Virus record (IMG/VR): IMGVR_UViG_3300026557_000006
Location: 1 to 44,595 of that record
Length of the DNA stretch: 44,595 nucleotides
Direction: 5' to 3' (one strand)
From: a virus
This document shows positions 1 to 44,595 of this stretch, piece after piece. Both the position numbers and the translations under genes were made by a program. Below the pieces are notes generated by a model, which saw only the letters and a list, made by a program, of their open reading frames with translations, was not told the origin of the DNA and searched no databases. Position 1 is the first letter of the stretch, and each line of letters begins with the position of its first letter.

Positions 1-144
1 CGGTGCACCTTTCGGCCTGCGCCGGCGAGCCGGTACAAGAAGGTCAACGAGAGCACCGCACTCGGTTTCCATCATGAGCCCCCCGGCTCAACGGCCCGGA
101 AACCTCACGATCGCTCGTTGGCCACGCCGGGTCATGTCACTCGA
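1..144. repeat. Left copy of 144-bp terminal direct repeat
   Basis: Bases 1-144 recur at 44452-44595 with one difference (T at 18, G at 44469). The repeat has no gene. It holds short inverted repeats (TGAGCC/GGCTCA at 75-90; CCGGC-rich segments) and ends just inside the ribosome-binding element of the first gene. This means either a circular genome whose contig ends overlap or a short direct terminal repeat; sequence alone cannot decide. The mismatch argues against an exact k-mer overlap artefact. Confidence 0.93.
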
Positions 145-153
145 AAGGTGATC
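136..153 (+). promoter_or_regulatory. Extended Shine-Dalgarno element, copy 1
   Basis: The 18-mer GTCACTCGAAAGGTGATC lies directly before the first ATG (155) and is repeated exactly at 42328-42345. Its core AAAGGTGATC is complementary to the 3' end of 16S rRNA (GATCACCT), so it is read as a strong ribosome-binding site. A related CTCGAAAGGTGATCGA precedes the minus-strand start at 38366. Confidence 0.6.
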
Positions 154-154
154 G

Positions 155-565
155 ATGCTAAAACCACCACGCGCCAGCGTTCCGTGCAACGGCTGCACCC
201 TCTGCTGCAAGGGTGACCTGATCGTGCTCCACCCTGAGGATGGCGACGATCCCAGCCAGTACGAGACCTACGTGGAGCGCAGTCCGCTCACCGGCAAGCC
301 GGTGCTGGCGCTCATGCGCAACGCCAAGAACGAGTGCGTTTATCTTGGTCATGACGGTTGCACCATCCACGAGCGGGCGCCGCTGATTTGCCGCGAGTTT
401 GATTGCCGGCGCATGTATAAGGCGCTCGATCGCAAGACCAGGCGTCGGGCCATCAGCACCGGCTGGATGACCAAGGACATCCTCGACGCGGGACGCAAGC
501 GTCTCCACACACTCGAGAACGAAGATGCGCCCCCCGCAAGTCATCGACAACTTCCTGCCGCGTGA
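155..565 (+). CDS. YkgJ-family cysteine-cluster (metal-binding) protein
   Basis: This 136-residue protein has an N-terminal C-x2-C-x2-CC cluster (Cys11, 14, 17, 18). A second group follows at about 61-84, with a CVYL segment (Cys61), Cys69, and a CREFDC segment containing Cys79 and Cys84. This is the signature of the YkgJ/UPF0153 family, proposed to bind zinc or iron-sulfur; the biochemical role is unknown. The start follows an excellent AAAGGTGATC site. Its 3' end overlaps the next gene by 41 bases. Pairing with an Fe(II)-dependent oxygenase suggests, by inference only, a role in iron handling or maturation. Confidence 0.8.
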   Translation: MLKPPRASVPCNGCTLCCKGDLIVLHPEDGDDPSQYETYVERSPLTGKPVLALMRNAKNECVYLGHDGCTIHERAPLICREFDCRRMYKALDRKTRRRAISTGWMTKDILDAGRKRLHTLENEDAPPASHRQLPAA

Positions 566-1574
566 CCTGGCCGACCGGTTGCGGGTCTTTGTCGAGGCGC
601 AGCCGATGGAGCATGGCGCCAAGTCGAACAAGCACACCGATCCGCACGGGCACTGGTCGTGGAAGCCGTTCACCGATTCAAGTGATAATCTGGCTGACAT
701 CTCCAGCGAACTGACACAGCGAGAGCTGGTTGATGCGTGGGAATTTGTCAGCCTTAATTTCGTTCAGAACATGAAGCTGATCCGCTGCTACATCAACGGC
801 TATGGCTACGGCGATGACGGCTACTTCCACACTGACTCTGATCGCGAGGGCGACGTCACCGTCATTCTGTATATCTGCTCTGAATGGCATCGGGACTGGG
901 CTGGCGAGACGATGACGGTGCACAATGGCGTCCTGACCGCCTTTATCCCGGTGCCAAATCGTTGTGTCATCCTTTCCTCCAACACCCCGCATGCAGCTCG
1001 TGCTGTCTCGCGCAAGTGCACGCGGCTGCGCCGCACCCTCATGTTCAAGTGCCGGCCACAGCGGAGCATGGATTTCGAGCGGTTGAGCCAGTTCCTGGTG
1101 TCGCACGGCGCCCACAAGATCGACCATGCCGAGGGCTCGCTGCACGATCATCTGGTGCGGGTGTACGAGTTGTTGGAGAAGCGCGGCATGCCGACGGAGG
1201 TGGCTTATGGCGGCGGGCTGCACTCGATCTACGGAACGAATTCTTTCAATAGGAAATTGCTGGAGCCTTACGGCTCGATCCGCGCGATGGTGGCCGGCAT
1301 GTTCAATCGTCGCTCCGAGGAGCTGGCCTGGCAGTTTTCTGTGCTGGCGCGGCCAGGGACTTTGGAAGACTTCGCATCATTTACGACCGCTGCAGATGAT
1401 CAGGTGGCGCTGAAATGCACTCACGCTGAACATTTGTTCATGCCGATGGCGGCGGCGCGGCAGCTGTGCTTGATCGAGTGCGCCAACCTGCAGGACCAAG
1501 GGTCGCTCGGCAGGTGGCCTAATCTCCTGAATATGTGGAACCAGACGAAAGATGGATCGGCTATCAATCAGTGA
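525..1574 (+). CDS. 2OG-Fe(II) oxygenase fused to DUF6817-like domain
   Basis: This 349-residue protein has two parts. Residues about 1-180 look like a prolyl-hydroxylase-type 2-oxoglutarate/Fe(II) dioxygenase: iron ligands His102 and Asp104 (in a FHTDSD motif) and His156 (TPHAARAV), with an arginine pair near 169-170 to hold 2-oxoglutarate. Residues about 187-300 match what I know of DUF6817, with conserved histidines around 201, 207-209 and 233 (GLHSIYGT). The substrate is unknown; hydroxylation of a host or virion protein is possible. It starts inside the YkgJ gene and its end overlaps the next small gene by 23 bases, so the three are probably translated together. Confidence 0.8.
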   Translation: MRPPQVIDNFLPRDLADRLRVFVEAQPMEHGAKSNKHTDPHGHWSWKPFTDSSDNLADISSELTQRELVDAWEFVSLNFVQNMKLIRCYINGYGYGDDGYFHTDSDREGDVTVILYICSEWHRDWAGETMTVHNGVLTAFIPVPNRCVILSSNTPHAARAVSRKCTRLRRTLMFKCRPQRSMDFERLSQFLVSHGAHKIDHAEGSLHDHLVRVYELLEKRGMPTEVAYGGGLHSIYGTNSFNRKLLEPYGSIRAMVAGMFNRRSEELAWQFSVLARPGTLEDFASFTTAADDQVALKCTHAEHLFMPMAAARQLCLIECANLQDQGSLGRWPNLLNMWNQTKDGSAINQ

Positions 1575-1779
1575 GCGCAAGCTGGCGGAGGCGCTGTATG
1601 TGCCAGATGAGGAATACGGGGTGGGTCTGCAACGCGACGGCAAGCCGCACCGCGTTCCGATCCAGCGCGCCATCGCGCTCTACAACATCTTCGGCGCCTG
1701 GTCGCGGGTGGCGCGGGCGCTTGGCTTCACCGAGATTGGGGTGAGGACGGCAGTACGTAAGCACGATAGGAGATTGTGA
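1552..1779 (+). CDS. Small HTH-like protein
   Basis: This 75-residue basic protein overlaps the oxygenase gene and ends in a TGATG overlap with the endolysin start. The stretch from about residue 37 to 70 (IQRAIALYNIFGAWSRVARALGF followed by a TAVRKH helix) has the spacing of a helix-turn-helix, as in small phage regulators. I do not recognise a named family. Position suggests a small accessory DNA-binding protein at the front of the lysis cluster. Confidence 0.6.
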   Translation: MDRLSISERKLAEALYVPDEEYGVGLQRDGKPHRVPIQRAIALYNIFGAWSRVARALGFTEIGVRTAVRKHDRRL

Positions 1780-2438
1780 TGACCATAGCCACCGAGGCGG
1801 TCAGCTTCATCCTGGCGCAGGAGGACGGCGACCAGGTCTATTACGAGAAGACCGAGGAGCATTGGGACTGGCCGGGTGGCGCCAGCGGCCCGACCATCGG
1901 GGTCGGCTACGATTGCGGCTACACTACGCACGATCAATGCACCGCCGACTGGAAGGGCATCGTCGACGATATCACGCTGCTGGCTATCCAGCACGGCGTC
2001 GGCCGCGTCGGCAACAGCGCCCACATGTTCGTTATGGACAACCGCCGCGACGTGACGGTGACCTGGGCGCAGGCGGTGCGCCAGTTCACCGAGCGCGAGC
2101 TGCCGAAGCAGGAAGCGCTGGCGCGCAAGACCTTGCCGAATTGGGATCTGCTGTCGCCGCTGTCGGGCGGTGCCCTGGTGTCGCTCGGCTACAATCGCGG
2201 CTGGGGCGGCTTTCACTCGACCTTGCCGCGGTTTCGTGAGATGTACGCCATCACTGCCTACATGGCGCAAGGGCGCTGGCCGTATATTCCGACAGCTATG
2301 GCGCAGATGGTGCGGCTGTGGCCCAATGTGACGCAGCTGCGCCGGCGCCGGGCGCTCGAGGCGCAGATGTTCGCGCGCGGGCTCGAGGACTGCAAGCCGT
2401 TACATCAAGACCCACCGGTGCCGCCGGTGGTAGCATGA
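1779..2438 (+). CDS. Endolysin (GH24-like lysozyme/muramidase)
   Basis: This 219-residue soluble protein should cleave the peptidoglycan glycan strand for lysis. Glu15 lies at the end of the first helix (FILAQED). It is followed by Asp30 and a GPTIGVGYDCGY segment with Thr39, which fits the E-(8-20)-D/C-T triad of T4-type/pesticin-like lysozymes. A SLGYNRGWGGF segment near 130 and an LRRRRALE segment near 190 also recur in GH24 enzymes. There is no signal peptide, so it should need a holin. The ATG at 1779 is chosen over a GTG at 1776 because AGGAG at 1768-1772 is correctly spaced. Exact glycosidase class is inferred. Confidence 0.78.
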   Translation: MTIATEAVSFILAQEDGDQVYYEKTEEHWDWPGGASGPTIGVGYDCGYTTHDQCTADWKGIVDDITLLAIQHGVGRVGNSAHMFVMDNRRDVTVTWAQAVRQFTERELPKQEALARKTLPNWDLLSPLSGGALVSLGYNRGWGGFHSTLPRFREMYAITAYMAQGRWPYIPTAMAQMVRLWPNVTQLRRRRALEAQMFARGLEDCKPLHQDPPVPPVVA

Positions 2439-2461
2439 ACTGGAAACCAAAGGAGAGCGTG

Positions 2462-2773
2462 ATGGCTGATACGATCCAGGAAATCGAAACTGCGGTCACC
2501 GCCCTGCAGACGGTCTCGCCGGCGATCGGCGCCTTGGTGGGCGCCTTGGTGCCTGGAGCCGCGCCGATCATGACGATGGCGGTGCCTTTCTTGTCCATCA
2601 TCAACGAGATTCTCGCCAGCATCGAGACCCTCAAGGCGGGCGGCACCTCGCACGCGGCGGCGGTGGCGATCGTCGGCCAGGCCGTCAGCTCGATCGGACA
2701 GCAGCTGGTTGCCGCGGTGCCGGCGCCGGTGGCTTCCGCGGCCGCGCCTGTTGCGCCTATCGTCGCCTCATGA
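2462..2773 (+). CDS. Putative holin-like hydrophobic protein
   Basis: The product is 103 residues, Ala/Val/Pro-rich, with a hydrophobic stretch at about 16-50 (IGALVGALVPGAAPIMTMAVPFLSII reduced to its key pattern: alternating Gly/Ala/Leu/Val with PGAAP). It starts at ATG 2462 after AAAGGAG. It lies directly after the endolysin and overlaps the next membrane gene by ATGA, which makes a lysis role likely. No specific holin family is recognised. Confidence 0.6.
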   Translation: MADTIQEIETAVTALQTVSPAIGALVGALVPGAAPIMTMAVPFLSIINEILASIETLKAGGTSHAAAVAIVGQAVSSIGQQLVAAVPAPVASAAAPVAPIVAS

Positions 2774-3012
2774 CCCTTGCTGAAACCTGGCCGTGGTGGT
2801 TGGGCGGCTTGCTGTTCCTCTTGTGGTTTGCCTGGTTCGAGTGGTGGGCCTTCGCCCATCCCAGCCGCAGCTGGACATTGTCGCGCACCGTCGCCTTCGT
2901 GGGTGCGCGCTGGCCGTTCTCCATCGTGCTGGTGGCTCTGACCGTAGGCTCGCTGCTGACCCACTTCTATTGGCCGTGGGCGGCTAATCCGCTTGGCCCC
3001 GGAGGAGGTTGA
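2770..3012 (+). CDS. Small two-helix membrane protein, lysis cluster
   Basis: This 80-residue, Trp-rich protein has two predicted membrane helices, at about 9-28 (WWLGGLLFLLWFAWFEWW) and 50-68 (FSIVLVALTVGSLLTHFYW). It overlaps the previous gene by ATGA. Size, topology and place after the endolysin fit a holin or antiholin, but sequence alone does not decide which of the neighbouring membrane genes is the holin. Confidence 0.7.
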   Translation: MTLAETWPWWLGGLLFLLWFAWFEWWAFAHPSRSWTLSRTVAFVGARWPFSIVLVALTVGSLLTHFYWPWAANPLGPGGG

Positions 3013-3073
3013 AAGAAAATTTTCTTGTTGCTGAAATGACACAGCTTTGAGCGAGAGGGGCTGTTAGCGTTTC

Positions 3074-3148
3074 GCTGCCGTAGCTCAGAGAAAGAGCAAC
3101 TGATTTGTAATCAGTAGGTCGGTGGTTCAATTCCATCCGGCAGCACCA
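3074..3148 (+). tRNA. tRNA-Thr (anticodon TGT)
   Basis: A 75-nt cloverleaf: acceptor arms GCTGCCG (3074-3080) and CGGCAGC pair perfectly, followed by ACCA. The D-arm has TAGCTCAG...GAGC. The anticodon stem ACTGA/TCAGT holds loop TTTGTAA with anticodon TGT. The T-arm has GGTTCAATTCC. The CCA is encoded. It sits 17 bases before the outer-membrane protein gene and about 60 bases after the lysis genes, so it may be cotranscribed with a late transcript. Confidence 0.95.
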
Positions 3149-3164
3149 AACAAAGGAGATCGTG

Positions 3165-3878
3165 ATGAAATATCTGATGATTCCGCTGGCGGCCTTGGCC
3201 GTCATCTTGAGCGGCCTGGCGCACGCAGCCGACATGCGCCAGCCGGTTCCGTACATGAAGGCGGTGCCTGCTCTTGAGCTCTATTCCTGGAGCGGGCTCT
3301 ACTTCACCGGTTATGCTCAGTACGGTGCCAACTTCACCAACCAGACCACGCAAGCGCTCGGTGCCAGCATCGATCTCGGTGCCGCTCCGCATGGGCCCGG
3401 CCTCGGCGGTTCGCTGTCGCTGCTTTATCAGCTGCCGGCCTCGCCGTGGGTGCTGGGGCTGCGGGCCGACATGAGCTGGGCCAACCTGCAGGGCACCGGC
3501 GCGCTGGCGACCGGCGGCAACGCGCTCCTGGTGTCGAACGCCACCAACTACCTGGGCTCGCTCAATGGCATCTTCGGCTACACGCTCGGCTCCGACCAGA
3601 AGCTCCTCGCCTACCTGACCGGCGGCGCCGGCTTCGGTGGCGCCAAGCCGAACCTCCAGGTCAACGGCCTGGCGCAAGGTCTCAGCGATACCTCCATCGG
3701 CTACGATATCGGCGGTGGTCTGGCGTATGCGCTGAGCCCGAACTGGTCGATGTTCATCGAGGGCGACTACTTCAAGCTCGGCGGCAAGTCGGTGACCATC
3801 CCCAGCCTGGGGGTCACCTCCAACGCCGCCTACGATATCTTTATGCAGAAGGCAGGGTTTTCGTTTAGGCTGCCCTGA
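3165..3878 (+). CDS. Outer-membrane beta-barrel protein (Omp25/RopB-like)
   Basis: This 237-residue protein has a clear Sec signal peptide (residues 1-22, MKYLMIPLAAL...LAHA, cleavage before ADM). Alternating aromatic/Gly strands typical of small rhizobial porin-like barrels follow: YSWSGLYFTGYAQYG near the mature N-terminus, repeated GGGLAYALSP/FIEGDYF strands, and a C-terminal strand ending KAGFSFRLP. The barrel would insert into the host outer membrane. Strong SD AAAGGAGAT; ATG 3165 is chosen over GTG 3162. It stands alone between a tRNA and a terminator, the usual arrangement of a phage moron gene. A surface-altering or superinfection-exclusion role is inferred. Confidence 0.85.
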   Translation: MKYLMIPLAALAVILSGLAHAADMRQPVPYMKAVPALELYSWSGLYFTGYAQYGANFTNQTTQALGASIDLGAAPHGPGLGGSLSLLYQLPASPWVLGLRADMSWANLQGTGALATGGNALLVSNATNYLGSLNGIFGYTLGSDQKLLAYLTGGAGFGGAKPNLQVNGLAQGLSDTSIGYDIGGGLAYALSPNWSMFIEGDYFKLGGKSVTIPSLGVTSNAAYDIFMQKAGFSFRLP

Positions 3879-3902
3879 CCCGTACGACAGGGACTTGCTC
3901 TG

Positions 3903-3940
3903 GGGCCGGTGGGGTGACATCCTACCGGCCCTTTTCTTTT
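3903..3940 (+). terminator. Rho-independent terminator after barrel gene
   Basis: Inverted repeat GGGCCGGT (3903-3910) / ACCGGCCC (3924-3931) with a 13-nt loop, followed by TTTTCTTTT. It closes the tRNA/barrel unit before the packaging genes. Confidence 0.85.
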
Positions 3941-3951
3941 GCGAGGACGAC

Positions 3952-4230
3952 ATGGACAATGGCGGACCGCTGACAAAAGAAATGTTGATCGCATGGATCG
4001 CGCGCGGGTTTCTGGTTGCCGCCACCACCATTGGTGTTCCTATCACCGGCTACATGTTGACACGTGTCCTGGAGAAGTCGGATGAGGTGGTTGTTACCGT
4101 TCATAGCCACGACACTTCGCTGGAAGTCCTCAAGCAGGGCAATTCTGAAATCAAGGACAAGCTCGGGGTGATCCATGATGAGCTACAAGATCACGAGAAC
4201 CGCATCCGTAGCTTAGAGAGGCCACGATGA
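3952..4230 (+). CDS. Membrane-anchored coiled-coil protein (holin/spanin-like)
   Basis: The product is 92 residues with one membrane helix at about 12-35 (AWIARGFLVAATTIGVPITGYML) and a charged C-terminal helix with heptad spacing (about 55-90). GAGGAC precedes the ATG. It is the first gene after the terminator and overlaps the next gene by ATGA. The topology fits a holin-type or inner-membrane spanin-type accessory protein; family not recognised. Confidence 0.65.
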   Translation: MDNGGPLTKEMLIAWIARGFLVAATTIGVPITGYMLTRVLEKSDEVVVTVHSHDTSLEVLKQGNSEIKDKLGVIHDELQDHENRIRSLERPR

Positions 4231-4523
4231 AGCGAGGTCCGATCCGCGTCCCGCAGGACGATCCATCCAGCCCTTACGCCAAGTTTGACGACAACGACAA
4301 GCCAGAGGAGGTGCAGCTGCCTCCTGGCACCGTGATCGATGTTGGGGTCGCCAAGTTCCTGGAAATGGCCGGGCTGCACTGGCCGAATCAGGAAGGCGGC
4401 TTCAAGCTCACCTCGTTCGATATCCGCAACGATCGCCAGCTGCGCATGACCTTGGGGCTGGTCTACATGGCGATGCTGGAGGCGGACGAGGACTTGGCCA
4501 AGCAGATCCTTGGTGATGATTGA
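4227..4523 (+). CDS. Hypothetical protein preceding large terminase
   Basis: This 98-residue acidic protein overlaps both neighbours (ATGA upstream, TTGA downstream). Its position immediately before the large terminase is where a small terminase subunit is normally found. I see no clear helix-turn-helix, so that assignment rests on context only. A compact fold is suggested by the patterned middle (residues 35-70). Confidence 0.65.
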   Translation: MKRGPIRVPQDDPSSPYAKFDDNDKPEEVQLPPGTVIDVGVAKFLEMAGLHWPNQEGGFKLTSFDIRNDRQLRMTLGLVYMAMLEADEDLAKQILGDD

Positions 4524-6364
4524 TCACGCAAGGGCTGCGCCTTCCGTCGATCAAGGTGGCGCCGTTCCCGCGCAAGAAGTTCCTCGATTTCTGCTCACAC
4601 CTGCGAATTCAAACCAAAGACTTCGGCATGATCCCCATGCAAATGCTGGGGACGCAAAGTTATGTTCTCGATCAGATCTGCGAGGCAGTCGACCGTGGCG
4701 TCACCACCATCCTGATCCTCAAGGCACGCCAGCTCGGCATGACCACGTTCTTCATCGCCCTCGATCTGTTTTGGGCGATGGAATATTCCGGGCTGCTCGG
4801 CGCCTTCGTGACGCACACCGACCAGGCCAAAGCGTTCTTTCGCAACACCATCAAAATCTACTTCGCCAACCTGCCGCGCACGCACCGGGTCAAGTGGGAC
4901 CAGGAAAACCGCGACATGATCGTGCTGAAAAACGGGTCATTGCTGCAGTACCTCGTCGCTGGCACGAAGGAGAAGACGAAGGGTGGTCTCGGTCGCAGCT
5001 CGGCCAACAATTTTATACACGCGACTGAGGTGGCTTTCTGGGGCTCCCCAGACGACCTCAACGAGCTCTCGGCCACCATGTCTACGCACTACCCGCATCG
5101 CCTTAAAATCGAGGAGACTACCGCCAACGGCTTCAATTTTTGGGAGGAGCGGTGGCGAGAAGGAAAAGAGGACCCAACCATCTGCTGCATCTTCGTCGGC
5201 TGGTGGCGGCATGACCACTACTCCTATTCGGACGAGCACCCCTGGTTCCTGCTCTATATGCCCAAGGGGCACGATACGCCACTGACCCGGCTCGAGCGCA
5301 CGCGCTACAACGCGGTGGAAAAGCGTTACGGCATCAAGGTCTCGCACAATCAGATCGCCTGGTATCGCTGGAAGCTGGAGACCGAGAACTACGGCGATCA
5401 AACCAAGATGGATGAGATGTTCCCTTGGCTGGAGGAGGATGCCTTCGTCTCCACTGGGGCGCAGTTCTTTTCTTCACCGCACATCACCGAGGCAGCGAAG
5501 AAGGCACGCACCATCAAGTTCATGCCGTTCAAGTACGAGATGGGCGATCACTGGCGCGACACCAGCGTGGTTGCGGTCAGGACACCGAGGGCAGAACTTA
5601 AAGTTTGGGAGGAGGCCGATCCAAATGGACACTATGCCATCGGCTGCGACCCGGCCTACGGTTCCGGACCCGACGCCGACAGCTCTGTCATCCACGTTGC
5701 GCGATGCTTTTCTGATCGCGTCGTTCAAGTCGCTGAGTTCGTCACCCCCCTCGTTTCAACCTACCAATGCGCTTGGGCTCTGTGCCACCTGGCGGGTTAC
5801 TATCGCAATGTCATGGTGAACCTGGAGATCACCGGACCCGGCGAAGCCGTCTTCAACGAGATGAACAAGCTGCGGCGGGAGACGCAGATGATGGTCGACC
5901 GTACCCCGGACGGGAAGATTTCTTACGATCTGCGTCTGGTGCTGACCATGATGCGGCACTTTCTTTACTCGCGCGTCGACTCACTGACCCAACAATTGGC
6001 CTATCAGTGGCGCACCTCCGGCTCCAACAAGTTCGGCATGATGGCGGCGTTCAAGGATGCGTTCGAATTGGGCCGCTACGAGGTACGCTCGCTTTTCCTG
6101 CTCGAGGAGATGAAGACGATTGTGATCGACGGCGGCCAGGTCGAGGCCGAATCGGGCAAGAAGGACGACAGGGTGATGGCCGGAGCGCTGGCGCACGAGG
6201 CGCATCGGCGCTGGATTCAGCCAAAACTCGAGGCCTTGGGCTTGACCTACGCCCGCGCGATGGCGGAAAAGGAAGGTCATGGGCCCTCTTTGGCCGAAAA
6301 AGTGGCCATCAACTACCTGAAAATGCAAGGTTTGGGCGATATTTTGCGCCCTCCGGAGCTCTGA
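4520..6364 (+). CDS. terL: Terminase large subunit (DNA-packaging ATPase/nuclease)
   Basis: This 614-residue motor protein has both canonical domains. The ATPase part shows an Arg-type Walker A, LKARQLGMTT (residues 68-76), and Walker B/catalytic Glu in IHATEVAFW (Glu170). A coupling-type segment SATMSTHYPHRLKIEETT ends near 201. The RNase H-like nuclease shows Asp377 in IGCDPAYGSG, Glu436 in LEITGPG, and Asp549/Asp550 in KKDDRVMAGA. It cuts concatemers and pumps DNA into the prohead through the portal. The in-frame start is TTG 4520, overlapping the previous stop; the SD is weak, so a nearby GTG remains possible. Confidence 0.95.
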   Translation: MITQGLRLPSIKVAPFPRKKFLDFCSHLRIQTKDFGMIPMQMLGTQSYVLDQICEAVDRGVTTILILKARQLGMTTFFIALDLFWAMEYSGLLGAFVTHTDQAKAFFRNTIKIYFANLPRTHRVKWDQENRDMIVLKNGSLLQYLVAGTKEKTKGGLGRSSANNFIHATEVAFWGSPDDLNELSATMSTHYPHRLKIEETTANGFNFWEERWREGKEDPTICCIFVGWWRHDHYSYSDEHPWFLLYMPKGHDTPLTRLERTRYNAVEKRYGIKVSHNQIAWYRWKLETENYGDQTKMDEMFPWLEEDAFVSTGAQFFSSPHITEAAKKARTIKFMPFKYEMGDHWRDTSVVAVRTPRAELKVWEEADPNGHYAIGCDPAYGSGPDADSSVIHVARCFSDRVVQVAEFVTPLVSTYQCAWALCHLAGYYRNVMVNLEITGPGEAVFNEMNKLRRETQMMVDRTPDGKISYDLRLVLTMMRHFLYSRVDSLTQQLAYQWRTSGSNKFGMMAAFKDAFELGRYEVRSLFLLEEMKTIVIDGGQVEAESGKKDDRVMAGALAHEAHRRWIQPKLEALGLTYARAMAEKEGHGPSLAEKVAINYLKMQGLGDILRPPEL

Positions 6365-6365
6365 C

Positions 6366-6704
6366 ATGTCGGTTTACGAAGGTGCCGTGAAGTTTAAGCC
6401 TCCGGCGGAGATCGACCCGGTCGAAGAAGCCGCAAGCTACGTCAACCATCATTGGTTTCAGCAGCTCGTTGCCGTGAAAAGCGAGTGCTACCGCTGTCAC
6501 GCCCAATCGCCGATCGTGCACCTGCCTTACGCCGGCGTGCTTGCCTTCGGCAACCCGCAAATGCTCAGGCGCGGCCACGGCGGTGCCCACACCAAGCCGC
6601 GCGACATCACCGATGAGGCGAAGAAAGCCTTCGCCGCCGTCGGCTGGAAGTTCCAGCTGCGCCGCAGCTACTGTCCAAAATGCAAAGACCTGGGGAGCAC
6701 GTAG
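6366..6704 (+). CDS. Small zinc-ribbon-like protein
   Basis: The protein has 112 residues with two CxxC pairs: CYRC near residue 41 and CPKC near 105. Together they could bind one zinc ion. Start is two bases after the terminase stop. Family not recognised; it belongs to the packaging operon by spacing. Confidence 0.7.
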   Translation: MSVYEGAVKFKPPAEIDPVEEAASYVNHHWFQQLVAVKSECYRCHAQSPIVHLPYAGVLAFGNPQMLRRGHGGAHTKPRDITDEAKKAFAAVGWKFQLRRSYCPKCKDLGST

Positions 6705-6761
6705 ATCACGCATGAAGAAATAGTCAGGTGGTTCCGTCGTTTCAGGTTCGACCCCGAGTTT

Positions 6762-7046
6762 TTGAACGAGAACGGTGCCCATTCCGTTCCGATCACGGAA
6801 TTCTGCCGCTTCGCCGGCGTCTGCCGCCCGCATTTCTACCGAATCATGCGCGGTGAATCGCCACTGACGCAGAACATCAACCTACGCCTCACCCACGCCA
6901 TTGAAGCTATCATTGACGGGCTACGCTGGACGCCGGTCCGCTCCGGCAACAAGCCTGGTCTCAACAACAAATGGATCATGGTCAACCCCGGAAAGTACCA
7001 AAAGCTTGCGCGCTATGAGCGGCAGAATAGGCCGGCGGCGCCATGA
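6762..7046 (+). CDS. HTH protein; true N-terminus probably upstream
   Basis: The strict open frame with a usable codon starts at TTG 6762 (94 residues). Codon-like sequence continues in the same frame up to about 6717 (EEIVRWFRRFRFDPEFL). ATG 6712 is one base out of phase with this: one extra G after it would give a clean MEEIVRWFRRF start. The core, about residues 10-50 (EFCRFAGVCRPHFYRIMRG), reads as an XRE-type helix-turn-helix. Overlaps the next gene by ATGA. A DNA-binding role within the packaging operon is likely; a small terminase role is an open alternative. Confidence 0.65.
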   Translation: MNENGAHSVPITEFCRFAGVCRPHFYRIMRGESPLTQNINLRLTHAIEAIIDGLRWTPVRSGNKPGLNNKWIMVNPGKYQKLARYERQNRPAAP

Positions 7047-7528
7047 TCTATCGCAGCTGGTTCTGTCTCAACAAGCATTGCAAGAGCGAATTCACGGTGG
7101 CCGACGCCGATCATCCACCATGCCCGCGCTGCGGCGGTCTGCACGTGCGCTGGCTGCCGAAGCCCTTCGGCATCAAGTCGGAGCGCACCAAGCAGGCCGA
7201 CAAGGCGGTCAAGGAGGTGATCGAGACCTACGGCGACAAGAACTACGTGTCGCCGACGCGCTACGAGCGCATGGAGCCTCGCCACAATCCGATACCGATC
7301 AAGGGGCAGACACGCAAATATGTCGCCCCCGGCATGGATGGCTGGGCGGCGGAGATCCCGGTCGACAAGAACGGGCATTATTTCTCATCGTACTGCGCTC
7401 CGACCGGGGTGACGGCTCCCGTCTCGGCCGCGCTCAACGCGCGCACGCCGGTGTCGACGCAGTCGCCCAGCCCCACCGGGTCGGTGCCGAAATTCGAGGC
7501 CCGCAGCACGCAAAGGAGAGTTCCGTGA
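7043..7528 (+). CDS. Zinc-ribbon protein preceding portal
   Basis: This 161-residue protein has an N-terminal zinc ribbon: Cys8 and Cys13 (FCLNKHC), then CPRCGG near 27. A basic middle and a Pro/Ser/Thr-rich C-terminal tail follow. The ribbon resembles FmdB-type regulators, but that is only a local resemblance. Both ends overlap neighbours (ATGA and GTGA), indicating translational coupling. Confidence 0.75.
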   Translation: MIYRSWFCLNKHCKSEFTVADADHPPCPRCGGLHVRWLPKPFGIKSERTKQADKAVKEVIETYGDKNYVSPTRYERMEPRHNPIPIKGQTRKYVAPGMDGWAAEIPVDKNGHYFSSYCAPTGVTAPVSAALNARTPVSTQSPSPTGSVPKFEARSTQRRVP

Positions 7529-9246
7529 TCATTCCGCGAGGCGCCCGCAAGCGCGATGACGTCATTGACGAGATCGCCAACATATGCCTCTCCTCCAAGC
7601 GTGACCGCGATCTGCTTTATCTGATGCGCAGGAGGTTTCTCGATTATGGAACCAACGACTATACGATTGAGGTTAAATACAACAGGCTTGAAGCTCATCT
7701 CGATCTCGTCTCTTCGTTCCTCTTTGCTGCAGACCACTGCCGCTACAACATCGCTGCATCACGCAATGCTCCTGACGAAGAAGTCGATCAGATTGTTTCC
7801 CTCGCCGATGAGTGGAACGACACCTTCCGAGACTGTGGTCTGTCTTACCTATTCTCCGATTCGGTCTATTGGGCGCTAGCCCTCGACTCGATGTTCATCA
7901 AGATCGGGTGGAACGATTCGCGCGACGATCTGTTTGGCAAACAAATACTTCCGAGCGACTTTTCCGTCTATGACGAGTCGGAGCCCGATCTCGATTCGCA
8001 AGAGGCTTTCGTACATACATACTGTCTCAACTGGTCGAATGCGGTGCAGCGATTGTTGAGGGCAGGTAAGCGCAGTGAAATCAAGAAGCTGCGCCGTTAC
8101 CCCGGTCAGTTTTCCGAAGACATGCCACCGATCCTGTCGAACCTGATCATCGACGCCACCGGTGGCCCCAACCTCTCCGGCGCCATGCTCGGGCGCGCTT
8201 CGGCGGACTTTCAGCCGCGTCCAACCTATGAGCCGAATTCGGAAAACCCGATGGTGCGTTTCCATGAGGTGTGGGTCTGGGATGACACCAACGAAGACTA
8301 CGCTGTCTTCACCAAGGCCGACGGCGTGGACGGGGTCCTGTCCGATAGCCGCGAGTCCTACGATGCTCTGCGCAAGGTTGACGAGGAGCGGGCGGCACAA
8401 ATGTACGTTGGGCATGGAAATAGCTTCGGCATCGAGCAGGAGCACCCATTTGTTCCCATCATCCCCTATAAGCGGCCGGACTTCTTTTGGGGCAAGGCGC
8501 ACGCCGACATCCTCATTCCGTTGCAAATTTGGACCAATGAGCGGCTGCAGCAGATCGCCGACTTGCTCGAGCAGAACGTTGACCCGGCCAAGGTCGCCTC
8601 CGGCTTCATGGGCATGACCGACGAGAAAATCGACGCCCTGGGCGGGCCAGGCTCGTACGTCTATGACATGATTCCAGGCGCCAAGCTCGAGCAGCTGCGG
8701 CCGCCGATGGTGCCGGACCTGTTTGCCGAGTTCAAGGAAATCGGCGCTATCTTCCTCGAAGCCTCCGGCTTGACCGAGACCATCATGGGGAGGGCGGAAA
8801 CTGGCGGGGCACGTAGCGCCAAGCAGCAAAAGCAATCGGTGATGACCGGGTCCGGCCGCATCAAGAAGGTGGCGGTTGGGCTCGAGGATCCGCTGGTGAA
8901 GATGGCGGAGATCGGCATCAAGCTCATCCAGCGCAATTCCAAGGTGCGCATGCGCACCGACTCCGGCCAGGTGCTGATCCCCGCCCAGGTGGCCAACCAG
9001 CACCTCAAGATCCGGGTCGCCGGCCATTCGCAATCGCCGCTATTCCAGGACGAATCGAAGGAGGAGGCGGCAGCGCTCTACAAGTCGAAGGCCATCGATC
9101 GCGAGATGCTGGTGCGCATGCTTAATCCGCCCAATGCCGACGAGATCATCCACCGGCTGCGCAAGATGGTGAAGGCGGAGCAGGCTCAGGCGGCGGAAGA
9201 GGCCAAGAAACACGAGAAGGAGCACCGCGAGAAGCGGGCGGCGTAG
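7525..9246 (+). CDS. Portal protein
   Basis: This 573-residue protein follows the terminase in the expected order and has the composition of podovirus-type portals. The wing/stem region includes QIWTNERLQQIADLLEQNVD. A PGAKLEQLRPP and KEIGAIFLEASGLTETIMG segment follows, then a GGARSAKQQKQSV segment before the crown, and the protein ends in a highly charged Glu/Lys/Ala coil. It forms the dodecameric DNA gate. GTG 7525 is chosen because AAAGGAG lies six bases upstream and it overlaps the preceding stop; the frame stays open far upstream, but that part is the shadow of the preceding genes. Confidence 0.88.
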   Translation: MIIPRGARKRDDVIDEIANICLSSKRDRDLLYLMRRRFLDYGTNDYTIEVKYNRLEAHLDLVSSFLFAADHCRYNIAASRNAPDEEVDQIVSLADEWNDTFRDCGLSYLFSDSVYWALALDSMFIKIGWNDSRDDLFGKQILPSDFSVYDESEPDLDSQEAFVHTYCLNWSNAVQRLLRAGKRSEIKKLRRYPGQFSEDMPPILSNLIIDATGGPNLSGAMLGRASADFQPRPTYEPNSENPMVRFHEVWVWDDTNEDYAVFTKADGVDGVLSDSRESYDALRKVDEERAAQMYVGHGNSFGIEQEHPFVPIIPYKRPDFFWGKAHADILIPLQIWTNERLQQIADLLEQNVDPAKVASGFMGMTDEKIDALGGPGSYVYDMIPGAKLEQLRPPMVPDLFAEFKEIGAIFLEASGLTETIMGRAETGGARSAKQQKQSVMTGSGRIKKVAVGLEDPLVKMAEIGIKLIQRNSKVRMRTDSGQVLIPAQVANQHLKIRVAGHSQSPLFQDESKEEAAALYKSKAIDREMLVRMLNPPNADEIIHRLRKMVKAEQAQAAEEAKKHEKEHREKRAA

Positions 9247-9252
9247 GCACCA

Positions 9253-9272
9253 GGGCGTTCACGCCCGTCTTC
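9253..9272 (+). repeat. Post-gene hairpin repeat, copy 1
   Basis: GGGCGTTCACGCCCGTCTTC begins seven bases after the portal stop. It contains a GGGCGT/ACGCCC inverted repeat. It recurs at 13398-13417 with 19 of 20 bases identical, again just after a stop codon. No T-run follows, so it is not a standard terminator. Confidence 0.75.
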
Positions 9273-9355
9273 ACCAGTATCTGTCTCTTTCAACCTCCAC
9301 CGATCTCGCGTAAATTAACAAGACGTCCAAACCGCAACAACAACAGGAGGACCAC

Positions 9356-9394
9356 ATGGCACGTCGTAGGCGCCATCGTCGCGGTCGTCGATAG
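9356..9394 (+). CDS. 12-residue arginine-rich microprotein
   Basis: An AGGAGG site (9345-9350) stands six bases before an ATG that opens a 12-codon frame, [12 protein letters not shown], ended by TAG. Nine of 12 residues are Arg, with one His. A strong terminator follows at 9421. The product could bind DNA or RNA, like a protamine-type peptide. The same RRHRRGRR ending closes the 51-residue protein at 26250-26405, using different codons. Expression is unproven; evidence is the ideal SD, its isolation and the shared tail. Confidence 0.5.
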   Translation: MARRRRHRRGRR

Positions 9395-9420
9395 ATTTCG
9401 ACTTCTGCCTGATTTTCAGA

Positions 9421-9453
9421 AGCCCCGGCTTGCGACTGCGGCCGGGGCTTTTG
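9421..9453 (+). terminator. Rho-independent terminator inside virion operon
   Basis: AGCCCCGGC (9421-9429) pairs perfectly with GCCGGGGCT (9441-9449) across an 11-nt loop and runs into TTTTGCTT. It could reduce read-through from packaging genes into head genes. Confidence 0.85.
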
Positions 9454-9504
9454 CTTGTGTCTGTCTCTGGAGTGCTGCGGATTTTCGGCGTAAGTCTCGG
9501 TGGT

Positions 9505-9550
9505 GACAGGTGGTATGCGGGAAACCCTGCCAAAGTGTCGACACCCTGTC
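9505..9550 (+). promoter_or_regulatory. Leader hairpin before head-assembly genes
   Basis: GACAGGTG (9505-9512) can pair with CACCCTGTC (9542-9550), with an inner GCGGGAAACCC(T)GC hairpin. It lies between the terminator and the next start at 9573, so it is in the 5' leader of the scaffold/capsid genes. Regulatory function is inferred. Confidence 0.4.
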
Positions 9551-9572
9551 GCAAATTTTTGAGGTTTGTTTG

Positions 9573-10040
9573 ATGCCGCCTGTGGGTGGACCCTCGCCGA
9601 TGACGATGGGCGGCCCGATGCCGCCAAACGCATCAATGCCGAAGTCGCCGTTTGCTGGACCCACGGGTCCAGGCACGTCGCCGGCGCTCTCTCCAGGTCA
9701 AGGCGCGGGACACGAAGCAGCCGCGATGGCTGACATCAAGAGCGTGATTCCAACGCTGCTCAAGGCGGTCAATGCGTTTCCGGTGGGCGACAAGCGGCGA
9801 CAGGCGCTGATGCAGTCGATCACGCGCTTGGAAGCAAACTTCGGCAAGTCATCTGATGATGACATCATGCCGGCGGCAGCGCAGCGCACGGCTGCAGCAG
9901 CAAAGCCCGGCATGGGGCTCTCGGGTCACAACATGCCGCCACCCGGCATGGCCCTTGGTGGACCTTCGCCGATGGGCGGCGCTCCGCCTGGTGGTGGCGG
10001 TGGTGGCGGAATGGCCGCGATGTTGGGAGGTGGAACATGA
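9573..10040 (+). CDS. Gly/Pro/Met-rich head-region protein
   Basis: The product has 155 residues. A low-complexity Pro/Gly/Met N-terminus (MPPVGGPSPMTMGG) and Gly-rich C-terminus (GGGGGGGMAAMLGGG) flank a helical core at about 50-100 (ADIKSVIPTLLKAVNAFPVG, KRRQALMQSITRLE). Start ATG 9573 follows GAGG. Its place between portal and capsid genes suggests a head-assembly or minor head role; family not recognised. Confidence 0.7.
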   Translation: MPPVGGPSPMTMGGPMPPNASMPKSPFAGPTGPGTSPALSPGQGAGHEAAAMADIKSVIPTLLKAVNAFPVGDKRRQALMQSITRLEANFGKSSDDDIMPAAAQRTAAAAKPGMGLSGHNMPPPGMALGGPSPMGGAPPGGGGGGGMAAMLGGGT

Positions 10041-10234
10041 GCGACTACAACTATTTGAAGCCGAAGGTCGCCGTCGGTAACCTCGGTGAGCGCAAAAAAA
10101 AGAACGGCATGTTTCAGAACGTGCCGCCCTATCCCGAGCTCGGTGGCTTCTCGTCTGCCTCCAAGGTGCCGGAGCGACAGCGGCCGCTGGCGCTGGAGAA
10201 GGGCGACCTGGTACGTAAGGGCAAGCCGGTATGA
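10037..10234 (+). CDS. Small basic hypothetical protein
   Basis: This 65-residue Lys/Pro-rich protein overlaps both neighbours by ATGA-type junctions. There is no recognisable domain. The coupling marks it as part of the head operon. Confidence 0.65.
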   Translation: MSDYNYLKPKVAVGNLGERKKKNGMFQNVPPYPELGGFSSASKVPERQRPLALEKGDLVRKGKPV

Positions 10235-10605
10235 CCAGAAAGGTCAAAGCCAAGGATCGCCGCGATGTCGACCGCGGGCGCGGTTTCTTTGAAACCTCCT
10301 CGCCGTTCGAGACCTTCGATCCGGGCGGCGAGAAGCCCAAGAGCTTCGGCGGTCTGACCGATCACCAGCCGCTAAAGTCGCTCGGTGGCTACATCGGCGG
10401 CAAGGAGATCATGGGGCGGCTCGATCCGGAGCAATACGACAACCCGCGCGGCTATCCGGGCATGTCGCTGATCACCACCGGCACCGAGAAATCCAAGCTC
10501 AACGGTACAGAAACGCATTCCATCATGCACCACATGGAGGGGAGCGCGAACCTCGCTTCGACATCCGGCGATCGGCGCTCCGCCAAAAAGAAGGGAGCCG
10601 ACTGA
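10231..10605 (+). CDS. Hypothetical head-operon protein
   Basis: This 124-residue polar, basic protein is mostly disordered in character (many Gly, Lys, Asp, Ser) and ends in a Lys cluster (SAKKKGAD). It overlaps the previous gene by ATGA and the next by TGATG. No family recognised; probably a minor virion or assembly component by position. Confidence 0.7.
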   Translation: MTRKVKAKDRRDVDRGRGFFETSSPFETFDPGGEKPKSFGGLTDHQPLKSLGGYIGGKEIMGRLDPEQYDNPRGYPGMSLITTGTEKSKLNGTETHSIMHHMEGSANLASTSGDRRSAKKKGAD

Positions 10606-11105
10606 TGCCGCTTCACCCGCAGACCGCCGCGGCGATGGGCAACCTCCTGCACAAGCTCGCCGGCCACCCAAAGACCCGCGCTGCCACATTGGGATTAATC
10701 AAGCAGGTTGAGCCCGGCTACCGGCTCCCCGCCGATGTCGCAATCGCCGATTCAGAGGCGCGCATGCGCGCCGAATTCCAGAAGGGCAAGGACACCGAGC
10801 GAGACGAGAGGGCCGCGCGCACGCGCGCCAACCAGCGCAAGAAGCTGGTCGATTCGCACGGCGAAGACGTGGTCAAGGAGATCGAGGAAAAGATCGTCAA
10901 GAAGTATCCGACCATCGATCTCGAGGACGCCGCCAAGCTGTATGCGTCCGAGGACGGTCCAGCGCGGCCATCGAGCTCGCGGCCGGAATCACGCCCAGGT
11001 TCACTCTGGGAGTTCCCGGATATTCCGGGGCTTTTGCAGAATCCCGACAAGGCAGCTCAGAACGCCGCTTACACGGTGATCGATGAGCTGCGGGGACGCG
11101 GTTAA
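10605..11105 (+). CDS. Putative scaffolding protein
   Basis: This 166-residue protein is dominated by charged helix with coiled-coil character at about 45-105 (ADSEARMRAEFQKGKDTERD, then KEIEEKIVKKYP). A Pro/Ser-rich hinge follows, then a short C-terminal helix. Such a helical, charged protein directly before the major capsid gene is the usual place for a scaffold. The role is inferred from shape and order, not from a family match. Confidence 0.65.
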   Translation: MPLHPQTAAAMGNLLHKLAGHPKTRAATLGLIKQVEPGYRLPADVAIADSEARMRAEFQKGKDTERDERAARTRANQRKKLVDSHGEDVVKEIEEKIVKKYPTIDLEDAAKLYASEDGPARPSSSRPESRPGSLWEFPDIPGLLQNPDKAAQNAAYTVIDELRGRG

Positions 11106-11117
11106 GGGAGCTGACAC

Positions 11118-12125
11118 ATGCCGCAATTCGGCCAGGGCATTATTCCTGCCCAAGGTGCTATCGCCGCCGAGCTTGCGGCTGTCACCCGCCGCGCGTTCCT
11201 GCCCAAGGTCTTCGTGCAACTATGGAAGTCGACGCCGTGGATGGCGGCGATGCTGTCGCACGCGATGGTCGCCTCTGGCGGCTTGTCGCCGATCACGGTG
11301 CCCCTGCAGGGCAATCCGATGGTCACCATTCAGAACGTCGGCTACGACGGCTCGTTCAATCAGCCCGGCACCACGCCTGGCCTGCAGAACGCCGAATTCA
11401 ATCTCAAGGGCTACCTGACCGCTATCCCGTTCCTGGGTTTTGAAGGCCTGGTGCAGTTGGATTATTCGGTGGTGCCGCTGATCGAAGCGCGCATGAACGA
11501 CGCCACCAACGTGACGCTCGATCGCTTCTCCGGCGACATGTACACCAACATCGCCAACCTACAATCAATGATCGGGCTGCCGGCCGCCGTCGACGACGGC
11601 ACCTTTGCTGCCACCTACGGCGGCATCAACCGGCCCAACAACACGTTCTGGAAGTCCACCTACGTCCACAACGGCGCTCCCGTTGTCCCCACTCGCAACC
11701 TGATGCTCCAGTATATCGCCCAGGTCATGAAGGTGACGGGCGAGATCCCGAAGATGGGACTCATGGGTGTAGGGACCTGGACCAACCTCGCACAGGATTT
11801 CACCCCGAATGAACGCTACGTCGTCACGCCCAGCCAACCCTTCGGAGAAGGTAAGGTAGAGGCGCTGTTCCGAGCTCTTGACGTCGCCGGTGTACCCTTC
11901 TACCCGGACCCGTATTGCCCGGAGGGGACGCTCTATCTTCTCAACACTGACTACCTTTCGCTCTATGTCCATGAGCGCGCCTCCTTCTATTTCACGGGTT
12001 TCGAGTCGACGCTGGCGAACGGGCAGTTCGGCTACATCGGCGCGCTATTGACGCTGCTCGAGATGGTCGACGTCAAGTGCAAAGCCCACGGCAAGTTCGA
12101 TGGGCTGCAATTCTTGAACATTTGA
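11118..12125 (+). CDS. Major capsid protein
   Basis: This 335-residue protein lies 12 bases after the scaffold-like gene with GGAG upstream. It has an N-terminal arm including LAAVTRRAFLPKVFVQLW (19-36) and a long alpha/beta body with TVPLQGNPMVTIQNVGYDG. A GLMGVGTWTNLAQD segment follows, and the conserved-looking tail is VKCKAHGKFDGLQFLNI. Size and location fit an HK97-fold shell protein. The N-terminal arm is echoed in the short protein at 41747-42040. Confidence 0.85.
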   Translation: MPQFGQGIIPAQGAIAAELAAVTRRAFLPKVFVQLWKSTPWMAAMLSHAMVASGGLSPITVPLQGNPMVTIQNVGYDGSFNQPGTTPGLQNAEFNLKGYLTAIPFLGFEGLVQLDYSVVPLIEARMNDATNVTLDRFSGDMYTNIANLQSMIGLPAAVDDGTFAATYGGINRPNNTFWKSTYVHNGAPVVPTRNLMLQYIAQVMKVTGEIPKMGLMGVGTWTNLAQDFTPNERYVVTPSQPFGEGKVEALFRALDVAGVPFYPDPYCPEGTLYLLNTDYLSLYVHERASFYFTGFESTLANGQFGYIGALLTLLEMVDVKCKAHGKFDGLQFLNI

Positions 12126-12138
12126 GCGAGGACATGCC

Positions 12139-13389
12139 ATGAGGCTCGGCGGCCCCTTCCCCTTCAATCCGGCCGGCTCATTCCCGGTATCACTCGGCGG
12201 CGGGCAATATTTCTACATCCCGCCCGGCAATTGGCTGGTCTCCACCGGCGGGCAAAGCGTCATCCAGTGGTGGGACCCGGTGCTGTCGACCTGGCGCAAC
12301 ATCTGCCCGGCGCCGACGCCGGGCGCGGCGCTGTCGACCGACGGTTACAATTATCGCCTGATCAACATGTCTGGCGTGGTGCAGGGCGCGGCCATCACCA
12401 ACGCCGGCTCCGGCGGCGTCAACGGCATCGGACCGACGCAGACCGGCACCTCGGTGTCGTTCGCCGCTCCCGGCGGCAATGGTCAGACCGCCAAGGGCTA
12501 CGCCATCATCGGCGGCTCGCTGCCGGCGCTGTCGATCGCCCAGGCCGGCTCCGGCTTCGTGGTGCCGCCGTTGATCCTGATCGACCAGCCGCCACTTGGC
12601 GGCATTCAGGCGACCGCGGTTGCCACCATCACTGCCGCCGGCGCTCTGGCTTCGGTCACCTTGGTCAACCCCGGCGCTGGCTACACGGTGCTGCCGAATG
12701 TTTATGTCATCCCGCAGTTCCTCGATTATCCGGGCCAGCTGGCGCTGCCGTACACGGTCCCGGTTTCGCCGACGCCGATCGCTCCCAACTTCCCGCCCGG
12801 CCAGATCGCCATCGGGCCCGGTGGCACCTCGTTCGCCGGTGTCATCCCGCAGAACTTTGCCCAAGGTCTGCAGGCCTCGTCCCCATCCACCGCCGGTGCT
12901 CTGGTCACCTTCGGGGCCGGCGTGCTGGCTGGCTCCGGCACCCTCACTGGCCTGGTGGTGTTCGATTACGGATCAGGCTATTCCACCGTTCCGGCCATCA
13001 CCTTCGCGGGCGGCACGCTGGCCGGCGGTGTCGCCGCCACCTCGCTCATGTCTTGGGCGCTGGTATCGGCCACGCAAACCGCCGGCGCCGCCTTCACGGT
13101 CGGCAACCCGATCAAATCGACGCTCGGCTACTTCTTCTCTGGAGCCAACGCTCAGCGTATCGTCAACAACGACTATATGCAGCCGCGCGAGGTCTCCGGC
13201 GTGGTGACCAACGCCAACGGAGCGTTCAATATCGAAGATCCCGGCTTCGGCTTCCAGATCGCGCTCACCTCGCCGAACCTGGGCGAAGTGGTCAACGGCA
13301 CCACGGCGCCGACCACAGCCGGTACCTACACCATCGTCATGGGTGGCATCAACGATACGTCGCTGCTACAAGCCTTTGTCAACGAGTAA
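12139..13389 (+). CDS. Gly/Ala-rich virion protein with GxGYxxxP beta repeats
   Basis: This 416-residue protein follows the capsid gene. It is rich in Gly, Ala, Pro, Val and Thr and nearly free of Lys. It carries several copies of a beta motif with a G(A/S)G(Y/F)xxxP turn: AQAGSGFVVPP near 135-144, NPGAGYTVLP near 178-186, and FDYGSGYSTVP further on, each followed by a GG.xA.A strand. The same motif is inserted in the next two large virion genes. A capsid decoration or head-fibre role is the best inference. Confidence 0.75.
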   Translation: MRLGGPFPFNPAGSFPVSLGGGQYFYIPPGNWLVSTGGQSVIQWWDPVLSTWRNICPAPTPGAALSTDGYNYRLINMSGVVQGAAITNAGSGGVNGIGPTQTGTSVSFAAPGGNGQTAKGYAIIGGSLPALSIAQAGSGFVVPPLILIDQPPLGGIQATAVATITAAGALASVTLVNPGAGYTVLPNVYVIPQFLDYPGQLALPYTVPVSPTPIAPNFPPGQIAIGPGGTSFAGVIPQNFAQGLQASSPSTAGALVTFGAGVLAGSGTLTGLVVFDYGSGYSTVPAITFAGGTLAGGVAATSLMSWALVSATQTAGAAFTVGNPIKSTLGYFFSGANAQRIVNNDYMQPREVSGVVTNANGAFNIEDPGFGFQIALTSPNLGEVVNGTTAPTTAGTYTIVMGGINDTSLLQAFVNE

Positions 13390-13397
13390 CCCCAAAA

Positions 13398-13417
13398 GGG
13401 CATTCACGCCCGTCTTC
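13398..13417 (+). repeat. Post-gene hairpin repeat, copy 2
   Basis: GGGCATTCACGCCCGTCTTC starts eight bases after the stop of the preceding virion gene and matches the element at 9253-9272 at 19 of 20 positions. The one change (G to A) turns a G-C pair of the hairpin into an A-C mismatch. Confidence 0.75.
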
Positions 13418-13428
13418 GCGAGCTTGAA

Positions 13429-13773
13429 ATGAAGCAGTGGGCAGGCAAGGAGGCACTGGTCGATCGGGTCGCGCAAGCCTGGCGCGATGCCTATGCGACC
13501 GCTCCGCGCTCGAGCAACGAGCATCTGGAGGCCGGCAAGTTCCTGGCCATGCTGAATGCGGTGTTGCCGCTCGAGGAAATCTTCCCCGACGCGGCCGACA
13601 TGGCGCATCCGGCGCCGCCGGCGCCAGAACAGGACCCGGTTGCGTTGCCGTCGCCGGAAATGGTAGCCGAGGTCCAGGAGCAGGGGCCAGCAGAGCAGGT
13701 GCAGGAGCCGGCACCCTCTGCGCCAGCCAGGATACCGCTCGCCGAGGTGGATTATGCAGACCATTCAGGATGA
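13429..13773 (+). CDS. Hypothetical protein with Pro/Glu-rich tail
   Basis: The product has 114 residues: an N-terminal helical domain (about 1-55), then a Pro/Ala/Glu/Gln-rich linker of about 50 residues. It overlaps the next gene by 20 bases. The start has no strong SD. No family recognised; by position, a head or head-to-tail component. Confidence 0.65.
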   Translation: MKQWAGKEALVDRVAQAWRDAYATAPRSSNEHLEAGKFLAMLNAVLPLEEIFPDAADMAHPAPPAPEQDPVALPSPEMVAEVQEQGPAEQVQEPAPSAPARIPLAEVDYADHSG

Positions 13774-14200
13774 GGCCAACGACGAACCGCAGGTGATGCA
13801 CGTTCGTGTCATCAACCTCAACGATTTCGACATTCGCGACATGTTCAACGGCGTGCCGTTCGTCTTCAAGGCAGGCGGGCGCGAGCCGAAGAACATTCCG
13901 ATCGATGCCGCCAACCACATCTTCGGCTGGTTCCCGGCCTACCGGGACGCGCAAGGCGATCTGCGTGAGCCCGACCCGGTCGAGATGAAACGCCACATCA
14001 TGCGCCGCTGGGGCTGGAACACGCCCGACATGGTGCAGGGCGATCGCGGGCAGCTGTTTTACGAGAACATCAAGCTGCAGCCGATCATGTACCGCATGGT
14101 GCCGATCGAGGTGGACGCAGAAGGGCAGCCGATGCGCAACGGTGGGCGGGCGCCGAAGACCAACAAGTTGATGGACGCCGCCGAGCGGGCGTTGTCGTGA
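13754..14200 (+). CDS. Hypothetical head-tail region protein
   Basis: This 148-residue mixed alpha/beta protein includes an NDFDIRDMFNGVPFVFKAGG strand pair and a long basic helix around PVEMKRHIMRRWGWNTPDM. It sits between decoration-like and adaptor genes. No family recognised. Confidence 0.7.
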   Translation: MQTIQDEANDEPQVMHVRVINLNDFDIRDMFNGVPFVFKAGGREPKNIPIDAANHIFGWFPAYRDAQGDLREPDPVEMKRHIMRRWGWNTPDMVQGDRGQLFYENIKLQPIMYRMVPIEVDAEGQPMRNGGRAPKTNKLMDAAERALS

Positions 14201-14206
14201 ATATGG

Positions 14207-15094
14207 ATGCTGCTTTCGGACTATATCAATCAGGTGCAGCAGCTCGTGCACGACACGAGCCAATTGGATTATTCGACCACTGACCTGACCTTCTTCATCA
14301 ACGAAGCCCGTAAGCAGGTAGCGCGCGATTTCTGGTGCGTGCGCCAGTACATCATCAATCTTAGCCTGATTATAGGACAAGAAACCTACCCGATCACATC
14401 GGGGGTGGGTGGGGCAAGGGTGACGGCGGGTGGGGTCTATTCGGCTCCACCCACCGTCACCTTCGGGCCACCACCGGCCGGCGGCGTGCAGGCGACCGGA
14501 GTGGCCATCATGGGCGGCACCGGCTCGGCGCAGTTCGTGCAGCAGATCGGCATGACCAATTGGGGTCTCGGCTATGCGGCGGCGCCGACGGTGACGTTTG
14601 GCGCCGGTGCGGCAGCAGCCACCGCCACCGCCATGTTGAACGTGTTGGACATATATACGATTTCTTATTTGTCTGGTGTGCGTCGCGCCATGCTGAATTG
14701 GTCGCCGTTCGCTCACTTCAACGCCATCTACCGCATGAACACCACCAACTCAGGACCACCAGGAATGTGGTCCGGCTACAACGAGCAAAATCTCTTCTAC
14801 ATCTTCCCGGCGGTGCCAGATCAGAACTATCCGCTCGAGATCGACGCCTACGTGCTGCCGTTTCTTTTGGTCAACCCCACGGATTCAGATACGCAAGTCA
14901 ACCCGCCGGCGGATGACGTCGTGCAATGGTGGGCGGCGCATCTGGCGCTGCTCAAGTCGCAGAATTTCGAGCAGGCGGAATACTACGCCAAAAAATACGA
15001 TGCGCAGGCGAAGAAGGTCGGGCTGTCGCGCTTCGCTCCGCGGCGACCTAACATCTACCAAAATGTCTGGCGCCGCGTGCAAAGGGGGTACTGA
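14207..15094 (+). CDS. Head-tail adaptor protein with inserted beta module
   Basis: This 295-residue protein has a podovirus adaptor/head-completion pattern: an N-terminal helical part (LTFFINEARKQVARDFW), a strand QETYPI ending near 63, then LDIYTISYLSGVRRAML from about 147 and a helical C-terminus ending in an Arg-rich tail. Between residues about 65 and 143 lies a Gly/Ala/Val/Thr segment with two GxGYxxxPTVTF repeats, which interrupts an otherwise continuous adaptor fold. It should sit between portal and nozzle. The insertion is read directly from the sequence; the adaptor assignment is inference. Confidence 0.75.
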   Translation: MLLSDYINQVQQLVHDTSQLDYSTTDLTFFINEARKQVARDFWCVRQYIINLSLIIGQETYPITSGVGGARVTAGGVYSAPPTVTFGPPPAGGVQATGVAIMGGTGSAQFVQQIGMTNWGLGYAAAPTVTFGAGAAAATATAMLNVLDIYTISYLSGVRRAMLNWSPFAHFNAIYRMNTTNSGPPGMWSGYNEQNLFYIFPAVPDQNYPLEIDAYVLPFLLVNPTDSDTQVNPPADDVVQWWAAHLALLKSQNFEQAEYYAKKYDAQAKKVGLSRFAPRRPNIYQNVWRRVQRGY

Positions 15095-16908
15095 TGCCTC
15101 CAGGACGCGATATCTCCGCCCTACAAAAGTCGACGCTGAAATACATCGTTTTCGCCGGCTTTGAGACGATGGACACGCAGCAGTCGCGCGAGGCGCTGCC
15201 CAACAATCGCCTGGCCTGGTGCGAAAACCTGCAGATCGTCGGCCCCAATCAGCTGGCCTGCACCAACGGGCCAATGCCGCCGATCGTCCTGATCACCGGC
15301 GAGATCATCACGGCGCAGTTCTTCGCCAACTTCACCCCGCCGCAAGGCGTCAACACCGACTTCATCATCTCGTTCTGCCAATCCGGTGCCGCCTATCAGA
15401 CGGTGGTGGCGACCGGGGTGACCACCAAATTTGCGCTCGCCGGGACGTTTTCGACGCAGCCGGATATGACGGTGTGGTCATCGCAGCGGCTGCTGATCGC
15501 CGATCCGATCGCCGGCTATTGCACCTGGGACGGCCACGTGTTCGTGCAGACGGGCGGCGTGTCGCCAAACTTTGTGATCACTAATGGAGGATCAGGCTAT
15601 GGAGCTCCCCCCTCCGTCACCATTTCCGGCGGCTCCGGAACCGGAGCGACCGCCCATTCCGTCCTCACTGGGGGCGTCGTTACATCCGTGGTTCTCGATA
15701 CGCCGGGAACAGGATTTAAAGCCGGGGATACCCTCACCGTCACCTTCGGCAGCGGCACAGCTGCTGCGACAGCTATCGTATGGCCAATCTTTAGCCTCAC
15801 GCCAACAACACTTGCTGTCTACGCTGGGCGCGTTTGGCTGGCGGGCTCGCGCGTCCTTACCTGGACGGGAACAGCAGGCTTTGATGACGCGAAAGCGGCG
15901 AATGCTGCGGGGTCGACGACAATCACAGACGCCGACCTTGTCCACCAAATAACCGCGCTGCGCTCGCTCAACAACTTCCTTTACATCTTCGCCGACAACT
16001 CGATCAAGCAGATCGGCACCGTCACCGTTTCCGGCTCGGTCACCATCTTCAACATCGTCACCTTGTCCTCGGATCAGGGGACGATCTTCCCGCGCGCCAT
16101 CGTCTCCTACAATCGGCTGATCCTGTTCGCCAATAAGGTCGGGGTCTATGCCATCCTTGGCGCCTCGGTGGAGAAGATTTCCGACCAGATGGACGGCATC
16201 TTCTCCACCCTCGATACGTCGCAGCCGCTGCAGGCTGGCGTCACCGACATGCACACGGCGCTGCATACATTCTTGTTGCTGGTGCGCTACAAGGACCCGA
16301 TCGCCGGCATCACCCGATCGCTGATCCTTTGCTTCTACAAGAACCGTTGGTTTGTCGCCAACCAAGGCAACGGCCTCACCACCATCTGCACTGTGCCGAT
16401 CTCCAACACGATCGAGACCTTCTCCTCCTCCGGCAATGACGTCACCCAGCTGTTTCAGTCGACCTCGCTGGTGCCGATCATCCTGCGCATGTCACTATCG
16501 GCAAACAACGATATCGTCACCGGCAAGAAGGGCCTGCGGGTGGCGGTGGCGATGAATGCCTCGACCTTGAGCACGCTCAATGGCACCGCCGACTCGGAAA
16601 ATCTCAACCCTGGTCTGCCGTTCGGCATCTCCACGGCGCAGACGATCGTGTGGCAGAACAATTCCGGCCAGGTCATCACCTGGCGCAACAATGCGCTGCA
16701 GACCATCACCTGGGCGGCGACGGGATTTCAGTACACGCGCGCAAAGATCGATTCGCGTGGCGTGTTTCTCGGCGTCACCTTGAGCGGCCTGTTCGCTGGC
16801 GGCAGCGGCGGCGGCGGCACCCCCGGCAACGCCGCCGGCTTCATCATCAATTCCGTTGTGCTAGAGTATCAGGACGTGACCGATCTGACCGGCAGGATGA
16901 ATGCTTAA
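15094..16908 (+). CDS. Tail nozzle / stabilisation protein (P22 gp10 or T7 gp12-like)
   Basis: This 604-residue beta-rich protein directly follows the adaptor (TGATG overlap). Repeated blade-like segments are consistent with the beta-propeller tail nozzle of podoviruses: RLLIADPIAGYCTWDG, LAVYAGRVWLAGSRVLTWTG, LRSLNNFLYIFADNSIKQIG, YNRLILFANKVGVYAILG. Residues about 158-230 are a module with ITNGGSGYGAPPSVTISGG and a second TPGTGF half, the same type as in the two previous large virion genes. A Gly-rich loop (GGSGGGG) lies near the C-terminus. Confidence 0.8.
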   Translation: MPPGRDISALQKSTLKYIVFAGFETMDTQQSREALPNNRLAWCENLQIVGPNQLACTNGPMPPIVLITGEIITAQFFANFTPPQGVNTDFIISFCQSGAAYQTVVATGVTTKFALAGTFSTQPDMTVWSSQRLLIADPIAGYCTWDGHVFVQTGGVSPNFVITNGGSGYGAPPSVTISGGSGTGATAHSVLTGGVVTSVVLDTPGTGFKAGDTLTVTFGSGTAAATAIVWPIFSLTPTTLAVYAGRVWLAGSRVLTWTGTAGFDDAKAANAAGSTTITDADLVHQITALRSLNNFLYIFADNSIKQIGTVTVSGSVTIFNIVTLSSDQGTIFPRAIVSYNRLILFANKVGVYAILGASVEKISDQMDGIFSTLDTSQPLQAGVTDMHTALHTFLLLVRYKDPIAGITRSLILCFYKNRWFVANQGNGLTTICTVPISNTIETFSSSGNDVTQLFQSTSLVPIILRMSLSANNDIVTGKKGLRVAVAMNASTLSTLNGTADSENLNPGLPFGISTAQTIVWQNNSGQVITWRNNALQTITWAATGFQYTRAKIDSRGVFLGVTLSGLFAGGSGGGGTPGNAAGFIINSVVLEYQDVTDLTGRMNA

Positions 16909-17262
16909 ATGGCGATTTTCTTTCATTCAACAGTGCTGCCGCACGATCCGGCCGGCTTCTCTATCTGGCTGCAGGAGCATTACCTGGAACACGCCCAGTT
17001 CGTGCTGATTTTTCAACTACAGACAATTCCGATCTTCATTCCGGACTACAATTTCGCTCTCTGGGGGGAGGAGAAGATCGTGCAAAGCGCTTGGCTCGAG
17101 TCGCATCAGACGGCGCACCAGGCGCTGCGCACGTTCACCGGGGTTTCCGGCATCGACCTTGCCGACGTCGACCTGACCAAGGATGATCAATGGTTCGAAT
17201 GGATGGACGATCACGCGGAAGAACACTCGCTGCTGCGGACAGCACTGGGGATCGCAAATTGA
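16909..17262 (+). CDS. Hypothetical tail-region protein
   Basis: This 117-residue acidic, aromatic-rich protein starts directly after the nozzle stop codon. The C-terminal half carries a helical WFEWMDDHAEEHSLLRTALG segment. No family recognised. It overlaps the acetyltransferase gene by TTGA. Confidence 0.75.
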   Translation: MAIFFHSTVLPHDPAGFSIWLQEHYLEHAQFVLIFQLQTIPIFIPDYNFALWGEEKIVQSAWLESHQTAHQALRTFTGVSGIDLADVDLTKDDQWFEWMDDHAEEHSLLRTALGIAN

Positions 17263-17744
17263 ACGAGGTAAAATTCTCCGTCGAGATGCTGCGGCCTGGT
17301 CTCATCCCGGCGTGGATGATCAATGATCATTTCCAGGAGAACGCCAAGCACCGCAACGTGTTTGAACGGGTCGATCCTGATTGGGACTACTACGCTGAGA
17401 TTCAGCGCAAGGGCGAACTGGTGATGGTCATCGCTCGCGACGAAAAAACCCTGGAGCTGGTCGGCTATATCGCGCTGGTGCTGCGCCCACACCCGCATTA
17501 TCGGACAGTCAAAGTCGCTGTCGATGATCTGCATTATCTGCTACCGTCGCGGCGCGGCCTCGGTGCCGGCAAGCGCATGCTGCAATACGCGGAAAGCGCG
17601 GCGCGAGAAGCCGGCGCCCAGGTTTTCTCGATGCGGCACAAGGCGGCGCAGGATCATGGCCACATCTTCCGCGCGCTGGGCTACGAGCTGACCGACATGG
17701 TCTACACCAAGGATATTCGCAATGCTGAACCGCCTCTTGGATAG
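17259..17744 (+). CDS. GNAT-family N-acetyltransferase
   Basis: This 161-residue protein has the acetyl-CoA-binding motif A, LPSRRGLGAGKRMLQYAE (Arg99-Gly-Leu-Gly-Ala-Gly104), after strands VGYIALVLRP and TVKVAVDDLHYL. It ends in the GNAT-like FRALGYELTDMVYTKDI segment. It should acetylate an amine on an unknown small molecule or protein. The TTG start overlaps the previous stop (TTGA). Position within virion genes suggests modification of a structural protein, but it could equally act on the host. Confidence 0.85.
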   Translation: MNEVKFSVEMLRPGLIPAWMINDHFQENAKHRNVFERVDPDWDYYAEIQRKGELVMVIARDEKTLELVGYIALVLRPHPHYRTVKVAVDDLHYLLPSRRGLGAGKRMLQYAESAAREAGAQVFSMRHKAAQDHGHIFRALGYELTDMVYTKDIRNAEPPLG

Positions 17745-19854
17745 CGAGCTGTTCCCGCGCTGGAAGGATTACGAGCGTTCCGCGCCCTGGCTCTGCTCGA
17801 GCGATGACGGCGACGATGACGGCGGTGGGGGCGGTGGCGACGATGATGGTGGTGGCGGGGGAGACGACGGCGGCGGTGGTGACGACGGTCGCGGTGATGG
17901 CCGCGGTGATTCCGGCGGTGGCGGTGGCGATTCCGGTGCGGGTGGTGGAGGTGGTGGCGGCGATAGCGGCGCCGGTGGGGGTGGCGGGGGTGGTGGTGGA
18001 GATTCCGGGGGTGGGGGCGGCGGAGGAGGAGGCGGCGATACTGGCGGCGGCGGGGGGGCTGACGGAGCCAGTGCCGATGATGGTGGTGGCGACCCGACCG
18101 GCGGCAATCAAGATCCAGGCGGCGGTGGCGGTGGCGGCGCTGATACGGCAGCTGGCGGGGCCGACACTGGGGCTGGTGATACCGGCCCCGGCGCGTTCGC
18201 CGACGGGCCTGGTGGCTCACCCGCAGCCGCAGCCAGCGAGGGTGGCGGCATCACCGGGGACGTGGCCGGTGCGCTCGACAATGCCAGCACCGGGCAGGAC
18301 ATCGCGCTGGCTGCCGGTTCCAGCCCGGCCGCGGCCGCCGATGCGGCTGGGCTTCCGGGTGGCGTAACTTCAGCGCAGGAGGAGCTTTCCGGGCAAAACC
18401 AGGTGGCCGCCGCGCTCGACGCCGGCAGCCCGCAGACCGCTGCGCTCACCTCGCCCGGCCAAGCCTTTGGTGGCCAGCCCGGCTTGGACCCGAGCGGCCC
18501 GGCGATTGATCCGGCTACCGGGGCGCCAACGGCCTGGTCGGGCTTCGGCGGCTTTTCCGCCAACACCCCCTCTGGCCCCAGCTACAACGTCGGGGTCGGC
18601 ACCGGCAATCCGATGGATACGATCGCGGGCCAGATCGGCACCGCGCAGGCGGCCAATCCGGGCGCGTTTGGTGGGCAGCCTGGGCAGTTCTCCGGGCCGA
18701 TGACGCAGGGGGACATCAACAACGCGCTGCAGCCTGGCCTCAACGGCGCGCAGCCGATGACCGGTCCGGACAGCTTCTTCGATCCTGGATTTGCTCCTCC
18801 GGGACAGCAACAGCCACAAGGGGCCGCTCCGGTGGGTGGCTTGCAGGTGGCGACCGCCGGCAATATTGGCGATGTTCTCGGCATCGAGAACCCGAACGCG
18901 CCGGCGCCAGCCACAGCCGCGCCCGGCAGCTTCAACGAGCAGCTGGCGACGATACCAGGCGCCTTCAACACCACCGGCGACATGCCCAACGCCATGCCGG
19001 TCGGCAGCGCGCCGTTTGGAGCTCAACCCGGCGGCCCACCTGGCGTCGTGGACGCCTCCGGGCCGCCGGCCTGGGCGCAGAACACGCCCGCGAGCGGCAC
19101 GATCTCCAACGCCGGCACCTCGGTTGCGGCTGCGCTCGCCAACGCGCCCGGCCCCGGCAATAACATGGGGGGCGTGCCGGCCACTGAAAATCCAACGTCA
19201 GTGCAGACCCAATCGTTCACGGCACCGAGCGTGGCCGAAGGGCAGCCGCTCACCGCGCAAGATCTGCCGGCGAACCGCCAGCAGAACCAGGAGAGCGACC
19301 CGCTCGCAACTCAAGCCGCCCCCAGCACGCCGGCGCCTGGCCCGTCCGGCCCGGTGGGACCTGACGTGGTCTCCAACCCGCCTAACGAAGGCGTTGGCAC
19401 CTCCACCACCCCGGATGTGCTGGCGGCGCTCAACAGTGCCGGCTCGCCCGACGGCGGGGGTGGCACCACGCCCACTTCAGGCGGGCCCCCTCCGGTCAGC
19501 CCGCAAAGCATCGTTACGCCCATCCCCCCGGTCGGCACGCCGCCCGGCACTCCCCCGGCAGGAACACCATCTCCGTTCCTGAGCCCGTTTTCTGGGGACG
19601 GGGGGAACTTCAACCCGGAACAAGGGCTGTTCGGCAACTCCGGCCACCCTGGCGGTGGCACCAACGAGGTGATCTCAGGAACGTCGTTGCCGGGCGGGGT
19701 GCAGGGACCGGTGCCTATCCTGGGACCCGCCACCGACCCGAATGGAGCCGCTGGGGGCAATTTTAACGCCAACGAGGGCATGTTTGCTGCCCTCAACAAT
19801 GCGGTCGATACCTTGCCGCCGGGCAACATCAATCCCAACGAGGGGATAGGCTGA
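17722..19854 (+). CDS. Very long Gly/Asp then Pro/Gly-rich virion protein
   Basis: This 710-residue protein overlaps the acetyltransferase by 23 bases. After about 27 ordinary residues comes a roughly 110-residue tract of almost only Gly and Asp (later Ser/Ala), then about 550 residues of disordered Gly/Pro/Ala/Asn/Gln sequence with few charged or aromatic residues. Near the C-terminus a motif recurs three times: NFNPEQGLF, NFNANEGMF, NINPNEGIG. Location among ejection-type genes suggests an internal or ejected protein. The Asp/Gly tract resembles calcium-binding or flexible spacer sequence, but has no spaced nonapeptide repeat. No family recognised. Confidence 0.75.
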   Translation: MLNRLLDSELFPRWKDYERSAPWLCSSDDGDDDGGGGGGDDDGGGGGDDGGGGDDGRGDGRGDSGGGGGDSGAGGGGGGGDSGAGGGGGGGGGDSGGGGGGGGGGDTGGGGGADGASADDGGGDPTGGNQDPGGGGGGGADTAAGGADTGAGDTGPGAFADGPGGSPAAAASEGGGITGDVAGALDNASTGQDIALAAGSSPAAAADAAGLPGGVTSAQEELSGQNQVAAALDAGSPQTAALTSPGQAFGGQPGLDPSGPAIDPATGAPTAWSGFGGFSANTPSGPSYNVGVGTGNPMDTIAGQIGTAQAANPGAFGGQPGQFSGPMTQGDINNALQPGLNGAQPMTGPDSFFDPGFAPPGQQQPQGAAPVGGLQVATAGNIGDVLGIENPNAPAPATAAPGSFNEQLATIPGAFNTTGDMPNAMPVGSAPFGAQPGGPPGVVDASGPPAWAQNTPASGTISNAGTSVAAALANAPGPGNNMGGVPATENPTSVQTQSFTAPSVAEGQPLTAQDLPANRQQNQESDPLATQAAPSTPAPGPSGPVGPDVVSNPPNEGVGTSTTPDVLAALNSAGSPDGGGGTTPTSGGPPPVSPQSIVTPIPPVGTPPGTPPAGTPSPFLSPFSGDGGNFNPEQGLFGNSGHPGGGTNEVISGTSLPGGVQGPVPILGPATDPNGAAGGNFNANEGMFAALNNAVDTLPPGNINPNEGIG
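17800..18130 (+). repeat. G-rich low-complexity tract encoding Gly/Asp repeat
   Basis: About 330 bases made of GGTGG, GGCGG, GACGAC and similar short units, strongly G-biased on the plus strand. It is coding (Gly/Asp tract of the 710-residue protein). Such DNA can form G-quadruplexes and is prone to slippage, so its exact length may vary or be misassembled. Confidence 0.8.
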
Positions 19855-19855
19855 C

Positions 19856-21313
19856 ATGGCCTTCGATCTCGGTATTGGCGCTCTCGACCTCGGCAGCCTG
19901 TTCTTTGGCGGCGGCGAGGTGGCGGCCGACATCGGCGGCGCCGTTGGGGCGGACCTTGGTGCTGCGGCCGGTGCCGGCGCTCTGGACATTGGAGCGGCCG
20001 CGGATGCCGGCCTGGCCGCCGGTGCCCTAGGCGGGCTGGCCGATACCGGTGAATTCGCGGCCGGCGAGCTCGCGGCCGGGACTGCGGCCGATATCGGCGC
20101 CACCGCTGCCCCGGAGCTGACCAGCCTGGGGACCGCGGATCTCGGCGCCGCGCTTCCGGCCGGCGATGCGTTGGCAAATATCCCGGCGGATGTCGGTATC
20201 GCGGCTGAGGCCGACCTGGGGACCAGCGTCGGCGGTGGAGGGGTCGCCAACGCCCTGGACTTCGCGCCCACGCCCGCGGATGCGGCCGCCACTACGCAGG
20301 GGCTGGGCTCGGCAGCCTCACCAGGGACGTCCGCAGGCATCTCCGCCGGGCCTTCTGCGGCCAATGTCGGGGCGGTGTCCTCGCCGATCTCCGATCTGGC
20401 CACCGGCCCGGAAAACCTCAATGCGGCGCTCGGCACCACCGAGGCTACCGCGCCGGCGGAGGCGACCAGCGCCGAGACCGCGCTCGGCGGCTCGCCGATG
20501 TCGGAAGTGGCGGCCAGCGCCAACGCGCCGGCGATCGGCCAGCTGGGCGCTGAGGGCGGGCTTTCCACCGACGCCCAGGTGGCCCTGGCGCAGGCCGGCG
20601 GCGCTTCCGCTGCGGCAGCTCCGTCAGCGGTCGATAGCGCCATTTCCGGTCTCGGCAGCGTCGGCAGCAAGGTCGGCAGCATTGCCTCCAATCCGCTGGC
20701 GCAGCTCGCCATTCCGGGCGCGCTTCTGGGCTATAACCTGCTCAAGGGGCCGGCACCGATCCCACCACAAGCCAACCAGGCCATCGGCAATGCGCAAGCA
20801 AATCTGCAGCAGCTACAGGGCGAAGCCACGAAAAATCTTCCGCTCTTTCAGCAGACGGCGGCGACAGACCTCAATCTTGCGAACTCTTTTCAAATTAGCC
20901 CGGCTCAGGCAGCCTCGATCGATGTTTGGAAGCAGAATCAATACAACGCGCTGAGGCAACAGATCGCCAACCAGAATCCTGGTTCGCCGAACGTGGAGAC
21001 GTCATCCGAGTGGGTGCAGGGCAAGAATCAGATCGACCAGCAGGCGCTGGCGCAGCAGACGCAGATGGTCAACCAGCTGATCTCGACCGCTTTCCAGGCG
21101 GCTACCGCTGCCAACGCGGCTGTATCGACATCAGCGAATGTCTCTGCGCAGTTCGATTCCTTGCTCATGCAGGCAGCACAGCTTCAAGTTCAACAGGACA
21201 CCAACTTCCAGAATGCTGTTGGGTCCGCCCTGCAGGCGTTTGGACTTATCGCTGGTCTTGGGGCCAGTAAGCTGGCCGCCAACAACAACGTGCCGGCGGC
21301 AGCAGCCGCATAA
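19856..21313 (+). CDS. Ala/Gly-rich putative ejection protein
   Basis: This 485-residue protein has residues 1-270 extremely rich in Ala and Gly with few charges, then from about 290 a helical Gln/Asn/Ala-rich C-terminal part (QANLQQLQGEATKNLPLFQQ, then AALQVQQDTNF-type helices). The helical, Gln-rich end after the nozzle genes is typical of podovirus internal proteins that are injected with DNA. Assignment is by composition and order. Starts one base after the previous stop codon. Confidence 0.7.
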   Translation: MAFDLGIGALDLGSLFFGGGEVAADIGGAVGADLGAAAGAGALDIGAAADAGLAAGALGGLADTGEFAAGELAAGTAADIGATAAPELTSLGTADLGAALPAGDALANIPADVGIAAEADLGTSVGGGGVANALDFAPTPADAAATTQGLGSAASPGTSAGISAGPSAANVGAVSSPISDLATGPENLNAALGTTEATAPAEATSAETALGGSPMSEVAASANAPAIGQLGAEGGLSTDAQVALAQAGGASAAAAPSAVDSAISGLGSVGSKVGSIASNPLAQLAIPGALLGYNLLKGPAPIPPQANQAIGNAQANLQQLQGEATKNLPLFQQTAATDLNLANSFQISPAQAASIDVWKQNQYNALRQQIANQNPGSPNVETSSEWVQGKNQIDQQALAQQTQMVNQLISTAFQAATAANAAVSTSANVSAQFDSLLMQAAQLQVQQDTNFQNAVGSALQAFGLIAGLGASKLAANNNVPAAAAA

Positions 21314-21321
21314 GGTGAAAC

Positions 21322-22569
21322 ATGGCCGACGCCGACACGCAGACGTTCGATGAGCGCGCGGGGACGATGTTCGATAATCCTGCGCCGGCGGGCTTGCCGG
21401 AGTGGATGCAGGGAGCAACCGCCGCCCCACCGTCGCTTTCTGATAACCCGGCAGGCTCGGGGGGAGGCGGTGGGGGTGGCGGCAGCAATCTGCTGACCGA
21501 TCCGGTGCTGCAGAGCCTACAGCACGCCGGCGAAGGACTGATGCAAGGCGAGCGCGCTAACACCGCCAAGATGGTGGGCCAGCTCGATGCCTCGGCCAAG
21601 GACATCAACAGCGTGCCGGTGCCGCAGCTCGGCAAATCACCCGAGGCGCCCAAGGCGCAGCTCGGCCAGGGCGTGATGGAATACATGCAATTCGCTTCGG
21701 TGCTGGCGGCCGTTGCCGGCGGGCTGGCGCGCAATAACGCCACCGTGGCGCTCACTGCCTTTGCCGGCGCCGTCAAGGGCTTCACCGAAGGCAAGAAGGA
21801 GGTGTTTCAAAGCAAGATCGAGGAGTGGAAGGCTGCGTCCGAGCAGATGAAGGCCGACAACCAGGCCAAGCTAGATCAGTATGAGCTGATCCTCAAGAAC
21901 AAGAAAATGTCGATGGATATGAAGCTGGCTTCTATGAAGCTGGTGGCCACGCAGTATTCAGACGAGATCACCTACAATCTTGCCGAACAGAAGAACTACA
22001 CGCAGCTCGCCATGCTCAACGAGCGCGAGAAGCAGATGCAGCACAACATGAACAACGCTGATGAGCGCCTGCGCCAAGGCGCTACAAATATCCAAATGAA
22101 GGTGCAGCAGCAGGAAGACCTGGTCAACAACGCTAATGCGGAGGCTGATATGGTCGAGAGCGGCTTGGCGCCACCAACGCCAGCTAATCTCGGCAAGTAC
22201 CGCGCCAACCAATACGTGATGAAGAAGCTCAACAAGGACAAGTTCGATCTTTCCAAGGCGCAGCTCGAATGGGCTGCCGCCACCAAGCAGATACAGTCTC
22301 TGTATGGGCCGCAGCTCACCCGCTTCAAGGCCACGGCCACGTCGGTGGTCAACACCATCGACGAAGTAAAGGCGTTGTCCGAGCAATTGAAGCAAAGCGG
22401 CGTGCCGCTGCTCAACAAAGCTGAATTGGCAAGCGTGATGCAAAGCAGGGGAAACAGCCCGGAAGGTCAGCTTGCCACCCGTTACTTGACCGCGGTCAAT
22501 ACGCTAAGGAAGAGTTCGCCACCTTGGCGCAGGGCGGCTATGCGCCAACCGAATCTGTATGGGCTCTGA
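21322..22569 (+). CDS. Putative ejection/internal virion protein, 5' part of frame-broken gene
   Basis: This 415-residue frame begins MADADTQTFDERAG after AAGGTGAA. Long amphipathic helices rich in Lys, Gln, Met and Glu fill residues about 150-380, with a Gly tract near 50. The last 18 or so codons after ..YLTAVNTL do not look like the rest: at about 22506 the natural reading appears to move to the -1 frame (KEEFATLAQGGYAPTES). One extra A (CTAAGG to CTAAAGG) would give a continuous product of about 490 residues ending at 22793. It may be a sequencing indel, a real mutation, or programmed frameshifting. Confidence 0.75.
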   Translation: MADADTQTFDERAGTMFDNPAPAGLPEWMQGATAAPPSLSDNPAGSGGGGGGGGSNLLTDPVLQSLQHAGEGLMQGERANTAKMVGQLDASAKDINSVPVPQLGKSPEAPKAQLGQGVMEYMQFASVLAAVAGGLARNNATVALTAFAGAVKGFTEGKKEVFQSKIEEWKAASEQMKADNQAKLDQYELILKNKKMSMDMKLASMKLVATQYSDEITYNLAEQKNYTQLAMLNEREKQMQHNMNNADERLRQGATNIQMKVQQQEDLVNNANAEADMVESGLAPPTPANLGKYRANQYVMKKLNKDKFDLSKAQLEWAAATKQIQSLYGPQLTRFKATATSVVNTIDEVKALSEQLKQSGVPLLNKAELASVMQSRGNSPEGQLATRYLTAVNTLRKSSPPWRRAAMRQPNLYGL

Positions 22570-22793
22570 CCAACCAGCAGATCGACCAAAACTATGGCGT
22601 CAATCAAATGAACGCCTCGCTGTCGGAAATACAGCGCCTGGTGCGCTACCGCATGAGCGCCTTCGAGCAGTTGGACCCGTTGCACAAGCAGATCGGTGGC
22701 AGCTCTGCCGCCCCCGATGCTCCGGCGGCTCCAGCCGGTGGTGGTGCAGGCGGCTCCGGTGTGGATGATGCCATGAAGCGATTGGGGCTTTAA
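22524..22793 (+). CDS. 3' part of the frame-broken ejection-protein gene
   Basis: The frame runs from upstream of 22507 to a stop at 22791-22793. A TTG at 22524 gives 89 residues, but there is no fitting SD and the text (FATLAQGGYAPTESVWALTN) reads as a direct continuation of the preceding gene. The C-terminus has a Gly/Ala-rich spacer and an SGVDDAMKRLGL end. Best treated as the C-terminal part of the 21322 gene rather than an independent gene. Confidence 0.6.
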   Translation: MAQGGYAPTESVWALTNQQIDQNYGVNQMNASLSEIQRLVRYRMSAFEQLDPLHKQIGGSSAAPDAPAAPAGGGAGGSGVDDAMKRLGL

Positions 22794-24485
22794 ATGGCCG
22801 ACGCCGATTTCAATGCGCAGCGCGCCCGCGACCTGGAGACGGTCTACCAGGCCGGTAAGCTGCCGGCGGAGCTCAAGGCGGATTACGAGAAGGTGCGGCC
22901 GCATTTGCAGGAGCGCCTGGCGGACGAGGACCGCACCCTGCCGAGCGCCATTGGTGAGGCAGTCACCAATATTCCGGGCAGCGGCGCTGAATTCGTCAAG
23001 GACACCACGCAGCTGGCCACCCACATGGGGTCAACCCTGGAGGCGGTGGAAGCGCTCGGCTCCGGCATGGCCGAAAAGCTGACCCGGGCCATGATCGGTG
23101 GACCGCAGGGCGCCGACGAGAAGTACGCCGATGCCGCCTGGAGCATGCTCAAGGACCGCTACGGCAGCTGGAAGAATGTCAAGAAGACGCTGGCCAAGGA
23201 CCCGGTTGGCTTCCTGGCTGACGCCTCGGTGATGCTGGGCGGGGCCGGTGCCGGCTTGCGCGAGGGCGAGCAGCTGGCAGGCGCAGCAAGCCGGGTCGGG
23301 CGGGCTGCCGGAACCGCGGCGGGTGGTCTCGAGACTGCGGCGCGCGCCACCGATCCGGTCGCTCTTGGTGCCAAGGCGCTCAAGCCGGCTGGGCATGTGG
23401 CTTCCGAGATCATCGGCGGACCGGTGACCAATGTGGGCGGCGAGGCGGTGCGGCGCGCGGCCACTTCTGGCTATGCTGGCGGGCAAACCGGGGCGGATTT
23501 CCGCGCCAACATGCGCGGGCAGACCAACATCAAGGATGTGGTCGACAAGGCGCGCAATGCCACCTCGAATATCTCCGCCATGCAGAAGTTCGAATATGCG
23601 CGCGACATCCGGCGGCTCAACCAGAGCCCGGTGGCGCTGGCCTGGACCGACGTTGACAGCGCGCTCAGCGACATTGATGACGTCTCGACCTATAGCGGTC
23701 GCTCCGGCATGGGGCCGACGCAAGTCATCAGCGCCGAAACCGAAGCGGTGCGCGATGAGATTAACGACATCGTCGATCATTGGAAGAAGCTGCCGCCGTC
23801 GCAGTTCCACACGGTCGAGGGCTTCGACATTCTCAAGAAGAAGATCGGCGAGATCACCGCCACCCCCGGCACCTCCGCTGAAAAGGTGAAGACAATGGCC
23901 TACGACGCCATTCGCTCCACCATCATCCGGCAGGACCCGGAATACGCCAGAATCATGCGTTCCTACGAGGAGGCCGCCGGCCTGCTCGATGAGCTGCGGC
24001 GCACCATGAGCATGGGCAAGAACGCCACCACCGACACGGCCATGCGCAAGCTGCTGTCGGCGCTGCGCAACAACGTCAACACCAATTTCGGCCGCCGCCA
24101 GGAGCTTGCCCAGCGCTTGACGCAAGCCGGCGCTCCCAACCTGATGGAGGAGCTGTCCGGCCTGTCGATGAGCGGGATGATGCCGCACGGTATGGCGCGG
24201 CTGTTCATGACCGGCGAGGCCGGCGGGCTGTTGCTGTTCAACCACCCCTACCTCATTCCCCTGATGGCGGCGCACTCGCCGCGCATCACCGCGGAGGCAC
24301 TGCACGGTGCCGGGCGAGTGGTCGGCGCCATGAAGCCGTTGCGCCGGTTGGCGCCGGCGGCGTTCCAGGCCGGCCGGCAGAAGGAGGAGCAGCAACGGCG
24401 CGGCCTGCGTCCACCCGACGCCGCATCAGCAGCCGAAATGCTTGATAACCCATCAGGAATAGACCTTGACCAAGCCAATCCGTGA
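22794..24485 (+). CDS. Large putative ejection protein
   Basis: This 563-residue protein begins MADADFNAQRARDLETVYQ, sharing its MADAD start with the preceding gene. It is largely helical: an N-terminal domain (about 1-130), a Gly/Ala hydrophobic hinge near 140-200, then long charged helices to about 450 and a hydrophobic segment (FMTGEAGGLLLFNHPYLIPL) near 470. Membrane-active segments in a soluble helical protein fit an ejected internal virion protein. It starts immediately after the preceding stop. Role inferred from order and shape. Confidence 0.75.
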   Translation: MADADFNAQRARDLETVYQAGKLPAELKADYEKVRPHLQERLADEDRTLPSAIGEAVTNIPGSGAEFVKDTTQLATHMGSTLEAVEALGSGMAEKLTRAMIGGPQGADEKYADAAWSMLKDRYGSWKNVKKTLAKDPVGFLADASVMLGGAGAGLREGEQLAGAASRVGRAAGTAAGGLETAARATDPVALGAKALKPAGHVASEIIGGPVTNVGGEAVRRAATSGYAGGQTGADFRANMRGQTNIKDVVDKARNATSNISAMQKFEYARDIRRLNQSPVALAWTDVDSALSDIDDVSTYSGRSGMGPTQVISAETEAVRDEINDIVDHWKKLPPSQFHTVEGFDILKKKIGEITATPGTSAEKVKTMAYDAIRSTIIRQDPEYARIMRSYEEAAGLLDELRRTMSMGKNATTDTAMRKLLSALRNNVNTNFGRRQELAQRLTQAGAPNLMEELSGLSMSGMMPHGMARLFMTGEAGGLLLFNHPYLIPLMAAHSPRITAEALHGAGRVVGAMKPLRRLAPAAFQAGRQKEEQQRRGLRPPDAASAAEMLDNPSGIDLDQANP

Positions 24486-24651
24486 TCGGTTGCTGGTCAA
24501 GGTGGAACAGGAGGTGATGGCGCTGCTCGAAAACAAGAAGCTGACGCCTGGCGAGCGCCTTAAAGCTATCGAGGTAGGGGCCAAGGTGCTAATGATCCGC
24601 CACAAGCTCGAGGATGGTGGCGACAAGGACGGGAGCTTCTTCAAGAAATGA
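24466..24651 (+). CDS. Small charged helical protein
   Basis: The product has 61 residues (MTKPIRDRLLVKVEQEVMALL...), predicted as two helices. TTG start 24466 lies eight bases after AGGAA and inside the end of the previous gene. It overlaps the next start by ATGA. No family recognised. Confidence 0.65.
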   Translation: MTKPIRDRLLVKVEQEVMALLENKKLTPGERLKAIEVGAKVLMIRHKLEDGGDKDGSFFKK

Positions 24652-25070
24652 CCGATGCGCTTCCCGAAGGCATCAAGGAGGAGGATCTGGTCGACGGCCC
24701 CAAGGTCGTGCATCTGGCATCCGGACGGGGGTCTTTCGTGGCCGAAGAGATCAAGGGAACGGCGCCTATCGGCCCCCAGGTTATGATCCAGCCTATCCCG
24801 CAGCCGGCGCCGGCGGTGCCGCTGCCTCCCCTGCCTGTCTCTGGAGCGGCTGCCAAAAAGGACTATCCTGCGGTCATCGAGGCGGCGCTGGACGTGCTTT
24901 CGGCCCGCCTGCTCGGTCTGATCGCGCTGATTACCGCGTGCCTGATCTGGGCGGGAGTGATCTGGGACCCGGAAATCCACCGCATCATCGCCGCCGGCGT
25001 GTTTTCGGCTTCCGTGTTTTGGCCGATGATGCTGATCTACTGGAAAGCCGGCATGACCGGAGGAGGTTAA
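24648..25070 (+). CDS. Membrane protein with Pro-rich N-terminal region
   Basis: This 140-residue protein has a soluble Pro-rich first half and two adjacent predicted membrane helices at about 86-105 (ARLLGLIALITACLIWAGVIW) and 112-132 (RIIAAGVFSASVFWPMMLIYW), ending MTGGG. It could be a second holin or a membrane-anchored accessory protein. The GGAGG at its 3' end serves as the SD of the next gene. Confidence 0.7.
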   Translation: MTDALPEGIKEEDLVDGPKVVHLASGRGSFVAEEIKGTAPIGPQVMIQPIPQPAPAVPLPPLPVSGAAAKKDYPAVIEAALDVLSARLLGLIALITACLIWAGVIWDPEIHRIIAAGVFSASVFWPMMLIYWKAGMTGGG

Positions 25071-25071
25071 A

Positions 25072-25491
25072 ATGAACGATCGTAAATGGTGGCTCGTTCT
25101 TTCTGGGATGCTTTTCTCGGTTGGCTGCGGCTTCTTGGCTGCGACGTATGACGGGCCTCACGTCATCAAGTCGGCCCATGCGCAGCCAACCGGCCTTGGC
25201 CCTAACGCGACCAGCGTGGCGCTCTCGACCACTTCGGCGCAGGTGTTGGGGACTAACCCAACTCGACATGGTCTTACGATCTGCAATCCGTCGGCCATTG
25301 TCGAGTACTTCGCACCCTCTCCTGTCGTTCCGCTAACGGCTGGAGGTGTCGGAGTTGGTTTGCCGGCGATCGCTTCTGGGGTCACCAGCTGCTATTCGTA
25401 TCCGATCGGCCTCAACAGCGGCATCGGTCAGGCGATCAACGCAGTTTCTGCATCAGCTACGCCGAACATCACGCTTTTGGAGTTCCCATGA
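25072..25491 (+). CDS. Hypothetical protein with N-terminal signal/anchor
   Basis: The product has 139 residues. An N-terminal Trp/Leu/Phe segment (WWLVLSGMLFSVGCGFLAAT, residues 6-25) is a signal peptide or anchor. The rest is Thr/Ser/Val/Ala-rich beta sequence (SVALSTTSAQVLGTNPTR, LTICNPS) reminiscent of small virion decoration proteins. SD GGAGG. It overlaps the next gene by ATGA. Confidence 0.65.
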   Translation: MNDRKWWLVLSGMLFSVGCGFLAATYDGPHVIKSAHAQPTGLGPNATSVALSTTSAQVLGTNPTRHGLTICNPSAIVEYFAPSPVVPLTAGGVGVGLPAIASGVTSCYSYPIGLNSGIGQAINAVSASATPNITLLEFP

Positions 25492-25733
25492 GCGTCGGTT
25501 TCAATCCACAGAGTTACGCTGATTTCGTAACCACGGCTCACTCGATCACAGAGAAGGGGCGAGTTTTCTACTGGACGAACGGAACGTCAGCCACGAGATT
25601 GGTGTTTGTTGCGAATAGTTTTAATTTTCTGATGAACATCGACCTGACAACTGGTCTGCCGTCTTCGTTTTCGACAGACTTTCCGTCTGCCATCCAATTG
25701 ACGGTAGACTTTCCGCCCTGGTTCCTTGGATGA
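25488..25733 (+). CDS. Hypothetical protein
   Basis: This 81-residue aromatic beta-type protein is flanked by ATGA overlaps at both ends. Base composition is lower in GC than the preceding virion genes. No family recognised. Confidence 0.65.
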   Translation: MSVGFNPQSYADFVTTAHSITEKGRVFYWTNGTSATRLVFVANSFNFLMNIDLTTGLPSSFSTDFPSAIQLTVDFPPWFLG

Positions 25734-25921
25734 TCCGCGAAGTCCATATACGCAACGTCAAGACCGGCAACGTTCGCGTTGTCGATTATCATGTGCCACA
25801 CCCGAAAGATCCGCCTGCCGTGCAGGTGATGCACGACAAGCAAAAGCCCATCCCGCATGTCATCTTCGACATTGGTGACGATGAGGAAGTTGTTGAAACA
25901 CAAGACGAAAGGAAATCGTGA
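25730..25921 (+). CDS. Small acidic hypothetical protein
   Basis: The product has 63 residues: an N-terminal beta strand (REVHIRNVKTGNVRVVDYHV), then an acidic tail (DIGDDEEVVETQDE). Coupled to both neighbours by overlapping start and stop codons. No family recognised. Confidence 0.65.
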   Translation: MIREVHIRNVKTGNVRVVDYHVPHPKDPPAVQVMHDKQKPIPHVIFDIGDDEEVVETQDERKS

Positions 25922-26250
25922 TGCCGATGAAATATTTTTGGGGAACTGTTGGTTTCTGGACCGCGGTGCTGGCGGTGTCGTGGATGCTCAAGCCGCTCGA
26001 GCACAGCATGAATGTCGGCGCCGCGCCGATAACGATCCAGGAGAGCAAGGGCGATTCCGACGGGATGAGCTTCGCCAAGCATCTGGAGCTCAATCCGGAG
26101 ATGTTCCAGGGCGCCATGCCCGAGGACCAGCCTGACATCGGCAAGCAACGCGATTTGAAAGGGGGTGTGCTGGGCGATCCTACGACCGTCCACACGCTGC
26201 TGTTTCTCAAAGCAGGCGATGGGGGGCGGTCCGGTCGACCGGCCGACTGA
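25921..26250 (+). CDS. Membrane-anchored hypothetical protein
   Basis: This 109-residue protein has one membrane helix at about 5-22 ([18 protein letters not shown]) followed by a polar domain. ATG 25921 overlaps the previous stop (TGATG), with AAGGAAATC upstream; ATG 25927 is an alternative. Its stop overlaps the next small gene by TGATG. Family not recognised. Confidence 0.65.
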
Positions 26251-26405
26251 TGCCGCTCCACTCCGGCAAGTCACAACCGACGATCAGCCGAAACATCTCG
26301 GAGATGACACGCGCCGGCCACCCAAGAAATCAAGCCATCGCCGCCGCCATGCGAAAAGCCGGAAAATCGAAAAGGGGACGCCGGCATCGCCGGGGCAGGA
26401 GGTAA
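26250..26405 (+). CDS. Small basic protein, DUF6496-like
   Basis: This 51-residue protein begins [19 protein letters not shown] and continues [20 protein letters not shown], the layout of the small DUF6496-type proteins common in phage structural regions (SKxxISKNI...GxPxxQAvAiAl). It ends [11 protein letters not shown], an Arg tail shared with the 12-residue microprotein at 9356. The final codons AGGAGG also form the SD of the next gene. Function unknown. Confidence 0.75.
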
Positions 26406-26408
26406 CCA

Positions 26409-26843
26409 ATGTCCGCGCGTCTGGGGACACCGATCGAGGCCAATCGAGCGACGGCGGCAGTCGTAGCGGTCACCAACCCGACGGGAAATGCAGCAGTGCT
26501 GGTGCTGCCGACAACCCAGTGGTGTCTGCTGTGCGCGCTGTTTTTCCAGTGGGTGGCAAGTGCGTCAGCGGGTAACCGCACCATCAGCGTTCTGGTGAAG
26601 GATGCCAACAATCTGGTGCTGTGGCAGACCACGATTGCCACGGCGCTGGTCGCCTCCACCACGCTCAATGGCTATCTCGGCGGAGCGGTGCCGCTGTCCA
26701 ATAATGCCGGCCCGCCGATCACCTTCTATTCGCCGATCCCGCTGGAGTTTCCGATTCCTCCGGGGTGCACCGTGGAGGTGATCGACAACGCCGCGATCTC
26801 CACTACTGACACCTGCCAGATCAACGCCGTTCTCGTGAGCTGA
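26409..26843 (+). CDS. Putative decoration/baseplate-type beta protein
   Basis: The product has 144 residues, almost all beta-type: ATAAVVAVTNPTGNAAVLVL, RTISVLVKDANNLVLWQTTI, and a PPGCTVEVIDNAAIS turn. It starts after a perfect AGGAGG. Placed directly before the tail-fibre-like gene, it could be a fibre-attachment or decoration protein. No family match claimed. Confidence 0.65.
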   Translation: MSARLGTPIEANRATAAVVAVTNPTGNAAVLVLPTTQWCLLCALFFQWVASASAGNRTISVLVKDANNLVLWQTTIATALVASTTLNGYLGGAVPLSNNAGPPITFYSPIPLEFPIPPGCTVEVIDNAAISTTDTCQINAVLVS

Positions 26844-26846
26844 TCC

Positions 26847-28187
26847 GTGGCCTGGCCTAATCCGCCATATCCGTTCGGCAACGCCACATCGCCGGAGCCG
26901 ATGTCGGCTCTCGACACGATGTTCAATCAAACGGCGGCGCAGATCTCCATTCCATGCTCTGCGGTCGGCACCAATGCCATCTCGCTGACGCCGCTGGTCA
27001 ATTGTCCGGCGCTCTCTTCCTACAATGAGCTTGGCGGTTATCGCTTCCGCGCCATCGTCACCTCAACCGGGCCAGTGACCGCACAATACAACGGCCTTGG
27101 CTTCCTCACCGTCTATCACGCCGATGGCGTCACCCAGGTGTCCACCGGCGATCTCGTCATCGGCGCCCAGTACATCCTCACTTTCAGCCAGGCGCTCAAC
27201 GGCGGCCTTGGCGGCTTCTTTCTTGAATCGCCATCAGCTCCGGTGACCGCTGGAAACACCTGGTACCAACCCGGCGGACGGCTGACACTCCAGTCAGCAA
27301 CGCCGGTGATGTTTTCCACCCAAGTTGCCCCGCAGACGCTTTATTACGCCCCTTACGTTCATCCGTTTGTGCCGATCTACAACGGCTCAAACATTCAGAT
27401 GTACCAGTTCACATCGTCGCTTTCGGATCAGGTTGGCCTTTCGATTGCGATGGCTGGGAACGTCAACTTTCCAGCCAACACGCTTTATGATGTTTTTGCC
27501 TTTCTTTTGGCTGGCGTCCCGGCAATTGGCACGTTCCAGTGGACAAACACGACAACGCGCAACGTAAGTCTTGGTGTGTTTGGTGGTTTTTTGACCAATG
27601 CCGGAGCGCTGACAAACATCCGCTACGGGGCAGCTGGTGGATCAAATCAACTTGTTCCGGTCAACCAGGCTACGTTTCTCGGCACATTCGCCACTTCACC
27701 AACTAATGGTCAGGGATTTTACACATTCGGCTCAAGCGCTTCTGGCGGAGGCGCTGCAACTTTTTTCCTTTGCAACTACTACAACAAAATACTCCAGACC
27801 ACGATTGTCACAGACACGGGTGCGTCTTATACATACAATTCAACAACTGTTCGCCAAGCAAGAGCCTCTGGCGGAAACAATATTCAGTTCATCCAATCTG
27901 ATTCAGAGCGAGCAATCGTAGCCGTCTACAACAATGTCTCTCAGACGGCTGCGTCTGGCGGGAGCAGCCTTGCCACCGGCATAGGCGTTGGTGTGACCAA
28001 TGCCTTCAATGCTCTCAGCCACTTAGAGGCAGCGACGGCCTTTGCCGTCATCGGCAGCGCCAGCGTCCCTTATCAGTTTTCGATAACCGGATTGGCTAAC
28101 ATCAATGCCGTAGAGCAGACGGACGGCTCTGTCTGTACTTTCGACACCCAGACAACCAATCAACTGATGGCATCGATATGGCTGTGA
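26847..28187 (+). CDS. Tail fibre/spike-like receptor-binding candidate
   Basis: This 446-residue GTG-started protein is rich in Thr, Asn, Gly, Phe and Tyr, with repeated short beta strands and almost no Lys, as expected for a fibre or spike. Residues about 230-360 are encoded by DNA of visibly lower GC than the flanks (roughly 27540-27900), which suggests a swapped host-range domain. It is the last large virion gene on the plus strand. Receptor binding is inferred from composition and place. Confidence 0.65.
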   Translation: MAWPNPPYPFGNATSPEPMSALDTMFNQTAAQISIPCSAVGTNAISLTPLVNCPALSSYNELGGYRFRAIVTSTGPVTAQYNGLGFLTVYHADGVTQVSTGDLVIGAQYILTFSQALNGGLGGFFLESPSAPVTAGNTWYQPGGRLTLQSATPVMFSTQVAPQTLYYAPYVHPFVPIYNGSNIQMYQFTSSLSDQVGLSIAMAGNVNFPANTLYDVFAFLLAGVPAIGTFQWTNTTTRNVSLGVFGGFLTNAGALTNIRYGAAGGSNQLVPVNQATFLGTFATSPTNGQGFYTFGSSASGGGAATFFLCNYYNKILQTTIVTDTGASYTYNSTTVRQARASGGNNIQFIQSDSERAIVAVYNNVSQTAASGGSSLATGIGVGVTNAFNALSHLEAATAFAVIGSASVPYQFSITGLANINAVEQTDGSVCTFDTQTTNQLMASIWL

Positions 28188-28501
28188 TCAAAAACCTGAC
28201 GGCGTTTCATGCCGCTATCGCTGCTTTGGCGCCAATCGACGGCGTTTCCGCCGACGGGACGATCCAATTCCAGGCCGCGGCGACGCCGGCGCAAATCGCG
28301 GCCGCGAATGCTGCGGCTGCTTCTTGGGTTGAGCCAGCCACTTCAACACAGCCTGATCTGTTGCTTCTAGTGTCAGAACTAGCGAGACTTGGAGTCCTAC
28401 CAGCCGCCAGCGTCGCAGCTGTTCATAGACCGTCTCCTCCAGCCGCGCCGGCACCATCACTTGCAACCGCACCATTGGCTAAATCCATCACTCAGGCCTG
28501 A
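28178..28501 (+). CDS. Small Ala/Pro-rich protein after tail fibre
   Basis: The protein has 107 residues: AVIKNLTAFHAAIAALAPIDGVS, then an Ala/Gln helix and a Pro/Ala-rich end. Overlaps the fibre gene by 10 bases and converges with the minus-strand operon, overlapping its last gene by 14 bases. Possibly a fibre chaperone or a virion protein; not recognised. Confidence 0.65.
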   Translation: MAVIKNLTAFHAAIAALAPIDGVSADGTIQFQAAATPAQIAAANAAAASWVEPATSTQPDLLLLVSELARLGVLPAASVAAVHRPSPPAAPAPSLATAPLAKSITQA

Positions 28502-28661
28502 GCAAATCCTCGAGCGCACCACCGAGCTTTTCGCAGAGACCGGTCAGCGTCTCCGCCTCGATGTGCAGGCCAGGCACAGTTGTGTACGACACATACCAGA
28601 CCTCAACCTCGTCATCCCAAGACACAGTTATCGTTATTGGTCGAGACGCTGCTGTGGCCAT
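28488..28661 (-). CDS. DUF1902/HicB-like small protein
   Basis: This 57-residue protein has the one-domain HicB-like layout: strands ITVSWDDEVEVWYVSYTTV, the PGLHIEAETL turn, then helix GLCEKLGGALEDLL. This is the DUF1902 pattern related to HicB antitoxins. ATG 28661 lies within the 3' end of the upstream zinc-binding gene. No HicA-type toxin (short, with GSH dsRNA-binding-like fold) is visible beside it, so it may be an orphan antitoxin. Confidence 0.75.
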   Translation of the reverse strand: MATAASRPITITVSWDDEVEVWYVSYTTVPGLHIEAETLTGLCEKLGGALEDLLRPE

Positions 28662-28927
28662 ACGCCGATTCCATAGCCTAGCCGCAGGTGTTCGCCGCAG
28701 CCTTGCTTGGGCTCGCGCGGCGGATGAAACCCCAGCACGATCGGCATCGCCATTTGCTGCGGCGCTTTCTTGGGGTCAACAATGGCCGGCAGCGGCATCG
28801 GCTGCATTCCAACCATGATTGGCGTCGGTGGATTCTTCATGCACAGCCCCGCCGGCTCGCCATTTGGATTGTGCCAGAACTTGCAAGTGTCGCAGGTGTT
28901 GTCACCGATGGCGTCGTGCTTGTTCAT
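28634..28927 (-). CDS. Small Cys-rich protein (C-x2-C type)
   Basis: The product has 97 residues. An N-terminal NTCDTCKFWH motif is followed by GLCMKNPP and a later GCGEH, a probable four-ligand zinc site. It resembles the plus-strand protein at 31730-32044 (CRECQHW...GPC). The ATG at 28927 overlaps the upstream bet stop (ATGA). Function unknown. Confidence 0.7.
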   Translation of the reverse strand: MNKHDAIGDNTCDTCKFWHNPNGEPAGLCMKNPPTPIMVGMQPMPLPAIVDPKKAPQQMAMPIVLGFHPPREPKQGCGEHLRLGYGIGVWPQQRLDQ

Positions 28928-29979
28928 GCGCTGTGCACCTCTCCGGTCTCTTCGTCGATCCACTCTTTGGCTTCCTGCGCTTCGTTGTTGGCTTCGCCTT
29001 GCGCCTCCGCCGCAGCCGCGATCGCCAGATCCGCAGCGTTGCGGCGCTTGACCAGCTCGCCGGCCAACCCCTTGAATACGAGCTGCTTGTTGAGCGTCCG
29101 CAGCGTCTTGAAATACAACCCCAGCGCCTCGCTGCCGCTGTCCGCGGCCTGGCGCGCCATGCGCTCGATCTCCTGCACCTCAGGGATGGTAAGCGTTGGG
29201 TTTTTGTCAGTGGTCGTGCTCGTGGTCGAAGCTGTCCCAGCCGAGCCAGGGGCCGATACAGATGCCGCTTGCCAATCGGCCTCTTTCGTCCCAGGACCCG
29301 GCGACGTAGGGCGCATGACGTCCTCGCGCGCCACCGGCTCGGCCGATTCATCGCTGGCGCTGGCCTGCGCCATCTCATCGTCGGTGTAGAGGCCGGACAG
29401 CTCCTGCGGGAAGCCGCGGCGCAGCGCCAGGGCCTCCGCGCACTTGCCGATCATCAGCGGCCCCATCTGCAGCCACTGCTTGGTGATGCCCTTGTCGGTT
29501 TTTTGCACGTAGGCGTTCCACAGCGCCACCGCCCACAACGGCTCGCGGAAATCCGGCCGCAGGATCGCCACCCTGGCCGCCGCCGGCGGCTCCGCATCCA
29601 GCCACACCTCACGCCACACTCCATCCAGGCCGCACCAATAAGGACCGAGCTGACCGGCATACTTGCCGGTGCGCTCGGCGATCAGCCGAAAGCCATCGAT
29701 CGAGGTTTGGATCGTCATCTTGCGCTTCCTGGTCCACTTGCCTTTCTCGTCCCGTACGTTGACCCAGCGCGGCACAAAATAGATTTGCCGTGCCAGCGGA
29801 TCGAGACCGGTCCGCCGGCACTGATAGAGAAACAGCTTCAGCTCGCTGTCTGTCGCCCCCACAGCCACCTGATCCTTGATCAGCTGTATTTGTTCAGCGT
29901 TGAAGGCTATGGGTACCTGTGGCTGGACAGGCACCGGCAACTGAAACACCGACTGAGACTGCGGCTGTGGATCGTTCAT
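28924..29979 (-). CDS. bet: Bet/RecT-family single-strand annealing protein
   Basis: This 351-residue protein catalyses annealing of complementary single strands during phage recombination. The Bet core is clear at about 30-205: helix SELKLFLYQCRRTGLDPLARQIYFVPRW, KMTIQTSIDGFRLIAERTG, the strand PPAAARVAI, VALWNAYV, and QMGPLMIGKCAEALALRRGFP, ending GLYTDDEM. The C-terminal third is an Ala/Thr/Ser linker then an acidic helix, where such proteins bind SSB. It lies downstream of the YqaJ exonuclease in the same operon, its natural partner. ATG 29979 has AGGGAT upstream. Confidence 0.93.
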   Translation of the reverse strand: MNDPQPQSQSVFQLPVPVQPQVPIAFNAEQIQLIKDQVAVGATDSELKLFLYQCRRTGLDPLARQIYFVPRWVNVRDEKGKWTRKRKMTIQTSIDGFRLIAERTGKYAGQLGPYWCGLDGVWREVWLDAEPPAAARVAILRPDFREPLWAVALWNAYVQKTDKGITKQWLQMGPLMIGKCAEALALRRGFPQELSGLYTDDEMAQASASDESAEPVAREDVMRPTSPGPGTKEADWQAASVSAPGSAGTASTTSTTTDKNPTLTIPEVQEIERMARQAADSGSEALGLYFKTLRTLNKQLVFKGLAGELVKRRNAADLAIAAAAEAQGEANNEAQEAKEWIDEETGEVHSA

Positions 29980-29980
29980 G

Positions 29981-30409
29981 TCATATCCCTGACTTGATGC
30001 TCGCTCGCACGCCCTTGAGCACATGATGCGGGGTGCGCTTTTTGCCGGTATAGGCGCCCCTATCTCGCTTTCGGTCCTTCAACATTCCTTCTCTGGCCGA
30101 AGGTCGCACCGGGCGCAAGGTGTAGTTATCCTCCTGGAAGCCGGCACCACGATCGAACGAGATCAGCTCGCGAGCGGCGCTTTCCGGGGTCTCATAGCGC
30201 AACCAGTCGCTACCTTGATTCATCTGCACATAGGTCCGCGACCTGTGCACGATGACCTGGTGGGCGTGGGCACAGCGTTTGACCGCACGCGAGATGGCGC
30301 AGTTGCCTGGGTCCATCTTGGCGGCGTTGTCGACGTCGCGCTTGACGATGTTGATCATCAGCTTCGACTTGGCGTCACGCACTTTCTTTCCTTGGATCAT
30401 AGATGGCAT
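29981..30409 (-). CDS. Hypothetical basic protein in recombination operon
   Basis: This 142-residue basic protein (many Arg and Lys) lies between exonuclease and bet, with AGGAG before ATG 30409. Segments AISRAVKRCAHAHQVIVHRS and TYVQMNQGSDWLRYETP suggest an alpha/beta nucleic-acid-related protein. Family not recognised. One-base spacing to both neighbours shows it is part of the operon; a recombination or single-strand-binding accessory role is inferred. Confidence 0.75.
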   Translation of the reverse strand: MPSMIQGKKVRDAKSKLMINIVKRDVDNAAKMDPGNCAISRAVKRCAHAHQVIVHRSRTYVQMNQGSDWLRYETPESAARELISFDRGAGFQEDNYTLRPVRPSAREGMLKDRKRDRGAYTGKKRTPHHVLKGVRASIKSGI

Positions 30410-30410
30410 T

Positions 30411-31199
30411 TCACGACTCCTCTCGAACGTGTAGGGCCCTGCGCCGATCTCGATAGATCATCAGCCCGTGCCCGTAGGCGCGTAGGGCGTTTTCCGGCAC
30501 CATTGCCTTCAAAGTCTTCTTCGCCTCCTCGAATTTGTCTCGATCTTCCTTGGTCATTATGTAGCAGTTGGCGTTGGCGGCCCACCTGTTGTTGCCGTTC
30601 ATATCGACGCTTGCGGTCGGATCGACCGGCGGCATGATCTGTGGCAGCTGCACCGGCGGCTCGCGCAAAGCCACACACATCATGAAATGCTCGGCTCGAT
30701 CAACCATTTCAGCGATGTAGGCCGGCGCGCTATCGATGAAGTCCACTACCGGTTCCTTGGCGCCGACGATAACAGAGAGCGCACAGGAGGTGGTGTCAGT
30801 GCACATCATCTGCCATTGCATCTGCGGCTGATAACGATCGATGATCACCACCGTTGGCTCAAAGCCGCCGACGTGCTTGCATTCGACCGGACAGTTGAGC
30901 TCGGGGTCAAAACCGTCCAGTGTGGCAGCGGCCCACTCGAAGCGCTTACTGGTGACCACCTCGCCGCGCTTGATGAGCAAGCGTTTATTCCGACGCTCGT
31001 ACCAATCGAGACTGAGCTGTTCGGTAGCAGCACCAAGTTGCACTGGCCACACATCGTCCAAGTTCTCCTCCTGCAGCTCGCCGATCATCTCGCGATAGAG
31101 CCTGAGAATTCCTTCCTTGTCGCCCGACATCAGCACCGCCACGCGCGAGGCAGTCAGCTTGCCTTCGCGCTGCGCCCGCTGCTCAGTGCTCAAACCCAT
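30411..31199 (-). CDS. YqaJ-family (lambda-exonuclease-like) recombinase nuclease
   Basis: This 262-residue 5'-3' exonuclease of the PD-(D/E)xK type makes 3' tails for the Bet protein. Visible motifs: LTASRVAVLMSG (15-26), the LGAATEQLSLDWYE helix with Glu60, catalytic Asp95 region (ATLDGFD), Glu106-Cys-Lys108 (CPVECKHVG), and the YQPQMQWQM motif with Gln125/Gln128. ATG 31199 is chosen because AGGAGG is correctly spaced; the open frame extends upstream only as a shadow of the first operon gene, which it overlaps by 17 bases. Confidence 0.92.
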   Translation of the reverse strand: MGLSTEQRAQREGKLTASRVAVLMSGDKEGILRLYREMIGELQEENLDDVWPVQLGAATEQLSLDWYERRNKRLLIKRGEVVTSKRFEWAAATLDGFDPELNCPVECKHVGGFEPTVVIIDRYQPQMQWQMMCTDTTSCALSVIVGAKEPVVDFIDSAPAYIAEMVDRAEHFMMCVALREPPVQLPQIMPPVDPTASVDMNGNNRWAANANCYIMTKEDRDKFEEAKKTLKAMVPENALRAYGHGLMIYRDRRRALHVREES

Positions 31200-31428
31200 C
31201 GTGAACCTCCTGCAGGGTAACGACTTCAGCGCCAGGCTTGAGATCGTTGGCGATCCGGCGCGAAGCCTGAGCGCCACCGGAATAGAAGGCGATGCGCAGC
31301 TCGTGCGCGACGATGCGTTGCAGATCGACGATAGCGGCAAACTTGCCGCTCCGCACCAATTTGACCAGGTCGACCGCCTTCTTGTCCGCCCAGTCTCCGT
31401 CCAACAACTCCGTTGCAAAATCAGCCAC
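31183..31428 (-). CDS. First gene of recombination operon, unknown
   Basis: This 81-residue helical acidic protein (MADFATELLDGDWADKKAVDLVKL...) starts at GTG 31428, preceded by AAGGAG six bases upstream. An ATG at 31464 would put the start on top of the promoter's expected -10, so GTG is preferred. No family recognised. As the promoter-proximal early gene, it may be a regulator or nuclease inhibitor. Confidence 0.65.
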   Translation of the reverse strand: MADFATELLDGDWADKKAVDLVKLVRSGKFAAIVDLQRIVAHELRIAFYSGGAQASRRIANDLKPGAEVVTLQEVHDGFEH

Positions 31429-31439
31429 GATTTTCTCCT

Positions 31440-31463
31440 TGACCGATTGATTTCGATCGGTCA
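31440..31463. promoter_or_regulatory. Candidate operator: 8-bp inverted repeat
   Basis: TGACCGAT (31440-31447) and ATCGGTCA (31456-31463) are a perfect inverted repeat with an 8-base spacer. It lies between the candidate promoter and the GTG start of the minus operon, where a repressor would block early transcription. The divergent HTH gene at 31501 is the obvious candidate to bind it. Confidence 0.6.
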
Positions 31464-31464
31464 T

Positions 31465-31495
31465 AGATGCACCACATCAACACAATGTCAAGTGT
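31465..31495 (-). promoter_or_regulatory. Candidate sigma70-type promoter of recombination operon
   Basis: On the minus strand TTGACA (31491-31486), a 16-17-base spacer and CATCTAT are followed by a leader of about 30 bases before the SD. The -35 is a perfect match; the -10 is weak. A second dyad, ACAC-N8-GTGT (31480-31495), covers the -35 and could be another operator half. Confidence 0.55.
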
Positions 31496-31500
31496 CGTGA

Positions 31501-31788
31501 ATGAGAAAGCTTCCAAATAAGTTCGGAAAAGTCCCGCATCCGCGCTACGATGAGCTGTCGGAACGGATGCGCAATTTGCGCCATCGCCGTGGCGAGACGC
31601 AAATCGAGTTCGCCTATCACTTCAAGATCTCCCATCACACCTATAGAGTTTGGGAGAAATGCGGTCCGCCGCGAACGGCGGCGGCGCGCATCGGCATCAA
31701 GTACATTCTCCGCAAGCTGGTGAAGGATCATGCGCAAAAGAAACGCAGGGCCAAAGACCTTGGCCTCACCGCTGCCGCTGACCGGTGA
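31501..31788 (+). CDS. HTH repressor-like protein, divergent from recombination operon
   Basis: This 95-residue basic protein has a helix-turn-helix at about 32-55 (TQIEFAYHFKISHHTYRVWE), the XRE/Cro-type pattern where the second helix carries SHHTYR. The basic C-terminal helix (LVKDHAQKKRRAKDLG) would grip DNA. It starts next to the control region with no visible SD, as in repressor genes translated from leaderless or poorly initiated messages. Likely controls the 31.44-31.50 kb operators. Whether it maintains lysogeny cannot be told. Confidence 0.72.
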   Translation: MRKLPNKFGKVPHPRYDELSERMRNLRHRRGETQIEFAYHFKISHHTYRVWEKCGPPRTAAARIGIKYILRKLVKDHAQKKRRAKDLGLTAAADR

Positions 31789-32044
31789 GCTGGAGCGCGA
31801 GCGCGCCCGTACCTATCCGGGGCAGGCGAGCTGGGGTGGGGCTGTTGCTGGCAAGACGTGCCGCGAGTGCCAGCATTGGAGTTTTGTTGGTTACCTTGCT
31901 GGTGGTGTGATCAAGGCTGGTCCTTGCGACAAGGCAAGCATGATGATGAATATGAGGACCAAGCCGGTTCCCGACTACGCAAATGCCTGCAGCTACTTCG
32001 TGGACAATCCGAAAGCTCCACCACGCTACAAGGGAGAAACCTGA
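31730..32044 (+). CDS. Small Cys-rich protein, relative of 28634-28927 product
   Basis: The product has 104 residues. CRECQHW (about 44-50), GPCDKA near 65 and NACSYF near 86 give four or five Cys for a zinc site, in the same order as the minus-strand CDTCKFWH protein. Overlaps the repressor gene end by 59 bases and the next gene by TGATG. The N-terminal 30 residues may be extra if a later start is used. Confidence 0.65.
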   Translation: MRKRNAGPKTLASPLPLTGELERERARTYPGQASWGGAVAGKTCRECQHWSFVGYLAGGVIKAGPCDKASMMMNMRTKPVPDYANACSYFVDNPKAPPRYKGET

Positions 32045-32544
32045 TGCCGATTGTCATAACCTTCGAACAGGCTAGCCCAGAGCTGCGCCAGATGTTCAAA
32101 GATGATCAGGAACGATCAAAGGCGCTTGCCGACAAGCTCTCTTTGCTCGTGGACGAGGAAAAGACACCGCTGCTGGTGATGCAGATGGCGTTGGTGATGA
32201 TGCTGGTGACCAGCGTCCACCAGATGGGCGAACGGCACGGTGAGGGGATGGTGCGCAAGATCCTCGCTGGCGTCATGCTTAGCCTGTGCGCGGCGCTCGA
32301 TTCGCCGTGCTGCGAGCGGCATCGCCTGGGCTGCGCCATGTCGAGCGTTGCCTGCACGCACACGCCGGACGAGGCCATCGCGGCGGCGGCGGCGGTGATC
32401 TCCGCCCAGATGATGGCAAAATCAGATGGTGGAAAGGACATCACCGCCTTCTACAAGGCGGTCGAGGAGGCCAAGCGCGAGGTGGAGCGCGAATCGTTTG
32501 CTGTTGTCGAAAGGAACACGCAGGATGATCACAAGAAGTCATGA
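32044..32544 (+). CDS. Hypothetical helical protein
   Basis: This 166-residue Met/Ala-rich, helical protein has a hydrophobic stretch near 45-60 (LLVMQMALVMMLVTSV) and several Cys (SPCCERHRLGCAMSSVACTH) near 95-115. ATG overlaps the previous stop. An upstream in-frame extension is a shadow of the Cys-rich gene. No family recognised. Confidence 0.7.
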   Translation: MPIVITFEQASPELRQMFKDDQERSKALADKLSLLVDEEKTPLLVMQMALVMMLVTSVHQMGERHGEGMVRKILAGVMLSLCAALDSPCCERHRLGCAMSSVACTHTPDEAIAAAAAVISAQMMAKSDGGKDITAFYKAVEEAKREVERESFAVVERNTQDDHKKS

Positions 32545-32824
32545 ATTCCGCCAGACCTTCCGCTGTCGCTTCTGCGGCAAGCTGGGCGAGGCGTCGGAAC
32601 TGTGCATGCCGGTGATGTGGGAGGGCGGCAATGGCCTGGAAACTCTGGCCTCCGGAGAAGATCGAGCAGCTGCGCGCGCTGGCTGCCAAAGGCTTAACCT
32701 CGATGCAGGCGGCGATGGAACTTGGTTGCACCAAGAACATCGTCATCGGCCAGGCGACCCGCGCCAACCCGCGTATCACCTGGCTGCGGCAACCGAAATG
32801 GCCCATAGGCCACATTCCCTATAA
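32525..32824 (+). CDS. Possible small zinc-finger protein overlapping gcrA-like gene
   Basis: From ATG 32525 a 99-residue frame opens with RCRFCGKLGE and a later Cys, like half a zinc ribbon. Only the first 35 or so codons look like protein; the rest overlaps the GcrA-like gene in another frame and is probably non-functional. Either a short overlapping gene or an artefact. Confidence 0.35.
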   Translation: MITRSHEFRQTFRCRFCGKLGEASELCMPVMWEGGNGLETLASGEDRAAARAGCQRLNLDAGGDGTWLHQEHRHRPGDPRQPAYHLAAATEMAHRPHSL

Positions 32825-33059
32825 CCGCAAAGCCAAACCCAAACCACCCAAACCGCCGCCAGTTGAGAGGCCACGCATCGCTGTCGAGATCGACGCTCCG
32901 CAGCCGCGTATGCTCGGCTTCCTCGAGCTCAACGGCCACTGCTGCCACTGGCCTTACGGCACCGGCCCGTATCTGTTTTGCGACACTGACCGCATCAACG
33001 GTGAGACCGAGCGCTACTGCGCCTACCACAAACGCCTGTCTGTTTGGCACGCAAAGTGA
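32631..33059 (+). CDS. GcrA-family regulator homologue
   Basis: This 142-residue protein has an N-terminal HTH-like helical region, W..EKIEQLRALAAKGLTSMQAAMELGCTKNIVIG (compare the GcrA pattern W..E....L..L...G.S...IA..LG..TRNAVIGK), then a Lys/Pro linker (KPKPPKPPP). The C-terminal motif is GHCCHWPYG...LFCDTD...RYCAYHKRL, matching the CxWP...FC...YC..H end of GcrA, which in Caulobacter contacts sigma70 and acts at CcrM-methylated GANTC promoters. A phage copy could redirect host transcription or sense methylation of its DNA. Confidence 0.82.
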   Translation: MAWKLWPPEKIEQLRALAAKGLTSMQAAMELGCTKNIVIGQATRANPRITWLRQPKWPIGHIPYNRKAKPKPPKPPPVERPRIAVEIDAPQPRMLGFLELNGHCCHWPYGTGPYLFCDTDRINGETERYCAYHKRLSVWHAK

Positions 33060-33060
33060 G

Positions 33061-33258
33061 ATGAATTCGATGAATGAGCGAGTGAGAGATGGGTGGAAAG
33101 AGGCCGCAATAGCTTGGTCGGTTTGCGCCTCAATTCATCGACAATACGCCAACGGGAAAGACCCGTTCTATAAGACGCGACAGGCTGATTTTACGAAACA
33201 CGAGAATGACGCCAAAGAAAAGTTGCGCGCTCACGGTGAGAAAGCTGACGATAAATGA
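33061..33258 (+). CDS. Small hypothetical protein
   Basis: This 65-residue charged helical protein (WKEAAIAWSVCASIHRQYANG, then Lys/Glu-rich end) starts one base after the GcrA-like stop and overlaps the next gene by ATGA. ATG 33070 is an alternative start. No family recognised. Confidence 0.6.
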   Translation: MNSMNERVRDGWKEAAIAWSVCASIHRQYANGKDPFYKTRQADFTKHENDAKEKLRAHGEKADDK

Positions 33259-33467
33259 TCCGCACCCGCCAGCGCGCGCTGATGGTGGCCTACCAGCGCG
33301 GCGCCGCGGCCTGCAAGATCGGCCTACCGATGGAATCGTGTCCTTATCCGCTGGTGGTCGACTATCGCAAGTTTTGGGAAAAGGGCTTTGCGGATGAGCA
33401 ACATAAGCGCGATCGGCTCACACGTAAGATGAAGCGCAACCTCAGCGGTCTTGTGTCGGATCGATGA
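33255..33467 (+). CDS. Rmf/CrpP-like small protein
   Basis: This 70-residue protein carries the pattern AYQRGAAACKIG...ESCPYP...FWEKGF, very like ribosome modulation factor (A..RG..AG..G......CPY......W..G). Rmf dimerises stationary-phase ribosomes; CrpP-type relatives occur on mobile elements. A phage copy could modulate host ribosomes, but binding residues beyond the motif cannot be judged. The Lys/Arg-rich C-terminal helix fits RNA binding. Confidence 0.7.
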   Translation: MIRTRQRALMVAYQRGAAACKIGLPMESCPYPLVVDYRKFWEKGFADEQHKRDRLTRKMKRNLSGLVSDR

Positions 33468-33489
33468 CACACCCGCTATCGGCAGCGGC

Positions 33490-33519
33490 TTGACCAACAA
33501 ATAGTTGATGGTTGAGTAT
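33490..33519 (+). promoter_or_regulatory. Candidate promoter of replication genes
   Basis: TTGACC (33490-33495), an 18-base spacer and GAGTAT (33514-33519). The -35 is good, the -10 weak. It stands in the 180-base gap before the replication gene, where a promoter is expected. Confidence 0.35.
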
Positions 33520-33579
33520 TGCTGTTGCATCAGCGTACTGCTACATGACCATCGACCGGGTAGCTCCTGGTCACCCTTC

Positions 33580-33621
33580 GGGCGGGTCCGGTTCCGACTG
33601 CAATTCGGTGCCGACCCGCCC
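33580..33621 (+). promoter_or_regulatory. Strong hairpin in leader of replication gene
   Basis: GGGCGGGTC (33580-33588) pairs perfectly with GACCCGCCC (33613-33621); an inner CCGA/TCGG pair extends the stem. No T-run follows, so it is not a simple terminator. It ends 28 bases before the ATG at 33650 and could control read-through or translation. Confidence 0.5.
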
Positions 33622-33649
33622 GCCCTCTCCGATGCAGCGGAGCTTCCCC

Positions 33650-34318
33650 ATGATCACAGTCGAGATGTTGCGCGAGGCAGGAGCATCAGCCGAGCTGATC
33701 GCCCGCGTCTGCGAAGTCGAGGAGCGCGAGCGTATCGATCGCCGCCGTACTCAGGTGAGGCAAGCGACACAGAAATGGCGCAGCAGAAAGGTATCAGTGG
33801 AGGTTAGTGATCAATGTGATGATCACCGTGATCACCGTGATCACACACCCCCTCCTCCCCCCTCTCCCCTTCCCCCTATAACCCCTATCCCCTCTTCCCT
33901 CTCCACCCCCCACGAAAATCCTCCGGATTTTCCAAGAGGCGGCTCCGCCGCCCCGTCGCCATCCGGCGACCCGACTCCTGCCGATCTCGAACGCGAGCTG
34001 TTTGTGCGTGGGAAGCAGGTTCTTGGCAAAGGCGCCGGCGGCCTGATTGTTCGCGTGCTGCGCGCCAAGCACGGCGATTTTGCGCTGGCGCGCGCGGCCA
34101 TCGAGACCGCGTCAACCAAGCAAAACCCCACTGAATGGATCGGTGGGCTTCTCAAAATCAACGGAGGTTCGAATGGCTACCACAGGCAACCCCCACGACC
34201 ATTCTCACGCGAGGACAGAATTGAGCGCACCGCGCGCGCCTGGGACAAAATCATCAATCCAACGGGAAGCTGCGATAGCCCTAATCAGGAAGCTCTTGAG
34301 CGGCTACCCAAATCTTAA
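33650..34318 (+). CDS. Putative replication-initiation protein (lambda O-like arrangement)
   Basis: This 222-residue protein has an N-terminal HTH-like helical part (MITVEMLREAGASAELIARV), a basic segment (RRRTQVRQATQKWRSRK), then a His/Asp-rich and Pro/Ser-rich linker (about 57-100) encoded by iteron-like repeats and a pyrimidine tract. The C-terminal domain is about 105-222 (GKQVLGKGAGGLIVRVLRAK). ATG 33650 follows GGAG. An origin embedded in the linker of the initiator gene, with a partner gene overlapping downstream, parallels lambda O/P. The replication role is inference. Confidence 0.6.
   Translation: MITVEMLREAGASAELIARVCEVEERERIDRRRTQVRQATQKWRSRKVSVEVSDQCDDHRDHRDHTPPPPPSPLPPITPIPSSLSTPHENPPDFPRGGSAAPSPSGDPTPADLERELFVRGKQVLGKGAGGLIVRVLRAKHGDFALARAAIETASTKQNPTEWIGGLLKINGGSNGYHRQPPRPFSREDRIERTARAWDKIINPTGSCDSPNQEALERLPKS
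33821..33952. other. Candidate replication origin: iterons, pyrimidine tract, hairpins
   Basis: The 9-mer GATCACCGT repeats in tandem at 33821, 33830 and (partial) 33839, creating GTGATCAC palindromes. About 65 bases of nearly pure C/T follow (33846-33911). Two perfect hairpins with the same TCC loop come next: GAAAATCC/GGATTTTC (33914-33932) and GGCGGC/GCCGCC (33938-33952). Repeats, a strand-biased tract and stem-loops together, inside a putative initiator gene, are a typical origin layout. Confidence 0.5.
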
Positions 34319-34772
34319 GGAGGTGCACGACCCGGAGGGTTATTTTTCGAATCTGGTCAGCATCCTATCGATGTACGAGGAAATCGATGCGCGGGTTGCG
34401 GTCGACGTTGTAGCTGACGGCTGTCCTTTCCCACCCACACGCTACGATCTACGCCAGGCCTGTGAGAAGGCTAAGGCCGGACGCACCGTTCCCTCCTACG
34501 CCAATCAGTACGACCAGCGCAGCCGCGCGCAGTTGGCTGAGCGCGAGCGTGAGCGCCAAGCGGCCGAAAAGGAGCCGCTCGAGGTGCGCAAGGCGGTGGT
34601 GGCTGATTTCATGGGCTTCCTGCGCGATCTCAAGCTGACAGGGAAGGACCCGAGGCAGGCGCATAGTGAGACCCCAGAGACCGTCCGCGCCAAGCTGGGG
34701 CTCTCCCAGGAGGCCTGGGATGCCCTTCCCGACCAACCGAAGGATGCCGGCTATTGGAAGGGTGTACGGTGA
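34173..34772 (+). CDS. Putative replication partner / helicase-loader-like protein
   Basis: This 199-residue protein starts at ATG 34173 with GGAGG six bases upstream and overlaps the previous gene by 146 bases in another frame. The core (AIALIRKLLSGYPNLKEVHD, PEGYFSNLVSILSMYE, GCPFPPTRYDLRQACEKA) has the layout of small phage proteins annotated near replication genes. A long charged helix (YDQRSRAQLAERERERQAAEKE) follows. Role inferred from its place after the initiator-like gene. Confidence 0.65.
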   Translation: MATTGNPHDHSHARTELSAPRAPGTKSSIQREAAIALIRKLLSGYPNLKEVHDPEGYFSNLVSILSMYEEIDARVAVDVVADGCPFPPTRYDLRQACEKAKAGRTVPSYANQYDQRSRAQLAERERERQAAEKEPLEVRKAVVADFMGFLRDLKLTGKDPRQAHSETPETVRAKLGLSQEAWDALPDQPKDAGYWKGVR

Positions 34773-34776
34773 ATCA

Positions 34777-34962
34777 ATGCCCTCTGAAATCGCCAAGATG
34801 ATCAACCGGCTGCGCGTGGCCCTGGCCGCAGCCGAGCAGGAACAGGGTCAGACCGTCGTCCAGCTACCGCTCCCGCAGCTCATTGAAACATTGAAGGAAA
34901 TAGACCAAAGGCTGACCACCCTAGAGACCATCGCCAAGGCTCTGGTGCAGCTGCAGCCGTGA
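34777..34962 (+). CDS. Small coiled-coil protein
   Basis: The product has 61 residues of heptad-rich helix (IAKMINRLRVALAAAEQEQG; LIETLKEIDQRLTTLETIAKAL). Weak SD. It ends within the parS-like palindrome. No family recognised. Confidence 0.65.
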   Translation: MPSEIAKMINRLRVALAAAEQEQGQTVVQLPLPQLIETLKEIDQRLTTLETIAKALVQLQP

Positions 34963-34982
34963 AACATGTTTCACGGGAAACG
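34958..34982. promoter_or_regulatory. Perfect 18-bp palindrome with parS-like half sites
   Basis: CGTGAAACATGTTTCACG (34958-34975) is a perfect palindrome, immediately followed by GGAAACG. TGTTTCACGGGAAACG (34967-34982) matches the bacterial parS consensus TGTTTCACGTGAAACA at 14 of 16 positions. So three parS half sites lie in tandem at a gene junction. It may bind host ParB or a phage regulator. Confidence 0.55.
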
Positions 34983-35000
34983 CAACGAAAGGTGAACGTT

Positions 35001-35525
35001 ATGACCGATCAAATAGTTAACGCAACGACCTCCATTGAATTCACCGCTGATGCAGCTTTGGCCGACGTCGGCCCTCTGGCCCCCGCCCGGCCGGACTGCC
35101 CCACCCACCGCACCCGTGCCTTGATGGTGGGGGCGCTCGAGAAGGCGCTCGAGCAGAACCTCAGCTACATCGACCATCTCATTGAAAAGCTACAAAAAAC
35201 ACAAACACGCTTGCGTGCCGAGGTGGAGCAGGTGACATTGGCTCTCAACCAGCATTACGACTTTGCGGCCGAATCGTTGGCATTTGCCGATCTGGTCGAG
35301 GAACGACTTGTAAGCATCGGCAGGAACGGGCGAAATAGATATGACCATCGGGAGAATGCGCCGGCGCAGCCGGAAACTACCGCCGCTGATGGAGATCCCA
35401 GAGGGGATGTCGACCAACCAGTTCACGGGGACGTTGGTGCCGGAGTATATGTACCGCAGAGAGGCCGCGATGCGGATGTTTCCGGTGGAGAACGTGAGCT
35501 TCCGACGGCTGGATACCGGGAATGA
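35001..35525 (+). CDS. Helical hypothetical protein, 3' end uncertain
   Basis: ATG 35001 follows CGAAAGGTGA, a copy of the phage's common SD. The protein has coiled-coil helices at about 45-110 (ALMVGALEKALEQNLSYIDH, KTQTRLRAEVEQVTLALNQH). After RNGRNRYDHRENAP (about 112) the text becomes low-quality and overlaps the next gene in another frame. One extra G in the GGG at 35328-35330 would make it stop at TAG 35336-35338, three bases before the next ATG. The natural protein is probably about 112 residues. Confidence 0.6.
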   Translation: MTDQIVNATTSIEFTADAALADVGPLAPARPDCPTHRTRALMVGALEKALEQNLSYIDHLIEKLQKTQTRLRAEVEQVTLALNQHYDFAAESLAFADLVEERLVSIGRNGRNRYDHRENAPAQPETTAADGDPRGDVDQPVHGDVGAGVYVPQRGRDADVSGGERELPTAGYRE

Positions 35526-35655
35526 CTATGACCTGGCGGAGCGCACCAAAAGGGCAAGGTCACAGAGACCTACCGGGCTCCCACAAACGCCCCGAGGCGC
35601 CTTAGGACGGTCCAAAGGCACCCTTCCGGCGGGGCCCAGCAAAACCCCCCGGTGA
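35341..35655 (+). CDS. Hypothetical protein at end of early operon
   Basis: The product has 104 residues: an Arg-rich start (MTIGRMRRRSRKLPPLMEIP), then a compact part (GMSTNQFTGTLVPEYMYRRE...FRRLDTGNDYD) and a basic Pro-rich tail. It converges on the minus-strand block, with only three bases between the stop codons. No family recognised. Confidence 0.6.
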   Translation: MTIGRMRRRSRKLPPLMEIPEGMSTNQFTGTLVPEYMYRREAAMRMFPVENVSFRRLDTGNDYDLAERTKRARSQRPTGLPQTPRGALGRSKGTLPAGPSKTPR

Positions 35656-35658
35656 CGC

Positions 35659-35943
35659 TTAGGACGCTCCTGGCCGCCGCCGGAGCTCCGCGGCCTTGCC
35701 TGGCTCCCTGGCTTTCCAGGCCATGATCTTGAGCCGGCTGGCGACGTCGGCCGGCGGCAAGCCGAGCCGATCCAGCATCAGCAGGAATTGCAGCGCCCGC
35801 GCGGTCGACGGGCGCACCGGCCGGTAGCCATAGCCGTACTTGCTCAAGCCGGAGGGACTGACGCCCAGCAGGGCCGCAGTGCGCGCCGCAGTGAGCGGGA
35901 GGCCCAGCTTGCGCAAGGCCTCCCGAAACTCCTCCGCGTTCAT
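35659..35943 (-). CDS. XRE-family HTH regulator
   Basis: This 94-residue protein starts at ATG 35943. The helix-turn-helix is at about 16-40 (LTAARTAALLGVSPSGLSKYG), followed by a YRPVRPSTARALQFLLMLDR helix typical of XRE regulators, and a basic C-terminus. Last gene of the minus-strand peptidase block, overlapping the previous gene by ATGA. It may control its own block; the palindrome at 38886-38900 is a candidate site. Confidence 0.75.
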   Translation of the reverse strand: MNAEEFREALRKLGLPLTAARTAALLGVSPSGLSKYGYGYRPVRPSTARALQFLLMLDRLGLPPADVASRLKIMAWKAREPGKAAELRRRPGAS

Positions 35944-36164
35944 GTGGGACCGGCTATGGCCTTGGCGCGCCGGCGCCAGCTCTCGAACCATTCGACCAGA
36001 TCGGCGCCGCTCACCTCGCGGTCGCCATCGAACTGCGGCCACGCTTCGATCGCTTCTTTGACCAGTAGGTCCGTGGCGGTCATGGCCGGACGTCGCGTGT
36101 CTGTTGTCGAGAGCGACGCCATAGCGCGGTTTACGCTTGTCCTGAAACCATCTGCTTTGCTCAT
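35940..36164 (-). CDS. Small acidic helical protein; possible upstream membrane segment
   Basis: The product has 74 residues from ATG 36164 (MSKADGFRTSVNRAMASLST...), with AAAGGGAA upstream. The same frame stays open upstream and encodes a membrane helix (RCWELILAAAIALMLGWLSN). ATG 36271, with AGGAG six bases before it, is one base out of phase with that segment and stops after three codons (TAG). One extra T at about 36261 would join it into a protein of about 110 residues. The longer form may be the real gene. Confidence 0.6.
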   Translation of the reverse strand: MSKADGFRTSVNRAMASLSTTDTRRPAMTATDLLVKEAIEAWPQFDGDREVSGADLVEWFESWRRRAKAIAGPT

Positions 36165-36279
36165 CTCGATTCCCTTTCCAAAAACTTGATTGCTCAACCA
36201 TCCGAGCATCAACGCAATCGCCGCTGCAAGGATCAATTCCCAGCAGCGGCGCAACAGGTCTAGTCCAGCATGGGCGCTC

Positions 36280-37272
36280 CTATTTTCCTTTGGAGAGCAG
36301 ATCGAAATGAGTGGTGCTCTGCACGTATTCCCACAACTCTTTCTCGTCCACTCCGTACTGATCAAGAAAATCCGCCACCGCCTCCGGATAGTCGCGCACG
36401 ATCGACAGCACGTCGCGCGGCTGATCATAGCTCTTGTAGTCCGACCAATGCCGATAGCTCTTGCTCTTGCTCACATTGCCGTAAGCCATGCTGTCCGGCC
36501 AACCATCGGCCCACCAATCATCATCGTCACCGGCCTTGCGCGCCACCACCAGGTCTTTGACTTGGAGATGGATCAAGGCCTGCAGCAGGCTGGCCGCATG
36601 CGCGCCGTCCTGCGTCTCGCCTGACGAGTGCTGTCCTCTGTACCCCACCGACAGATTGGTGCATTCAGGCACCAAGCCGGTGTAGTTGGCGGTGTCGGTG
36701 AACACGCCGGAGGAGTCCGGCTTGTAGGCCATGCCATCAGCATTCAGCCCTTGCGCCAGCGACTTAGCGAAGGCATCCGAGCAACAGCGCCCGAACTGAT
36801 GCGTGATCACGTCGCGCGAGCCCTTGCGGTCCAAGGCAATGGCGTAGTCAATGCCAGTCAACAGGGCCGGGGTCCGCTTGGCGATGAATTTGGACCCCAC
36901 CCCCCCGGTTTCCTCCTCGCGATGGAACACATACAGCCCCTCGGTCTTGGCTTGGATCATGTTACACATAAGCCACACCCCAGCCGTATCATCGGCTCCC
37001 AAACAATTACTGTCCTTAGCCGTCCGCAACGAGAACACGTCACCTGCCCGCTCCACCGGCTGGATGCCGCCGTGCACGTGCACGGTGTCGGTGTGGCACG
37101 ACCACAGCACCGGCGCGGTGCCGATCCGCTTTATGAGATTGCCCGCAAGGTCGCGGATCACGCCCAGCGGTTCTATGTACTGATGAATGAACTTGCGTTC
37201 GGACCGGGTTCGCCCCGGCCGGCGCCACATCAGCATTTCTTGCAGGGTGTCCAGCGATTCGAGGTGAGCCAT
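36280..37272 (-). CDS. M20/M28-like zinc peptidase
   Basis: This 330-residue protein has the di-zinc aminopeptidase/carboxypeptidase motifs in order: WSCHTDTVH (His60, Asp62), LGADDTAGV (Asp94 bridging), HREEETGGVGS (Glu119/Glu120, catalytic base and ligand), ALDRKG (Asp148) and a late GAHAASLLQAL histidine. No signal peptide, so cytoplasmic. It would trim peptides or amidated compounds; substrate unknown. ATG 37272 follows GGGGAGG. It sits between a regulator and a zinc-ribbon protein. Confidence 0.85.
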   Translation of the reverse strand: MAHLESLDTLQEMLMWRRPGRTRSERKFIHQYIEPLGVIRDLAGNLIKRIGTAPVLWSCHTDTVHVHGGIQPVERAGDVFSLRTAKDSNCLGADDTAGVWLMCNMIQAKTEGLYVFHREEETGGVGSKFIAKRTPALLTGIDYAIALDRKGSRDVITHQFGRCCSDAFAKSLAQGLNADGMAYKPDSSGVFTDTANYTGLVPECTNLSVGYRGQHSSGETQDGAHAASLLQALIHLQVKDLVVARKAGDDDDWWADGWPDSMAYGNVSKSKSYRHWSDYKSYDQPRDVLSIVRDYPEAVADFLDQYGVDEKELWEYVQSTTHFDLLSKGK

Positions 37273-37274
37273 GA

Positions 37275-38366
37275 TCAAGCCTCCCCTCGCCCACGCCGGC
37301 AATCGGCGCAACCGCAGCCTTCCCGCACCATCGGCAACGGCGCCTCATCGTCCTCCGCCAACACATTCGCCTCGTCCACCTCGTCCATGTCCTCACGGCA
37401 TTGCGGGCAGTAGTCGTCACCGTCCGCCGCATAGGCTTCCTCGCAGTTCTCGCAACGGCGCCGGTTGTCCGACCAGTTGCCGGTCATGCCTGAGGTGCTG
37501 GAGGTGTCATAGTCGCCGAGGCTCGGGGTGCTGATCTTGAAGTGATCGCCCATGTCGCGCACCGGCAAGCCGACGTCCAGATAGGGCATGACGAATCCCC
37601 CCAAGTGAGGAATCCGCAGCAGCTTGGCGCCGACCATGTTGCCTTGGCGGTAGCCTGCCTCTTTCAGCAACGGATTCAGCCGTTCGTAATCGCCGTAGAT
37701 GCGGGCGAACTGCAGTGTGCTCTTGCACACCACGGTCCTGGCCGTCACCCGCCCCTCGCGTTCCATGTAGGCGACGGCGCAATCGCCAGAGGCATAGACC
37801 ACCACAGGATGGTGTGGCCGCGATCCGTAGTTGCTTGCCGCGTGATACATGCACGATGACGGACCGCGCAGATACACATCAACAACCTCTTCCTTGCTCT
37901 CTGCAAACTGCAGTAACCCGGTTTCAAATTGCCGAGAAAACTCCACCGACCATCTGGCCACAGTCGCGTCATCGAGACCGCAGAACTTTTTCAGGTACCG
38001 CCCCGCCTTCATCGGCGTCTGAATGTCGGCCAGCCCCTTATCATCGCTTTCCGTGTAGGCGATGCGGCCAGGGTATTTGCTCGACACGTGCGCGTAGTGA
38101 TTAGCGACCGGTGCGTTGGCCCACCACGTCTCGCATAGCCACGGCAACGATTGATATGTGCCATCAGCAAACCGCGCGTCTTCGCGAGCTCGCCAATCGA
38201 AGCTTGCAAACGGTCGCGGTTGGATCTTCCTGCCCGTCCCCTTGCCGACGATGCTGGCGAATTTCTTTGCGGCCTTGCCGGTGCGCAACAGTCGCAGCGT
38301 GCCATTGCGGTGCCGCATCGGCTCGCACGCACGCGAACCGGGTTGCATGATCATCAACTGATACAT
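37275..38366 (-). CDS. Large hypothetical protein with C-terminal zinc ribbons
   Basis: This 363-residue protein starts at ATG 38366 after CGAAAGGTGATC, a copy of the phage's extended SD. Residues 1-280 form an unrecognised alpha/beta domain (GTYQSLPWLCETWWANAPVA; DVYLRGPSSCMYHAAS; VVYASGDCAVAYMEREG; LNPLLKEAGYRQGNMVGAKL). The end has two Cys clusters: CENC...CPQC near 305-325 and CGCADC near 350. It ends two bases before the peptidase start. I do not recognise the main domain. Confidence 0.8.
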   Translation of the reverse strand: MYQLMIMQPGSRACEPMRHRNGTLRLLRTGKAAKKFASIVGKGTGRKIQPRPFASFDWRAREDARFADGTYQSLPWLCETWWANAPVANHYAHVSSKYPGRIAYTESDDKGLADIQTPMKAGRYLKKFCGLDDATVARWSVEFSRQFETGLLQFAESKEEVVDVYLRGPSSCMYHAASNYGSRPHHPVVVYASGDCAVAYMEREGRVTARTVVCKSTLQFARIYGDYERLNPLLKEAGYRQGNMVGAKLLRIPHLGGFVMPYLDVGLPVRDMGDHFKISTPSLGDYDTSSTSGMTGNWSDNRRRCENCEEAYAADGDDYCPQCREDMDEVDEANVLAEDDEAPLPMVREGCGCADCRRGRGEA

Positions 38367-38441
38367 TCGATCACCTTTCGAGGTGTGGTCTGACGCGGGA
38401 TTGCGCCCCATGACGGTCCGCAGACCGCCACAGGCCGCAAT

Positions 38442-38552
38442 TCAGCTCACCACCATCACGAACAGGATGACCTTGGCGAGGAAGATGATTCCCTGGCCGA
38501 TCATGCTCCACACCAACAGCATCTCACCGACAGTCTTGGCTGTTTGGTACAT
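38442..38552 (-). CDS. 36-residue membrane microprotein
   Basis: ATG 38552 begins one base after the stop of the upstream gene and opens MYQTAKTVGEMLLVWSMIGQ, then GIIFLAKVILFVMVVS. It is essentially one long hydrophobic helix with a Lys at each end. Tight spacing to the 95-residue gene supports translation. Function unknown; small phage membrane proteins may affect lysis or exclusion. Confidence 0.5.
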   Translation of the reverse strand: MYQTAKTVGEMLLVWSMIGQGIIFLAKVILFVMVVS

Positions 38553-38553
38553 G

Positions 38554-38841
38554 TCAGATCACGCAAGCGGTGGGGAAGCGGTGCACCATGTCGGCGTAGA
38601 CGACGGTGTGCAGCGTCCTCCAGGTGAACGGCAACGGCAGGGTCGCGTTGGGCATCCCGGCCACGTTCTCGAAGCGGGCGCGCCAACCGTCGGTCATATT
38701 GCAATCGAGGTAGATGGTGCCGCCCTTGACGGTCTCTTGCAGTGTGGCCGTGATCTCCATGCTTTCGATCAGGTTGCGGATATGCGCGGCCATTTCCGCG
38801 TCTGCCTTGCCGTCGATCTCAATCGTGCTGCGCTTGCTCAT
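38554..38841 (-). CDS. Hypothetical protein, first gene of minus peptidase block
   Basis: The product has 95 residues from ATG 38841 (AAGGGAGAT upstream). An N-terminal helix (DAEMAAHIRNLIESMEITAT) precedes a beta-rich half (GGTIYLDCNMTDGWRARFEN). No family recognised. It heads the minus-strand transcript that includes the microprotein, the zinc-ribbon protein, the peptidase and the XRE regulator. Confidence 0.7.
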   Translation of the reverse strand: MSKRSTIEIDGKADAEMAAHIRNLIESMEITATLQETVKGGTIYLDCNMTDGWRARFENVAGMPNATLPLPFTWRTLHTVVYADMVHRFPTACVI

Positions 38842-38885
38842 GTGTCTCCGATCTCCCTTTCGAGGAGCCGGCATCTTGCTCTATC

Positions 38886-38900
38886 TTGCCCATTGGGCAA
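38886..38900. promoter_or_regulatory. Palindromic operator candidate TTGCCCATTGGGCAA
   Basis: Seven-base arms TTGCCCA/TGGGCAA around one central base, 45 bases upstream of the first gene of the minus-strand peptidase block. It has the size and symmetry of a dimeric repressor site. The XRE protein encoded at the end of the block is a candidate binder. Confidence 0.5.
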
Positions 38901-39078
38901 ACAGGACAAAGCCGTAAAGATCAGCAATCTTCGTCACACTTTGCACGAAAGACGGCTGTGAACAGCCTTTCGCGGGGTCGTTGCCGGGACCGCTGCGGTT
39001 CCGCTCCCGTTCCCGGATCGTTCGGCCGTTAGTTGCGACATGGACTATTCATCTTGCTGTGAACGTCTCCGTCCGGTG

Positions 39079-39135
39079 CTATTTCTTCTTTCCCTTCAAC
39101 GCATTACGACCCCACTTGACAAGGTTTCCTGACAT
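39079..39135 (-). CDS. Possible 18-residue basic microprotein
   Basis: ATG 39135 opens MSGNLVKWGRNALKGKKK before TAG. No well-spaced SD is seen (GAGGAG is about 24 bases away). The composition is unlike the surrounding shadow frames and resembles a short cationic amphipathic peptide. Weak evidence only. Confidence 0.25.
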   Translation of the reverse strand: MSGNLVKWGRNALKGKKK

Positions 39136-39660
39136 CTATCGTCTCGCGCGCGGCTCCTCGCCAGCGGAACCCCAGACAGGCAGGAGGGGCCGCGCAGAGG
39201 CGGCCACAGGCCGGCCGACAAGCGGCCGCATAGGCGATGGATGGGCGTCACCCGATCCCCCGAAGGCGAGCGGGCAGCGGATGCGAGAGCACAAGTGACG
39301 CGATAAAGGGATGCGGAGAACAGGGAGTGATGGGGTCCAACAACATTCGACCTACAACATTTCGCGGTGTTTGATTGCTTCTTGCTCCTCGGTTTCCTCC
39401 TCCTACAACTTCATCTGATCGCTTCAAACAAACCTCCACATCGCTGATCCTGCTCACCTACACGCATTGTGTTTACACTGCAGTGTGGTGGTGTTGTTGT
39501 TGGATCGGTGTGGTGAGAGGGGATGGACCGGGTCATGGACTGAGCGCGCGCTCGCGCGGATTTGCCGATGGGCAGCGTGCAGCTGAATGGAGTCGCCCCA
39601 CCCTTCCCCCTCCCCAGAAAAAAAACTTGCAATTGAGGCGAGAAGCAACAATCTTGTGTC

Positions 39661-39812
39661 TGTCTCGTAGATCGAGACAACCACCAGAGGGCCCAGCCTC
39701 GGAACTGGGAGCAGGCCCTGACGGGAAGCAGCAGCTTCTCCCAGGCAGACGAGAGAGCCCCATCGATCCCATTGTTCGTGGTTGTGCAGTGCCCGGTCGG
39801 TGGGGCTTTTGC
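39661..39812 (+). ncRNA. Candidate structured small RNA with own promoter and terminator
   Basis: TTGCAA (39627-39632), a 17-base spacer and AATCTT (39650-39655) predict a start near 39661. The transcript would begin with hairpin TGTCTCG/CGAGACA (39661-39679). Nested AGGGCC/GGCCCT and CCCAG/CTGGG stems follow, then GAAGC/GCTTC (39725-39738). It would end in a long-range AGCCCCA/TGGGGCT stem followed by TTTT (39808-39811). It could be a trans-acting sRNA or a leader for the gene at 39828. Family not recognised. Confidence 0.4.
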
Positions 39813-39827
39813 TGAGAGGTGTGTGCG

Positions 39828-40031
39828 ATGGCCGACAGGACCGTGGAGATCAGCGATAAGGTGCTCGATGAGAACATCGCTGGTTGGCTACGTGACATCG
39901 CCACCATGATCCTGCGAGCTGATGGTGACCGTGACTACATGAACCCCAGTGATCTGACGGTGCAACAGACAATGGCCGCTGCCGATCTTATTCGGATAGC
40001 CGCTGATCGGTTGAGCAAGCGAGGTGGGTGA
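39828..40031 (+). CDS. Hypothetical protein, first gene of small-gene operon
   Basis: The product has 67 residues (MADRTVEISDKVLDENIAGW...), helical and acidic, ending in a basic helix (ADLIRIAADRLSKRGG). ATG 39828 has GAGAGG upstream; GTG 39819 would be an alternative. It overlaps the next start by TGATG. No family recognised. Confidence 0.7.
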   Translation: MADRTVEISDKVLDENIAGWLRDIATMILRADGDRDYMNPSDLTVQQTMAAADLIRIAADRLSKRGG

Positions 40032-40090
40032 TGGAGTGGATGCTGGGGTTGGTGGTGCTGTATCTGATCGTGACGGTGGCGACACGATGA
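40031..40090 (+). CDS. 19-residue membrane microprotein
   Basis: MEWMLGLVVLYLIVTVATR: a single hydrophobic helix with a C-terminal Arg. Its ATG overlaps the previous stop (TGATG) and its stop overlaps the next ATG (ATGA). A non-coding gap would not be expected to show both junctions, which supports real translation. Function unknown. Confidence 0.5.
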   Translation: MEWMLGLVVLYLIVTVATR

Positions 40091-40359
40091 GTGGGACGGA
40101 CGGACCAGACTTTGATCGGATGCGCGAAGGGCGCTCGATCGCTGTGGAGGCAAGGGAAATCCGCAGAGAGCTGGAAGAACTGAAGGTCTCGGTCGACCTG
40201 GTGTTCAGGGCGCTGCATGCTTCGGTGAAGCTGCAGTCATACTATGCCGATCTGCTCAATCAGTACGATCACGGCCATCGGATGATGTTCACCACCGAGC
40301 AGTGGTTGGAGCGGTTGCGAGAGTTGGAAGCGAAAGGGGAACGTGATGAAGCTGGATAA
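40087..40359 (+). CDS. Hypothetical helical protein
   Basis: This 90-residue protein has coiled-coil character (IAVEAREIRRELEELKVSVD, later LERLRELEAKGERDE). Coupled to the microprotein upstream by ATGA; its end overlaps the next gene start by 14 bases. No family recognised. Confidence 0.7.
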   Translation: MSGTDGPDFDRMREGRSIAVEAREIRRELEELKVSVDLVFRALHASVKLQSYYADLLNQYDHGHRMMFTTEQWLERLRELEAKGERDEAG

Positions 40360-40624
40360 GAAGTTCTATGCGGACGTTGTCTACATACGTAAGGCCAAGG
40401 ACCACAGCATCGTGCCGGATGACGAATGGGTGGTGTTCCTCGCCAAGGACAATGCCTTTGCTGCGGTGTTGCCGGCGTACAGGCGCGAGCTGATCGCAAT
40501 GGGAGCTGACGACGAGCAGCTGGAGGCGGTGACCCGGCTGATCGACGATGTCACGGCCTGGCGCTTGGCCAACCCAGAGCGCTGCAAGGTGCCAGACGCC
40601 AAGGGGGAGAAGTTGCTTCCATGA
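40346..40624 (+). CDS. Hypothetical protein
   Basis: This 92-residue alpha/beta protein (FYADVVYIRKAKDHSIVPDD, EWVVFLAKDNAFAAVLPAYR) has an AAAGGGGA site before ATG 40346; GTG 40343 is an alternative. Small phage proteins of this layout are common, but I cannot name a family. ATGA overlap with the next gene. Confidence 0.7.
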   Translation: MKLDKKFYADVVYIRKAKDHSIVPDDEWVVFLAKDNAFAAVLPAYRRELIAMGADDEQLEAVTRLIDDVTAWRLANPERCKVPDAKGEKLLP

Positions 40625-40815
40625 GCATGAGCCAGGAAAGCCGGGTGTGGGCCGCGGCTGCTGCCATCGCCAATGCACGGGCAGCCCGCAAGGGAGCGCC
40701 GGCGGTGAGCAACATCATGGAGCTGTTGCACAAGATCGAGCCGGGATTGTTCGATGAGGTGATGGAGGACGCACGGGTGGCGCTCGCTGCTGCCGATGCG
40801 GGGTGCGATGTGTGA
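40621..40815 (+). CDS. Small Ala-rich helical protein
   Basis: The product has 64 residues, nearly all helical (VWAAAAAIANARAARKG; IMELLHKIEPGLFDEVMEDA). ATGA overlap upstream and an 8-base overlap with the next gene. No family recognised. Confidence 0.65.
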   Translation: MSMSQESRVWAAAAAIANARAARKGAPAVSNIMELLHKIEPGLFDEVMEDARVALAAADAGCDV

Positions 40816-41083
40816 GAACTTGAAGGTCGAGTGGGTCGACGGCTTTCGTGAGCCGCAGTGCAAGCCCAACCCGGAGTATCCCAACGGCATCGACATCGAT
40901 TGGTGCAAGCGGGACGGCGTGCCGACGTGTCACACGGCCTTGCCGTATCCGGCCAAGCGCTGCGGCTACTACCTGGTCAAATGCAACATCTGCGACACCA
41001 AGGTGGCGATCACCACGGCGGGGCGGCCGGACGATCCGCGCTCGGTCGACATCCCTTGCGTGCTCAAGGGCAGCAAGCAATGA
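40808..41083 (+). CDS. Cys-containing conserved-type phage protein
   Basis: This 91-residue protein with six Cys ends CGYYLVKCNICDTKVAITTAGRPDDPRS in pattern, a zinc-ribbon-like strand pair (KCNIC) followed by a conserved-looking TTAGRPDDPR turn. I associate this ending with hypothetical proteins of rhizobial phages but cannot name a function. ATG 40808 overlaps the previous stop. Confidence 0.7.
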   Translation: MCENLKVEWVDGFREPQCKPNPEYPNGIDIDWCKRDGVPTCHTALPYPAKRCGYYLVKCNICDTKVAITTAGRPDDPRSVDIPCVLKGSKQ

Positions 41084-41313
41084 GCGCTTGGGTCGACGAC
41101 AACCTGGTGTTCTGGCAAATTGCCGTGCTGGCATTCCTACCGGCAGCGATACCGGGGCTGATAATGCTCTGCATCGCGGCCCTGCTACATCGGACAGCCT
41201 CTTGCAAGCGCAGCCGCGTGCTCAAGGAGGAGTTGTCGGCGGAGGAGAAGAAGCTGCTCGAGATCATGACCAGGCCGGCGCGCATCTCCAGCTATTGGTT
41301 TCGGGGGCAATGA
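41080..41313 (+). CDS. Single-helix membrane protein
   Basis: The product has 77 residues with one membrane helix at about 11-35 (WQIAVLAFLPAAIPGLIMLCIAALL) and a charged cytoplasmic-type helix (LKEELSAEEKKLLEIMTR). ATGA overlaps at both ends. Family unknown. Confidence 0.7.
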   Translation: MSAWVDDNLVFWQIAVLAFLPAAIPGLIMLCIAALLHRTASCKRSRVLKEELSAEEKKLLEIMTRPARISSYWFRGQ

Positions 41314-41522
41314 GCGATTCATGCCCAGATGAGGTGGAGCCGGAGCACCGCGACAAGGTTCCGGTCGACGATGATGATGAGATCGACTGGCGCTCGTCAG
41401 GTGATGAGGAAGAGATCGGCGGATGGGTAGCGCAGGCATTCGGCCACCATGGTCACTGCGGGACACTTGGGCCAAGAAATGGCGGCTGTTGGTGCTGCGG
41501 GTGGTGCCAATATCGTGGATAG
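41310..41522 (+). CDS. Small acidic protein with Cys/His-rich end
   Basis: The product has 70 residues: a very acidic first half (DEVEPEHRD, DDDDEIDWRSSGDEEE), then HHGHCGTLGPRNGGCWCCGWC. The Cys/His end could bind metal. It overlaps the next small membrane gene by 100 bases in another frame, so only one of the two may be real beyond 41423. Confidence 0.5.
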   Translation: MSDSCPDEVEPEHRDKVPVDDDDEIDWRSSGDEEEIGGWVAQAFGHHGHCGTLGPRNGGCWCCGWCQYRG

Positions 41523-41593
41523 TGGCGTATCTGCTGCTCAAGGATCGGATCAGCTCGTGGAGATGGCGCCATGATCACTCGCGTCCACGGTGA
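41423..41593 (+). CDS. Possible 56-residue membrane protein
   Basis: ATG 41423 opens a frame with basic residues and one membrane helix (RLLVLRVVPISWIVAYLLL, about 22-40), ending in an Arg/His tail. It overlaps both neighbours in other frames, which is common in this operon. SD is weak. Moderate-to-low support. Confidence 0.45.
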   Translation: MGSAGIRPPWSLRDTWAKKWRLLVLRVVPISWIVAYLLLKDRISSWRWRHDHSRPR

Positions 41594-41750
41594 CATTCAG
41601 TTCGAGTGCGATGAGTGCGCCGAGGTGCTTGATACACGCACCTCCGAGTTCTCCGAAGCGCTGACCGAGCTCAAGGTCGAGGGCTGGAGATCGCGCAAGC
41701 TCGGCAACGATTGGTCGCACTACTGCGAAAAGTGCTGGGTGAAGCAATGA
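41571..41750 (+). CDS. 59-residue zinc-ribbon protein
   Basis: MITRVHGDIQFECDECAEVL... ends WSHYCEKCWVKQ. Two CxxC pairs (CDEC near 13-16, CEKC near 52-55) flank a helix with the SEFSEALTELKVEGWRS pattern, a compact zinc-ribbon layout seen in many small phage proteins. Its stop overlaps the next start by ATGA. Function unknown. Confidence 0.7.
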   Translation: MITRVHGDIQFECDECAEVLDTRTSEFSEALTELKVEGWRSRKLGNDWSHYCEKCWVKQ

Positions 41751-42040
41751 CTACGCGCCGTGGCTTCATCACCGGCCTGGGGGCGCTGTTCATCGCGGCG
41801 CCGGCGATCGTGCGCGTGGCCTCGATCATGCCGGTGCGGGCCTTTGACCTTGATCTGACCGATTACGATGCCATCGAGCAGGAGCTGCGGGCGATGTCTG
41901 GCGGCATCGAGCATAGCGTGCGAGACGCCTTCGGTGAGTTGGTGTCGGTGACCCGTATGGCTTTCGTGCCACGGCTCTTTGTTGAGGTATACAGAGCATC
42001 GCCGTTGCTGGCTGAGCTACAAGGGAATGCGGACAGCTGA
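41747..42040 (+). CDS. Signal-bearing protein with capsid-N-terminus-like tail
   Basis: This 97-residue protein begins TTRRGFITGLGALFIAAPA, a twin-arginine-like signal (RRGFI followed by a hydrophobic core to about 29). Residues 64-91 (ELVSVTRMAFVPRLFVEVYR...) align without gaps to residues 18-45 of the major capsid protein (ELAAVTRRAFLPKVFVQLWK...), with identities at Glu, Leu, Val, Thr, Arg, Ala, Phe, Pro, Phe, Val, Pro, Ala. The protein ends where the capsid continues into its fold. Function unknown: a truncated capsid duplicate or a capsid-directed peptide. Confidence 0.65.
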   Translation: MTTRRGFITGLGALFIAAPAIVRVASIMPVRAFDLDLTDYDAIEQELRAMSGGIEHSVRDAFGELVSVTRMAFVPRLFVEVYRASPLLAELQGNADS

Positions 42041-42254
42041 AATTCCGCTTGCGTGGCCGTGCCTGTCTCGTCTATGTGATTCTCGCTGCCCCTTGCCCAG
42101 TACATCCGGCCAACCACCGGCACGTTGGGTTTGGGTAACCCGAGCCGGAGCTTGAGTCCAAAGGGCTGTGACATGGCCAGCCACAGGCTCCGGCAGCTCA
42201 GGTCATGACTGAGGGCGGCCGGCGTGTCAGTAGCTACCACGCGCGGGTCGCATT
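42041..42254. other. Non-coding, hairpin-rich stretch before tRNA-like gene
   Basis: No supported gene in about 214 bases (307 to the next start, counting the tRNA-like element). CCGGAGC (42145-42151) pairs with GCTCCGG (42187-42193), with an inner CTGTG/CACAG stem. A minus-strand open frame runs across it but also through the tRNA-like element and the capsid-like gene, so it is treated as a shadow. Confidence 0.5.
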
Positions 42255-42326
42255 GGGCCGGGCGCTGGGGTGCAGAGAGGCCTTGCAAGCCATTCGCGGT
42301 GGGTTCGATTCCCACTCGGTCCACCA
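42255..42326 (+). tRNA. Atypical tRNA-like element (best fit tRNA-Ala, TGC)
   Basis: Acceptor arms GGGCCGG (42255-42261) and TCGGTCC pair over seven positions with two G-U pairs, followed by A and encoded CCA. The T-arm GTGGG-TTCGATT-CCCAC is perfect. The anticodon loop CTTGCAA in GGC/GCC reads TGC (Ala), but one stem pair is mismatched, the D-arm is short (CTG/CAG) and T8 is missing. It may be a degenerate or unusual phage tRNA, or only a tRNA-derived sequence. Confidence 0.45.
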
Positions 42327-42327
42327 A

Positions 42328-42345
42328 GTCACTCGAAAGGTGATC
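42328..42345 (+). promoter_or_regulatory. Extended Shine-Dalgarno element, copy 2
   Basis: Exact copy of GTCACTCGAAAGGTGATC at 136-153, one base after the encoded CCA of the tRNA-like element and two bases before the GTG start at 42348. Confidence 0.6.
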
Positions 42346-42347
42346 CA

Positions 42348-42479
42348 GTGCACGACTTCCGCTTTCCCCCCGAGGACGATAACGACAAGTTGTCGGCATG
42401 GCCTGGCTATATCGCCTTTTGGGTGATTGCTGTCGGCCTCGTTGCTGCAATCGTGGCGCTGGTTTGGTTTGCCCCTTAA
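42348..42479 (+). CDS. 43-residue membrane microprotein
   Basis: GTG 42348 follows the strong AAAGGTGATC site. The product MHDFRFPPEDDNDKLSAWPG is followed by one membrane helix (YIAFWVIAVGLVAAIVALVW). The excellent SD and clear soluble/membrane division support it. Function unknown. Confidence 0.65.
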   Translation: MHDFRFPPEDDNDKLSAWPGYIAFWVIAVGLVAAIVALVWFAP

Positions 42480-42494
42480 CACGAAGGAGACGAG

Positions 42495-42821
42495 ATGACC
42501 CACATCCCCCCGACCATTGGTCGTGTTGTTTGGTTCACCCCCGGCGATCAGGACAAGTCGATGACGGAGCTGAGCCCGGAGCAGGCGATGAAGGCCGACG
42601 TCGTCTATGTCTGGCCCGACAGCACCGTCAACCTGCACATCGTCGACCACGGTGGTCAGATCTGGACCCGTTCGCACGTCAAGCTGGTGCAGGATGGTGG
42701 CGATGCGGCTAAGGTCGGCGAGCGCTATTGCTCGTGGATGCCGTACCAGATCGGCCAGGCCAAGAAGCACGAGCAGCCGGCCAATGTGACCACCGAGTCG
42801 GCGGCTGCGGGAGCGGTCTGA
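42495..42821 (+). CDS. Conserved-type phage hypothetical protein
   Basis: This 108-residue protein, IGRVVWFTPGDQDKSMTEL...VVYVWPDSTVNLHIVDHGGQ, reads as a small beta-barrel of the kind common in dsDNA phages of many hosts (IGRxVWY..., VNLxVxD, WP). AAGGAGACGAG precedes the ATG. Function not known to me. Its stop overlaps the Tad2-like start by TGATG. Confidence 0.7.
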   Translation: MTHIPPTIGRVVWFTPGDQDKSMTELSPEQAMKADVVYVWPDSTVNLHIVDHGGQIWTRSHVKLVQDGGDAAKVGERYCSWMPYQIGQAKKHEQPANVTTESAAAGAV

Positions 42822-43120
42822 TGGGCGAAACTATCGGCTGGGCCGTGAAGCAGATGTGGATCGGCCACAAGGTCTGCCGGCGTGGCTGGAACGGCAAGGG
42901 CATGTTCATCGTGTTGATGGATCGCCTGCAGCTGCCGCCCTACAACACGCAGGGCACCGAGCGCAAGGTCAATGATCGCACCGCCAAGTGGATCGGTGAG
43001 GACAAGCCGCTCGATAGCCAGCCGTACATCGCCATGAAGACGGCGACCGGGCAGTGGCAGCCGGGGTGGTTGTGCTCACAGGCTGATTTGTTGGCTTCCG
43101 ATTGGGAGATCGCGGAGTGA
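42821..43120 (+). CDS. tad2: Tad2/DUF2829-family Thoeris anti-defence protein
   Basis: The 99-residue protein has the DUF2829/Tad2 pattern: GWAVKQMWIGHKVCRRGWNGKGMFI (residues 6-30), PYIAMKTATGQWQPGW (68-83) and CSQADLLASDWEIAE (85-99), the hallmarks being R-x-GWNGKGMF, PYI-x-MKTA and S-Q-x-D-LLA-DWE. Characterised Tad2 proteins sequester cyclic ADP-ribose-type signals made by Thoeris ThsB and so block the defence. Binding residues are assumed from the motif; length is typical. A spacer of about 30 residues between halves is slightly enlarged. Confidence 0.88.
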   Translation: MGETIGWAVKQMWIGHKVCRRGWNGKGMFIVLMDRLQLPPYNTQGTERKVNDRTAKWIGEDKPLDSQPYIAMKTATGQWQPGWLCSQADLLASDWEIAE

Positions 43121-43323
43121 CCAGGCGAGACGCAAGTGGGCGCGATGACGAAGGAATTGACTCCGCCGTGATCGAGCAAGAGAAATATTTGCGGCTGCGC
43201 TGTCTCGAGCTGGCAGTGAAGATGCACGATCCTGATGGTGCGGTGAGTCTAGGGTCAGCGGAGGAGACAGCTGACCATCTGTTGCGCTACATCTTGACCG
43301 GAACAATGGCCAAGCAAACATGA
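43117..43323 (+). CDS. Small hypothetical protein
   Basis: The product has 68 residues from GTG 43117 (overlapping the Tad2 stop, with GGAG upstream): polar start, then helices LRLRCLELAVKMHDPDG and AEETADHLLRYILTG. Resembles small helical phage proteins; no family named. ATGA overlap with the next gene. Confidence 0.65.
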   Translation: MTRRDASGRDDEGIDSAVIEQEKYLRLRCLELAVKMHDPDGAVSLGSAEETADHLLRYILTGTMAKQT

Positions 43324-43652
43324 GCGACATCGTTGAAATCAGGGACAGCATTCCCGACATTGAGCAGATCGCCAAGGATATTGAGCGTTACCACAAGGCG
43401 GCGCACGCGGTTCAATCCGGCATTGCCATGCTGATGAACCACAACGACAAATTCACAACGCCAAAGCACTTACGTGTCGGCATTGACCTAGAGAAAGCCG
43501 AGCTTGGCGGTCTGACTAAGCTGCTCGTCGACAAAGGCCTGATCACCAGGGCGGAGTATTTTTCGGCCATTGCCGATGGAGTGGAGCGCGAGAAGGCGGA
43601 ATATGAGCAACGCCTGTCGGAGATCACCGGAGCCAAAGTCACCCTGGTATGA
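43320..43652 (+). CDS. Hypothetical helical protein
   Basis: This 110-residue protein has several amphipathic helices (IPDIEQIAKDIERYHKAAHA; DLEKAELGGLTKLLVDKGLI; AIADGVEREKAEYEQRLSEI). ATGA overlaps at both ends. No family recognised. Confidence 0.7.
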   Translation: MSDIVEIRDSIPDIEQIAKDIERYHKAAHAVQSGIAMLMNHNDKFTTPKHLRVGIDLEKAELGGLTKLLVDKGLITRAEYFSAIADGVEREKAEYEQRLSEITGAKVTLV

Positions 43653-43846
43653 CCTGGTTGACCGTGATCAATGAGCACGAGCTGATCGAGGTGGGCAATC
43701 GACGTTGGTGTGTCACGTGCGATTTGTTTCAGCAGCGGCGAGCCTCTGGTTGGCCGTCATTGTCGATGCCGTGCCGGCGTGACACTCCTTATGCGCAGTG
43801 GCTGGAGCGTAAGAAACGCGGGGAATGTGACGAAGTTTCCGGTTGA
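43649..43846 (+). CDS. Small Cys/Trp-containing protein
   Basis: The product has 65 residues: INEHELIEVGNRRWCVTCDL with a CxxC, then a basic segment and another Cys. Could bind metal. ATGA overlap upstream. No family recognised. Confidence 0.6.
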   Translation: MTWLTVINEHELIEVGNRRWCVTCDLFQQRRASGWPSLSMPCRRDTPYAQWLERKKRGECDEVSG

Positions 43847-43863
43847 CGTGGAAACAAACATCG

Positions 43864-43945
43864 CCAAGTGTACGCATGGAGGCCGGTGATGGTTCCAATC
43901 CCCAGACGTCTAAGCAGCAGCCTGCCATCACCGGTCCCCACTTGG
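43864..43945. other. Long two-part stem-loop before winged-helix gene
   Basis: CCAAGTG (43864-43870) pairs with CACTTGG (43939-43945), and inside it CCGGTGATGG (43883-43892) pairs with CCATCACCGG (43925-43934), all without mismatch. The loop is 32 bases. It lies just before the DNA-binding protein gene at 43969. It may be an operator, a riboregulator or a small RNA. Confidence 0.5.
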
Positions 43946-43981
43946 ATGCTTGCTCCTCCTAGCTTCCAATGCAACGACTGA
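43889..43981 (+). CDS. Possible 30-residue leader peptide within stem-loop
   Basis: ATG 43889 has GGAGG six bases upstream and overlaps a preceding 20-codon frame (GTG 43827) by TGATG. The product is Pro/Ser-rich (MVPIPRRLSSSLPSPVPTWM...). Its SD and start lie inside the stem-loop at 43864-43945, so a leader-peptide function is possible. Weakly supported. Confidence 0.3.
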   Translation: MVPIPRRLSSSLPSPVPTWMLAPPSFQCND

Positions 43982-44256
43982 AACATTGTCCTACCTGTCA
44001 TCAACCGGTGCGACACTTTCGCTTCGGCGCTTATCTGTCGCCACGTCAGATCCAGGTCATTGACGCGGTGGTGGCGGCTGGTGATGTTGGCCTCAGTCAA
44101 CAGGACCTAGCCAACAGGCTCGGCATCACCTGCAACGGCATTCGCTCGCATGTTTGGTTGATCAACGAGATGCTGGTGCACACCGACACCAAGATTATAT
44201 CGGATCACAGCGGCTACAAGATTGTCATTGACAAGAAGGTCGCAAGTGGGGGATGA
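43969..44256 (+). CDS. Zinc-ribbon plus winged-helix DNA-binding protein
   Basis: The product has 95 residues: an N-terminal CPTCHQPVRHF half-ribbon, then helices SPRQIQVIDAVVAAGDVGLS and QQDLANRLGITCNGIRSHVW, and a wing ending KIISDHSGYKIVIDKK, like the OmpR/PhoB-type winged helix (recognition helix, then T.KI.S..GY.I). It likely regulates transcription. It is the last gene before the double terminator. It has no clear SD, so translation may depend on the upstream structure. Confidence 0.72.
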   Translation: MQRLKHCPTCHQPVRHFRFGAYLSPRQIQVIDAVVAAGDVGLSQQDLANRLGITCNGIRSHVWLINEMLVHTDTKIISDHSGYKIVIDKKVASGG

Positions 44257-44317
44257 AAGCCATGTTGCCTTCCCGTTCCGTTAGGCAGCGTTTCCTCCCT
44301 ATGGGTATATCCTTGCT

Positions 44318-44347
44318 CCCGCTGGCTTGCGCCGGCGGGGGTTTTTT
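44318..44347 (+). terminator. Rho-independent terminator 1 at operon end
   Basis: CCCGCTGGC (44318-44326), loop TTGC, GCCGGCGGG (44331-44339; one G-T pair), then T6 at 44342-44347. Confidence 0.88.
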
Positions 44348-44396
44348 GCGACTGTGTGGTGTCCATGTTCCTGAAACATGACGCTCTCACCTGACG

Positions 44397-44435
44397 GGAC
44401 CGGTGCTTGCGACTTGCGGCGCCGGTCCTTTTTTT
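44397..44435 (+). terminator. Rho-independent terminator 2 before terminal repeat
   Basis: GGACCGG (44397-44403) and CCGGTCC (44422-44428) pair perfectly and are followed by T7. Together with the preceding terminator it isolates the late accessory operon from the region that joins the genome ends. Confidence 0.88.
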
Positions 44436-44451
44436 GCTAAGTGAGCGGGTG

Positions 44452-44595
44452 CGGTGCACCTTTCGGCCGGCGCCGGCGAGCCGGTACAAGAAGGTCAACG
44501 AGAGCACCGCACTCGGTTTCCATCATGAGCCCCCCGGCTCAACGGCCCGGAAACCTCACGATCGCTCGTTGGCCACGCCGGGTCATGTCACTCGA
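44452..44595. repeat. Right copy of 144-bp terminal direct repeat
   Basis: Identical to 1-144 except G at 44469 (T at 18). In this copy the sequence GCCGGCGCCGGC is a perfect palindrome, which the left copy's T destroys. Between terminator 2 and this repeat there are only 16 bases, so when joined the region forms the leader of the gene at 155. Confidence 0.93.

Follow-up and report, generated by a model that had tools for sequence, protein, structure and literature searches.

What does a phage gain from a short protein that joins a signal-like leader to a copied piece of its own capsid? The window, by which we mean the whole stretch of 44,595 nucleotides analysed here (IMG/VR virus record IMGVR_UViG_3300026557_000006), encodes one such protein, a 97-residue product whose CDS runs from its ATG at 41747 to 42040 (+). 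The ATG overlaps the stop codon (ATGA) of an upstream ORF at 41571-41750 (+), which specifies a 59-residue, Cys-rich, zinc-ribbon-like protein. The product divides into a leader module common to about 150 short phage proteins (residues 1-30, MTTRRGFITGLGALFIAAPAIVRVASIMPV; 41747-41836, +), a linker without assignment that is predicted, at low confidence, to be helical (residues 31-63; 41837-41935, +), and the capsid-arm copy itself (residues 64-91, ELVSVTRMAFVPRLFVEVYRASPLLAEL; 41936-42019, +). PHROGs, Pfam and NCBIfam offer no family for it except a sub-threshold Tat signal, and its AlphaFold model is weak (mean pLDDT 57.7, pTM 0.20). A tRNA-Ala(tgc) gene lies about 215 bp downstream (42255-42326, +), and a tRNA-Thr(tgt) gene lies near the left end of the window (3074-3148, +). 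An earlier note, which saw this one protein, had suggested a capsid-assembly modulator, a decoy interfering with the capsids of other phages, or what is left of a duplicated capsid gene. This protein belongs to a far larger, widespread and apparently undescribed class in which a leader is joined to pieces of the phage's own virion proteins; a literature search (subscription papers and most preprints lay outside its scope) returned no report of such proteins.

The source of the copied piece is the major capsid protein (MCP) encoded at 11118-12125 (+). This 335-residue product scores 123 bits against NCBIfam NF033394 (cut-off 80) and belongs to phrog_9953, "major head protein"; its AlphaFold model, with a mean pLDDT of 58.5 and a poor N-arm, matches HK97-fold capsids in the PDB. 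By NF033394 and phrog_9953 it is a full-length podovirus-type MCP, which the 97-residue protein, holding the N-arm only, is not. Since the models of both proteins are weak, arguments about interfaces are limited here to the HK97 fold and its spine helix. The segment copied in the window is the N-terminal arm, MCP residues 18-45 (ELAAVTRRAFLPKVFVQLWKSTPWMAAM; 11169-11252, +), while the spine helix, residues 118-143 (11469-11546, +), is a second segment copied in two relatives (G033 and G007). The structural region also encodes a 710-residue, Gly/Asp-rich, low-complexity protein (17722-19854, +).

The gap-free alignment of residues 64-91 with MCP residues 18-45, with 12 identities in 28, was confirmed, and it withstands both shuffling and profile comparison. 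Its local score of 78 exceeds that of every one of 5,000 shuffles (mean 28.7, sd 4.4, maximum 57), and a profile of nine homologous tails aligns with the MCP profile over 38 columns (hhalign E 1.6e-13, probability 98%). A six-frame search of the whole window finds the MCP arm as the sole other match to the 97-residue protein (E 2e-5), and tblastn against 50,697 phage records finds only two matches, both to the N-termini of annotated MCPs. It is fair to say, as had been said, that the protein stops where the capsid fold begins, since the E-loop strands of the MCP model lie beyond the end of the match. Residues 31-63 were tried as a copy of the MCP spine helix, without support (p 0.66). Chance similarity of a helical, Arg/Ala-rich stretch of 28 residues might be entertained on the strength of a single pair sharing just 12 identities, yet shuffles never attain the score and the profile E-value is very small; with the class-wide controls given below, which point the same way, the probability left to chance is negligible.

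The same architecture of signal plus MCP arm, for which the earlier note had proposed to search, is found in other phages (L003, G063, G054, G012, G033, G040, G007 and L310), and their proteins together with that of the window make up the nine-protein alignment. The R, A, F and P of the motif R-x-A-F-x-P are invariant across the nine. Two of the phages, G063 and G054, are close to that of the window by MCP (94% and 93% identical), and each has its own diverged version of the signal-arm protein. The tails of G033 and G007 carry two MCP pieces in swapped order, the spine helix (MCP 120-144) followed by the N-arm (MCP 14-45), and their spine pieces beat all 1,000 shuffles. MCP residue R25 (window 11190-11192) is invariant in 28 of 28 MCPs of the window's type; of the 11 arm tails, 6 have Q, K, M or E in its place, which hints that the tails have a task of their own. 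The window tail, moreover, matches same-family MCPs of other phages at 65% (E 9e-9), more closely than its own at 39% (E 5e-5), and some other tails are likewise nearer to foreign MCPs. Fragments of assembling proteins can poison assembly, and both the altered arginine and the closer foreign matches favour a dominant-negative piece that would block capsid, portal or tail assembly in co-infecting phages of the same family, a reading we consider unlikely for reasons that follow from the wider class.

The leader pattern RRGF...AAPAIVRxxS(L/I)MPV stands at the N-termini of many short IMG/VR phage proteins whose tails are very different. The search of IMG/VR confirmed 141 places, of which 80 were kept, and a DNA pattern added more. 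Of 152 leaders, 145 retain the RR pair, which the DNA pattern did not require, although a leader-HMM filter was applied afterwards. From its sequence the leader looks like an alphaproteobacterial Tat signal. It shares with Tat substrates of the TIGR01409 type the RR, the hydrophobic stretch and an APAIVRA ending, and across the leaders R(A/V) stands ahead of a conserved S. It departs from them in its virion-piece cargo, in a score below the cut-off, and in being conserved past the expected cleavage site (S-L/I-M-P-V-K/R), a conservation that the search pattern partly produces. The twin-arginine-like signal of the earlier note is therefore sound in form (RR, hydrophobic stretch, A-x-A-like end) and falls short of the curated TIGR01409 cut-off, at 12.9 against 16.7 bits; the leaders of the relatives tested score at most 14.1 bits. 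Related RR leaders are also seen on proteins of 183-285 residues (G003:26749-27606, G005:2763-3458 and G043:39103-39654), so the leader is not restricted to short genes.

A search of 50,697 phage records at E up to 1 yields no cultured-phage match for the leader, which is also rare in genomes, with 7 loci among 84,980 genomes and a presence in 1 of 385 sampled bacterial genomes of the class. Phage-family genes lie near at least three of the genome loci (L281, L282 and L287). This near-absence from bacterial genomes points to phages that are mainly non-integrated, and the carriers appear to be mostly phages of uncultured bacteria rarely present in sequenced genomes. With almost no prophage copies, a role in protecting lysogens is unlikely, which weakens the case for interference with co-infecting phages.

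To characterize the tails, 87 distinct ones were compared with all ORFs of the same phages, using 59 IMG/VR contigs, which may be fragments. By BLAST, an MCP match is seen for 30 of the 87 tails at E<1e-3, and for 23 of them at 1e-5; no shuffled tail (0 of 1740) and no leaderless small ORF from these phages (0 of 434) gives one, even at E<0.1. The PHROGs profiles were not sensitive enough, missing one tail that BLAST matches to an MCP at 1e-16, and families were therefore built from the phages' own ORFs. When the resulting HMMs of twelve virion-protein families are used, 43 of 87 tails match one of them at E<0.01, and the control ORFs give 2 of 434 and the shuffles 0 of 435; the twelve were picked after the tails were seen, and the controls faced identical families. 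Among the tails are pieces from seven MCP PHROG families, 9953, 283, 1357, 334, 212, 371 (weakly assigned) and 138, along with pieces of the head-tail adaptor/portal (phrog_332, phrog_156) and the tail collar. Terminase is a possible further source, through one weak match to a family that is terminase by phrog_2. A further 65 tails, from the DNA pattern and genome contigs, add about 10 MCP matches and one collar match, and overall a source is assigned for about half of the tails.

Several leader proteins have tails of other kinds. By HMM, L288 and G070 (L279) join the leader to tail-collar domains, and by eye L351 and L302 join it to tailspike-like stretches. Four related tails (L346, L348, L355 and L363; ILTRQQ....LLPELNKLF.IEY) resemble by eye the N-terminus of an MCP family outside the set used here, and PHROGs gives for tails of this type only a weak unknown family at E 0.03. 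Four phages (L290, L304, L337 and L370) share a further leader protein whose tail (H(H/Q)IPERWATVWGVG...) is conserved, in contrast to the rapid change of tails in the rest of the class.

The MCP family of a tail is nearly always that of the phage that carries it. On contigs with a known MCP, the two agree in 26 of 26 cases assigned by BLAST and in 33 of 34 assigned by HMM, the exception (G004) being a weak match; permutation of the HMM-assigned matches averages 7.6 and never exceeds 18 in 20,000 rounds. Together with the empty BLAST controls, the shuffles and the profile comparison, this refutes chance as the origin of the arm. Within an MCP family, too, the phage's own MCP fits the tails better than swapped MCPs do (p 0.004). 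Leaders up to 88% identical bear tails of different MCP families, and wherever the MCP of the phage is known the tail belongs to that family, so the leader moves between phages and the tail follows the capsid. The window protein, with its own-family MCP arm, belongs to the class so described. Since nearly every copied piece is drawn from the MCP family of the phage itself, a dominant-negative piece would be expected to cause self-harm, and the overall better fit to the own MCP than to those of relatives likewise speaks against interference. A decoy aimed only at the capsids of other phages, as the earlier note had it, fits less well for the same reason.

The family match and the within-family fit are also what would be expected if the tail used the copied interface to bind capsid or portal subunits of its own phage and, with the leader as anchor, timed or nucleated procapsid formation at the inner membrane. 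The N-arm and the spine helix are contact elements of the HK97 fold, and they are the MCP pieces most often copied in families 9953 and 283. Three leader genes, furthermore, lie 72-201 bp upstream of an MCP gene. Such an assembly modulator ranks next after the reading that we prefer, and we regard it as possible though rather improbable. The copied piece changes from phage to phage, ranging over N-arm, spine helix, E-loop region, C-terminus, portal and collar; several phages have the gene on the opposite strand to the MCP or tens of kb away from it; and many contigs with a near-identical MCP have no such gene, though some of these are fragments.

Several tails are mosaics. Pieces of MCP spine and N-arm are combined in G033, G007, G015 and, weakly, G002; the MCP C-terminus is joined to the spine in G005 and to the head-tail adaptor in G071; G021 joins a piece of a nameless MCP-adjacent family to an MCP N-terminus; L078 has two adaptor pieces; and in G023 an MCP piece stands beside an adaptor piece. 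Three phages (G005, G020 and G023) have two or three such genes each, with different pieces. Between tails and their own MCPs, synonymous sites are almost saturated with differences (pS 0.55-1.0), pN being 0.21-0.55, and similar tails of different phages show dN/dS of 0.15-0.77 where it is computable. Conserved copies are easier to detect, so these figures serve as supporting evidence only. Saturated synonymous sites beside a kept protein sequence suggest that these are old, probably selected proteins and not recent debris.

A pseudogene left by MCP duplication does not fit the window protein, given its open frame and kept leader, the swapped-order mosaics in relatives, and pN below pS. The remnant of the earlier note is disfavoured more broadly, because the leaders of other phages carry pieces of other capsid families, the mosaics are swapped and the protein is kept; of that note's interpretation, the arm copy and its architecture in relatives are upheld, and the assembly modulator and the decoy are both candidate readings. 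A different account without selected function supposes a hot spot beside an often-transferred leader gene that captures pieces of late genes. It draws on the huge diversity and fast turnover of the tails, on leader genes lying immediately 5' of the MCP in three phages, and on the different tails of neighbouring leaders, where nearest leaders share a tail family in 19 of 42 cases against 9.6 expected. A functionless by-product, possible in principle, fits the sequence conservation poorly, given the dN/dS between tails and a pN to the MCP well below saturated pS (partly ascertained). The pieces, moreover, are in the sense frame only and open, are concentrated on MCP, portal and collar, and are absent from the leaderless ORFs of the same phages. 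We hold this account to be quite improbable.

Varying pieces, mosaics and two or three genes per phage are expected of epitope decoys and not of one fixed assembly role. The copied proteins are, in addition, those that known bacterial sensors read. The MCP is read by CapRel-SJ46 (PMC9712102) and by ThsB of Thoeris (PMC11312562); a short MCP peptide, Gol, from T4 gp23, is read by Lit, as cited in those two papers; and the terminase and portal are read by Avs1-4 (PMC12931631). The Tat pathway, for its part, can transport a bound partner that has no signal of its own, so-called hitchhiking (PMC4273604). With both precedents known, the best reading is a decoy acting at or through the membrane. We tentatively propose, and at less than even confidence, that in many uncultured phages a Tat-type leader with a one- or two-piece mosaic of the phage's own virion proteins forms an exported or membrane-held, multi-epitope sensor decoy. 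The tail, made in the infected cell, would present the sensor with an epitope of the new capsid, portal or terminase without the full trigger; the leader would then retain the complex at the membrane, or export it through Tat with its bound partner, and the sensor would thereby be removed before the real virion proteins appear.

We infer the decoy function, the binding of a sensor and the export of the class alike from the patterns described. The decoy reading explains why the pieces vary and form mosaics, why several copies can occur in one phage and why the tails match self, and it is consistent with an own-family match that extends over seven MCP families, with near-empty controls, with a protein kept at saturated synonymous sites and with the within-family fit to the own MCP. 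Against it, a piece of capsid can be enough to activate a sensor, as Gol triggers Lit, so a decoy would have to bind the sensor yet leave it inactive. The usual cargo of Tat is folded, while the tails, to judge from the weak model, may be unfolded. The sub-cut-off leader scores, the closer match of the window tail to other phages' MCPs and the share of about half of the tails without an assigned source also weigh against it. If the decoy reading is true, the tails are a natural record of the virion parts that bacterial immune systems read, and each would point to a hitherto unknown sensor among uncultured bacteria; if instead they modulate assembly, they are natural capsid-interface peptides. 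On either reading, it was unexpected that phages should carry signal-tagged copies of their own virion proteins as a large class, and this lends itself to simple tests.

Proteins that intervene in virion assembly offer one comparison. The satellite capsid redirectors P4 Sid and PICI Cpm are likewise small and act on a capsid protein, but it is the MCP of a helper phage, and they are not MCP copies and have no leader. Tab, a tail assembly blocker of a Pseudomonas prophage that is paired with an anti-Tab, shows that an assembly-blocking defence exists, as interference would require. According to the abstract of PMC10884400, it is phage-encoded, as are the proteins described here, and is thought to act on morphogenesis proteins; it differs in being prophage-borne and in targeting the tape measure, and that abstract describes no leader-tagged copy of a virion protein. 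The sensors offer another. For Lit with Gol, CapRel-SJ46 and ThsB of Thoeris, as far as the cited accounts go, a piece of the MCP or the whole MCP is the signal, as the copied pieces here would be, and for Avs the terminase and portal take the signal role (PMC12931631), proteins likewise copied in the class. The triggers of Lit, CapRel, Thoeris and Avs are, on those accounts, parts of real virion proteins, whereas here separate genes encode signal-tagged copies of them.
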